A stretch of 40,802 bases of DNA. It comes from Candidatus Methanophagales archaeon (GTDB lineage: Archaea > Halobacteriota > Syntropharchaeia > Alkanophagales > Methanospirareceae). A program made the translations under genes and the position numbers. Below are positions 1 through 40,802 of this stretch, piece by piece. The stretch is from assembly GCA_030612835.1 (NCBI GenBank), contig JAUWND010000003.1, positions 1 to 40,802 of the forward strand, given 5' to 3'. A model generated the notes under the pieces. It was not told where the DNA came from. It saw nothing but the letters and a program-made list of their open reading frames with translations, and ran no database searches. Position 1 is the stretch's first letter; every line of letters starts with the position of its first letter.

Positions 1-492
1 GAATTATTAGCCGGACCCGGGTGTGACTGTCATAGGGTAAATACAACTGGTGTTGCTGTAGGTGGTTACGGCGGTAAAGCACCTGAGCCTGGTACCACAT
101 CTCACGCTGCGGAAACCATAGCCTGTATGATCTGTCATGAAGAGGGCACAGCGTATCCTTTCGCAGGTGGATTCAGTCAGACCGCGGTTGAGAAGTCAGC
201 AGGTGGAAGCACTACGCCATACACTTACAGTAGTGGTGGCATAGGTGGAGAGCATGCAGCTCACAATCAATTCATTGGACAAGCAATACACGACCCGTTG
301 ATGGAAGATTCGAACGAAGCGTGTATCGCATGCCACACAAGGGTCGGTGTGAACATCCAGTGGACGAAGAATACGATTATGAGCTTCGGGGCAGGTGAGG
401 ACGATCTTGGAGTCTGGACGGTCAGCGATTTCGCAGCGACAGGCGATGATATAACGAACGTGTCTTCTCCAAACGAATGGACAAATCAGTAA
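1..492 (+). CDS. Multiheme c-type cytochrome, 5'-truncated by the window edge
   Basis: Frame +1 is open from base 1; CMICH and CIACH heme motifs plus a CDCH (CxCH) site; C-terminus 'LMEDSNEACIACHTRVG' matches the next two paralogs. Confidence 0.85.
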   Translation, partial: ELLAGPGCDCHRVNTTGVAVGGYGGKAPEPGTTSHAAETIACMICHEEGTAYPFAGGFSQTAVEKSAGGSTTPYTYSSGGIGGEHAAHNQFIGQAIHDPLMEDSNEACIACHTRVGVNIQWTKNTIMSFGAGEDDLGVWTVSDFAATGDDITNVSSPNEWTNQ

Positions 493-505
493 ACCACAAC
501 CAACA

Positions 506-525
506 TTTTTTTCTTTTTTATTTTT
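506..525 (+). terminator. T-rich archaeal-type terminator after the first cytochrome gene
   Basis: attttttttcttttttatttttgg directly after the stop codon. Confidence 0.4.
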
Positions 526-556
526 GGTATTGTGGGCAAAGTAGGGGGGCAAAGAT

Positions 557-1306
557 ATGAAGGGTAAAGGGATAGCATTACTGGCGATTGCGGTAGTCGC
601 AATCGGTATATTCGCACTGCCGAGTTCGGTTTCGCTCTTCAGCGGGCAGCATACGTGGTATGACGTTGGTGAATCTGTTGGTGGCACACCGGGGGCAAAT
701 AACGTGCCTTGTGAAAAGTGCCATGCTGAAATAGAGGAAGAGATGCTTAGTGACGATAACGGCGCACATGAGGGTTTGACCTGTTCTATGTGTCACAGGG
801 CTTACTTTACCGGTTATACATATGCCCTAGGCGGCTACAGCGTAGGTGCGACCGTGAAAGATCCAATACCTGGCCAAGAGGCGCATGCTGCATCCACGGT
901 CGAGTGCATGGATTGTCATGGCGCTTATGATCCAACGTCGTCTCACACGCAATACCCGGAATATGCCGGAAAGTGTGGGGATTGCCATCTTAATGGTAAT
1001 TATGGTGCGGAGTGCCTCGCAGCAGGCGGTTTTGGTTTGACACCTTATGTATCTGATACAGGCACAAAGGCGGCGCACAAGGTCTTCGTGGACGATTCGA
1101 TAAGCGAAACGCTGATGGAAGGTGCGAATGAAGCTTGTATCTCGTGCCACACGAGAATCGGTATGGACATCGAATGGACGAAGAGAGAGAATCTGAACTT
1201 CAATGCAAGTGAGAACCAGCATGGTACGTGGACGCTCAGCAACTTTGGGGCATCTGGTGATAACATGACACATGTGCGTACGCAGAATGCATGGACTAAC
1301 CCATAG
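557..1306 (+). CDS. Secreted multiheme c-type cytochrome (5 CxxCH)
   Basis: N-terminal signal/TM segment; CEKCH, CSMCH, CMDCH, CGDCH, CISCH; 'GQHTWYD' after the signal segment shared with the 1428 ORF. Confidence 0.92.
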   Translation: MKGKGIALLAIAVVAIGIFALPSSVSLFSGQHTWYDVGESVGGTPGANNVPCEKCHAEIEEEMLSDDNGAHEGLTCSMCHRAYFTGYTYALGGYSVGATVKDPIPGQEAHAASTVECMDCHGAYDPTSSHTQYPEYAGKCGDCHLNGNYGAECLAAGGFGLTPYVSDTGTKAAHKVFVDDSISETLMEGANEACISCHTRIGMDIEWTKRENLNFNASENQHGTWTLSNFGASGDNMTHVRTQNAWTNP

Positions 1307-1427
1307 TAATTTATTTTATTTTATTTTGTTTTATATTATATTATATTATGTTATATTGCCCCAATCTTTTTTTTAAAAAAAATTGATCAAAATAAAACGG
1401 GCTAGATCTCCAAAAAGGTAAGAAGAA

Positions 1428-2189
1428 ATGAGTGGAAGTAAAATGGCTCTGATGCTGATAGCAGTAGTTGCAATAGGTATCTTCGCTCTTCCGAGCACGA
1501 TGTCCATATTGGGTGGACAGCATACCTGGTATGACATTGCAAGAGACGGTGTACCGTGTGTGAAGTGTCATGCCGACAAATATGAGGAGTTTTCTATGAC
1601 TGAGGTTCACTCGTCACTTGCAGGTAGACGTAGAGACTTGAGTTATGTTTGTTATGCGTGTCATAGGGCAGATCTGGATCTAACATATGCAGACGGAGGC
1701 GGCGGCGGTCCTCCCGGTGTACAGACACATGCTGCCTCTACAATTGCGTGTATGGCGTGTCATGAGTACGATGCACATGTACGCGACAATAATCAAGGAC
1801 CTTTTGCCGGTGGATTTGAGCAGCCCAGTGGCTCGCCGTTTAACTATGGTAGCGTAGGGGCTCCGCATCATGCAGCACATAACGCATACGTTCAGGGTGC
1901 GGTATATAGTGATTTGATGGAAGATTCAAACGAGGCATGCATTGCATGTCACACCGCCATTCCAATGGAAATAGACTGGAGGCTCGGGTACGCGATGCAC
2001 TCGCAATCGGTCGCTGACAGTTTAGGCGATTGGACAGTTGGACAGTTCAAGGCAGCAGGCACTTATGCTATAACTACATACAGTGATGGGTACGGCGATG
2101 ATCCAAGCACTACCGAGCCGTATATAGACCCTGATGTAACACCGTCCGTACCAGGGGGTAGTGGTGAGGATTGGTTGCTGCCACCGTGA
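1428..2189 (+). CDS. Secreted tetraheme c-type cytochrome, paralog of the upstream gene
   Basis: CVKCH, CYACH, CMACH, CIACH; same N-terminal 'VVAIGIFALPSxxSxxxGQHTWYD' signature. Confidence 0.92.
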   Translation: MSGSKMALMLIAVVAIGIFALPSTMSILGGQHTWYDIARDGVPCVKCHADKYEEFSMTEVHSSLAGRRRDLSYVCYACHRADLDLTYADGGGGGPPGVQTHAASTIACMACHEYDAHVRDNNQGPFAGGFEQPSGSPFNYGSVGAPHHAAHNAYVQGAVYSDLMEDSNEACIACHTAIPMEIDWRLGYAMHSQSVADSLGDWTVGQFKAAGTYAITTYSDGYGDDPSTTEPYIDPDVTPSVPGGSGEDWLLPP

Positions 2190-2301
2190 AGCCAATCCTG
2201 ATTCCGGAGCCTGAGGGGTTGTGGCGGGCCATCTAAGAACAAAACAAAACAAAAAATATTTATAAATGTAATACAATAGATAAATTAAGAAAGAGGAAAC
2301 A

Positions 2302-3063
2302 ATGGAACCATTTATAGAAGCGGTGATAACAGTTATTGCGGTTAGCGCATTCATAGCAGGGATTTTTTACGTTTTTTATTTGGCTGCGGTAAAGGGATCC
2401 GAATCGCCACTACGTTTGTATAACCGTTTTAAGAACGGCTACCGCGAGCATTCGCGTAATAAAAAGGTGAAAGAAAAGATGACCGAATACAAGACCTTTT
2501 CGGGCGTTGGAGCCCCCTCTTTTTTGCGATCTGCGCTACCATTCTGCGTGTTTATCGCTGTTATACTCATTCTTCTATTCAAGCTTGTCTTTCTCACTGC
2601 TATTGTCTCGAATAGCATGCAACCCACGTTCAAAAAGGGGGACCTTGTGCTCATGCAAAAAATAGCCACCGCGCCGGAAGAAGGTGACATAATCATGTTT
2701 ATGCACAAGGATATTATGCTCCCCGTTACGCATAGGGTTATCGCCGTAACTGATGAAGGAACAAAGACGGGGGGGGACGCGAGAGGGGTAACAGATCCCT
2801 GGATTGTGCAAAACGAAGCGATCATAGCTAAAGCAGTGCAGATGGGTGGCGGACCCATAGTACTGGAAGACGTTGGCAATTATTTCATTCTGGAGACAAG
2901 CAAAATGGGCTATGACCCCAAATATGGCTCGGAATATGCGTTTATGAGGAATATCTTTTCAATGCTGCGCTTGTATGGGTATATAGTGTGCGTTATTGCA
3001 GTCATGGGCTACGTGTTACTGTCTTTAAGTGAGAGGAAGAGGAGGGGAAATGTACAACTATAA
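2302..3063 (+). CDS. Signal peptidase I-like (S26, archaeal/ER Ser-His type) membrane protein
   Basis: 'SNSMQPTFKKGDLVLM' (catalytic Ser box), 'GDIIMF', 'LPVTHRVIAV' (His box); N- and C-terminal TM segments. Confidence 0.85.
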   Translation: MEPFIEAVITVIAVSAFIAGIFYVFYLAAVKGSESPLRLYNRFKNGYREHSRNKKVKEKMTEYKTFSGVGAPSFLRSALPFCVFIAVILILLFKLVFLTAIVSNSMQPTFKKGDLVLMQKIATAPEEGDIIMFMHKDIMLPVTHRVIAVTDEGTKTGGDARGVTDPWIVQNEAIIAKAVQMGGGPIVLEDVGNYFILETSKMGYDPKYGSEYAFMRNIFSMLRLYGYIVCVIAVMGYVLLSLSERKRRGNVQL

Positions 3064-3376
3064 GCGGATGCTTCTGTTTATTGGTCTCGTAGCCGCAATT
3101 ATCGCTGCCATGCCGAACACAATATCCTTGTTCGGTGGGGATCATACAATCCCACGTGAGGTCGCTTGTGAACGGTGTCATGAACCGCCCGAAGTGGGGT
3201 TATCAACTTTGGGCGGGTATCGGGGTGATGAATCCTGTGCTACCTGTCATCACTGTAATCTAGCCAATTACACAGCGATAAGAGAAAATGGCACGGGTGC
3301 ATGTACAGAATGCCATGAAATTGGCCTTGGGTGTCCACGTGTAGGGCGATTTACAAAAAATATACAAAATGACTGA
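3050..3376 (+). CDS. Short secreted triheme cytochrome, truncated paralog of the tandem family
   Basis: ATG at 3050 overlaps the signal peptidase stop; 'MPNTISLFGGDHT' signal region like the paralogs; CERCH, CATCH, CTECH. Confidence 0.8.
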   Translation: MYNYKRMLLFIGLVAAIIAAMPNTISLFGGDHTIPREVACERCHEPPEVGLSTLGGYRGDESCATCHHCNLANYTAIRENGTGACTECHEIGLGCPRVGRFTKNIQND

Positions 3377-4184
3377 TGATATGCCACTAACCAGGATCAC
3401 AATGTCGATCGCGGAAAAAGTAGGCTTGGGTATTACAATAATCATAGCAATAATTCTAATTGGCTATGCCATTTTCTCTTTGCTAATAGACCTATTAATT
3501 TTGAATTTCGATTGGTTCGCCATTGCGATCGATTTATTATCGCTCGCTATTGGGATCGCACTTGGCTATTTCTCCATTCGTATATATAAGAAATCGGTAT
3601 ATTACGAGGGATTGGTGAATTCCGCGTTTGACGAGGGTGTATATGCGCGATTGGAACCGATACTGAGAAAAGTCGCGGAGACGCACGTTGAAATGGAAAG
3701 TTTAGGAAGTCGCTTAAATGTAATTGATCGTAAAGTTCAAACAGTCATAGACGAGCAGGTGAAATCGGAACCGCAAATAGAACTAGAAAAGGCGATTGCT
3801 CCTGGAACATCTATGGGTTTTATAATAAAAACCATCTTCTTAGCCATAATCACGATGTCCGGTTTTCTGTTCATGATATATACCTCAATTAGATATGCGC
3901 ATTTTGCTACACTTCTCTTTTTTATACTCTGGTGGTTGCTCATATCTTATGAATTTAAACTCGTTAATAACGCTACTGCATGGGTGATGGTCTTTGCCCC
4001 AATTCTTCTTATTCCCGTTAGCTTTATGGTACTTGGTACGCACGTTGACCCAAACAATCTGGTCGCTCTTTTTTATCTCGTCCTCGCATTATATGTGTTC
4101 TTATACTTCTGTTGGGCGGTATATGAGACAAAAGGGACGCTGCCTTTTAACCTCGACCTTAATAAATATTTAAAGCAGAAGTGA
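3369..4184 (+). CDS. Multi-TM membrane protein of unknown function
   Basis: Open frame overlapping the upstream stop; several hydrophobic segments with a central hydrophilic helical region. Confidence 0.7.
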   Translation: MTDDMPLTRITMSIAEKVGLGITIIIAIILIGYAIFSLLIDLLILNFDWFAIAIDLLSLAIGIALGYFSIRIYKKSVYYEGLVNSAFDEGVYARLEPILRKVAETHVEMESLGSRLNVIDRKVQTVIDEQVKSEPQIELEKAIAPGTSMGFIIKTIFLAIITMSGFLFMIYTSIRYAHFATLLFFILWWLLISYEFKLVNNATAWVMVFAPILLIPVSFMVLGTHVDPNNLVALFYLVLALYVFLYFCWAVYETKGTLPFNLDLNKYLKQK

Positions 4185-4236
4185 AAAACCGAAAAGTTTT
4201 TAAATAGATGTGTCACTATACAGATATAACGGAAAA

Positions 4237-4767
4237 ATGAACAAAAAATTAGTTTGTGCTGTTATAGCTATGGTAGCGGTAATAGGTGTAATAGCCGGCT
4301 GTGCTGAGGGACCAGCGTCGGAAGAGGCCACGCCTGCGCCGACTGTGGCACCAACCGCACCGCCGACTGTGGCACCAACCGCACCGCCGGGTATGGTAAT
4401 GGCGACAAGTTGTGAGATGTGCCATAAGATCGAATCGACAGCCAAGTTGGCTAAACATGTAAAGGGCGGGCAATTGGTCAATGGTAAACCAGGCTGTTTC
4501 GGCTACTGGGGCTGTCATGGCATGGGTAATGCTACCGTACATACGGTCCATCCACCAGGAGAAGTTGGATGCGCAGCATGTCATGGCACAGAGACACCTA
4601 CGATTCCACCGAAAGGTGCAGGCGGGACAACATGTGAGCTATGCCACGGATATCCAAAGCCATTAGAGCCAAGCGAAGGAAACCTCGTCTGGATACACCA
4701 GGATAGGGGCAAGGACTGCACAGTTTGTCATATCGGTGAGATCTCAGAGATACATGGGCTGGAATAA
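4237..4767 (+). CDS. Lipoprotein multiheme cytochrome with Pro/Thr/Ala-rich linker
   Basis: Lipobox-like 'GVIAGC'; CEMCH, CAACH, CELCH, CTVCH plus CFGYWGCH. Confidence 0.85.
   Translation: MNKKLVCAVIAMVAVIGVIAGCAEGPASEEATPAPTVAPTAPPTVAPTAPPGMVMATSCEMCHKIESTAKLAKHVKGGQLVNGKPGCFGYWGCHGMGNATVHTVHPPGEVGCAACHGTETPTIPPKGAGGTTCELCHGYPKPLEPSEGNLVWIHQDRGKDCTVCHIGEISEIHGLE
4338..4388 (+). repeat. 24-bp tandem repeat encoding the APTVAPTAPP linker
   Basis: gccgactgtggcaccaaccgcacc present twice consecutively, plus a partial third. Confidence 0.85.
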
Positions 4768-4779
4768 AACAGCCCTCTA

Positions 4780-4794
4780 TTTTTTTTCTTTTCT
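4780..4794 (+). terminator. T-rich terminator
   Basis: tttttttttcttttc run just after the cytochrome stop codon. Confidence 0.4.
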
Positions 4795-4797
4795 AAC

Positions 4798-4969
4798 GGC
4801 ACTGTCGAATTTTTCAGTAAAATCACTATAAGACTCTTCAAGTTTTACCGCAGAGTGCGCAGAGAACGCAGAGGCATCAGAAACCCCAAGCAATGGTTGG
4901 AACAGTCTTAAAACTCTGCGCCCTCTACGATCTCTGCGTTGATAAATCACTGGATTTTTGGACTGTGCC
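4798..4969 (-). mobile_element. MITE-like element, copy 1 (ACCGCAGAG core, GGCACTGTC-type ends)
   Basis: Aligns end to end with the reverse complement of 16441-16607; left end ggcactgtcgaa, right end ggactgtgcc. Confidence 0.8.
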
Positions 4970-4985
4970 CTTCTACTTATTTGAT

Positions 4986-5050
4986 TTAGGACGCAGATTT
5001 ACACGGATTTAATTCCTTCTGCGTTAATCTGTGTTAATCTGTGTCAATAA
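4986..5050 (+). repeat. Dispersed inverted repeat 'ttaggacgcagatttacacggattt...ctgcgttaatctgtgttaatctgtgtcaataa' (copy A)
   Basis: Imperfect palindrome; near-identical copy at 20329-20403, inverted copy at 23513-23566. Confidence 0.85.
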
Positions 5051-5085
5051 TTATTTTAGTTGGATTTTATGATTTCTTGTCGTTT

Positions 5086-5125
5086 CTAACTAACTAACTA
5101 ACTAACGTAACGTAAAGTAACTAAC
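5086..5125. repeat. (CTAA)n-type microsatellite
   Basis: ctaactaactaactaactaacgtaacgtaaagtaactaacgg. Confidence 0.8.
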
Positions 5126-5170
5126 GGTAGAAAAGGTCAAAAGGTTTAGAACGAAAGCGCATCAGTGCTA

Positions 5171-6268
5171 TTATGGATATGGCAATTGCTGCGATAAAAT
5201 AAAAGCGATACTATAGGCCAGGTAAGCGAGGGCTAGGGCACCACCTGCTTCCGGCATCTTCGGCGCTGAGAAAGAAGATGTGGTATTCTCTGTTTCTTCT
5301 TCTCCGTAACGGTTGTCAACGAAAAGTTGTTTTACCAAGTCCGTACCTGGGATACTAACTTTATATTGTCCTGGAATGTCCTTTGTTACCTGATAAAAAA
5401 GTGTCTTTGATTCCTTATAGTCTAAAGTGACCGATTCCTCAAATTCTATCTTATCATTTAATGCCAGAGCAATCTTTTCTGTTCCCCTCATCCCGTCATT
5501 CTTTACGGTTACAGATATTGAGACGGTTTCATTGGGCTTGACCGTAGATGGGCTCATACGGAAATCAGTTACCGTGAATTTCGATTTTGGAGATATTTTC
5601 TTTTCTAGCTCTTCCCTCTCTTCCATCTCTTCTTCGCGAGCCACGAAAAAATTGAGGTATGTTATTTCCATTAACGAATCCTCATATCTTTTTATTACAC
5701 CTAAGTCCTCCAAATCGTCTTCATTGCCATCACACACGTTATTAAAGAGATCTTCTACGTCTTCAAAATCATATTCTTTATTCTTCTTCTCTTTATCCCT
5801 CTTGCCTTCATCCAACAGCTTATTAAGAGTGCTTGGCACAATCACTTCTCGCTCCCATTCATTTATTCTCGCCTTGTTAAGACAGTTGTACGCAGCTATC
5901 TTGATTCTATATTTGCCATACCGCCACCATGAGGGGATATCTTTTGTGTACTCTACATATACCGTGTAATTGCAATCCCGGCGTCTCACATCCATACGGC
6001 TAAGTGACATTATGTCACCCATGGAATTCTCAATGATAAAAACGAAATCAACAAGTACAAAGTCCTTATGATTTACGCCACTCATTTCCGTGTACACCTT
6101 GAGTGTATCCCCATGTGTGAATGTATTATCCCTGGGCACGTAATCATACAAACCAATGACGTCGGAAACTATCGCCGCCTTCTCCGCGCTTGCAACATTG
6201 ACGGCGGAAAAGCCGGCTAACAGCAATAGCACCAAAATAGCTAATATGCTTCTTTTACATCCCCTCAT
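5171..6268 (-). CDS. Secreted protein with CARDB/Ig-like domain and C-terminal hydrophobic anchor
   Basis: Signal peptide 'SILAILVLLLLAGFSAVNVASA'; 'DFRMSPSTVKPNETVSISVTVKNDGMRGTEKIALALND' is CARDB-like; C-terminal 'GGALALAYLAYSIAFIL'. Confidence 0.75.
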   Translation of the reverse strand: MRGCKRSILAILVLLLLAGFSAVNVASAEKAAIVSDVIGLYDYVPRDNTFTHGDTLKVYTEMSGVNHKDFVLVDFVFIIENSMGDIMSLSRMDVRRRDCNYTVYVEYTKDIPSWWRYGKYRIKIAAYNCLNKARINEWEREVIVPSTLNKLLDEGKRDKEKKNKEYDFEDVEDLFNNVCDGNEDDLEDLGVIKRYEDSLMEITYLNFFVAREEEMEEREELEKKISPKSKFTVTDFRMSPSTVKPNETVSISVTVKNDGMRGTEKIALALNDKIEFEESVTLDYKESKTLFYQVTKDIPGQYKVSIPGTDLVKQLFVDNRYGEEETENTTSSFSAPKMPEAGGALALAYLAYSIAFILSQQLPYP

Positions 6269-6406
6269 TTCTTCGTCCTTATGCTATCCATTAACACACA
6301 TAAAATTTATGCCTTTCTGTTCTAATTAATAAAGAAAATACATTTTACTTCTAATAAAGCTATAATATAATAGAAAAGAATAGAATAGAAAAAGAAGAAC
6401 TAAAAG

Positions 6407-7060
6407 ATGAAAATATTCGCATTGCTAGTCGTGGTATTCATTGCAGCAGTTGTATTCACCGGTATGGGCGGAGGGGAAGAGGTAATTCCACCAAATCCCA
6501 GGGGATTCATAGGGAGTTGGCATCCCGCGCCCGAGTGCGGACAGTGTCACGTCTCGCTTCTCTCAAAAGAGGCGTTGCTTGCAAAGCTTGGGTCTTGCAA
6601 CTGTCATCGAGAGGCATATACTTCTGCGGGTGCGATAGACGGAGATAAGATAAGAAAGAACGCACATGGTAGCATGGTCTGTATTGATTGCCATGTAGGG
6701 AGCGGAATAGCAACCAGCGGAGGTGAACTCCCATGTGATGATCTCCATAGGCTTCATAGTCCTGTTGACTGTCAGGCATGCCATGATGAAGGGGCGAACA
6801 TTTTGATACCGGCAAGTGGAAATTGCAATCTCTGTCATCGCGGTGATGCGCATGCAATTCATGGTGATAATACGGGCAATTTATGCGTTTCCTGTCACGG
6901 CTCGTTTGGGATAGAATATAAGGAGAAGGGGTATATATTAATAGAAGGCGTCCCGATGGAGCAGGAATCAGAAGAAATGACTTATCCTACTATAACTAAC
7001 ATATTTAAAGCCGTTATAAACTTGATTATAAAAGGGTCAGAAGAAGGAGGTGCGCAATGA
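6407..7060 (+). CDS. Multiheme c-type cytochrome with N-terminal anchor
   Basis: CGQCH, CIDCH, CQACH, CNLCH, CVSCH plus CNCH (CxCH). Confidence 0.88.
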   Translation: MKIFALLVVVFIAAVVFTGMGGGEEVIPPNPRGFIGSWHPAPECGQCHVSLLSKEALLAKLGSCNCHREAYTSAGAIDGDKIRKNAHGSMVCIDCHVGSGIATSGGELPCDDLHRLHSPVDCQACHDEGANILIPASGNCNLCHRGDAHAIHGDNTGNLCVSCHGSFGIEYKEKGYILIEGVPMEQESEEMTYPTITNIFKAVINLIIKGSEEGGAQ

Positions 7061-7482
7061 AGAAGAGTATTGTTATTGTGGTTTTTGTAGTTATTCTAAT
7101 TCTCGTAGGTCTTCTTGCGATTTCGTTTCTCGCAAAAGAAGTACCAATTCTTAACGTTCAGGCTGAGGTGACGGTGACTGATGACAAGCCTGCAATAGAA
7201 ATCGTGCAGTTGGAACAAGAGTACGTGCATCCATTGCAGAGCCCACGGGGCGGTCCTGATACTGGTTTTCCGGGTGTCGATGCAGTTGCAATAATCAACA
7301 ATTCAAAAATGAGCTACTGGCCTGCAAAGGATTATCATGGTAATGGCACCTATGATTTGGTAATCGGCTTTCATCGGGATGCCCTACCGAAAGAGGGCGA
7401 CATGGTAAAGGTGGTTGTAAAGGTAGTGGATGTGCGGGGGCGTACCTTGGCAACAGATGTAGAAGTTATGTTATGGGAGTAA
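7057..7482 (+). CDS. Small membrane-anchored protein between cytochrome and CcmF-like gene
   Basis: Overlaps upstream stop (ATGA); N-terminal TM; ends 3 bp before the CcmF-like start. Confidence 0.75.
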   Translation: MKKSIVIVVFVVILILVGLLAISFLAKEVPILNVQAEVTVTDDKPAIEIVQLEQEYVHPLQSPRGGPDTGFPGVDAVAIINNSKMSYWPAKDYHGNGTYDLVIGFHRDALPKEGDMVKVVVKVVDVRGRTLATDVEVMLWE

Positions 7483-7485
7483 AAA

Positions 7486-9447
7486 ATGGAAATAGCAGGA
7501 CTCCTCATATCTTTCGCTTTGATCTTCCCCTGGCTCGTGCTGTCAGCTTGCATCTTACTGGTTCTTGATTTTATCATGTTGTTAAAGGCGAAGGCAAAGG
7601 GGAAGAAGATTTCGGAACTCGCATTTATCGCCTTTTCCATTGCTTGCGTGATCGTGGCAGCCACATACATCATGCTCACTCAATCATTCGTGAGTGACAT
7701 CTTTTCGTTGAAAGAGGTTTATACGTATAGCTCATCCGGCTTGACCCTCCCGTATAAAGTGGGCGGCCCGTGGATAGGGAGCAGCGGGTCAATGCTATTT
7801 GTAACTTTCTTCTTAGTGCTCGTATATTTCGTGTTCAGGTTTAAAGGATTAGGAAAAGAAAGCGAGTCTCGCACCACCACATACAAAATACTGGACCTCT
7901 TCCTCATCTTCCTCCTTCTCGTCACCTTACTTCAGAGCCCTTTTGAGCGCCTACCCATAGTGCCCCCGGACGGTGCAGGGCTCAATCCACTGTTGCAAAC
8001 GTTTTGGGTGCTTGTGCATCCGCCCGTGATCTTTTTAGGATACGTATTTGTCTTCTTCGCTTTCGCACTGACGCTGGCGGGGATGATAACAGGCGAGAAG
8101 GAAGAACTAAGAGCGCCACTAAAATGTTCCCTGTATGCAGCCTGGCTGTTTTTGGCGCTTGGGATTGCGCTCGGCGGGTGGTGGTCATACGAAGTTCTCG
8201 GCTGGGGTGGCTACTGGGCTTGGGACCCGGTGGAGACGGCATCGTTACTGCCCTGGTTCGCTCTTACGGCATATTTCCACTTGCCGCCTAAGAGCAAAGA
8301 TCTGGCGAAAGAGTTCACGCTCATGGTTTCGTTTGTTATGATCATCTTCGCAACCGCACTTACTCGGGGCGGGTTATTGGAGTCGGTTCATGCGTTTGGA
8401 AAATCTCCTGTCGGACCCGTACTTCTGGGCTTCGGGTTTTGCGTTCTATTATTCTTCGTCTATCTTGCGGTAAGGGCGAAAAAACCGCTTTATACCTTTG
8501 ATATTGACTTTTCTTCGCTTCATTCTGTATCTATCTTAGTCGCTTACTGGTCGCTGATGTTTTTGTTGATTATATGCTTCTTCGGCGATGCCGCACCAAT
8601 AGTAGGTGGCATTTTCAGCGAGAAGACCATGAGCGCAACCGGTGTAGAATTTTATAACCGATGGTGCTTCCCATTTACGCTCGCTTTTGTAGCCGCTTTA
8701 TTGGGTTGCAACGTCGCCCTGAAATTAGAGCGATGTCTTATGCTAATCATAGCTGTACTGGGTATTGGGCTAGTTTTAGCATTGCTCGGTGGGCCAACGC
8801 CGAATCCACTGATGAATTTCGGACTCCCGCTTCTGCTAGTCGCGGGATTTGCTATCGCTTATAATTCCGCTAAGGTAATGCAAAAGCGGAATTCATTGCA
8901 TTTATGGGGCAAAACCCTTATTCATCTCGCAGTCATCATAATACTATTAGGTGTTTTTTTCAGTGCAGTTGATGCTGCTAAGAACCCAAGAAGCTTTGTC
9001 GCAACGCCAAATTCCACTAAAGATATTTTAGGGACACAAATAGAATTTGGGAATTTTACTATCTATACCGGCATGGGGCGCGTTTTCTATCCACAGCATG
9101 TTTTCGTAGGCCCGGAATACTCAGCGCTAAAAATGGATGTTACGATTAAAGAAGGCGGGGATGTTCATCACAGAGCTCTCTGGATGTATCACTATGCAAA
9201 TCATGGGATCGTGTCTGAGCCTTTAATCATCTCCACTCTCGCGGGGGACATATATGCATCCATGCACCCCACCGCATCCAGCCATAATTCTTCCTTTTAT
9301 GCCATTATGGGCGTGGAAGTCCAGCCGGAAGATTTTGTCGTCAAGATAAAAAAGATCCCCCTGATATGGCTTCTCTGGTTCGGGATAGTTTTAATGGGAA
9401 TTGGGATGGTTGTACTGCTAGTCGGAGAACTAAAAAGTAAAAAATAA
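7486..9447 (+). CDS. ccmF: CcmF/CcsA-family cytochrome c heme lyase
   Basis: WWD motif 'WGGYWAWDPVETASLLPW'; 'HPPVIFLGYV'; 'LTRGGLLESVHAF'; multi-TM, 653 aa. Confidence 0.93.
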   Translation: MEIAGLLISFALIFPWLVLSACILLVLDFIMLLKAKAKGKKISELAFIAFSIACVIVAATYIMLTQSFVSDIFSLKEVYTYSSSGLTLPYKVGGPWIGSSGSMLFVTFFLVLVYFVFRFKGLGKESESRTTTYKILDLFLIFLLLVTLLQSPFERLPIVPPDGAGLNPLLQTFWVLVHPPVIFLGYVFVFFAFALTLAGMITGEKEELRAPLKCSLYAAWLFLALGIALGGWWSYEVLGWGGYWAWDPVETASLLPWFALTAYFHLPPKSKDLAKEFTLMVSFVMIIFATALTRGGLLESVHAFGKSPVGPVLLGFGFCVLLFFVYLAVRAKKPLYTFDIDFSSLHSVSILVAYWSLMFLLIICFFGDAAPIVGGIFSEKTMSATGVEFYNRWCFPFTLAFVAALLGCNVALKLERCLMLIIAVLGIGLVLALLGGPTPNPLMNFGLPLLLVAGFAIAYNSAKVMQKRNSLHLWGKTLIHLAVIIILLGVFFSAVDAAKNPRSFVATPNSTKDILGTQIEFGNFTIYTGMGRVFYPQHVFVGPEYSALKMDVTIKEGGDVHHRALWMYHYANHGIVSEPLIISTLAGDIYASMHPTASSHNSSFYAIMGVEVQPEDFVVKIKKIPLIWLLWFGIVLMGIGMVVLLVGELKSKK

Positions 9448-9471
9448 AAACCAGAGAAATCATTTATTTAT

Positions 9472-10095
9472 CTATTTGTGTTTCCCCGGTGGATGACAGA
9501 CAGTACAGGTTTCTTCCGTAACGTCTACATCGTGGTCGTTGTGACATGCCACACACTCGTGTCCCTCATAACTGGGGCTCTCGTGGCCGACGTATTCACT
9601 GATTCTATGTGTCGTGTGCTTGATTGTAGGATGGCATTTAAAGCACGAGATAGTGGGGTCAGCGATTTCTTCTGGCGGTGTTCTGTGCTTACTATGGCAC
9701 TCCATGCAATGTTCCACTTTTGGAGATGCCGGTGGCTCCTGTTCTATGTGATCTGCCAGCGCTTCAAGAGCTTCGTTTGTGTCGCTTCCCTCCATCATCG
9801 CTTCCGCTATCGCTTCCGCATGGTGCGTGGCATGCCCCATGTACATGAACATTTCTATCCCATGCGGGTGATGGCAATCGTGACAATCCTCTATGTGATT
9901 ATGCACTGAATTTTGATGGGAGATCAAAAAATACTCCATCTCATGACAGTTCGAAGCACAGCTCTCCGGTTTTTCCATCTCTTCCATCATTGCAGGCATT
10001 ATAAATACCGCGCCAATCGCCGCACCGATGATGACACCGAGAGTAACCACTACGACCAATCCAATAATCACCTTCTCACCAAGTTCCATACGCAC
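9472..10095 (-). CDS. NapC/NrfH-like membrane-anchored multiheme cytochrome
   Basis: Single N-terminal TM; CASNCH (CxxxCH), CHDCH, CMECH, CFKCH, CVACH, CTVCH. Confidence 0.85.
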   Translation of the reverse strand: MRMELGEKVIIGLVVVVTLGVIIGAAIGAVFIMPAMMEEMEKPESCASNCHEMEYFLISHQNSVHNHIEDCHDCHHPHGIEMFMYMGHATHHAEAIAEAMMEGSDTNEALEALADHIEQEPPASPKVEHCMECHSKHRTPPEEIADPTISCFKCHPTIKHTTHRISEYVGHESPSYEGHECVACHNDHDVDVTEETCTVCHPPGKHK

Positions 10096-10220
10096 TCCTC
10101 CTAATTGTACTTTTCACTTTCATTTATTTTATATATCACTACTCCAAAAGGTGTTAATCACCTTTTAGCAAGGAGCACATATAAACTTTTCGCTTTTTTA
10201 TCACGAGAAAGAAAAATCAG

Positions 10221-10235
10221 AAAGCTTTATATATG
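10221..10235 (+). promoter_or_regulatory. Putative archaeal BRE/TATA promoter
   Basis: aaagctttatatatg ~35 bp upstream of the start at 10268. Confidence 0.5.
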
Positions 10236-10267
10236 TGGATCTATCTTTAGAGAAATGGTGATGTGTA

Positions 10268-10828
10268 ATGGAACTCGTAAAAAGAATACGCGGATTCGCA
10301 TTTAATCCGTCACAGGAATTCGCAGCGGCAAAGAAGGACACGCTCATGGATGCGTTCAAATATTATATCCTTTTGCTGGCTGTACTAGCGGCAATACTCG
10401 CAATTGTAGTGGCAGTAGCGGTGGCAGTAGCGGAGTCTATGGTTGAATTGCCGATGTTAGGGGGATTCGCTTTTCTGCTCGGTGCAGTGACTTTTGTGGA
10501 TATACTCATCATAGGATTCTTCGCCGCGCTCTACATCATAGTAGGGCTTCATATTTGGGTGTACTTGTTTGGCGGTAGAAAGGGGTTAAAGGAGACTGCA
10601 AAAGCGGTTACGTATGGTGCAACGCCGTGCTTGATATTAGGTTGGATTCCAGTAGCGAACGTCATCATCGGCCCGATATGGTCAGTTCTAGTGATAATTA
10701 ACGGTGTGATGCAGCTTCAAGAGCTTTCGCCTGGAATGGCTATTCTTGCTATAATCGTTGCAATCTTAGTGCCCGTGCTAGTAATTGCCGCAGTCCTTGC
10801 CGCGCTTGCTGTTCCAATGATGCTATAA
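10268..10828 (+). CDS. Yip1-domain-like membrane protein
   Basis: 'NPSQEFAAAKKDTLMDAFKYYILLL...' with multiple TMs, typical Yip1 layout. Confidence 0.7.
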   Translation: MELVKRIRGFAFNPSQEFAAAKKDTLMDAFKYYILLLAVLAAILAIVVAVAVAVAESMVELPMLGGFAFLLGAVTFVDILIIGFFAALYIIVGLHIWVYLFGGRKGLKETAKAVTYGATPCLILGWIPVANVIIGPIWSVLVIINGVMQLQELSPGMAILAIIVAILVPVLVIAAVLAALAVPMML

Positions 10829-10859
10829 ACTAAACTAAACTAAACTAAACTAAACTAAA
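10826..10859. repeat. (TAAAC)n pentanucleotide repeat
   Basis: taaac repeated at least 6 times, starting at the stop codon of the preceding CDS. Confidence 0.9.
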
Positions 10860-10864
10860 GGTGA

Positions 10865-11305
10865 TCAGAGCTTAACGTTAAGCTCTTCCTTTAGCGTCTT
10901 GAGTACAAGCTCTGAATCCACCCGTTCCACACCTGCGATCTCTTTTAATTTCTCTATAATAGAGCCACATTTACCATGTCCTGTGCACTTGGAGATGACG
11001 AGTAGGTCAAAATCACCAGTTACATGGTGAACGCAACAACTCGCTTCTATCTTCGCCATCTCTTTACCAACCTCTTCGATACTATATTCCTGCTTGATTT
11101 TTATCTTGGAGATTAGCGTAACCATGCCGATCTCAGAGGTATTAAGAGTCGTAGTATAGCCACAAATAATGCCTTTTTCCGTTAGCTTTTTCACTCTATC
11201 GCTTACAGTGGCAGTGCTTACGCCTATCTTCTGCGCAATCTTAGTGAAAGATTTACGAGAATCCAACTGCAGTTCCTCCAATATCCTCTTATCTAAATTA
11301 TCCAT
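10865..11305 (-). CDS. Lrp/AsnC family transcriptional regulator
   Basis: 'LDKRILEELQLDSRKSFTKIAQKIGVSTATVSDRVKKLTEKGIICGY' HTH and C-terminal AsnC ligand-binding domain. Confidence 0.93.
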   Translation of the reverse strand: MDNLDKRILEELQLDSRKSFTKIAQKIGVSTATVSDRVKKLTEKGIICGYTTTLNTSEIGMVTLISKIKIKQEYSIEEVGKEMAKIEASCCVHHVTGDFDLLVISKCTGHGKCGSIIEKLKEIAGVERVDSELVLKTLKEELNVKL

Positions 11306-11398
11306 GCTATCCTCCTTTAATTAAATGTGAGCAACAATGATTCCTATAATAGGTGTGCATAAATAGTTTTAATATATCTATGTATGTGGAATTCTAAG

Positions 11399-13081
11399 TT
11401 AATGTGTGAAATATGCTACTACCTCCGTTTTTGCAACAGAATCAATCATGACGAAACCGTATCGTTCGAACTGAACCACGTTTCCGAGTTCCGAAGCGAT
11501 CAACGGCTCGCCTATGCCTTCGTCTATCCCGTCTGGTCTCTTTACCCGGACTTTTATATTCTGTGTGGGCGCCCATTGGATAACCGGTACTTCGGGTTCG
11601 GGATCTATAACCTTGGCCTGTAATGGGTTAACGGACTCTATTTCCACAGTGCGGAGGTATTTCAGCCGTATTTTTTTTTGCCCCTCTTCTATCTTCGCGA
11701 AATCATCGCTACTTATGTAAACGGTATCGCCGGTTCTTATCTCACGGTAATCAGCTCTAGAAGGATGTTTCAAAGCCTTAGCTACGAAGGAATCGCCATC
11801 TTTTAGCTTCATCGCTTTCGGGTTACGCACAAAAAAATATCGCGATGCGAGCGCATCCACGGCTTTCCTGTTCTCCGCGTACAAATTCTTCATACTAACC
11901 GCTATGTCTGTTTGTGTAACGCCGATAGAGATAAAGAACTTACGAATTGCTTCTGACCGAAACCCTCTTCTACGTAGTGCTTTTAGCGTTGGGAGCTGTG
12001 GATCGTCCCAGCCGTCATATTCGCCGCTTTCTATCTGTTTCCTTAGCTCGGACGTGCTGAATTTACCGAATTCTTGCATCTTTATCCTACCCCAGAGTAT
12101 TGTTCTTGGATATCGCCAGCCGAGATAGTCATATATGAATTGCTGCCTCTGTCCCGATTTCATCAGGTCCTTGCCCCTTATTATATGCGTTACACCGAGT
12201 AGATGATCTTCTATCGCAGATTCAAAATCCAATGTTGGCCATACCACATATCTGCTGCCAACCCTGGGATGATCTTTTTTTAATATTCGGAATGCAACCC
12301 AATCTTTTAAAGCCGGGTCCGCACTTGCCATGTCCGTTTTTATCCTCAGAACCGCTTCCTTCTCTTCATAAGCGCCCGTTAGCATCTTCTCCCAATTGGC
12401 CATATTCGCCATAACGCTAACAGCTCTGTGAGGGCATGGTTCTTCCCGCTCTTTGTAGGCTTTGAACGCATCAGAACTGCAAAAGCAGACATAAGCCGCG
12501 CTCTTTTTTAGCAGTTCCTCTGCATATTTGTAATATATATCTATACGATCAGATGCCACTACCACTTCGTCTGGTTCGGCATCTAGCCATGCGCAGTCTT
12601 CAAGGTACCAGTCATAAGCCTCTAATAACGGGCGCTTTACGACAGGATCCGTATCATCAAACCGCAGAATGAATTTGCCTTTATACCGTTTCGCATATTC
12701 TGAATTTACTATTATGCCGCGGACACTGCCAAGCGTTGCAGCGCCGTTTGGATTGGGTGCGAATCGCATCACAACGCTTTCGCCTTCTGTAAGTTGCAGG
12801 TCAGGTAGTCTAACTTCCTGTTTCGCTTTCGCTTTCTCTTTTGGCTCTGCCACTAATTCCGGCGCTAGCTTGGTCAATTCCGCTATTCGATCATCCTTGC
12901 TCATTGATTCTATACGCGCTATCTCTTCTTTTACCAGTGCGTACACCTGTTTCGCATCCTTTCTCAATTCCGGATTCTCACCTAGGATCTTCTTCAGCAC
13001 GGAATCCACCTTAGGCGGTTTCTCATACCTTACCGCATTCTGCAGGGCGGATTTCCTTATCTTTGTTACTGTCTCTTCCAT
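11399..13081 (-). CDS. gltX: Glutamyl-tRNA synthetase (archaeal type)
   Basis: 'MRFAPNPNGAATLGSVRGIIVNSEYAKRYKGKFILRFDDTDP'; 'FGKFSTSELRKQI'; C-terminal beta-barrel region. Confidence 0.95.
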   Translation of the reverse strand: MEETVTKIRKSALQNAVRYEKPPKVDSVLKKILGENPELRKDAKQVYALVKEEIARIESMSKDDRIAELTKLAPELVAEPKEKAKAKQEVRLPDLQLTEGESVVMRFAPNPNGAATLGSVRGIIVNSEYAKRYKGKFILRFDDTDPVVKRPLLEAYDWYLEDCAWLDAEPDEVVVASDRIDIYYKYAEELLKKSAAYVCFCSSDAFKAYKEREEPCPHRAVSVMANMANWEKMLTGAYEEKEAVLRIKTDMASADPALKDWVAFRILKKDHPRVGSRYVVWPTLDFESAIEDHLLGVTHIIRGKDLMKSGQRQQFIYDYLGWRYPRTILWGRIKMQEFGKFSTSELRKQIESGEYDGWDDPQLPTLKALRRRGFRSEAIRKFFISIGVTQTDIAVSMKNLYAENRKAVDALASRYFFVRNPKAMKLKDGDSFVAKALKHPSRADYREIRTGDTVYISSDDFAKIEEGQKKIRLKYLRTVEIESVNPLQAKVIDPEPEVPVIQWAPTQNIKVRVKRPDGIDEGIGEPLIASELGNVVQFERYGFVMIDSVAKTEVVAYFTH

Positions 13082-13240
13082 TGTTCGCTACTGATTCTTT
13101 TATAGTTTAATAATAAAAAACCACATTATGCAGCATAAAATTCTGTCATATCTCGAGAGTTCAAAACACTTTGCTATTCTATCCTTAACGCTTAAAGCTT
13201 AAAGACTCAAGCTTGCAACATCCTATCTTTGCCGTTAGAT

Positions 13241-13340
13241 TAACCGCAGAGTTCACAGAGAGCGCAGAGTCATTTACGAATCATTCGTAATTCGTAATTC
13301 TTAATTGAATTTTCTTTCGCCCCGCGTTCTCTGCGGTAAA
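13241..13340. repeat. Inverted repeat with ACCGCAGAG-type arms
   Basis: taaccgcagagttcacagagagcgcagag ... ccccgcgttctctgcggtaaa. Confidence 0.75.
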
Positions 13341-13481
13341 TGAAATGAGACAAAGTCAAGCTAAATATTCAGCGCAATTTCTGCATCTGAAATGTCCTTC
13401 ACAATCTCTGTCGCCCCTTATCCCAAACAACTTTGTACCGCAAACCTTTATATAGTGCAAAGTATATTGTAGTAATCATGA

Positions 13482-13751
13482 CTGAAAAAAATCGAGCGAA
13501 GCGGAAGCGAGCGGGAAGTTTACCGGGCAATTCAAAGCGATGGTCCGAATTGGTTTTTTACCGGTATTTCGCGCGCTATCATGGCCGTAATTCTCTTCGA
13601 CCATCGGTACGCAGGGGTAACAGGTTTATTGGTCTGTACACACCCTTTTTTGAAAAAACAGATCCGGCAGAGTGTTGTCTACCCGCGCGTTGGATGCGCC
13701 CCTTCCGTGGTGGTAAAAGTAAAGATATTCAGGGAGGCGCCTGTGGGATAA
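13482..13751 (+). pseudogene. Decayed third copy of the tandem membrane-protein family
   Basis: Frame from 13482 reads 'LKKIERSGSEREVYRAIQSDG...IMAVILF...LKKQIRQSVVYPRVG...VKVKIF', resembling 'LNKIEQKAYRDSQQDGLMELMMGLILM...IRKRYTYPRIGFVKF' of the 14374 ORF; no in-frame ATG. Confidence 0.4.
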
Positions 13752-13778
13752 CTCGCTACCTAAAAAGGAGGTTTTAAA

Positions 13779-14390
13779 ATGACACAAAACATCAATCTGA
13801 AAGAACTCGAGAAGAAGGCATGGACATCTACTTTTGAAGATGGTATTATGGACATTGGAATAGGTCTTATATTAGTTGTGACAACAATTTGCCAGACGTT
13901 CGATGATGCTCGTTTTTATCTGTATCCATTATTCATAGTACCGGTACTGTTTATCACGGCAGCAAAAAAATACATTACGACTCCCAGGATGGGGCTTGTC
14001 AAATTCAGCAGGGCACGCAACAGAAAAAGTTATGTGCTTTACTTAATCATGACAGCATCAATTGTTATTCTGCTGATACTGACAGTAAAAGGATTGTTTC
14101 AACAATTACCGATGACACCTGTGATAGTCGGAGCGATAGTATTCTTTATCCCCTGTTCAATTGCATATTTTTTGAATTTTGACAGGATGTATATTTATGC
14201 TATCTTGTTTACGTTATCCTTTGCACTTAATGAGATAACAATAGCAAATACAGGAGTCATTGCAAGCGGTGCATATGCATGGCTGATCTCAGGAATAATA
14301 ATGATAGTGATCGGGGTTGTATATTTGGTTAGATTCCTGAAGAAATATCCGCTGCCTGTGAAGGGGGTGTACAATGACAGCACAAATTGA
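13779..14390 (+). CDS. Membrane protein, tandem family member 1
   Basis: 'LKELEKKAWTSTFEDGIMDIGIGLILV...TTPRMGLVKFSR' with 5-6 TMs. Confidence 0.8.
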   Translation: MTQNINLKELEKKAWTSTFEDGIMDIGIGLILVVTTICQTFDDARFYLYPLFIVPVLFITAAKKYITTPRMGLVKFSRARNRKSYVLYLIMTASIVILLILTVKGLFQQLPMTPVIVGAIVFFIPCSIAYFLNFDRMYIYAILFTLSFALNEITIANTGVIASGAYAWLISGIIMIVIGVVYLVRFLKKYPLPVKGVYNDSTN

Positions 14391-14994
14391 TCTGAACAAG
14401 ATCGAGCAAAAAGCATATCGCGATTCACAGCAGGATGGCTTGATGGAACTCATGATGGGACTGATTCTCATGGCATTTGGTGGCTTTTTCTATTCCACCG
14501 TTTTTGTCTTCTATATATTGTTAATTTTATTTTCTGGCAGGATTGTGGAGTCTATTCGAAAACGGTACACATATCCCAGGATCGGGTTTGTCAAGTTCCC
14601 ACAGGAAAATCTCAAGCATAATTTGACCGGCGTTTTCCTTTTCGAGTTCGCAGTTATCGTGATTATATTCACCCTGATCTCTATTTTTGGCGACGTTAAG
14701 GATTATTCACAATGGGTGAAGTGGTCGCCATTGTTTTTCGGGATGATCCTAGTCGGACCCTTTGCCCACGCAGCATCCAAATCGGGAAACGTCCGTTATA
14801 CGGGATATGCAATCCTGTCAGTGATTCTTGGCGGTTTCTTCTCTTTGATAGAGTTTGGATCGGGATGTACGGGGTTGATACTCTATTTGGTTTTCATAGG
14901 CGGGTTCCTAGTCCTTAGTGGGTTGGTCATTTTCATCACGTTCCTGCGTAAGTATCCACTACTGGAAAAGGAGGCACCGGATGTCAGCAAGTGA
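14374..14994 (+). CDS. Membrane protein, tandem family member 2
   Basis: 'LNKIEQKAYRDSQQDGLMELMMGLILM...YPRIGFVKFPQEN'; overlaps upstream stop. Confidence 0.8.
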   Translation: MTAQIDLNKIEQKAYRDSQQDGLMELMMGLILMAFGGFFYSTVFVFYILLILFSGRIVESIRKRYTYPRIGFVKFPQENLKHNLTGVFLFEFAVIVIIFTLISIFGDVKDYSQWVKWSPLFFGMILVGPFAHAASKSGNVRYTGYAILSVILGGFFSLIEFGSGCTGLILYLVFIGGFLVLSGLVIFITFLRKYPLLEKEAPDVSK

Positions 14995-15307
14995 TTCCGA
15001 CGGCGAAGACCACCACCCCATCGCTGAGATCGACCGTTTGATCCATGAACCTGCCCGGCTCATGATCATGGCATACCTATATGTCGTCGAGAGCGCCGAC
15101 TTCCTCTTTTTGATGCACCAGACCGGGCTGACACACGGCAACCTATCCTCGCACATGAGCAAGCTGGAAGCTGCAGGCTACATCGAGATCGTAAAGGAAT
15201 TTGTGGACAGAAAGCCGCATACCATGCTCCAGCTCACAGACAAAGGGCGAACGGCTTTTCAGAAGTACCGGCAGAGTATGATGCAGGTATTCGATGATCT
15301 GCCCTGA
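14981..15307 (+). CDS. Winged-helix transcriptional regulator (MarR/PF13601-like)
   Basis: 'EPARLMIMAYLYVVESADFLFLMHQTGLTHGNLSSHMSKLEAAGYIEIVKEFVDRKPHTMLQLTDKGRTAF'; ATG at 14981 overlaps upstream ORF. Confidence 0.88.
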   Translation: MSASDSDGEDHHPIAEIDRLIHEPARLMIMAYLYVVESADFLFLMHQTGLTHGNLSSHMSKLEAAGYIEIVKEFVDRKPHTMLQLTDKGRTAFQKYRQSMMQVFDDLP

Positions 15308-15439
15308 GCCAGCCACCCGGAGTAAAATCTATTTATCATCGTGACGTTTGAGACAACAACAAAATTAAAAACCTTTTTATATCCCTTTGTGCTTAGTAAT
15401 TTCACAGCCAGGTAAAATAGTGGCGAAAGGGTGTAATAA

Positions 15440-16453
15440 ATGACGGCTAAATGTATTTGGATTTGGAAGGGCTTCTCAGTCATTTTGGCATTATACGTTA
15501 TCTTGCTTCTGGTGTCGCCTTCTATTGCAGGTGCATGTCCCACGGGAGTTAGTTGTAGCTGCAGTGATGATGCCGCCTTTGGTGCGGCCCTTAGCGCAGG
15601 CATGAAAATCCCTAATGAAGAAGCAGGAATGCCGGCATACACAAATGTTAGTGAGATGTTGACATACACAAACGCGGAATACAACTTTTCAATTGGCTAT
15701 CCCCATGATTGGACAGTGCAAGAAAACCTTCTGGACACTGAGGTGATATTCTCCGGGCCGATAGAGGATAATTACACGATAAACGCGAACGTAAGAACAG
15801 TAGAACTACCAGACGACACAATTAATGGCGAACCTGTTTCGGGGCATATAATTAGAACCACAACGGATGAAGGGATTGACGTTAAACATATGCAAGCATG
15901 TTTCGTACGTAATAGAACAGCATATGTAATAGGATTCACTGCTGCATCGAGCACATTTGATACTGCAGAAACGGATTACTTTGTGCCCATGTTACAAAGC
16001 TTTAAGTTCATAGAAGAAGCGGTTGGAATAGAGATTTCAGTAACAAACCAGTCTAAAGTCTTGGAAGGTGGTAATTTCACTGCATTTGTAACAGTAAATG
16101 ATGCTACTAACTTCACAATATTTCTGTTTAAGCTGAACTATGATTCTTCGGTCATAGAGTTAATCGAAGTCGAAAAGGGATTTGATAGCCCAACATCTAG
16201 TAGCTCTACATGGCTGAGGTGGGGTGATAAGGAAAAAGGCACAGTGCAAATTATCGCTTACTCTGATCCATTTGGGACGCTAGTTAACGGATCCGCGGAA
16301 CTCGTAAGGTTTGAGTTCCATGTTGTTGGACGTGCAGGAGAAAAAAGCGTTCTTGATATTCAAGGGATTATTGGTGATTCCGCTATGGAATCAATAGAAA
16401 CGATATGGGTGGACTCGGAGGTTACAGTCACGTCTGGAGAGGCACTGTCTTAA
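15440..16453 (+). CDS. Secreted PsbP-like plus cohesin-like domain protein
   Basis: Signal peptide; 'YNFSIGYPHDWTVQENLLDTEVIFSGP' PsbP-like; 'LEGGNFTAFVTVNDATNFTIFLFKLNYDSSVIELIEVEKG...GSAELVRFEFHVVGRAGEKSVLDI' cohesin-like. Confidence 0.75.
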   Translation: MTAKCIWIWKGFSVILALYVILLLVSPSIAGACPTGVSCSCSDDAAFGAALSAGMKIPNEEAGMPAYTNVSEMLTYTNAEYNFSIGYPHDWTVQENLLDTEVIFSGPIEDNYTINANVRTVELPDDTINGEPVSGHIIRTTTDEGIDVKHMQACFVRNRTAYVIGFTAASSTFDTAETDYFVPMLQSFKFIEEAVGIEISVTNQSKVLEGGNFTAFVTVNDATNFTIFLFKLNYDSSVIELIEVEKGFDSPTSSSSTWLRWGDKEKGTVQIIAYSDPFGTLVNGSAELVRFEFHVVGRAGEKSVLDIQGIIGDSAMESIETIWVDSEVTVTSGEALS

Positions 16454-16607
16454 AAACTAGTGATTTATCAACGCGGAGATCGCAGAGGGCGCAGAGTTTA
16501 AGAGCGTTCCAATTCACGCTTGGTTTTTCTAATGCCTCTGCGTTCTCTGTGTGCTCTGCGGTGAAACTTGAGGATATAGTGATTTCACTGGAAAATTCGA
16601 CAGTGCC
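16441..16607 (+). mobile_element. MITE-like element, copy 2, with 8-bp target-site duplication
   Basis: Ends ggcactgtc...gacagtgcc; flanked by tctggaga (16433-16440) and tctggaga (16608-16615); full-length match to reverse complement of 4798-4969. Confidence 0.9.
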
Positions 16608-16660
16608 TCTGGAGAATAATCTTTCAGCAGTTTAGCTGGTTCTGAACTCGCGCGAATTAG

Positions 16661-18586
16661 TTATCCTTTAACCTCGCTCACTCCGGATTTCCCATACGCC
16701 TTCTGCACCACTATTACATGAACGCTTGGATCAGTTACGCTTAACTGGCTGGGCGTGATCAATAGACATTCCGATTCTTTCATTGATGAAATCATCATCT
16801 TATATATCTCTTCTCGATTCCTCGGGTCCATGTGTATATCGAATTCGTCCACCGCTCGGAAAGGAGACCGGAGCAGTTGCTGGATGGCTAAAAGAAACGC
16901 CATTATCAAAGATGTCTTCTCCCCTCCACTCTGCGTATAATAATCGAACAGGACAGGGGGGGAGCCTTTGAACCCAACAAAGAGTTCTAAACCCGCGTTT
17001 TCTAGAGTGCCATCATCGGTATTAACCACCCGTGCTAACCCCGTAGCACTTATACCGGCCAGGATTTGCTTAAATGAGGCGTTGATAGAATCTAAGAGGT
17101 CCGTGATCGCTTTACGCCATATTTCCCGCCTCGATTCGAGTTCCTTAAGACCCTCTCGTTTATTCGATGCTACAATCTCCGATTTCTCTTGCAATTCATC
17201 AAACAACTTCGAATAATTAGAATATATCTCTTCCGTCTCTTCCGGTATCTTGCCCAGAGCGTCTATTCTTGCTGCCACCAAATTCAGCTCATTCTCTATT
17301 TCGCTCTGTTTCCTTTCCGTATCTATTCGTTCACCCGCTTTCTTCTTCAACGATGCTAAATCCGCCAACTTCTGATTCGCTTTCTCCAGCTCCGATTTTA
17401 TCGCTTTTATCTCCATTTCTAGCATGTCGCGCTTAAACTTAAGGACCTCTCCCTTTACACGATAAGTAATATAATCATCCAGGTTAGATTCCAGACTTCG
17501 GTCAACGGCTCCGAGTCCACTTTGCACCTTCTTTATTGCTTCTTTTAGTTCTTTCGCTCGTATACCTATCTCTTTTTGTCTTTCCTTTAGTTCAGCCGCT
17601 TCTTCCTTCTTCCCTAGTTCGCGTAGCATCTGTTCTTTCTCGCGCAGATGGTCTGTTGAAAGTACAAATATCGCCTCTTCTTTCTCTAAATGTAAAAGTT
17701 CATAAAAGTGTTCCTTAGAGTTTATCTTCCACGAGTCGAGTTTTTCCCGCCATTGATTTATCTTCTCTCTTGTATCCTCCATCTCCTCTGAGCTAGACAG
17801 AACTGCATATTCCTTCACTTCGAGCCGTTCTTCGAGCTGCTTTGATGCCGCTTCCTGTTTTATTACACGAACCCATATCGCCTCTCTCTTCAGCCATTTT
17901 CTTCGCTCCTCCAGCTCGTCCCTCTGCATATACTTCTCGTGCATCTCTTTCCAGTAGCCAAGGCTCTCTTCTGCTCGTCCTAGCAATTCGGAAATAGACT
18001 CATCTTCACTTATGATAGATTCAAGCCGGTTCTTCGCTTCTACCACCTTCTCTCGATAAGAGCCGAAGCCAACAGCATCCTCTAAAAGCTTCAGCTTCTC
18101 CTGTGGTGATGTCAAGCAGAATTGTTCCATTGTGTTTTGATGCATTATTATCAACATATTATTTGGGTCTAGGCCAAAACCCTGGAACAGCCTGGCAACT
18201 TCTTCATAGCTCACCTGCTTGTAATCCGCTTCCCACCAGTAATTCCCATCGTTCTTCAGATACCGGGACAGCAGGAAAGTATCGGCATCAGAAAAGCTTA
18301 TTGGTCTCTTTCCGTTCTTCGCTTCGTTATCGAAGACTAAAGTAATCCTTCCGAGTTCCTTTCCCCGTCTTATCAAATCCCTCAGCCGTCTACTCCGTTC
18401 GGTATATATCTGACCCAAAGCGACAGAAATAGCCAATAGAATGGATGATTTGCCCGCTCCGTTAGGACCCGAAATCAGATTGATTCCCTGCTTCAGCGGT
18501 ATCCGCGCGTATTCGTACGACATGAAATTTTCTAATATTATCTCCTTCAGCCAGATGTCGGGCTCTGAGTCGGTGGATTTCGGCAT
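16661..18586 (-). CDS. Short SMC-like ATPase, Smc5/6-related
   Basis: Walker A 'SGPNGAGKSSILLAISVALG'; coiled-coil; signature 'QSGGEKTSLIMAFLLAIQ'; Walker B 'RAVDEFDIHMDPRNREEI'. Confidence 0.85.
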   Translation of the reverse strand: MPKSTDSEPDIWLKEIILENFMSYEYARIPLKQGINLISGPNGAGKSSILLAISVALGQIYTERSRRLRDLIRRGKELGRITLVFDNEAKNGKRPISFSDADTFLLSRYLKNDGNYWWEADYKQVSYEEVARLFQGFGLDPNNMLIIMHQNTMEQFCLTSPQEKLKLLEDAVGFGSYREKVVEAKNRLESIISEDESISELLGRAEESLGYWKEMHEKYMQRDELEERRKWLKREAIWVRVIKQEAASKQLEERLEVKEYAVLSSSEEMEDTREKINQWREKLDSWKINSKEHFYELLHLEKEEAIFVLSTDHLREKEQMLRELGKKEEAAELKERQKEIGIRAKELKEAIKKVQSGLGAVDRSLESNLDDYITYRVKGEVLKFKRDMLEMEIKAIKSELEKANQKLADLASLKKKAGERIDTERKQSEIENELNLVAARIDALGKIPEETEEIYSNYSKLFDELQEKSEIVASNKREGLKELESRREIWRKAITDLLDSINASFKQILAGISATGLARVVNTDDGTLENAGLELFVGFKGSPPVLFDYYTQSGGEKTSLIMAFLLAIQQLLRSPFRAVDEFDIHMDPRNREEIYKMMISSMKESECLLITPSQLSVTDPSVHVIVVQKAYGKSGVSEVKG

Positions 18587-18670
18587 TTTTGCGGCTTTGC
18601 TGATATGACAATTTTACTTTATGGAAGTTAAAGGTTTTATTTAACCTAACTCTAATACCACAGGGATACA

Positions 18671-19519
18671 ATGAGCGAAGAAGAAGAAAAAGCAGAAGAA
18701 AAGAACTTGAGCATTTTTCTGTGCTTAGGTATGGCTGTTTTACTCGTGCTCACACAAGTAATAGCAGTACTGCTTGCAGCACCATTTGCAGCTTCGGGCA
18801 TAAAAGCTTTTCAAGATCCGGAGTCAATATGGAATACCGTATACTTCTTTATCCTTATTATAGGGTTCACCGCACTTATACTTCTAGTGCTCAAATTTGG
18901 GGGCGATAAACTTGTTCAGTTCATAATGCTCGCTGCGGTGGCAGTAACGATGTATTATGTAATGGCTGTTCTTGTTCCTTATGGCTATGTCCCGATAGTT
19001 ATCACTATCGCACTTACTGTTCTCCTCTATATATATCCGGAATGGTATATCCTCGATGCGACAGGATTGGTAATAGGGGGCGGTGCGGCAGCGATGTTTG
19101 GTATCTCGCTTAACATAATTCCTGTAATACTCTTGATGATACTATTGGCGATATATGATGCGATTTCGGTGTATAAGACGAAGCACATGGTATCATTGGC
19201 GGAATCCATCGTGGCTATGCGATTGCCGATCCTTTTTGTTCTGCCGCGGAAGCGGAATTTCTCTATTGTGAAGAATAGCGATATGGGGGAAGCGTTCTTC
19301 ATGGGACTTGGCGATGCGATTATACCGTCTATGTTAGTTGTGTCTGCGTTTGTGAACTACACAAGTGCAGCACCTGCGTTGGGTGCGGCACTAGGCACTT
19401 TAGCGGGTTATGCGGTACTGAGCAGAATTGCAGGCCGAGGGAAGCCGCATGCCGGACTGCCGTTTCTTAATTCCGGTGCGATAATTGGGTTTGTCATAGG
19501 ACTAGCTCTGCTTGTTTGA
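18671..19519 (+). CDS. Presenilin/SPP-like intramembrane aspartyl protease
   Basis: TM with 'AIYDAISVYKTKHM' (YD), 'GLGDAIIPSML' (GxGD), 'GLPFLNSGAIIG' (PAL-like region). Confidence 0.9.
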   Translation: MSEEEEKAEEKNLSIFLCLGMAVLLVLTQVIAVLLAAPFAASGIKAFQDPESIWNTVYFFILIIGFTALILLVLKFGGDKLVQFIMLAAVAVTMYYVMAVLVPYGYVPIVITIALTVLLYIYPEWYILDATGLVIGGGAAAMFGISLNIIPVILLMILLAIYDAISVYKTKHMVSLAESIVAMRLPILFVLPRKRNFSIVKNSDMGEAFFMGLGDAIIPSMLVVSAFVNYTSAAPALGAALGTLAGYAVLSRIAGRGKPHAGLPFLNSGAIIGFVIGLALLV

Positions 19520-19786
19520 GCCAATCTTTAGTTCTTCTTGCCATTTTGAGTTTATTATATTTGTAGAGTTTTTTTTTAGCCCATCTACGAGTCCATGAGC
19601 ATAGTTTATACAGCCAAAAGCAGTGAAGAAGTCACCTTTTTTAAGGTAATATTTCGTGTCTTCATAGTATCTCTTTGCGTTATCTACCACCTCTTTCTCA
19701 TTGCCATCGAGCGATAGGGAATCTAGCTCAGCTACGCTATCTTCAAAAAGAGCTATGTCCTTCTTTATCCGGTCTGTTTCGCTCAT
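19502..19786 (-). CDS. DUF357-family small helical protein
   Basis: 'AKRYYEDTKYYLKKGDFFTAFGCINYAHGLVDGL' matches the DUF357 pattern; start taken at internal Met. Confidence 0.75.
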   Translation of the reverse strand: MSETDRIKKDIALFEDSVAELDSLSLDGNEKEVVDNAKRYYEDTKYYLKKGDFFTAFGCINYAHGLVDGLKKNSTNIINSKWQEELKIGSNKQS

Positions 19787-19879
19787 CCGCTCATCGCCTT
19801 TTACAACCACAAACCTGTATAGTGGGCATTTCCCCGGAGTCTGACTTAAAGTTTTGGATATTTCTTATATACTATGGCG

Positions 19880-20092
19880 TTAGTTCTTCGTTCCCCACTC
19901 ACCATTTAGCAGTCTATTTAAGGTCTCTTCAATTGGTTCATCCGAATACGTTAGTGCCAATATGCCTAGCTCCGCCGGATCAATACCGATAAATTCTACG
20001 TATTCCTCGGGCGTTAAACTGCTCAGATCCGCCCACGCTTTCTCGAAAAGATAAGTTTGTCGGGCCCTCTCTTCATCTGTGCTCATGTTCAT
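19880..20092 (-). CDS. Small acidic hypothetical protein
   Basis: 70-aa ORF in intergenic space, plausible composition. Confidence 0.45.
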   Translation of the reverse strand: MNMSTDEERARQTYLFEKAWADLSSLTPEEYVEFIGIDPAELGILALTYSDEPIEETLNRLLNGEWGTKN

Positions 20093-20328
20093 TTTATATG
20101 TTGGAACTGGATGTATATAATATCTTTGAATTATTCGTCTGGCTATACCTTATAAACACGAGATGATACTGACTTCTAGGCGAAAATGTGGATTAATACG
20201 GCTCGCTCTGTCTCTTGAATAATTTGGAGTTCTGCAGTTTCGACCAACTCTTCTTAAAGTTGCGCGATCTGGTTGCGGATACAACGAAACGAGCAATCGT
20301 TATTATAACTTCTAACTATAAATTTAAT

Positions 20329-20403
20329 TTAGGACGCAGATTTACACGGATTTACACTGATTTGATTTTTTCTGCGTTAATCTGCGTTAATCTGTGTCAA
20401 TAA
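20329..20403 (+). repeat. Dispersed inverted repeat, copy B
   Basis: ttaggacgcagatttacacggatttacactgattt...ctgcgttaatctgcgttaatctgtgtcaataa. Confidence 0.85.
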
Positions 20404-20515
20404 ATATTTGATTTTAGTTTGTTCTCACTATTCGCGGTCTCACGAGCATCGAATACCTCTTCCTGAGACGAGAACATCTTACTAAATCAAATAGATGTTG
20501 ATAAGGGGCAAACAC

Positions 20516-21304
20516 CTATTGACGTCCCAGGAATTCTAGGACGACTTGTGCTAGGACGGCGGGCTTTTCTATGTATATGTTGTGCCCCACCCCTTCGAGT
20601 ATCTTCCACTGTGAACTGTGTATAGATTGATGGATCTGTTCTGATATGGCGAGCGGTGTAAATATATCCTCTCTTCCGGAGATTATCAGGGTTGGAACTG
20701 AGATCTGGGAGATTCTGCTCTTCACATTGAACTTCATGCAGGCTTCGGTTGCATGTGCGATTGCAGCAGGAGAATTGATTTTGATCCCCATTGCTTTTAC
20801 CTCCTCCATGAAGTGGGCGTTAGCAGTGACAAAATCAGGGTTAAAGGCCAGTTTTACCATCTCATCAAAGAATGTAGAATATCCACCCCTATCCAGGCTC
20901 TTACGAAGCCTAATAAAAGCCTTGTGGAGATGGACGTCAGTGTGACTGAAGGTGGAAACCAGAATGAGCGATTTAACCCTTTCCGGATGGTCAAGGACAA
21001 ACTGCTGGGCTATTGCCGCACCCATAGAAAAGCCGAGCAGGTGTGCCTGACGGATCTCCAGTTTCTGAAAGAGCGCAAAAAGATCTGCAGAGAATTGTTG
21101 GATTGAATATGGCATGTCCGGTTTCCCTGAGTCTCCATGACCTCGAACATCGGGAGCTATGGTTCGATAGTGCTTGGAAAACTCCGGCATTACCCACACC
21201 CATCCGGCCTGATCTCCGCTAAGGCCATGTATCAAGACCAGGGGGAAACCTGTTCCTTCCTCATGGTAATTGATCTCGATATCACGCACATCAACCTTTG
21301 ACAT
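20516..21304 (-). CDS. Alpha/beta hydrolase
   Basis: 'PLVLIHGLSGDQAGW', nucleophile elbow 'GFSMGAAIA', 'LIISGREDIFTP', 'EGVGHNIYIEKP'. Confidence 0.92.
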   Translation of the reverse strand: MSKVDVRDIEINYHEEGTGFPLVLIHGLSGDQAGWVWVMPEFSKHYRTIAPDVRGHGDSGKPDMPYSIQQFSADLFALFQKLEIRQAHLLGFSMGAAIAQQFVLDHPERVKSLILVSTFSHTDVHLHKAFIRLRKSLDRGGYSTFFDEMVKLAFNPDFVTANAHFMEEVKAMGIKINSPAAIAHATEACMKFNVKSRISQISVPTLIISGREDIFTPLAISEQIHQSIHSSQWKILEGVGHNIYIEKPAVLAQVVLEFLGRQ

Positions 21305-21377
21305 TTCTATCCTCTCCTTGTCCTGTGCTTGATTCTTTTATAACGTATACTAAATAAACAAGAAGGATACGGAGAGA

Positions 21378-21668
21378 ATGGATAGTGAAGAAAAGTACAA
21401 ATATATCTTTGAAGATACAAGTTTTGAAAATCGAACTCGTGTTGATTGGATTACTGATTGCTTATTAGGTGATATACGAACTTACTTGAAAGGCATTAAG
21501 AAGATCATTTGTGAAAGCAGTGATGGAACTTCTGAAAAACCACTTGGTGGCGGTAATTTATCCGTTCCTATTCTAATTAGCTCTGCTCTTGAATTTGTAT
21601 CTGAATTGTATGCAGGTAATACCAGTTATATATTATATTTTAGGCTCTTCGCTATTTCATGTGGGTAG
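21378..21668 (+). CDS. Hypothetical protein, possibly C-terminally frameshifted
   Basis: ORF ends 'AGNTSYILYFRLFAISCG*'; another frame continues 'WVDVVKWLLKNPKSGEKSGSYPK*' just downstream. Confidence 0.45.
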   Translation: MDSEEKYKYIFEDTSFENRTRVDWITDCLLGDIRTYLKGIKKIICESSDGTSEKPLGGGNLSVPILISSALEFVSELYAGNTSYILYFRLFAISCG

Positions 21669-21818
21669 ATGTGGTTAAGTGGCTGTTAAAGAATCCCAAA
21701 TCAGGAGAAAAAAGCGGTAGTTACCCTAAATAAGTTTTTAAAATATTAATACTATGATACCCAAACATTTATAAATGGTGAGCACAATATTTTATCAACC
21801 GGCGATGATTTTCAACCA

Positions 21819-23510
21819 ATGAGAAAACAAGGATCAAAACCAACGAAATCACGATTTGAAATCTCGAAAATATCATCAACAGCAAAAGATAACAAAAAAT
21901 CTTCCCGCAGCGAATCCACAGAGACCACACAAAAAGAACACAACGAACGATGCCCTGATTGCAAGGATACAATTGAACGAATGCTCAAACAGATTTATGG
22001 CGATGTAAAACCGAATTACAAATTTAGAACTGGCACAAATCCAGAAGATTTCAGCGATAACCCATTTTATGACGATCTCCAGAGAATATATGAAAATCTC
22101 CAGAATTATAGGGGAAACAAAAACTTTGTGATTACGGATACACTACCCAACTGCGATTATTATGTTCCGGATCTAGGATTTGTTCTGGAATTTGATGAGT
22201 CTCAACATTTTACAATGCCACGAAAAATAGCACTGCTGAGCTATCCCTATAAATCACGATCTGGCTTTTCATTGGCACAATGGATTTCTACGTGCGATAA
22301 AATCAAAGCTCATGATCCGGATCCAATATACCGTGATGAGCAGCGTGCATGGTATGACACGCTAAGAGATTTTCTGCCTGAGTTCAAAGGTCTGGAACCC
22401 ACCGTAAGGCTTTATTCAAACGAGATGCAGTGGTGTAGCTTAAATCCTGATAATCGTGATGACATTGCACACTTCAAGGCCATTATTGAAGCCAGAAGAA
22501 GAGCGATAACTAACTGGATCGCCACAGTAGTCATCAAAAGCGGCTTTTGTAGCCTGGATGCTAAGTTTAAAGCGGACCTGAATATTAATCCAATCTCCGC
22601 TAATTTAAAAGCGGAATTAGATGCTAAGAAATTCACACTTACCGCAGCTGCAACAGTCACAGAGGAGCGAACGGATAAATGGACGATACACGATGGAAAT
22701 ACGATCTATAGCGCCTATAACGAAGATGAACGGCTGACTGTTTACAAATGCCATAACGAAGACCGGCTGAACGTTCTATCTAACGTTGTACAATCCATTG
22801 TGAAACGATCTACAGGCGATGGCGTCATTCTATTCCCCGCAGGCATGTTCTATACCGAAGAAAAACCGGCAAGCACATACTATAACAGAGTACAGGAAAC
22901 GCTCATACCCGTTCTCAAACAGACAACCAGCCATATCATTGTCTGCACAGGCGTAGATAGTGCCCGGGATCAGATCGCCTTAGCAATAGACAAAACCGGC
23001 ATCATCGCTAAAGGTCGTAAATTCTACACCGCGCCAGGTGAAGATCAAATAGAACTCGCACCGAATTATTCAACAGAAGAAGACGGTAAATCGCGTAGAT
23101 TCGAGCTGAACGACACCCGCTATTACATGTGCGTCTGCTACGACATCTTTGGGCTCCGGCATAAAGACCTGCACAATCCCGGAGTAGATGTCGTCCTGAA
23201 CCTGGTGCACTGTTTCTATCAGCCTGGAAAAGGCCCGTGTGGTTTAGCACTTTTTGCTAAACACGGCCTTGCAGGCGCATCGAAACAATGGAAATGCCCC
23301 GTATTTGCTGCAGTAATCTTTTTCAAACCGAACATCCCCACGCAGTGGCCTACTGGCGTATACTGGAACCAGGGCGATAAGAGCACCCGATTCTGGCGAT
23401 ATTCGGATAACCCGATCAAACCTGCGAATAACTTTGAAACAGAAATCGAAGAAGGTGTGGCTCTGGTTAGAATGTATAAACATCCGGGATTGGTGGCTCC
23501 GGCACAATAA
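21819..23510 (+). CDS. Predicted nuclease (DUF559/Vsr-like) fused to nitrilase-superfamily-like domain
   Basis: 'CDYYVPDLGFVLEFDESQHFTMPRKIAL' nuclease-like; 'GIIAKGRKFYTAPGE' and 'YYMCVCYDIFGLRHKDLHNPGVDVVLNLVHCF' nitrilase-like Lys and Cys motifs. Confidence 0.65.
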   Translation: MRKQGSKPTKSRFEISKISSTAKDNKKSSRSESTETTQKEHNERCPDCKDTIERMLKQIYGDVKPNYKFRTGTNPEDFSDNPFYDDLQRIYENLQNYRGNKNFVITDTLPNCDYYVPDLGFVLEFDESQHFTMPRKIALLSYPYKSRSGFSLAQWISTCDKIKAHDPDPIYRDEQRAWYDTLRDFLPEFKGLEPTVRLYSNEMQWCSLNPDNRDDIAHFKAIIEARRRAITNWIATVVIKSGFCSLDAKFKADLNINPISANLKAELDAKKFTLTAAATVTEERTDKWTIHDGNTIYSAYNEDERLTVYKCHNEDRLNVLSNVVQSIVKRSTGDGVILFPAGMFYTEEKPASTYYNRVQETLIPVLKQTTSHIIVCTGVDSARDQIALAIDKTGIIAKGRKFYTAPGEDQIELAPNYSTEEDGKSRRFELNDTRYYMCVCYDIFGLRHKDLHNPGVDVVLNLVHCFYQPGKGPCGLALFAKHGLAGASKQWKCPVFAAVIFFKPNIPTQWPTGVYWNQGDKSTRFWRYSDNPIKPANNFETEIEEGVALVRMYKHPGLVAPAQ

Positions 23511-23512
23511 AT

Positions 23513-23566
23513 TGTTGACACCGATTAACGCAGAAGAAATTAAATCCGTGTAAATCTGCGTCTTAG
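23513..23566 (-). repeat. Dispersed inverted repeat, copy C (reverse orientation, shorter)
   Basis: Reverse complement reads ctaagacgcagatttacacggatttaatttcttctgcgttaatcggtgtcaa. Confidence 0.85.
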
Positions 23567-23765
23567 TTGGTAGTTATACGTTATATATAATGAGAAATTG
23601 CAAAATAAGGAAACCGCGATCGCTGCTCTGGAACTTATAGAACAGCATTTGGGTATGACATCGCCAATATATCTCTTTAAAACTAGAGATTTGTCAAAAT
23701 CAGAAAATCACAAGATAGTAGATGCCATGTTCATGCCTACAACCCCCGCTTCTGAATCGCCCTCT

Positions 23766-24185
23766 TCACCTCGCTGATGCTTTCACCACCATCGTCAACA
23801 CATTCTTGCCATCCTTAAACTCATACTTGACCTCATCCACCAGCGTCTTCATGAAATATACCCCGAGTCCACCTATCTTCCGCTCTTCTAAACTCGCATC
23901 CAGATCTGGCGGAGGGACCGACGTGGGATCAAACGGCTTACCTCTGTCTTTGATGACCACTAGGACATCCTCACCACTTCTCCGGCAGGAGATATTAATC
24001 ATGCCCACATCTACGGTGTAGCCGTAGTTGATAATGTTAGTGCATGCCTCGTCAACAGCCATTTGAATCTCGAATATCTTACGATCCGCCAACCCAAATT
24101 CACGCATCGAATCAGTGATGAAATCACCTATCACCGCTAATTTCTCCAATTTCGATTCTATCTCGAGTTCAAACAGGTCTTCCAT
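23766..24185 (-). CDS. RsbW-like anti-sigma-factor-type histidine-kinase-fold ATPase
   Basis: N-box 'MAVDEACTNIINYGY', 'VVIKDRGKPFDP', 'IGGLGVYFMKTLVDEVKYE'. Confidence 0.9.
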   Translation of the reverse strand: MEDLFELEIESKLEKLAVIGDFITDSMREFGLADRKIFEIQMAVDEACTNIINYGYTVDVGMINISCRRSGEDVLVVIKDRGKPFDPTSVPPPDLDASLEERKIGGLGVYFMKTLVDEVKYEFKDGKNVLTMVVKASAR

Positions 24186-24194
24186 TTGTAATAT

Positions 24195-25559
24195 TCACTC
24201 TGCCTTCAATGCCATTAACGTAATATCATCAAATTGCGGCTCATCGCCACAGAAAGCTAACACTTCCCCCTTTATCTTCTCTATCATATCATCTGCAGAT
24301 AATTCATGATTCACCTTAATAGTCCTAATGAGTCGCTCTTCCCCAAACTGCTCCATGCTCTTATTTATCGCCTCGGTCACACCATCGGTATAGAAGACGA
24401 TTATATCACCACCGTCCAGTATGATCTTTCGCTCTTCCAGTTCTATATCCTCTATTGCGCCCAGCGCGATCCCTTTCGCATCGAGCCGCATTAGAGTTCT
24501 GGTCTTCGCTTTGAAGATCACCGGTGGGTTATGCCCTGCACTGACGTATGTCAACGTCCTCTCGCTCACATCTAATACCGCATAGAATAACGTAACGAAC
24601 ATACCTGATTTCGCATCTGCCGTGATCAAACTGTTCGCATCGCGTATTACCTCACTCACGCCAGAACTACGCGTTGCTTTCGCCCGGACTATCGTTCGTG
24701 ATAGCGCCATGAAAAGTGCGGCTGGAACGCCCTTGCCAGAGACATCAGCAATCGTGAGCCCGATCTTACCTTCCGAGATAGGGATGAAATCATAGAAATC
24801 TCCGCCAACCTCTTTCGCCGGAATATTCTGTGCTGCAAGCTCGAAACCCGGTAAATCTGGTATAGCATCAGGCAAAAAGCTCTGTTGTATGTCATGTGCC
24901 ATTTTTAATTCATACCGCTTTCGTTCCAGCTCAGCGGAGTATTTATCGCGCTCTTCCGCCGTCTCCAGCTCTCTTATCCGATTTGAAATGATGTATGCGA
25001 AGAAGAACATACCCAAAGAATTGGCGAAGATCATAGGTATGCTTACTTCCTCAACTACCTTAACCGCTTCTGAATATGGGTGCGCAAGGATAAGTGCAAG
25101 AATCATGTGGACTGATTCCATAAGGGCTGCAAATAGTACTGCTCCGGGAACGCCAATGAACTTGCCTCTTCTTAATATATATATAATACCCCCGAATAGT
25201 CCTGCAAGCACGGTGGCAAGTGAGCAGGGGACGCAGGTAAAGCCACCTAAGAAGTACCGATGTATGCCACCAATCAGTCCCGCACCCAAGCCGATCACAG
25301 GCCCACCAATTAATCCTGCGATCATCGGACCAAGGTCTCGGACGCTTGCAATCGCGCCGAATATCTCTATACCGGAGTAGGTGCCGAATATAGAGACCGC
25401 ACCGAAGATTAAAATAAAAATAGCACGATTTTTTAGCGTGAATTTTTTATCCAGGATCTCTCTGAAATATTTGGTGCGTGAGATCAGATAGGCGATTACC
25501 ACAATTACACATATCTTCTCGACCAGCACAAGTAAAAGCTCGATTATGGGATATGCCAT
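24195..25559 (-). CDS. RsbU/SpoIIE-type PP2C phosphatase with N-terminal 5TM LytS-like sensor
   Basis: 'GGDFYDFIPISEGKIGLTIADVSGKGVPAALFMALSRT', 'FVTLFYAVLD', 'FYTDGVTEA', 'FDDITLM'; N-terminal 'DLGPMIAGLIGGPVIGLGAGLIGGIHRYFLGG'. Confidence 0.92.
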   Translation of the reverse strand: MAYPIIELLLVLVEKICVIVVIAYLISRTKYFREILDKKFTLKNRAIFILIFGAVSIFGTYSGIEIFGAIASVRDLGPMIAGLIGGPVIGLGAGLIGGIHRYFLGGFTCVPCSLATVLAGLFGGIIYILRRGKFIGVPGAVLFAALMESVHMILALILAHPYSEAVKVVEEVSIPMIFANSLGMFFFAYIISNRIRELETAEERDKYSAELERKRYELKMAHDIQQSFLPDAIPDLPGFELAAQNIPAKEVGGDFYDFIPISEGKIGLTIADVSGKGVPAALFMALSRTIVRAKATRSSGVSEVIRDANSLITADAKSGMFVTLFYAVLDVSERTLTYVSAGHNPPVIFKAKTRTLMRLDAKGIALGAIEDIELEERKIILDGGDIIVFYTDGVTEAINKSMEQFGEERLIRTIKVNHELSADDMIEKIKGEVLAFCGDEPQFDDITLMALKAE

Positions 25560-25643
25560 TTAATTCACCTTATATAATATAATTGACCCATATTACATTT
25601 ATTCTATAATTGTATTACTAAAGCTAATGTCTTTAAAATTACA

Positions 25644-27365
25644 TCACAAATAATCTAACCGCGCACGAAGTTCGCCCACACCTTTTACCCAGCGGTCTAT
25701 CGGTGGCACTTCATCTGGATCTATAATGACATCAATCACGGTTGGCACGGCACGCTCGATCGCCTCCGGCAGTATCTCCAAAAGCTCGCCTGGACGTTCT
25801 ATTCTGTATCCTTTTGCACCGAGTCCTTCGGCAACCCGTGCAAGATTTACCTCCTTAAAAGTCGTGGATACTGTCTTATCCCCAAGAGCGAATCGCTGTA
25901 GCTCGTGCACCAATCCCAATTTCGCATTGTTCTGAACAATCCAAACAACGGGAATGTCATAGCTCACGGCAGTGGCTATCTCCATTCCGTTCATCAGGAA
26001 ACAGCCATCACCAACAATCGCAACTACTGGCCTATCAGGAGCGGCGAGTTTTCCGCCTATTGCTGCTGCTGTTGCATACCCCATTGTCAACATACCAAAG
26101 GCTGAAATAAAATTCGGCTTTTTGAATCGCATGTAATGAATCGCCCAGCATGTATGGTTGCCTGTATCCACGAAGACAATTGCATCTTCGGGCAAACACT
26201 CCTGAATCTCACGCATCATCGTCTGAGGTTTTATCGGTACCGATTCTGAGAACATCTTCTCCTCATCAACGCACATGCCCACGCTCTGCTTGAACTTAAC
26301 AATATCTTCGATTGGGCGATCCTCACTCGGGTCGTACTTTTGCAAAGCTCTTAAAACTCGAAATGAAATTTCGTCTAACACCGCACGACAATCTCCAACA
26401 AGACCAATGTCTGCCACATAGTTCTTCCCGATCTCTGATGGATCAATATTGATGTGGATTAACGAATCACTTGGTTTAAGTTTCGGGTCCCAGGAAAGGG
26501 TCGTCAGTTGATTCAGGCTGGCGCCAACCACTAACAATACATCTACATCACCCATGAGATATTCTTCTGCCGCGGGCGAACCACTAAATCCGAAAACACC
26601 CAACGAAAGAGCGTGGTCCTCAGGGAATGTACCTTTTGCCTTCGGTGTCGTCGCCACAGGAATGTTTAACAGCTCCGCTAATTCGAGGACTTCTAAAGTC
26701 GCATCGGATGCGATCACACCAGAGCCAACGAGCATTGCCGGCTTCTTTGCCGTTACGAGCTTTTCTGTTGCGTCTATCACTAATTTCCTGTCGAAATACT
26801 CTGATTTGACTTTATATCCGCCTGGCGGAAGTAGCGTATCTTCTATTTCCGCTTCCATAATGTCCTTGGGATAACTGATATGTACGGGACCTTTCTTACC
26901 GCTGAAAGCGATTCTGAATGCCTCTCTCAATGTCTCTGGCATTTTGTATCGGGATATTATCATCTCACTATATTTCGTTATCGGGTCGAACATAGCGACG
27001 GAATCAACACCCTCTTTTGTAGAATCTTGAAACGTACCTTTCCCATAGATACTCGTGGGAACCTGTCCTGTTATTACTAATAGAGGTATATTATCCATAT
27101 ACGCATTTGCGACTCCAGTAACAAGGTTTGTAGCGCCGGGCCCGGATGTTGCATAACATACACCGATCTTACCGCTTACCCGCGCGTATCCATCAGCCAT
27201 AAAAGCCGCACCTTCTTCATGTTTTGATAATATCGGCTTAATCGCATCCTGCTTGTTTATAGCATCGTAAAGCGGAACCAATGATGTACCCGGGACACCA
27301 AAGATGTATTCGACACCCTCACCTTCCAAATACCTTAATAACAGTTCTGCGGTCGTTATCTTCAT
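25644..27365 (-). CDS. TPP-dependent enzyme, acetolactate synthase large-subunit-like (IlvB family)
   Basis: 'YIFGVPGTSLVPLYDAI...HEEGAAFMADGYAR', 'GPGATNLVTGVANAYMDNIPLLVITGQV', 'GDGCFLMNGMEIATAVSYDIPVVWIVQNN'. Confidence 0.92.
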   Translation of the reverse strand: MKITTAELLLRYLEGEGVEYIFGVPGTSLVPLYDAINKQDAIKPILSKHEEGAAFMADGYARVSGKIGVCYATSGPGATNLVTGVANAYMDNIPLLVITGQVPTSIYGKGTFQDSTKEGVDSVAMFDPITKYSEMIISRYKMPETLREAFRIAFSGKKGPVHISYPKDIMEAEIEDTLLPPGGYKVKSEYFDRKLVIDATEKLVTAKKPAMLVGSGVIASDATLEVLELAELLNIPVATTPKAKGTFPEDHALSLGVFGFSGSPAAEEYLMGDVDVLLVVGASLNQLTTLSWDPKLKPSDSLIHINIDPSEIGKNYVADIGLVGDCRAVLDEISFRVLRALQKYDPSEDRPIEDIVKFKQSVGMCVDEEKMFSESVPIKPQTMMREIQECLPEDAIVFVDTGNHTCWAIHYMRFKKPNFISAFGMLTMGYATAAAIGGKLAAPDRPVVAIVGDGCFLMNGMEIATAVSYDIPVVWIVQNNAKLGLVHELQRFALGDKTVSTTFKEVNLARVAEGLGAKGYRIERPGELLEILPEAIERAVPTVIDVIIDPDEVPPIDRWVKGVGELRARLDYL

Positions 27366-27371
27366 TTATAA

Positions 27372-27713
27372 TCACACGCCCCGGGAGCTATTTACAGCCT
27401 CTTCCTCTTGTTCATAGATCGCAAATAGCTGTGTAAAGCCCGCGATGTCGAAGACCTCTTTTACATATGGCTTTAAACACGCTAATTTCAAATCTCCTTC
27501 CGCCTTCTTCAACCGCTTCAGTGATGCAAGCATCACCCGCAATCCCGAGCTGCTGATATAGTCCACGCCATCGAAATTCACGACTATTCTCACACTGCCG
27601 TTATCAATCAGTGTGCTTATACTTCGCTCTAGCTCGTTTGATGAATATGCATCAAGCCTGCCGTTCAAGGTCAATATCGCCACATTACCCTCCTTTTTTT
27701 CTTCTAGTTTCAT
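27372..27713 (-). CDS. STAS-domain anti-sigma factor antagonist (RsbV/SpoIIAA-like)
   Basis: 'VNFDGVDYISSSGLRVMLASLKRLKKAEGDLKLACLKPYVKEVFDIAGFTQLFAIY'. Confidence 0.93.
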   Translation of the reverse strand: MKLEEKKEGNVAILTLNGRLDAYSSNELERSISTLIDNGSVRIVVNFDGVDYISSSGLRVMLASLKRLKKAEGDLKLACLKPYVKEVFDIAGFTQLFAIYEQEEEAVNSSRGV

Positions 27714-28657
27714 TTCGCCATTCCCGGACCCCCACCACCACGGATAGTATATCCCGTGCCGCGTGGTCTAACAATAGGACCTGAGCCAGGATGATCGTAC
27801 CTGTAAGGCGAGTAGTAGCCATAGCCACCATAGCCACAGACCCAAAAGAACCCCCAGGGGTAATATCTTGTTCGCTCTTGGACTACACGAGTTGCATTTA
27901 CCGCAGCAGTCTCATTATCCGCAGAGACATTGAAGAACTCATGCCGGAACGTTTCGTTCGCCGCTACTTTATCTTTCAGCGCAATCATCTCGCCATACGA
28001 TTTCCTCGCCTCTATGTTCACTACCGCATCCACAGGTCCACTAAATTTGTGTTGAGGATACGTAATCGCATATATAGTACCCGCAAGAGGGGCCACATGC
28101 TCTATCTCCGTGGGTTCCTCGGTTTTAGCCCGGACACCACTCGTTAGTGATACAAAATCACTCGCTTCTATACGGATCTTATATACGTCTTCCTCATAAT
28201 CATCGGAGCCCGCGGCTATACAGACATAATTGTTACGACCGTCAAAATACGTGGTGACATAAGCGATTATATCACCATTTGCAGCCGAGAACCACGAATA
28301 ATCCCAATACGGCTCCCAGCCACTGCTCTTCTCGCTTTCTATCGCAGTAGTGACAAAACCGATCTCTTCTAACTTATCGTGCACCGTATTTGCAATATCT
28401 CTTGACTCTCGCCCATATCTGTACATTATACCGGCAACGCCATTTTCATGCACCCGCTCTGCCGAGTAATGCTCTATTGAATCGCCACCAAGTGAGTAGT
28501 AGCTAAGGTAAGAAACCAAGGATAAGGCACTTTGTTGTCCCTCCGTATATTTCGGAGTTGCTAAAAGCGGTGCTATAACAAACGGCATAGAAGCCACTAT
28601 GAGTATCAAAATAACAACAAAAGCTACAATTGTGCCTATATCCTCTTTAGCTACCAT
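27710..28657 (-). CDS. Membrane-anchored extracytoplasmic protein with Tyr/Gly-rich tail (possibly DUF4247-like)
   Basis: N-terminal TM; tail 'YYPWGFFWVCGYGGYGYYSPYRYDHPGSGP...GGGGPGMAK'; 4-bp overlap with STAS gene. Confidence 0.6.
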   Translation of the reverse strand: MVAKEDIGTIVAFVVILILIVASMPFVIAPLLATPKYTEGQQSALSLVSYLSYYSLGGDSIEHYSAERVHENGVAGIMYRYGRESRDIANTVHDKLEEIGFVTTAIESEKSSGWEPYWDYSWFSAANGDIIAYVTTYFDGRNNYVCIAAGSDDYEEDVYKIRIEASDFVSLTSGVRAKTEEPTEIEHVAPLAGTIYAITYPQHKFSGPVDAVVNIEARKSYGEMIALKDKVAANETFRHEFFNVSADNETAAVNATRVVQERTRYYPWGFFWVCGYGGYGYYSPYRYDHPGSGPIVRPRGTGYTIRGGGGPGMAK

Positions 28658-28682
28658 TTCTTCTCTTTTTCTTCCATTCTAT

Positions 28683-28747
28683 AACCACAAGATTACGCAG
28701 ATTTTCACGAGATTCTTCTGTGTTAATCTTGTGTAATCTCGTGGTTT
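28683..28747. repeat. Inverted repeat, AACCACAAGATTAC family, copy 1
   Basis: aaccacaagattacgcagattttcacg ... gtgttaatcttgtgtaatctcgtggtt. Confidence 0.85.
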
Positions 28748-28763
28748 CTTACCCAGAAGCCAT

Positions 28764-29249
28764 TCAAGACATTATCACCGCCATTGCCACTACCGAAACC
28801 GCAATGTACAAAACACCTGAAAGGATACCAACTGCGATGTTCCCTTTACTTATCTCCTCTTGCAATTTTATCTTCGGCACTAACACCTTATCAAACGCGA
28901 AGAAGAAGAGCGTAGCAACGAGCGAAGTCCCTATGCTCCAGCCAATTGTTGCGAGCATATCATAAAGTAGGCCCGTCCATAGCGACATACTCGCTGTCAC
29001 AACCACTAAGCCAGCCCCTGGTGACATAATCGTTGCCGCAACTACCAGTCCTATACCAAGCAGCATCAAACTGAAAAATATTGCAACCGCAGTATTATTC
29101 CCTTCCATCGCTTCCTGCAAATCGAACTTCCGGAACACGAGAATATCATATATCTTTACCAGCAGCATGCTAAGTCCTACACCTATTAACAGCCACAATA
29201 GTGCTCCACCCACCGTACCAATTATTATTTCTGCTATCGCCATATTCAT
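28764..29249 (-). CDS. DUF350 membrane protein (duplicated)
   Basis: Two similar halves ('FRKFDLQEAMEGNNTAVAIFFSLMLLGIGLV', 'LVPKIKLQEEISKGNIAVGILSGVLYIAVSVV'). Confidence 0.85.
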   Translation of the reverse strand: MNMAIAEIIIGTVGGALLWLLIGVGLSMLLVKIYDILVFRKFDLQEAMEGNNTAVAIFFSLMLLGIGLVVAATIMSPGAGLVVVTASMSLWTGLLYDMLATIGWSIGTSLVATLFFFAFDKVLVPKIKLQEEISKGNIAVGILSGVLYIAVSVVAMAVIMS

Positions 29250-29587
29250 GCACCTCCTATTATTTTATCCATAACAATCTCCACTTTACCTTCCAGCATA
29301 TCGCCCATGAACTCCAAAGCCATTTTCGCATCCTTACACCCGCATGACGCCATCTCCACGAATATCATATTCTCTTCCGGATACGTATGGACTGCGATAT
29401 GGCTCTCGGCAAGCAATACAACCGCCGTCATACCCTGTGGCGAGAACTTATGGCTGACTGTTTCCAGTAACGTCAAATCCATCATCTTCGCCGCTTTCAT
29501 TAAAATCCCCTCTATCAACATAACATCTTCCATCTTTTCCACGCTGCAATGTGTTAATAGTCCTATAAGCACTTGAATCTTTGCCAT
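29246..29587 (-). CDS. S-adenosylmethionine decarboxylase (SpeD)-like protein
   Basis: 'VVLLAESHIAVHTYPEENMIFVEMASCG' contains the Glu-Ser pyruvoyl-cleavage motif and downstream His/Cys. Confidence 0.9.
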   Translation of the reverse strand: MAKIQVLIGLLTHCSVEKMEDVMLIEGILMKAAKMMDLTLLETVSHKFSPQGMTAVVLLAESHIAVHTYPEENMIFVEMASCGCKDAKMALEFMGDMLEGKVEIVMDKIIGGA

Positions 29588-29592
29588 TTTAT

Positions 29593-29946
29593 TTACCCGG
29601 GGATCAAACCCTCGCCCTTGAACAATGAATTTGCCTCCTCGTAATCTAAGTCCTCAGGCGGTAGAATCAAGTCAGGCGTTGGAAACGCTTCTTCTTCGTC
29701 CAGCACCTCGTCTATCTCGATGTCCTCTCCCACAAGCAGACCCCTTGACCGTATCAAATCAAATATCTGTGAGTAAAGCACATTGTATTTCGCTTCTGTA
29801 AGTTCGCCCCTTTCGTTAATAGCCGCAAGTTCATTGTCCGGCTCGTTTATCTTTTCTAATATCTCGTCCTTGTTCTCCGTCGGGAATGCCCAGGTACCAC
29901 CACCGGAAATGCTTATTAAGAAGTATGCTCGTGACATTGCAATCAC
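29593..29946 (-). CDS. PspA-associated (PspAA-like) protein
   Basis: 'INEPDNELAAINERGELTEAKYNVLYSQIFDLIRSRGLLV'; overlaps pspA stop. Confidence 0.7.
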   Translation of the reverse strand: MIAMSRAYFLISISGGGTWAFPTENKDEILEKINEPDNELAAINERGELTEAKYNVLYSQIFDLIRSRGLLVGEDIEIDEVLDEEEAFPTPDLILPPEDLDYEEANSLFKGEGLIPG

Positions 29947-30689
29947 TTCCTATCCAGCTCTTCGTCAAGCGCGGAAAGCGAGTCTGAAGTCTTTAACTCG
30001 CGCTCGATTTCGCTTAGCCCAAGGTCCGTAGTTCCTGCGGCAGTGCCGAGTTCTGCCGATGCCTCTGCCTTCGCCTCTTCCATCCTGATCTTCTCCGTCA
30101 TTCGCTGCACCGTTAAATCAACATCACCAATCTCGCCATCTATTCCTGAGAGCGCGTCATTAACTCTCTTGGATGCTTTTGCCATCGCATAATCTGATTT
30201 TAAATCAGTTCGCTTATCTGCAAATCGCTGTATCTTCGCCGTTAAATCTACCTGTTTGTCCTTCAGCATCCTCACTTTCTTCTCCATATCCGCAACGGAC
30301 TGCTGAAGCATCTGTGTCCGTTCTCTTGCTCTGTTCTCTTCCTCTAACAGTTGTGTTGCGGCACTGTTCAGTTGTTCCACTTGCATTTCCGCTTTCTCCA
30401 ATTTACCGCCCTCTAACTCCGGCAGTTTCTCCTCCAATGCCAGCGCCCGCTTTCTGTAGTCCAGTGCACTGTTATGCACAGATACCGCCTTCTTCTGCGC
30501 TTCATTCAATTCACGCTTTTTCAGGTTCTTCGCTGCTATCGAATCCCGCACTGCGACATCTACCTTCTTCTTCTCTTCTACTAGTTTCTCGTATGCGTAG
30601 TCAAGTTGTTCGTCAGGATCTTCAAATCGCCCTATCACTTTACTGGTCTTCGCTTTTGCCACATTAGAAAACCTATTAAACAATCCCAT
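29943..30689 (-). CDS. pspA: PspA/IM30 family coiled-coil protein
   Basis: 'MGLFNRFSNVAKAKTSKVIGRFEDPDEQLDYAYEKLVEE' and long coiled coil. Confidence 0.92.
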   Translation of the reverse strand: MGLFNRFSNVAKAKTSKVIGRFEDPDEQLDYAYEKLVEEKKKVDVAVRDSIAAKNLKKRELNEAQKKAVSVHNSALDYRKRALALEEKLPELEGGKLEKAEMQVEQLNSAATQLLEEENRARERTQMLQQSVADMEKKVRMLKDKQVDLTAKIQRFADKRTDLKSDYAMAKASKRVNDALSGIDGEIGDVDLTVQRMTEKIRMEEAKAEASAELGTAAGTTDLGLSEIERELKTSDSLSALDEELDRK

Positions 30690-30705
30690 TTTTTATTTTA
30701 GCCCC

Positions 30706-31257
30706 CTAATAAAGTTCCAAACTTCTCCTTGATATTTCATTACCTTTATATACCTCCACCCTTGCCCCCGGATGCTTTTCTATGCTGAGTATTTCACCGG
30801 TTCGGTCAATCTCGCAGTCCGCATACGTTACCTGCGATCCCACAGTAATACTCCATGGGAAAGACCCTTTTACCAGGACAATCTGTGCTTTTCCTACTTC
30901 GTTCACTTTCACCTTTTCGCCTTGAAAGTCGAATACAGCGCCTTCTTTTAATTCCCCGGGGTCTGGCGCATCTGTAGACTCGACTTCGTCAAGTAACTCA
31001 AGTGTTGTCCCCTCCTTAGATAACCATTTGTGCTCTTCTGTGTCCGGAAACTCTAAATAGAACTCTTCCCACTGTCCACCACCCCAATCATATACCAGTT
31101 TTCCAAGCACGGTGAAATCTAATCCCTCTATCGTTCCAATACTACCTTCACTTAATTCTTCTGTTTTCGTATCTGAACTACCTTCTCGCTGTTTCTTCCT
31201 CTTTTCCTTCTTTATTTCCAGTATCCTCTTACTTCGTCCGAATAAACCCATTGTCAA
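30706..31257 (-). CDS. DUF4178-like protein
   Basis: 'TVLGKLVYDWGGGQWEEFYLEFPDTEEHKWLSKEGTTLELLDEV' matches DUF4178 style. Confidence 0.75.
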   Translation of the reverse strand: MTMGLFGRSKRILEIKKEKRKKQREGSSDTKTEELSEGSIGTIEGLDFTVLGKLVYDWGGGQWEEFYLEFPDTEEHKWLSKEGTTLELLDEVESTDAPDPGELKEGAVFDFQGEKVKVNEVGKAQIVLVKGSFPWSITVGSQVTYADCEIDRTGEILSIEKHPGARVEVYKGNEISRRSLELY

Positions 31258-31361
31258 CCTAAGCTATCTTTTAATTATATATTGTTTACCGGCTATAAAA
31301 ACTTACGTGTTGGTTTGAATGGCTGCATCACAAAAGACAGTATAGTTTGGAGTAACGGTAG

Positions 31362-31787
31362 TTACTTTGGCTTTCGACGCTTTCGCAACCTGTAGCTGTA
31401 GACTATTATCAAGATGGCTAAGACAAGGATTATCAAGGAGGACAACCATTCTACCCATTCTACTCCCCGTCCATATAAGTTGCTTGCACCGATGCAGATA
31501 GCAAATAAGCCGACAAGCAGTGTAAGTATAGTCTCTTTTGGTTCTGGTCTGCGATACACAGGCATAGCTTGACGAACAAGTTCGCCTATTATAACAAGTA
31601 CTCCTGCGCCTAATACGAGATAATTAAACGAGTGCCACCATTTCAGGTATCCCAGTGCGGCAAGCATTAATAAAATACCTGCAAAAACCACCACCACGCA
31701 TAATAGTATCACCTCAAATTTGTCTCTGCCGAACTTCATGCCTTTGCCTCCCGCTTTTTCACCCATCCCCCGCCTTTCTCTTGACAT
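31362..31787 (-). CDS. Four-TM membrane protein
   Basis: Four hydrophobic segments with basic termini. Confidence 0.65.
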   Translation of the reverse strand: MSRERRGMGEKAGGKGMKFGRDKFEVILLCVVVVFAGILLMLAALGYLKWWHSFNYLVLGAGVLVIIGELVRQAMPVYRRPEPKETILTLLVGLFAICIGASNLYGRGVEWVEWLSSLIILVLAILIIVYSYRLRKRRKPK

Positions 31788-32001
31788 AAAATTGAGTTGA
31801 TAAAGATTATAGATAAATAAAACATGCTTTTTCTTCTCGTGTCCCTTTTAGGTGTAGTATCTATGTGCATGTTGCAGTGAGTTGTATATAGCGTGGAGTT
31901 CCTAGGTCTCCTAAAGTTTTGGGATAAAGCAGGTTTGAAAACAAAAACGATGGGCTTTTATATCTTTAGCTACATAAACATAATATTGAGTGTGATTAAA
32001 C

Positions 32002-32835
32002 ATGCAAGTAGTAAAAATAGGATTTGTAAAACTAGGAAACATAGGCGCTTCAAGGATAGTCGATTTGTTGCTGGACGAGAGGGCGGATAGAGAAGATATA
32101 GATGCACGGGTGTTGGGGACAGGAGCGAAGATGACGCCCGAGCATGCTGCAGACACTTCTCGGTTGTTAGATTGGGACCCTGATTTAGTGGTGATAACCA
32201 GTCCCAATGCCGCACTTCCTGGGCCTAAGCGTGCACGTGAGATGGTAAAAGAGAAGGGTAAACCCTGCATCGTTATCTCTGATGCACCGGCAAAAAAAGC
32301 GGTGAATGATTTGAAGGAGAATGGGTACGGATACATAATAATACCCGGTGATCCGATGATAGGAGCGAGAAGAGAGTTCTTAGACCCCGTGGAGATGAGC
32401 CTGTTCAATGCCGATGTACTCTCAGTTCTAACGATAACAGGGGTAGTAAACTTGCTGCAGGAAGAGCTTGACGCTGTTATAAATGCAATAAAGAAAGGTG
32501 GCGATGTGAAACTACCTCAGCTTATAGCCACAGCGGAGAAATCGGTAGAAAGGGCTCAGTTCTCAAATCCGTATGCAAAAGCAAAAGCCATCGCCGCTTA
32601 TAGCATGGCCGAGAAAGTAGCCGAGCTGGATGTGAAAGGGTGCTTCATGATGAAGGATCCCAAAGAATACGTGCCAATAGTGGCGGCAGCGCATGAACTA
32701 TTAAGAGCAGCTGCAAAGCTCGCCTATGAAGCGCGCGATATGGAAAAGCAAACAGACTGCTTAGTTCGTATGCCTCATGCCAGAACAGGGGAGATATTGA
32801 AGAAGGTGAAGTTACTGGATAAGCCGAGTGCGTAA
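32002..32835 (+). CDS. mtd: F420-dependent methylenetetrahydromethanopterin dehydrogenase
   Basis: 'KIGFVKLGNIGASRIVDLLLDERADREDIDARVLGTGAKMTPE', 'ISDAPAKKAVNDL', 'PGDPMIGARREFLDPVEMSLFNADVLSVLTITG'. Confidence 0.97.
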   Translation: MQVVKIGFVKLGNIGASRIVDLLLDERADREDIDARVLGTGAKMTPEHAADTSRLLDWDPDLVVITSPNAALPGPKRAREMVKEKGKPCIVISDAPAKKAVNDLKENGYGYIIIPGDPMIGARREFLDPVEMSLFNADVLSVLTITGVVNLLQEELDAVINAIKKGGDVKLPQLIATAEKSVERAQFSNPYAKAKAIAAYSMAEKVAELDVKGCFMMKDPKEYVPIVAAAHELLRAAAKLAYEARDMEKQTDCLVRMPHARTGEILKKVKLLDKPSA

Positions 32836-32840
32836 TACCC

Positions 32841-32868
32841 TTTTTTTTCTTTTTTTTTCTTTTCTTTT
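32841..32868 (+). terminator. T-rich terminator after mtd
   Basis: ttttttttctttttttttcttttctttt. Confidence 0.6.
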
Positions 32869-32949
32869 GAATGTGCGCAATAAAGCGTAGAAAATATTAT
32901 TTCCGAATCTATTCCAAGATCGCGATAAGCAATTTTAAAAATTATATTA

Positions 32950-33023
32950 TGGGCCCGATGCGATTTGAACGCATGACCTTCGCCTCGTAAAGGCGACGTC
33001 ATAACCAACTAGACCACGGGCCC
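32950..33023 (-). tRNA. tRNA-Val (anticodon TAC)
   Basis: GGGCCCG acceptor pairs with CGGGCCC; anticodon arm TCGCC-TTTACGA-GGCGA; T-loop GTTCAAAT. Confidence 0.95.
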
Positions 33024-33108
33024 ACTATAAAGATATTTTATTTTATATCTTTAGATACAATAAGTTATTAGATTAAAAAGTTACTTACGTCAGAGGATGT
33101 AAAGAAAA

Positions 33109-33474
33109 ATGCGAGGTGGATTTAGAAAAGGAATGGGCTTGAGTCCCAAGAAGTTGAACCAGATGATGAAACAAATGGGCATAAGTGTAGAAGAGATGGA
33201 CGATGTAGAGGAAGTAGTGATAAGGACAGCAGATGCGGAACTCGTTTTTGCGGAGCCTGAAGTTTCTGTTACGGATGCTCAGGGTTCGAAAGTGTATCAA
33301 ATAACAGGTACGCCGGTAGAACGCCCAAAGGCAGAATCTGAACTTGAAGTTTCGCAAGAGGATGTGGAAATTGTGATGGAAAAGGCTGGGTGTAGTGAAA
33401 CAGAAGCGAAAGCGGCGTTAACCGAAACAAAAGGTGATTTGGCAGAGGCAATATCCAAACTTTGTGTAGAATGA
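33109..33474 (+). CDS. nac: Nascent polypeptide-associated complex protein (archaeal NAC)
   Basis: 'MRGGFRKGMGLSPKKLNQMMKQMGISVEEMDDVEEVVIRT' and C-terminal UBA domain. Confidence 0.95.
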   Translation: MRGGFRKGMGLSPKKLNQMMKQMGISVEEMDDVEEVVIRTADAELVFAEPEVSVTDAQGSKVYQITGTPVERPKAESELEVSQEDVEIVMEKAGCSETEAKAALTETKGDLAEAISKLCVE

Positions 33475-34307
33475 ATTTAATTCAGCCGAAACGCATTGGA
33501 ATGGTATGCAAAGGCGAACCCCAAGCGGTATCCGTATTAAAGGACTTGATTGAGTGCGTTGAGGGCAGTGCAGAAGTCATACTTGGGGAAGAGATAGCGT
33601 ACAAGCTCAAAATGCAGGGTATGAGAATAGAAGATATGGATGTGGATTTCTTAATCTGTGTTGGTGGTGACGGTACGATATTAAGGGCACTGCATTCTTT
33701 GAAAAGCCCCATACCTGTGCTGGGTATAAATATGGGTGCTATCGGATTTTTAGCAGCGGTGCAGCCAAAAGATTGTATTCCAGTACTTACAGAGCTATTA
33801 GATGGGTTTGAGGTCGAGCGTAGGGAACGGCTTTCAGTGGAACTAAAAGGTAAGAAGGAGCGGATACCATATGCAATGAATGAAGCAGTGGTAATCACAT
33901 CTAAGCCAGGGAAGATGCTACATTTTGCCATCTTTTTGGATGATGGGGAGTTAGAAGAGTTAAGAGCGGACGGTGTTATTTTTGCAACTCCCACCGGGAG
34001 CACGGCGTATGCAATGTCCGCCGGCGGGCCCATTGTAGATCCAAAGGTGAATGCAACCCTAATAGTGCCAATTGCACCTTTCAAACTTTCCGCAAGGCCT
34101 ACGGTCGTTGATATAAAAAGAAGGATAGGCTTAGACCTTTTTGGTGTGAAAGATGCAGAATTAGTCATAGATGGGCAGTTCTACATGGGACTGGAGAAAG
34201 AAGACGAGATTAGCATTACGCGCGGTGAACCCGCTTTTTTTGTTAAAGTGCAGGATAATCATTTCTTAAAATTCAGTGATAAATTACGAAGCGAGGGCGG
34301 GAAATGA
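33471..34307 (+). CDS. nadK: NAD kinase
   Basis: 'CVGGDGTILRAL', 'VLGINMGAIGFLAAV', 'TPTGSTAYAMSAGGPIVDP'. Confidence 0.95.
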   Translation: MNLIQPKRIGMVCKGEPQAVSVLKDLIECVEGSAEVILGEEIAYKLKMQGMRIEDMDVDFLICVGGDGTILRALHSLKSPIPVLGINMGAIGFLAAVQPKDCIPVLTELLDGFEVERRERLSVELKGKKERIPYAMNEAVVITSKPGKMLHFAIFLDDGELEELRADGVIFATPTGSTAYAMSAGGPIVDPKVNATLIVPIAPFKLSARPTVVDIKRRIGLDLFGVKDAELVIDGQFYMGLEKEDEISITRGEPAFFVKVQDNHFLKFSDKLRSEGGK

Positions 34308-34363
34308 AAAGATTATTATGCCTGGAAATTGAAGGTTTTTGTGTGTAAAGAAGAGGAATAAAA

Positions 34364-34654
34364 ATGAGGAAAATGTCATCCCTGATGTTGTGTGGTAAGA
34401 AGGTTGTGAACTTGGAGGGCGGGGAGATGGGAGTGTTACATAACCTAGTAGCAGATGCGGAAACCGGTATACTGACAGAACTCGTGGTTACGCCTGCTGC
34501 TGAGCTTGACACAAGCAAGTTAAAAACGGATGACGGTTATCTCTTTATACCTTTTGATACAGTTACAGCAATAAAGGATGTCATAGTAGTGAATATTAAG
34601 CAGATACGAGAACAGGCACGGGCGGCATCAGCTCAAAAATCAGTGGATTTTTGA
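34364..34654 (+). CDS. PRC-barrel domain protein
   Basis: 'LCGKKVVNLEGGEMGVLHNLVADAETGILTELVVTPAAE...FIPFDTVTAIKDVIVV'. Confidence 0.88.
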   Translation: MRKMSSLMLCGKKVVNLEGGEMGVLHNLVADAETGILTELVVTPAAELDTSKLKTDDGYLFIPFDTVTAIKDVIVVNIKQIREQARAASAQKSVDF

Positions 34655-34668
34655 GCATTTGCTTACTA

Positions 34669-34781
34669 CGGGCGTGACGGGATTTGAACCCGTGATTTGC
34701 AGCTTTCTCCCTTTTTTGATCGAACTTATGCGACAAATTTGTTAGGAGGCTGCCGCCATATCCTAGCTAGGCCACACGCCC
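34669..34781 (-). tRNA. tRNA-Arg (anticodon CCT) with ~38-nt intron after position 37 (34705-34742)
   Basis: GGGCGTG/CACGCCC acceptor; GCAGC-CTCCTA|intron|A-GCTGC anticodon arm; ACGGG-TTCAAAT-CCCGT T-arm. Confidence 0.92.
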
Positions 34782-34898
34782 AACGGGAAGTTTCATCCTT
34801 AAGAGAAAGAAAAGTTTATTAAAGAAAAACCCTTTTCTTTTTTCTGTTAATGCTTTTCACTCAATGAATGCGATCAGCATTTCTTACTATATGTAGAT

Positions 34899-36281
34899 AT
34901 GACGGAGTTGCAAAAAAGCCTGGAAAAGGCAGCGGAGATAATAAAAAGGCATGAATATGCAAGAGTGATTTCGCATTACGATGCAGATGGGATAACATCC
35001 GTGGCGATTATTTGTACGGCCCTGCTTCGAAGAGGGATACAGTTCCATGCGACTATCGTAAATAAGGTAGAACTGTCACTCATACAAGACTTAAATGAGG
35101 GGCTCGTTATATTCTGCGACATGGGCACGGCACACACGGATTTGATATTAGAGCATCTTAAAGAGAAGGATGTGGTAATCATAGACCATCACGTACCATT
35201 AGCATCTGTCCCAGTTCCGACATCCCCTACATCATCCTTTGTACTCGTAAATCCGTATTGCTCTAGCGAGGAGAAAGAAGAAATAGGCGGTGATATTTGC
35301 GCCGCAGGTATCTCTTATCTTGTGGTAAGGTGCTTATCAACTGACGCTAATAATAACATAGATCTTGCAGGACTCGCGGTAGCGGGGTCATTAGGGGATA
35401 AGGTAGCGCTGGATAGCGGAATAAACAAATTGATTTTGGACGAGGGAATAAATGAGGGAGTTATCTCGGTTAAAAACGGGCTAAAGCTCGGCGACGGTAA
35501 AATACGTGATTTGATTATTTTCGCGACCGATCCATATATCCCACTTGCAGGTAGGGATGAGTGGGTGGATGCCTTTTTGGATAAGATAGGTATAGAAGGC
35601 GATAAGGATATAAACGATTTAGATGCGGACGTGGAAAGGCAATTAGCCGATGCTTTGTTGGCGCTATCAAAAGAATCATCAGCCGGCATCAGTGAGGATG
35701 CTCTGGTGGGAGAGACGTACATTTTAAATTCCGAGGTGGTGAAAAACAGCCTGGATTTTATGCGATTGGTGGATGCTTGTGGTCGGTTTGGAAAAGCAGG
35801 TATTGGGATAGGGCTGTGCCTACGAGATGCGAAACAGATAGAAGATGCAACTTCGCTACACATGCAGTTTCAAAGCAAACTTGTTTCCGAGTTGGGTAGA
35901 ATAGAAAGTGAGGCAGAAGTTCTAAAAGAGCTACAAAATATGTTCTATTTCTATGTGCACGAGACGGGCGTAACTGGCGTTTCATCTGGAATTCTAGCGG
36001 AATATCTATACACCGAGAAGCCGGTAATTGCGTTAAACAAGAAAGACGGAACAGAGGACGGTAAAAGGTCGGAAACGAAAATATCCGCGCGATGTAATAA
36101 AAAACTTGTTGCAAAAGAGGATGGAATAGACCTTTCTAAGGCGATGGAGCAAGCATCAAAAGAAGTAGGTGGCTTTGGTGGTGGACATCCGGTTGCCGCG
36201 GGTGCGTCCATTCCCAACGGGTCCGAAGGAGAGTTCATAGCTGCTCTCGATCGGATATTAGGCGAGCAAAACGCTAGCTGA
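34899..36281 (+). CDS. DHH-family single-strand exonuclease, archaeal RecJ-like
   Basis: 'ISHYDADGITSVAII', 'VVIIDHHVPL', C-terminal DHHA1 'GGFGGGHPVAAGASIP'. Confidence 0.92.
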   Translation: MTELQKSLEKAAEIIKRHEYARVISHYDADGITSVAIICTALLRRGIQFHATIVNKVELSLIQDLNEGLVIFCDMGTAHTDLILEHLKEKDVVIIDHHVPLASVPVPTSPTSSFVLVNPYCSSEEKEEIGGDICAAGISYLVVRCLSTDANNNIDLAGLAVAGSLGDKVALDSGINKLILDEGINEGVISVKNGLKLGDGKIRDLIIFATDPYIPLAGRDEWVDAFLDKIGIEGDKDINDLDADVERQLADALLALSKESSAGISEDALVGETYILNSEVVKNSLDFMRLVDACGRFGKAGIGIGLCLRDAKQIEDATSLHMQFQSKLVSELGRIESEAEVLKELQNMFYFYVHETGVTGVSSGILAEYLYTEKPVIALNKKDGTEDGKRSETKISARCNKKLVAKEDGIDLSKAMEQASKEVGGFGGGHPVAAGASIPNGSEGEFIAALDRILGEQNAS

Positions 36282-36512
36282 TTTTAGATGCCTTCCTTGT
36301 ATCTGCACAAAAATTGGTGGATCTTTTTTTGAACCGACAATGTAAAATGAAAAATAACATTATAGAACCTTAACTTCGAATCGTTTTGGGGAACATAAGC
36401 AATCCCAGTGCTTCATCCAAGTCCATCACTTTCTTTGGAACCTCAGTGATCATGCCACGCCCTCGTATTTCAAGATGGTAGACCTTGCGGTATTTGTTTA
36501 GCCCCTTTTTAT

Positions 36513-36637
36513 AACCACAAGATTACACTGATTTCCACAAGAAAAAGAATATTAATAACATAGTTTCAGTACACCATTAGCTACGTTATACCCAATATTC
36601 CCAAGTTCTTGTGTTAATCTTGTGAAATCTCGTGGTT
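36513..36637. repeat. Inverted repeat, AACCACAAGATTAC family, copy 2 (longer spacer)
   Basis: aaccacaagattacactgatttccacaag ... cttgtgttaatcttgtgaaatctcgtggtt. Confidence 0.85.
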
Positions 36638-36745
36638 TTTTTATTCCGCTATCCGAATACAAAACGAAAACTTAAATAATAGAAAACGCCCTAAGTTAAC
36701 AGCAATACAATACAATACAATATATTAAAATTAAAATAAAGAAAA

Positions 36746-39091
36746 ATGAGCACTAACTCCTCACGAGCACAAGACCCACTAACTATTTTGAACTCCGTGT
36801 TCAATCACCACACTTTCCGCTCACGCCAGGAAGAAATAATTAGTAACGTATTAGTCCAAAAGAACACTTTAGCTATTTTACCCACGGGTGTTGGTAAATC
36901 CATCTGTTTTCAAATACCCGCATTGATATTTGACGGTTTAACAGTGGTTGTAAGTCCATTAATCGCCTTGATGAAGGATCAGGTAGACAATCTAAAGAAG
37001 CACGGCATCTTTGAAGCTGCATATATCAATTCCATGCTCGATCAAAACACGAAGGAACGGATACACAAGCTTTTAAAAGAATCAAAATTGAAGATGCTCT
37101 ATGTCGCTCCAGAAACATTCGTAGATAATAAACTGATGAGTATATTGAAGACATGCAATATCAGTTTAATAGCGATAGACGAGGTGCATTGCATTTCCGT
37201 CTGGGGACATAACTTCAGACCGGATTATTTACGGCTGCAGCAGGTGATCGCGGATTTACACAATCCACCACCACCCGTACTCGGATTGACCGCCACAGCC
37301 ACAAAAACAGTCGAAAACGACATACAAAAGCAATTGGGCATCAAATGTGACGTGTTTAAAGACAGTTTTGACCGAAAGAACCTGCTATTTTCCGTTGTTC
37401 CTATGATGAAGAATAATAGGAAAGAATTGAGTTTGAAACGACTTTTAGGACAACTCAAAGGCTCCACTATCGTTTACGTTAATTTCACAAAAACCGCGGA
37501 ATGGCTGGCCACATATTTGGCCGATTCGGGATTGAGTGCATCGTATTATCACGGTCAGATAAGGGATAGTGAAGAGCGGAAAAGGGTACAGAACGATTTT
37601 ATAAACGGGCGAACGCGAATCGTAGTCGCCACCAATGCCTTTGGTATGGGTATTGACAAAGAGGACATAAGGGCGATAATACATTATAATTTACCGAAAT
37701 CTATTGAGAACTATTATCAAGAGGTAGGTCGTGCAGGAAGAGACCAGAATATCTCTAATTGCATCTTGCTATACTCAAAAGGCGATGAAATACAGTTACG
37801 GAAGTTGATTCAGCGCAATACGCCATCTGCGGAGCAAATTAAAGCGGTGCTCGATCTGTTGACACAAGGAGAGGGCGATTTGATTTATGTGAATGTGAAG
37901 CGGCTAGCAAACGAGTTGACGCTGGACGAAGTCCCCATTAGATTGATTTTGCATAATCTTGAGCGGTTGGGCGCGCTAAAAACGTATTTCAAGATTTTTA
38001 AACGTGCAGTGGTGAGTGTGCAGCATGCTGATTTTGGATCGCTAAAATATCGCCTTGATACGGAGAAGATATATAAAAATGCGTATTTTAATGCGTCCTT
38101 AAATAGGTGGATGGACCTGGACATGTTGAGTAGTGCCGTTCAAATATCTGTTTCGCGGATAAACAATGTGTTGCGTGAGTTGAAGACCGCAGGCATGATA
38201 GAACTTGTAGAGCGTGATTTCTGCACGCCTGTTAAAGTCTATCCGGGCATAAAGGATGTCGACATAATGGATCTTCATCAAATCCTTCTCCGATTAGAGA
38301 CTAACAGCATGAAAAAGATAGACAAGATAGTGGAATATGTAGAGAGCAAAGAGTGCAAGAGGAAGTTCATTTTGAATTATTTCGGTGAAGACTATGACGG
38401 AGATTGCAATGCATGCAGTGTTTGCAATCCGCTTTTAAGTCTTATTGGCGATGGTTTTGAGCGTAGCACCGAGCCACAACCCGAATTGAGCCCCGCTACC
38501 GGAGAAGAGGAGTTATTAGATGAAAGTGCAACAATCGCTTTTAGTATCCTCGAATTAGTAAGAACTCTGGACTTTCACGTGGGTCGAACGTTCCTGGCCA
38601 ATATATTAATCGGCTCGAAATCAAAGCGGATATTGGAGCAGAATCTGCAAGAATCACGCTACTATGGTATCTTGAAAGGATATACCGCAGAGGAAGCAAG
38701 AACGATTATTGATCAGATGATAGCAAAAGGCTATTTGATTACTAAACAGGGTAGTTCGAGCTATCCAAGACCTCAATTATACCTTACCGAGTTGTCCGAG
38801 AAGGCGTTAAAAGAGCAGATGCCAATAGAGTTGCAGTTGCCCGTGAAGAAGGCGGAAATATGCGAAACGGGTAATTTGCGCGTGCTGGAAGCGTTGAAGG
38901 AGTGGCGGAAACGAATTGCCGCTGAGAACAGTATCCCCGCATATTGCGTTTTTCATGATAGCACGTTAATCGGTATAGCAAATCGCTTACCGAAGACAAC
39001 TCAGGAGTTGCAAACTATAAAAGGGATTGGTAAAAGGAAGATTGAGAATTATGGCGATGAAATATTGGAGATAGTGGAAGCAATAGAATAA
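36746..39091 (+). CDS. recQ: ATP-dependent DNA helicase RecQ
   Basis: 'LPTGVGKSICFQIPAL', 'IDEVHCISVWGHNFRPDY', 'QEVGRAGRDQ', zinc-binding 'CKRKFILNYFGEDYDGDCNACSVC', C-terminal HRDC. Confidence 0.95.
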   Translation: MSTNSSRAQDPLTILNSVFNHHTFRSRQEEIISNVLVQKNTLAILPTGVGKSICFQIPALIFDGLTVVVSPLIALMKDQVDNLKKHGIFEAAYINSMLDQNTKERIHKLLKESKLKMLYVAPETFVDNKLMSILKTCNISLIAIDEVHCISVWGHNFRPDYLRLQQVIADLHNPPPPVLGLTATATKTVENDIQKQLGIKCDVFKDSFDRKNLLFSVVPMMKNNRKELSLKRLLGQLKGSTIVYVNFTKTAEWLATYLADSGLSASYYHGQIRDSEERKRVQNDFINGRTRIVVATNAFGMGIDKEDIRAIIHYNLPKSIENYYQEVGRAGRDQNISNCILLYSKGDEIQLRKLIQRNTPSAEQIKAVLDLLTQGEGDLIYVNVKRLANELTLDEVPIRLILHNLERLGALKTYFKIFKRAVVSVQHADFGSLKYRLDTEKIYKNAYFNASLNRWMDLDMLSSAVQISVSRINNVLRELKTAGMIELVERDFCTPVKVYPGIKDVDIMDLHQILLRLETNSMKKIDKIVEYVESKECKRKFILNYFGEDYDGDCNACSVCNPLLSLIGDGFERSTEPQPELSPATGEEELLDESATIAFSILELVRTLDFHVGRTFLANILIGSKSKRILEQNLQESRYYGILKGYTAEEARTIIDQMIAKGYLITKQGSSSYPRPQLYLTELSEKALKEQMPIELQLPVKKAEICETGNLRVLEALKEWRKRIAAENSIPAYCVFHDSTLIGIANRLPKTTQELQTIKGIGKRKIENYGDEILEIVEAIE

Positions 39092-39157
39092 TAGACATGA
39101 AATATTTAAAGGGCGATGAATGGTACCCGTGGAAAAGATGCAGCGATAAGAAAAACG

Positions 39158-39979
39158 ATGAAAAAGTTAATCATATACACAGACGGTGCTTGTCGGGGTA
39201 ACCCAGGACCCGCGGGCATAGGCGTTGTGATCTGCAATGAATCGGGCAAGATAATAAAAGAAGATAAGGAATCCATAGGTAACGCAACCAACAACATTGC
39301 TGAATATCGGGCATTGATAAAAGCATTAGAGCTGGCAAGTGATTTTTCCGTAACCCGAGTTGAATGCTTTTCGGACAGCGAGTTGATGGTCAGACAACTT
39401 AATGGTGCATACAGAGTTAAAAACGAGAATTTACACGAATTGTTTCTTCTGGTAAAAGAAAAAGCGAGGCTGTTTGAAGAGGTAACATATAGTCACGTGT
39501 CGAGAGAGAAAGGGCTTATAAAAAGGGCAGATAAACTGGCTAATCTCGGAATAGATGAGGACAAATTGAGCGAGAGTGTCTATGACAAAGAGAAAGAGAG
39601 AAGAAAGGCAAAAGAATTAAAAGAAGATGGTTGGACTTATTTTGTAAAAGGCAAGGAGTTGTTCTCGAAATATAGGGACGATTTATCCTCTGGTCACGTT
39701 GAAGAAATCGAAATGTGCTTTAGAAAAGCAATAGAGTTAAAACCTAATCTATGGGCACCACATTACTATTTAGGTGAGCTATTCTATTCAATAGAGCAAT
39801 ATCCTGCTGCAAAAGTAGAATTTGAGATAGTTCTTGAGAATACGCAGGATAGTGAGCCGGCTAAGTACTATTTGGGGGAGATTAAACGATTTGAAGCCGG
39901 AAATACGCTTCCAAAAAAGTTAGAAGAAGTAAGAACGATGATAAATAATCCAATATTACTAAATTATGCATTGATATAA
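39158..39979 (+). CDS. RNase HI fused to C-terminal TPR region
   Basis: 'IIYTDGACRGNPGPAGIGVVI', 'NNIAEYRALIKALELA', 'SDSELMVRQLNG'; TPR-like 'AIELKPNLWAPHYYLGELFYSIEQYPAAKVEFEIVLE'. Confidence 0.88.
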   Translation: MKKLIIYTDGACRGNPGPAGIGVVICNESGKIIKEDKESIGNATNNIAEYRALIKALELASDFSVTRVECFSDSELMVRQLNGAYRVKNENLHELFLLVKEKARLFEEVTYSHVSREKGLIKRADKLANLGIDEDKLSESVYDKEKERRKAKELKEDGWTYFVKGKELFSKYRDDLSSGHVEEIEMCFRKAIELKPNLWAPHYYLGELFYSIEQYPAAKVEFEIVLENTQDSEPAKYYLGEIKRFEAGNTLPKKLEEVRTMINNPILLNYALI

Positions 39980-40381
39980 TGGCTTGAAAACGCTCTTAGG
40001 GTTCTAATTCAAGAAGTATTAAGCAGGAAGTATGGAGAGGAATGGTGGTGGGAAGGAGTTGATATCAATACACGAAAGGAATGTGCGGAGAGAAAGCAAG
40101 AAGCTCAACTAAAGGAAGAGAGGAAACTATCGGAATTGCTTTTTATTGACTTCCATACCTATGCAGAAATCATCGAGAAGAAAAAGAAAATCTTCACTCC
40201 TATCTTGGGGAAAACAGAAATAGATGAGTTGATAAATAGATTGAAAAAGCTCATACCAATCCGTAATGCAATAATGCATTGCAAAGGTCAATATCTCTCT
40301 GAGGAAAGAATTTCAAGACTGAAAGAAAGCTGCATTGAACTACAAAAATTGGTACAGAAAGTTGAACAAAGGGAAAAATAG
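39980..40381 (+). pseudogene. Swt1/HEPN-like C-terminal domain protein without obvious start codon
   Basis: Frame open from 39980 after TAA: 'WLENALRVLIQEVLSRKYGEEWWWEGVD...LLFIDFHTYAEIIEKKKKIF...LIPIRNAIMHCKGQYLSEE'. Confidence 0.55.
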
Positions 40382-40391
40382 ATATTGACAC

Positions 40392-40626
40392 ATGGAGTGG
40401 AAGAAAGCTTTTTTGGATGTCGCTGTTAGTATCTGCCCTTATTGGGGAACACCATACGCAGATGCGAGCTGGTATGCCCTAGAATTGGGCTGTGATGTTG
40501 AATGTGAAGTGTGTGGAATGTGTTGAAACCCCCAAAACGTCAAATGCAGATAAGTTCCCACTCGAATTCCTGTTGAATGAGACTGGGAAAGTCATAGGGG
40601 TGAAAAAGAAAAAGCCAATAGATTGA
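40392..40626 (+). pseudogene. Cys-rich small ORF with apparent single frameshift
   Basis: 'MEWKKAFLDVAVSICPYWGTPYADASWYALELGCDVECEVCGMC*' then another frame '...VETPKTSNADKFPLEFLLNETGKVIGVKKKKPID*'. Confidence 0.4.
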
Positions 40627-40671
40627 ATACCTCTTTACTTAGTTAGAAGAAGTTGGAGAATGACGACTGTA

Positions 40672-40802
40672 CTATAACAAGCACTTTTCCAGCATATAAT
40701 CCGCAGCAATGTCTAGAACATATTCCCAATATTTCCATCGCTTAATGAAAGCACCATTATGCCAAGCTTCCATCCCTCTCAATGTAACTTTCATTTCCAC
40801 AG
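40672..40802 (-). CDS. C-terminal part of a CDS running off the window
   Basis: Minus frame open to the edge: 'VEMKVTLRGMEAWHNGAFIKRWKYWEYVLDIAADYMLEKCLL*'. Confidence 0.45.
   Translation of the reverse strand, partial: VEMKVTLRGMEAWHNGAFIKRWKYWEYVLDIAADYMLEKCLL

Follow-up and report, generated by a model that had tools for sequence, protein, structure and literature searches.

The 167-bp element at 16441-16607 is a MITE which, judging from its sequence and that of its relatives, very probably consists of the two ends of a local IS, one with a transposase of about 439 residues, placed around an unrelated hairpin core, and which that IS would have mobilised. It lies in a stretch of 40,802 nucleotides (the window) from a methane-oxidising archaeon of the ANME-1 group, Methanophagales-like by its kinship within the genome set; the genome of the window (G000) comprises 2.51 Mb in 213 contigs and is 86% complete. 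Direct reading bore out to the base the 167-bp element, 9-bp ends and perfect 8-bp duplication claimed in the first-pass annotation: the inverted ends are perfect over 9 bp (GGCACTGTC at 16441-16449 and GACAGTGCC at 16599-16607). Beyond these outer 9 bp the ends are not simple inverted repeats. The outer box and an AGTGA box are common to GGCACTGTCTTAAAAACTAGTGA and GGCACTGTCGAATTTTCCAGTGA, and because the bases between these boxes differ, the left and right ends can be told apart. Read as a single strand, the element folds at -71.9 kcal/mol (z -7.7). No ORF of at least 20 aa is confined to its 167 bp, the only ones present being overlaps with flanking frames. Lying between two convergent genes, the hairpin could serve as a transcription terminator.

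Table 1. Coordinates of the MITE, its parts and the features associated with it in the window.
Feature	Position	Strand	Basis or remark
MITE, GGCACTGTC subfamily	16441-16607	+	167 bp; 41 genome matches, statistics of target duplications (TSDs), no ORF of its own
Left copy of 8-bp target duplication TCTGGAGA	16433-16440	.	Sequence reading; single copy in the G003 and G001 orthologues
Right copy of 8-bp target duplication TCTGGAGA, then ancestral stop codon	16608-16615	.	
MITE left end GGCACTGTCTTAAAAACTAGTGA	16441-16463	+	Matches 3' end of partner IS
MITE right end GGCACTGTCGAATTTTCCAGTGA (reverse strand)	16585-16607	-	Matches 5' end of partner IS
Palindromic core, CGCAGAG-type arms	16468-16563	+	Unrelated to IS interior
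Second, older MITE copy	4798-4969	-	172 bp with 83% identity; no duplication in its flanks
Interrupted gene, cohesin-domain protein	15440-16453	+	C-terminus TSGEALS, was TSGE

A profile search of the protein encoded at 15440-16453 returned a cohesin domain (PF00963, 43 bits), with PsbP_2 below the cut-off. With the element in place the gene reads ...TSGEALS-TAA, and with the element removed ...TSGE-TAA. The exact insertion point proposed earlier, one codon before the stop, is supported by this reading together with the orthologues of two congeners, which lack the element and stop directly after the target (...ITPGE-TAG at GGAGAATAG in G003 and ...ITPEE-TAG in G001). The empty site that had been predicted was found in both, reading ...ATCACGCCCGGAGAATAG in G003 and ...ATCACGCCCGAAGAATAG in G001. 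In the window genome the ancestral stop position stands directly 3' of the right-hand TCTGGAGA, as the target duplication requires. The insertion hit the last sense codon of the cohesin-domain gene, and a TAA inside the left end of the MITE took over as stop codon, which lengthened the protein by ALS. Since the congeners end in PGE or PEE, the ALS tail is, on this comparison, new and probably neutral. Downstream of the orthologue G003 carries a gene of about 300 codons; the window genome lacks it, and in G001 it survives as a remnant. Two more MITE copies (L012 and L008) occupy sites that are likewise continuous and element-free in G003.

A search for copies of about 170 bp elsewhere in the genome and in relatives, which the first-pass annotation had put forward as a check, gave 41 whole or partial matches in G000 and between 6 and 20 in each of four congeners. 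One full-length copy, at 4798-4969, lies in the same window and had been missed on first reading. Exact 8-bp TSDs, all of different sequence, flank 10 of the 20 full-length copies examined in the genus, and the other half have no recognisable TSD; among these 20 copies no exact duplication had a length of 4-7 or 9-12 bp, and one copy matched over only 3 bp. When flanks were shuffled 1000 times, identity of at least 7/8 arose in 0.48 copies on average, with a maximum of 5. Given the 41 matches, and 10 exact 8-bp duplications against shuffled flanks, the observed pattern is not due to chance. A young subfamily B (L005, L006, L009 and L012) has GGCACAATCGA ends and a perfect 8-bp TSD in every copy, and its copies are 96-98% identical. 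The claim that the element is a MITE therefore stands, as it is non-coding and multicopy, with terminal inverted repeats, a constant 8-bp TSD and empty sites in relatives. Bacterial and archaeal MITEs derived from ISs are likewise short, non-coding and multicopy, with terminal inverted repeats, a TSD of fixed length and the ends of a resident IS; here, in contrast, the partner IS is not the source of the palindromic core. The element is of an ordinary kind, and its family is apparently undescribed so far: no earlier description was found in the openly accessible papers searched. Plasmid records gave no match.

Several other features were noted around these copies. Two MITEs (L002 and L019, at G000:C6:10101-10529) are separated by 94 bp, and both have a perfect 8-bp TSD of their own. 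A 1.2-kb segment that is present in three congeners and missing in G000 has its break point about 15 bp away from another copy (L006, at G000:C137:9869-10035). In the window, a 24-bp unit is duplicated in perfect tandem at 4337-4384, inside the ORF at 4210-4767, and a tRNA match on the minus strand (34669-34781) is unusually long at 113 bp and may contain an intron.

The end-motif search also returned non-MITE sites, several of which lie some 140-210 bp away from a contig end; these sites mark the termini of a repeated IS at which the assembly broke. A resident IS with MITE-type ends is thus present in G000, its copies broken at contig ends: six 5' ends lie near contig edges, and a deletion derivative lies on C91. 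Longer copies in relatives measure 1,645-1,931 bp, and intact transposases occur only there, none being present in the assembled G000. The IS ends in GGCACAATCGAATTTTCTAGTGATAT at its 5' side and GGCACAATCGAAAAAGTCAGTGATTTTT at its 3' side. For subfamily B the left end agrees with the 3' end of the own-genome IS at 24 of 26 positions and the right end with the 5' end, that of the own-genome IS derivative, at 25 of 26, against only 17-20 of 26 when the ends are compared crosswise, in the wrong handedness. The window MITE agrees at its left end with the IS 3' end of G010 (22/26) and of its own genome (19/26), and at its right end with the IS 5' end of G003 (22/26), so that the GGCACTGTC subfamily is less close to the sampled ISs (19-22/26) than subfamily B. 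The match is limited to the ends, whereas the interior of the MITE shows no resemblance to the IS. On different contigs of G000, two 5' halves of the IS re-join with two 3' halves by the 8-bp sequences CTTTTTAT and CTTTTAAG. An IS pair in G022 has an 8-bp duplication and one in G003 a duplication of possibly 9 bp; two of the IS duplications could be 9 bp long, and several older complete copies have no TSD. From the common ends and the duplication length, mobilisation of the MITE in trans by this partner IS appears likely.

An intact transposase of 439 aa is encoded as the single ORF of a 1,645-bp element (L113) in a family relative. It has a zinc-ribbon-like N-terminus and conserved residues D159, D216 and E383 (...YDEQHPK, VTD, TNNxxE), a putative triad which suggests a DDE enzyme. 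The IS66 profile PF03050 is above its cut-off for a fragment (L102) and matches two of six aligned members, though not the intact L113 protein; the NCBIfam IS66 model NF033517, whose cut-off is 180 bits, gives 29-32 bits, and a MULE domain matches three of the six members. The structure model is poor (mean pLDDT 60), and its matches to the RNase-H/integrase core fold carry weak E-values that do not decide the family; a PDB sequence search with the transposase returned nothing meaningful. A 40-aa frame located at the 3' terminus of the IS was rejected as the transposase C-terminus, because comparison of full copies places it downstream of the transposase stop; it was used solely as a search handle. 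IS relatives in Methanosarcina, about 50% identical, have GACTCAGTTCCAAAATCTAGTGAT ends (GACTCAGTTCC-ended) and an 8-bp duplication in three of the four copies read. The ISBst12 group of IS66 has a single transposase of about 440-450 aa and an 8-bp duplication, as in ISDge4 (PMC12898284), whose ends are of the GTRA type, GTGA/GTAA (PMC12898284). The partner IS resembles this group in its single 439-aa ORF, its 8-bp duplication and its partial PF03050 match, whereas its ends are GGCAC (GACTC in Methanosarcina) rather than GTGA/GTAA. Because the single ORF and TSD fit while the ends are not GTRA and the profiles are weak and inconsistent, we call it weakly IS66-like and not a member of IS66.

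G000 also contains a second palindromic repeat (CGCAGATTTACACGGATTT ... TCTGCGTTAATCTGTGTTAATC), far commoner than the MITE: allowing up to 2 mismatches, 176 sites occur in the 2.5 Mb, and none for a control pattern; in the window it occurs at 4991-5061, 20334-20414 and 23515-23565. At four loci (L240, L242, L243 and L246, on G000:C57, C199, C79 and C200) GxxExxY/PDDEXK_3 genes or their fragments adjoin palindromic repeats or lie between them, and on C57 the gene starts directly after a CGCAGAG arm resembling the MITE core. With the patterns used, no palindromic repeat was found beside the GxxExxY gene on C143. This arrangement suggests a REP-like association of GxxExxY genes with palindromic repeats. 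Seven half-MITEs (L024, L030-L032, L034, L036 and L038) retain the right part only, and in several of them the inner side is joined to an arm from another palindromic repeat; in L024 this is the same left arm as the one preceding the GxxExxY gene on C79. One young MITE (L009, at G000:C29:12734-12900) sits inside a copy of the abundant palindromic repeat, with an 8-bp duplication.

These data are best explained by a non-autonomous DNA transposon made of two IS ends of about 25 bp each around an unrelated hairpin-forming core. The zinc-ribbon DDE transposase of about 439 aa, distantly IS66-like, would bind handed subterminal sequences (...CAGTGAT) and would cut and join both IS and MITE, with 8-bp staggered cuts giving the target duplication. 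We infer this transposase biochemistry, as well as any effect on the host. The first-pass annotation had instead pointed to IS6/IS26, since the outer GGCACTG bases and the 8-bp duplication resemble that family, and some archaeal ISs filed under IS6 do have termini similar to the bacterial consensus (PMC6807381). However, the search for an IS6 transposase with the same ends, also proposed there, gave no match to the IS6 domain PF13610 in the five genomes of the genus (G000 and four congeners), although Methanosarcina acetivorans and other controls gave matches; it is over the cut-off in 2 of 50 family genomes. Compared with what we take to be the end of IS26, similarity extends over 14 bases only, at 10-11 of 14 for the GGCACTGTC subfamily and 7-10 of 14 for the youngest subfamily. 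The resident IS matches both MITE ends further inward and with handedness, and its transposase matches IS66/MULE-type domains. The IS6 resemblance amounts to the seven or eight outermost bases and the length of the TSD, for both of which this unrelated IS also accounts; the assignment is not supported, and mobilisation by an archaeal IS6-type transposase is very improbable. GGCACTG ends together with an 8-bp duplication do not suffice for an IS6 assignment.

Some other, unsampled IS bearing GGCACTGTC ends, either lost or encoded in a part of the genome that the 86%-complete assembly lacks, would account for the slight difference between the ends of the window copy's subfamily and the IS sampled in G000. 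Related IS variants ending in GGCACAATC, GGCACAGTC and GGCACTATC indicate, however, that drift inside one IS family covers this difference; such an IS would probably belong to the same family anyway, and we consider this origin very improbable. The strongly palindromic core, the 176 sites of CGCAGATTTACACGGATTT (control 0) and the half-copies joined to such repeats would also fit a relic REP-like palindromic repeat, spread by recombination or by a single-strand transposase, with an incidental duplication. Yet exact 8-bp duplications occur at 10 sites, with no other length, and empty sites are found too, which points to staggered-cut DDE transposition; single-strand transposition of the IS200/IS605 or REP type is not known to leave such duplications, and a relic of this kind is extremely improbable. 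More tentatively, and with considerable doubt, the MITE may be a chimera of IS ends and a captured palindrome like those bracketing GxxExxY (PDDEXK_3) nuclease-like genes in G000, the abundant CGCAGA-type palindromes forming a second, REP-like mobile system. If so, these palindromes would exchange arms with the MITE, as in the half-MITEs fused to such arms.

The MITE copies document recent DNA transposition in uncultured ANME-1 archaea, and they point to a probable transposase family, an IS66-like but divergent group with a single ORF, which is shared with Methanosarcina. They also illustrate that a neutral-looking insertion can rewrite the last residues of a protein.

Follow-up and report, generated by a model that had tools for sequence, protein, structure and literature searches.

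Gene and Surroundings

The window, meaning the whole 40,802-nucleotide stretch of Candidatus Methanophagales DNA analysed here, carries a forward-strand gene for a protein of 563 aa. The gene and the features next to it are as follows:

21378..21668, + strand: small upstream ORF, 96 aa, with no Pfam match and no relative in the genus
21819..23510, + strand: whole gene, 563 aa, ATG to TAA (ORF listing and translation)
21819..21932, + strand: residues 1–38, low-confidence tail (pLDDT about 40), at the position of a ScoMcrA-type head in most fused relatives
23515..23578, no strand assigned: intergenic repeat 3′ of the gene, with an inverted copy at 20317–20390 (repeat search I1–I3, 82–83% complementary)

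The ORF is intact and free of stops, and its translation contains all the motifs quoted in the initial annotation. The protein can be aligned over its full length to the relatives L002–L006, L009, and L011. The unusual fusion proposed earlier, of a nuclease and a nitrilase-like domain, is confirmed by the intact ORF, the nitrilase fold found by modelling and Foldseek, and the invariant nuclease residues. The two-domain fusion is genuine and recurs among the relatives. The protein had no match above the cut-offs of Pfam, NCBIfam, or PADLOC (0 PADLOC families), and phmmer found no match to it among the PDB sequences.

The neighbours of the fusion gene in the window are an alpha/beta hydrolase gene and a HATPase/SpoIIE pair. 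No defence genes were found near it in the window by the ORF listing and Pfam analysis of the neighbours. The small ORF that had been called broken does exist upstream and is probably unrelated to the fusion gene. What had been taken for a mobile-type palindrome is the intergenic repeat behind the gene. The two inverted copies of this CACGGATTTACAC-type repeat bracket a 3.2-kb segment with the alpha/beta hydrolase gene and the nuclease–nitrilase gene. The description of a solitary accessory gene agrees with the patchy distribution and the disrupted closest orthologues reported below.

Nuclease Domain

The first domain has the following features:

21951..22502, + strand: predicted Vsr/DUF559-like nuclease domain, residues 45–228 (alignment n = 65; model pLDDT 93; BFVD matches)
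22155..22208, + strand: putative active site, D113 and E124-F-D126-E-S-Q-H130
22332..22346, + strand: R172-D-E-Q-R176 motif in a core helix (D173 in 64/65)

The residues D113, E124, D126, E127, Q129, H130, R135, P169, R172, R176, D180, D184, and R197 are identical in 65/65 family members, far more than chance would give for the nuclease motif. The cysteines C45, C48, C159, and C206 are kept in 62–63 of the 65 aligned domains, a pattern that suggests a probable zinc site. The conserved motifs are of three kinds (D-E-x-D-E-x-Q-H, R-D-E-x-R, and the four Cys), and the domain of ~190 aa has its own invariant signature, EFDESQHF and RDEQRAWYDTLRDF.

The AlphaFold2 model of the domain was confident. 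The predicted topology is helix-strand-strand-helix-strand, with the D...ExD/QH...R motifs in the core. Foldseek of this model against the PDB gave no significant match; the best was AbaSI (E 1.6), with 1vsr at E 4.1 and the influenza PA endonuclease also among the weak matches. The nuclease profile likewise had no significant match in the PDB (AbaSI, E 0.41). A kinship with copper ATPases in the profile search was rejected as spurious because the similarity was confined to the CxxC helix. Homing endonucleases and restriction enzymes prevailed among the top matches to the viral models of BFVD; many reached a match probability of 0.98–1.0, at sub-significant E values of at least 0.014 (range noted, 0.014–0.05). 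A profile comparison with DUF559 proteins of archaeal genomes was of little use, as those sequences have diverged too far.

The best Pfam lead was DUF7255 (PF23913), which covers residues 91–161 of the window protein at 17.4 bits, below the 27-bit gathering cut-off. The DUF7255 model matches the nuclease domain in 50/64 relatives (best 1.1e-6), and L085 passes the gathering score with 39.1 bits. DUF7255 is a Pfam family without a described function and is not named in the literature searched.

The domain shares with Vsr, the EDxHD homing endonucleases, and DUF559 the D...ExD..QH pattern, a later R and D, the zinc-suggestive Cys pattern, and the topology. It is set apart from them by its signature and its length. 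Since no PDB fold match was significant, the Vsr/DUF559-like assignment leans on motif, topology, and the sub-significant viral matches. The nuclease-domain call in the initial annotation holds at that level.

Family Spread and Exchangeable Partners

One scan of species genomes gave 79 loci with relatives (L numbers denote loci throughout). The nuclease domain (about residues 40–226) is ~40–76% identical in nearly all of them. The hosts include ANME archaea, methanogens, Bathyarchaeota, DPANN, Chloroflexota, Acidobacteriota, Nitrospirota, Proteobacteria, and others; named strains with a locus include Desulfacinum hydrothermale DSM 13146, Methanobrevibacter cuticularis DSM 11139 (with Dnd genes), and Cupriavidus sp. 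BIS7. No homologue was found in the phage, plasmid, and viral-contig collections. Five partner classes accompany the same nuclease, either fused to it or encoded by the gene immediately downstream:

Class A: archaeal type, the window protein's own class (n = 11), FPAG/FPGG
Class B: canonical E-K-C nitrilase with a ~180-aa tail
Class C: motifs TCGGF / GKSYP / GCHD, Glu absent in every member; includes L023 of Desulfacinum hydrothermale
Class D: no nitrilase motif seen
Class E: motifs LFS / CGETN-like

The partner is a separate downstream gene in L015, L017, L033, L034, L047, L053, L059, L060, L062, L063, and L070. In L017, the architecture of the window protein is divided over two adjacent genes. 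Stand-alone nuclease forms of ~200 aa also exist. By hhalign, the comparison of class C with class A was suggestive (p 5e-4), that of class C or class E with class B was unsupported, and class E had no support throughout. A nitrilase fold is thus tentative for classes C and E, where it is suggested by motif order.

A maximum-likelihood tree was built from 55 nuclease domains carrying the five partner labels. It needs at least 14 partner changes, whereas 4 would suffice for five labels. Well-supported sisters carry different partners (L008 with A and L028 with D, 99/96; L010 with A and L025 with D, 100/99), and L065 of class B groups with L055/L061 of class C (98/89). These changes and the strongly supported mixed sisters show partner exchange. 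The nuclease is the constant part, and the partner is an exchangeable module, most often of the nitrilase type.

Nitrilase-like Domain

The second domain of the window protein belongs to class A and has the following features:

22512..23480, + strand: nitrilase-like domain, residues 232–554, split by an insert (Foldseek PDB; hhalign to class B)
22830..22844, + strand: L338-F-P-A-G342, with Ala341 at the catalytic-Glu position (LFPGG or L(F/L)PAG in 11/11 class A)
23016..23024, + strand: R400-K401-F402, Lys motif, invariant in 11/11 class A
23136..23144, + strand: C440-Y-D442, nucleophile Cys motif, invariant in 11/11 class A

The full-length model of the window protein reached a pLDDT of 77. 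Foldseek against the PDB matched it to Nit2 (7ELF, E 7.5e-8) and recovered the alpha-beta-beta-alpha nitrilase fold. There were 52 matches at E ≤ 0.001, and the 50 listed all belong to the nitrilase superfamily. The window protein has no match to Pfam CN_hydrolase; other family members do match. The class-A profile (n = 11) aligned with the canonical class B by hhalign (p 5e-5), with FPGG and CYD falling on FPE and CHD. Searches of the PDB with the class-A and class-C profiles returned nothing credible, and the class-B partners match solved nitrilases there.

The catalytic Glu is replaced by Ala or Gly in 11/11 class-A members, and K401 and C440 are invariant. The Glu-Lys-Cys triad of the window protein is accordingly incomplete, with Lys401 and Cys440 present and Ala341 in place of Glu. 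In 16/16 aligned class-B members, FPE is kept and the triad is full. Nit2 and the cyanide dihydratase of the nitrilase superfamily have the fold and the Lys and Cys positions in common with the window protein, and differ from class A at the Glu. Because Glu is absent throughout the class, we regard the identity of the window protein as an active carbon-nitrogen hydrolase as doubtful from its sequence. The earlier placement in the nitrilase superfamily is upheld for the fold, Lys, and Cys, and is in doubt for the activity. The 'Glu region' had been placed correctly at FPAG, where class A has no Glu.

In-Frame Insert and Related Repeats

The nitrilase half contains an insert that the initial annotation had missed:

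22545..22751, + strand: inserted element, residues ~243–311, ~70 aa, absent from L002, L004, L006, L011, and L083

The same element, ~67 aa long, also lies within several unrelated ANME-1 proteins; as judged by eye, these include a glycosyltransferase and one protein in which a region resembles a nuclease. Its profile was found in 36/36 ANME-1-family genomes searched, with 1–8 copies each, and almost nowhere else. The copies are nearly always in frame within long ORFs and almost never contain stops (loci besides the window: L089, L090, L091, L094, L095, and L115–L144). The insert in the window is a decayed copy of this ORF-invading ANME-1 repeat. Its dS to L001 is 0.90, against 0.09–0.20 in the flanking domains; a value so far above the flanks points to replacement or conversion. 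At L007:735, the homology starts at window position 22740, the right end of the insert, and the nuclease half is missing from that contig.

A second element of ~88 aa is inserted at another site of the nitrilase domain in L003 and L009 and also occurs in L085 (L003:1880-2140; L085:2563-2826; further loci, L145–L174). Of the 36 ANME-1-family genomes, 20 contain it. In at least five genomes, the ~88-aa element abuts the ~67-aa one or interrupts it, at a constant point, as nesting would produce. The DNA ends of both elements form an inverted repeat, GTATTTGTTTAGC ... GCTAAACATATAC. We read both elements as frame-preserving, ORF-invading repeats, akin in logic to the Rickettsia palindromic elements.

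The 74 TATWTGTTTAGC sites in the genome of the window were considered as further ORF elements and rejected, as most belong to another repeat, which is intergenic and has ends of a similar kind. This repeat of ~190 bp starts with TATTTGTTTAGC, ends in many copies with GCTATACAAATAC, and occurs at window position 36491 and at about 70 further sites in the same genome. The genome has 74 starts of this repeat, compared with 2 for a control pattern; its ends are similar to the ORF-element ends.

Head Domain and Neighbourhoods of Relatives

Most fused members start with a head domain of 80–100 aa, GVP..R.S...YPPKY..SLA...F.GG.E...FL..LGF. The head-domain profile (28 relatives) matches the N-terminus of ScoMcrA (PDB 5ZMM, E 2.5e-6), a type IV restriction enzyme dependent on phosphorothioate or modified cytosine. 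The head is probably a domain that contacts DNA or its modification. A class-B homologue that carries it is L049. It is absent from the translated window protein, which also lacks SRA, SBD, and HNH Pfam matches and has a different type of nuclease from ScoMcrA. A review of phosphorothioate systems (PMC10853773) makes no mention of Vsr, DUF559, ScoMcrA, or nitrilases.

At L047 in Methanobrevibacter cuticularis, the genes downstream of the nuclease and its class-D partner are DndF, an intervening gene, and DndH, in that order. A DndG match was obtained among the scanned neighbours overall, with no locus assigned. Restriction neighbours are a type IIG enzyme at L062 and a type IV enzyme at L035. 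L029 lies near a Dsr1-like protein (SIR2-type), and L054 adjoins an N6A-type methyltransferase. CARF winged-helix regulators stand beside the nuclease gene at L028:920-1747, L010:6523-7743, L057:959-1900, and L070:6833-7435, the one at L028 being of the HFX_2341_N/DUF6293_C type; they are a possible link to cyclic-oligonucleotide signalling. This is a raw list of neighbours, uncorrected for background, and generic models (UvrD, WYL, AAA) account for several of the PADLOC matches. The proximity of some relatives to defence genes is suggestive of defence.

The stand-alone nucleases of Deltaproteobacteria MAGs are L045, L048, L064, L073, and L076. Four of them adjoin a conserved molybdopterin-oxidoreductase-like gene and L045 adjoins a CoxG-like gene, which is an unexpected metabolic context.

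Distribution and Possible Decay in ANME-1

The nuclease occurs in 8/51 ANME-1-family genomes and in 5/14 genera, a patchy distribution. The closest orthologue, L001, is 83% identical to the window protein. L001/L081 have one in-frame TAG, and L007/L082 have four stops. The TAG at L001:843-845 stands where the window protein has Gln385 (CAG), and is either a nonsense mutation or a recoding. Measured against L001, the window gene has an omega of 0.22 in the nuclease and 0.35 in the nitrilase part, which indicates purifying selection, and the gene was therefore constrained until recently. The window copy, with an insert and no head domain, may be weakened or impaired.

Proposed Function and Alternatives

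We propose that the window gene is one form of a modular nuclease system against mobile elements, in which the partner gates the nuclease, and give this reading about an even chance. A defence role of the family is likely, as judged from its genes and their contexts. The constant part would be a DNA nuclease of the Vsr/DUF559-like type that depends on metal and carries a zinc site, and its target would be foreign or modified DNA. The nitrilase-like domain of the window protein would bind a small molecule or a partner, or react with it covalently, without turning over a substrate, and the domain so engaged would switch the nuclease on. A role in sensing or gating is proposed because Lys and Cys are kept and the general-base Glu is lost. 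The nuclease is favoured as the effector because its residues are constant, the partners vary, and Glu is absent in two partner classes. The defence effector suggested in the initial annotation thus finds backing in the family, through the ScoMcrA head, the Dnd, restriction, and CARF-HTH neighbours, the patchiness, and the partner swapping, but not in the window's own neighbourhood.

The reverse logic is provided by DRT1 (UG1), an RT-nitrilase, in which a nitrilase is likewise fused to a nucleic-acid enzyme (PMC13275509). There, the mutation C1116A of the nitrilase Cys abolishes immunity, and the system works by abortive infection (PMC13275509). By analogy, the nuclease, with its head, would sense DNA or activate the protein, and the nitrilase would be a toxic effector acting on an essential amide- or amine-bearing metabolite, with abortive infection as the outcome. 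Class B suits this reading best, as it keeps Glu-Lys-Cys in every aligned member and matches active nitrilases. Class A, to which the window protein belongs, and class C lack Glu in every member, however, and class-D partners show no nitrilase motif; hydrolysis is therefore not the general output. Conservation is also stricter in the nuclease residues than in the partner residues, and the window protein differs from DRT1 in having no reverse transcriptase match as well as an incomplete triad. We consider a nitrilase effector rather unlikely. It is also unlikely that the family works as proposed while the window copy is in decay and now functionless. The lost head, the element in the nitrilase domain, the stops in the two closest orthologues, and the end of the L007 homology at the insert's right end point that way, but the 563-aa frame is full and stop-free, omega is 0.22–0.35, and all catalytic-type nuclease residues are intact.

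Two further readings place the nuclease outside defence. The resemblance to Vsr and EDxHD-type enzymes, together with a solitary window gene that has no defence neighbours, would suit a Vsr-like DNA-repair nuclease with a regulatory domain; such a role is improbable in view of the patchy presence in ANME-1, the broken nearest relatives, the partner swapping, the ScoMcrA head, and the Dnd linkage. A selfish, homing-type nuclease that moves between genomes with associated genes is quite improbable. Phage homing endonucleases make up several of the top BFVD matches, and the stand-alone forms and the wide horizontal spread would agree with such a life, but the pairing with dedicated partners and the head domain is stable, and neither relatives in the searched phages, plasmids, and viral contigs nor evidence of homing sites was found.

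To return to the gated nuclease, the pairing of a nuclease with a nitrilase-type partner is not described in the literature searched, nor is a nitrilase fold as a switch that senses a metabolite or modification. As far as that literature goes, the family is undescribed; the fusion is real and modular. We speculate, tentatively, that it could be a new class of prokaryotic immunity, in which a constant Vsr-like nuclease serves under interchangeable partners, several of them Glu-less nitrilase folds acting as metabolite- or modification-sensing switches. In 2026, a study of DRT1 described nitrilases as uncommon in antiphage defence and the substrate as unknown (PMC13275509). The present family offers another use of the fold, here beside a nuclease, that is widespread and unrelated to the first. 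Its natural variants with or without the catalytic Glu make the question of enzyme or sensor directly testable. In addition, the window protein illustrates how short repeats invade ANME-1 proteins in frame.
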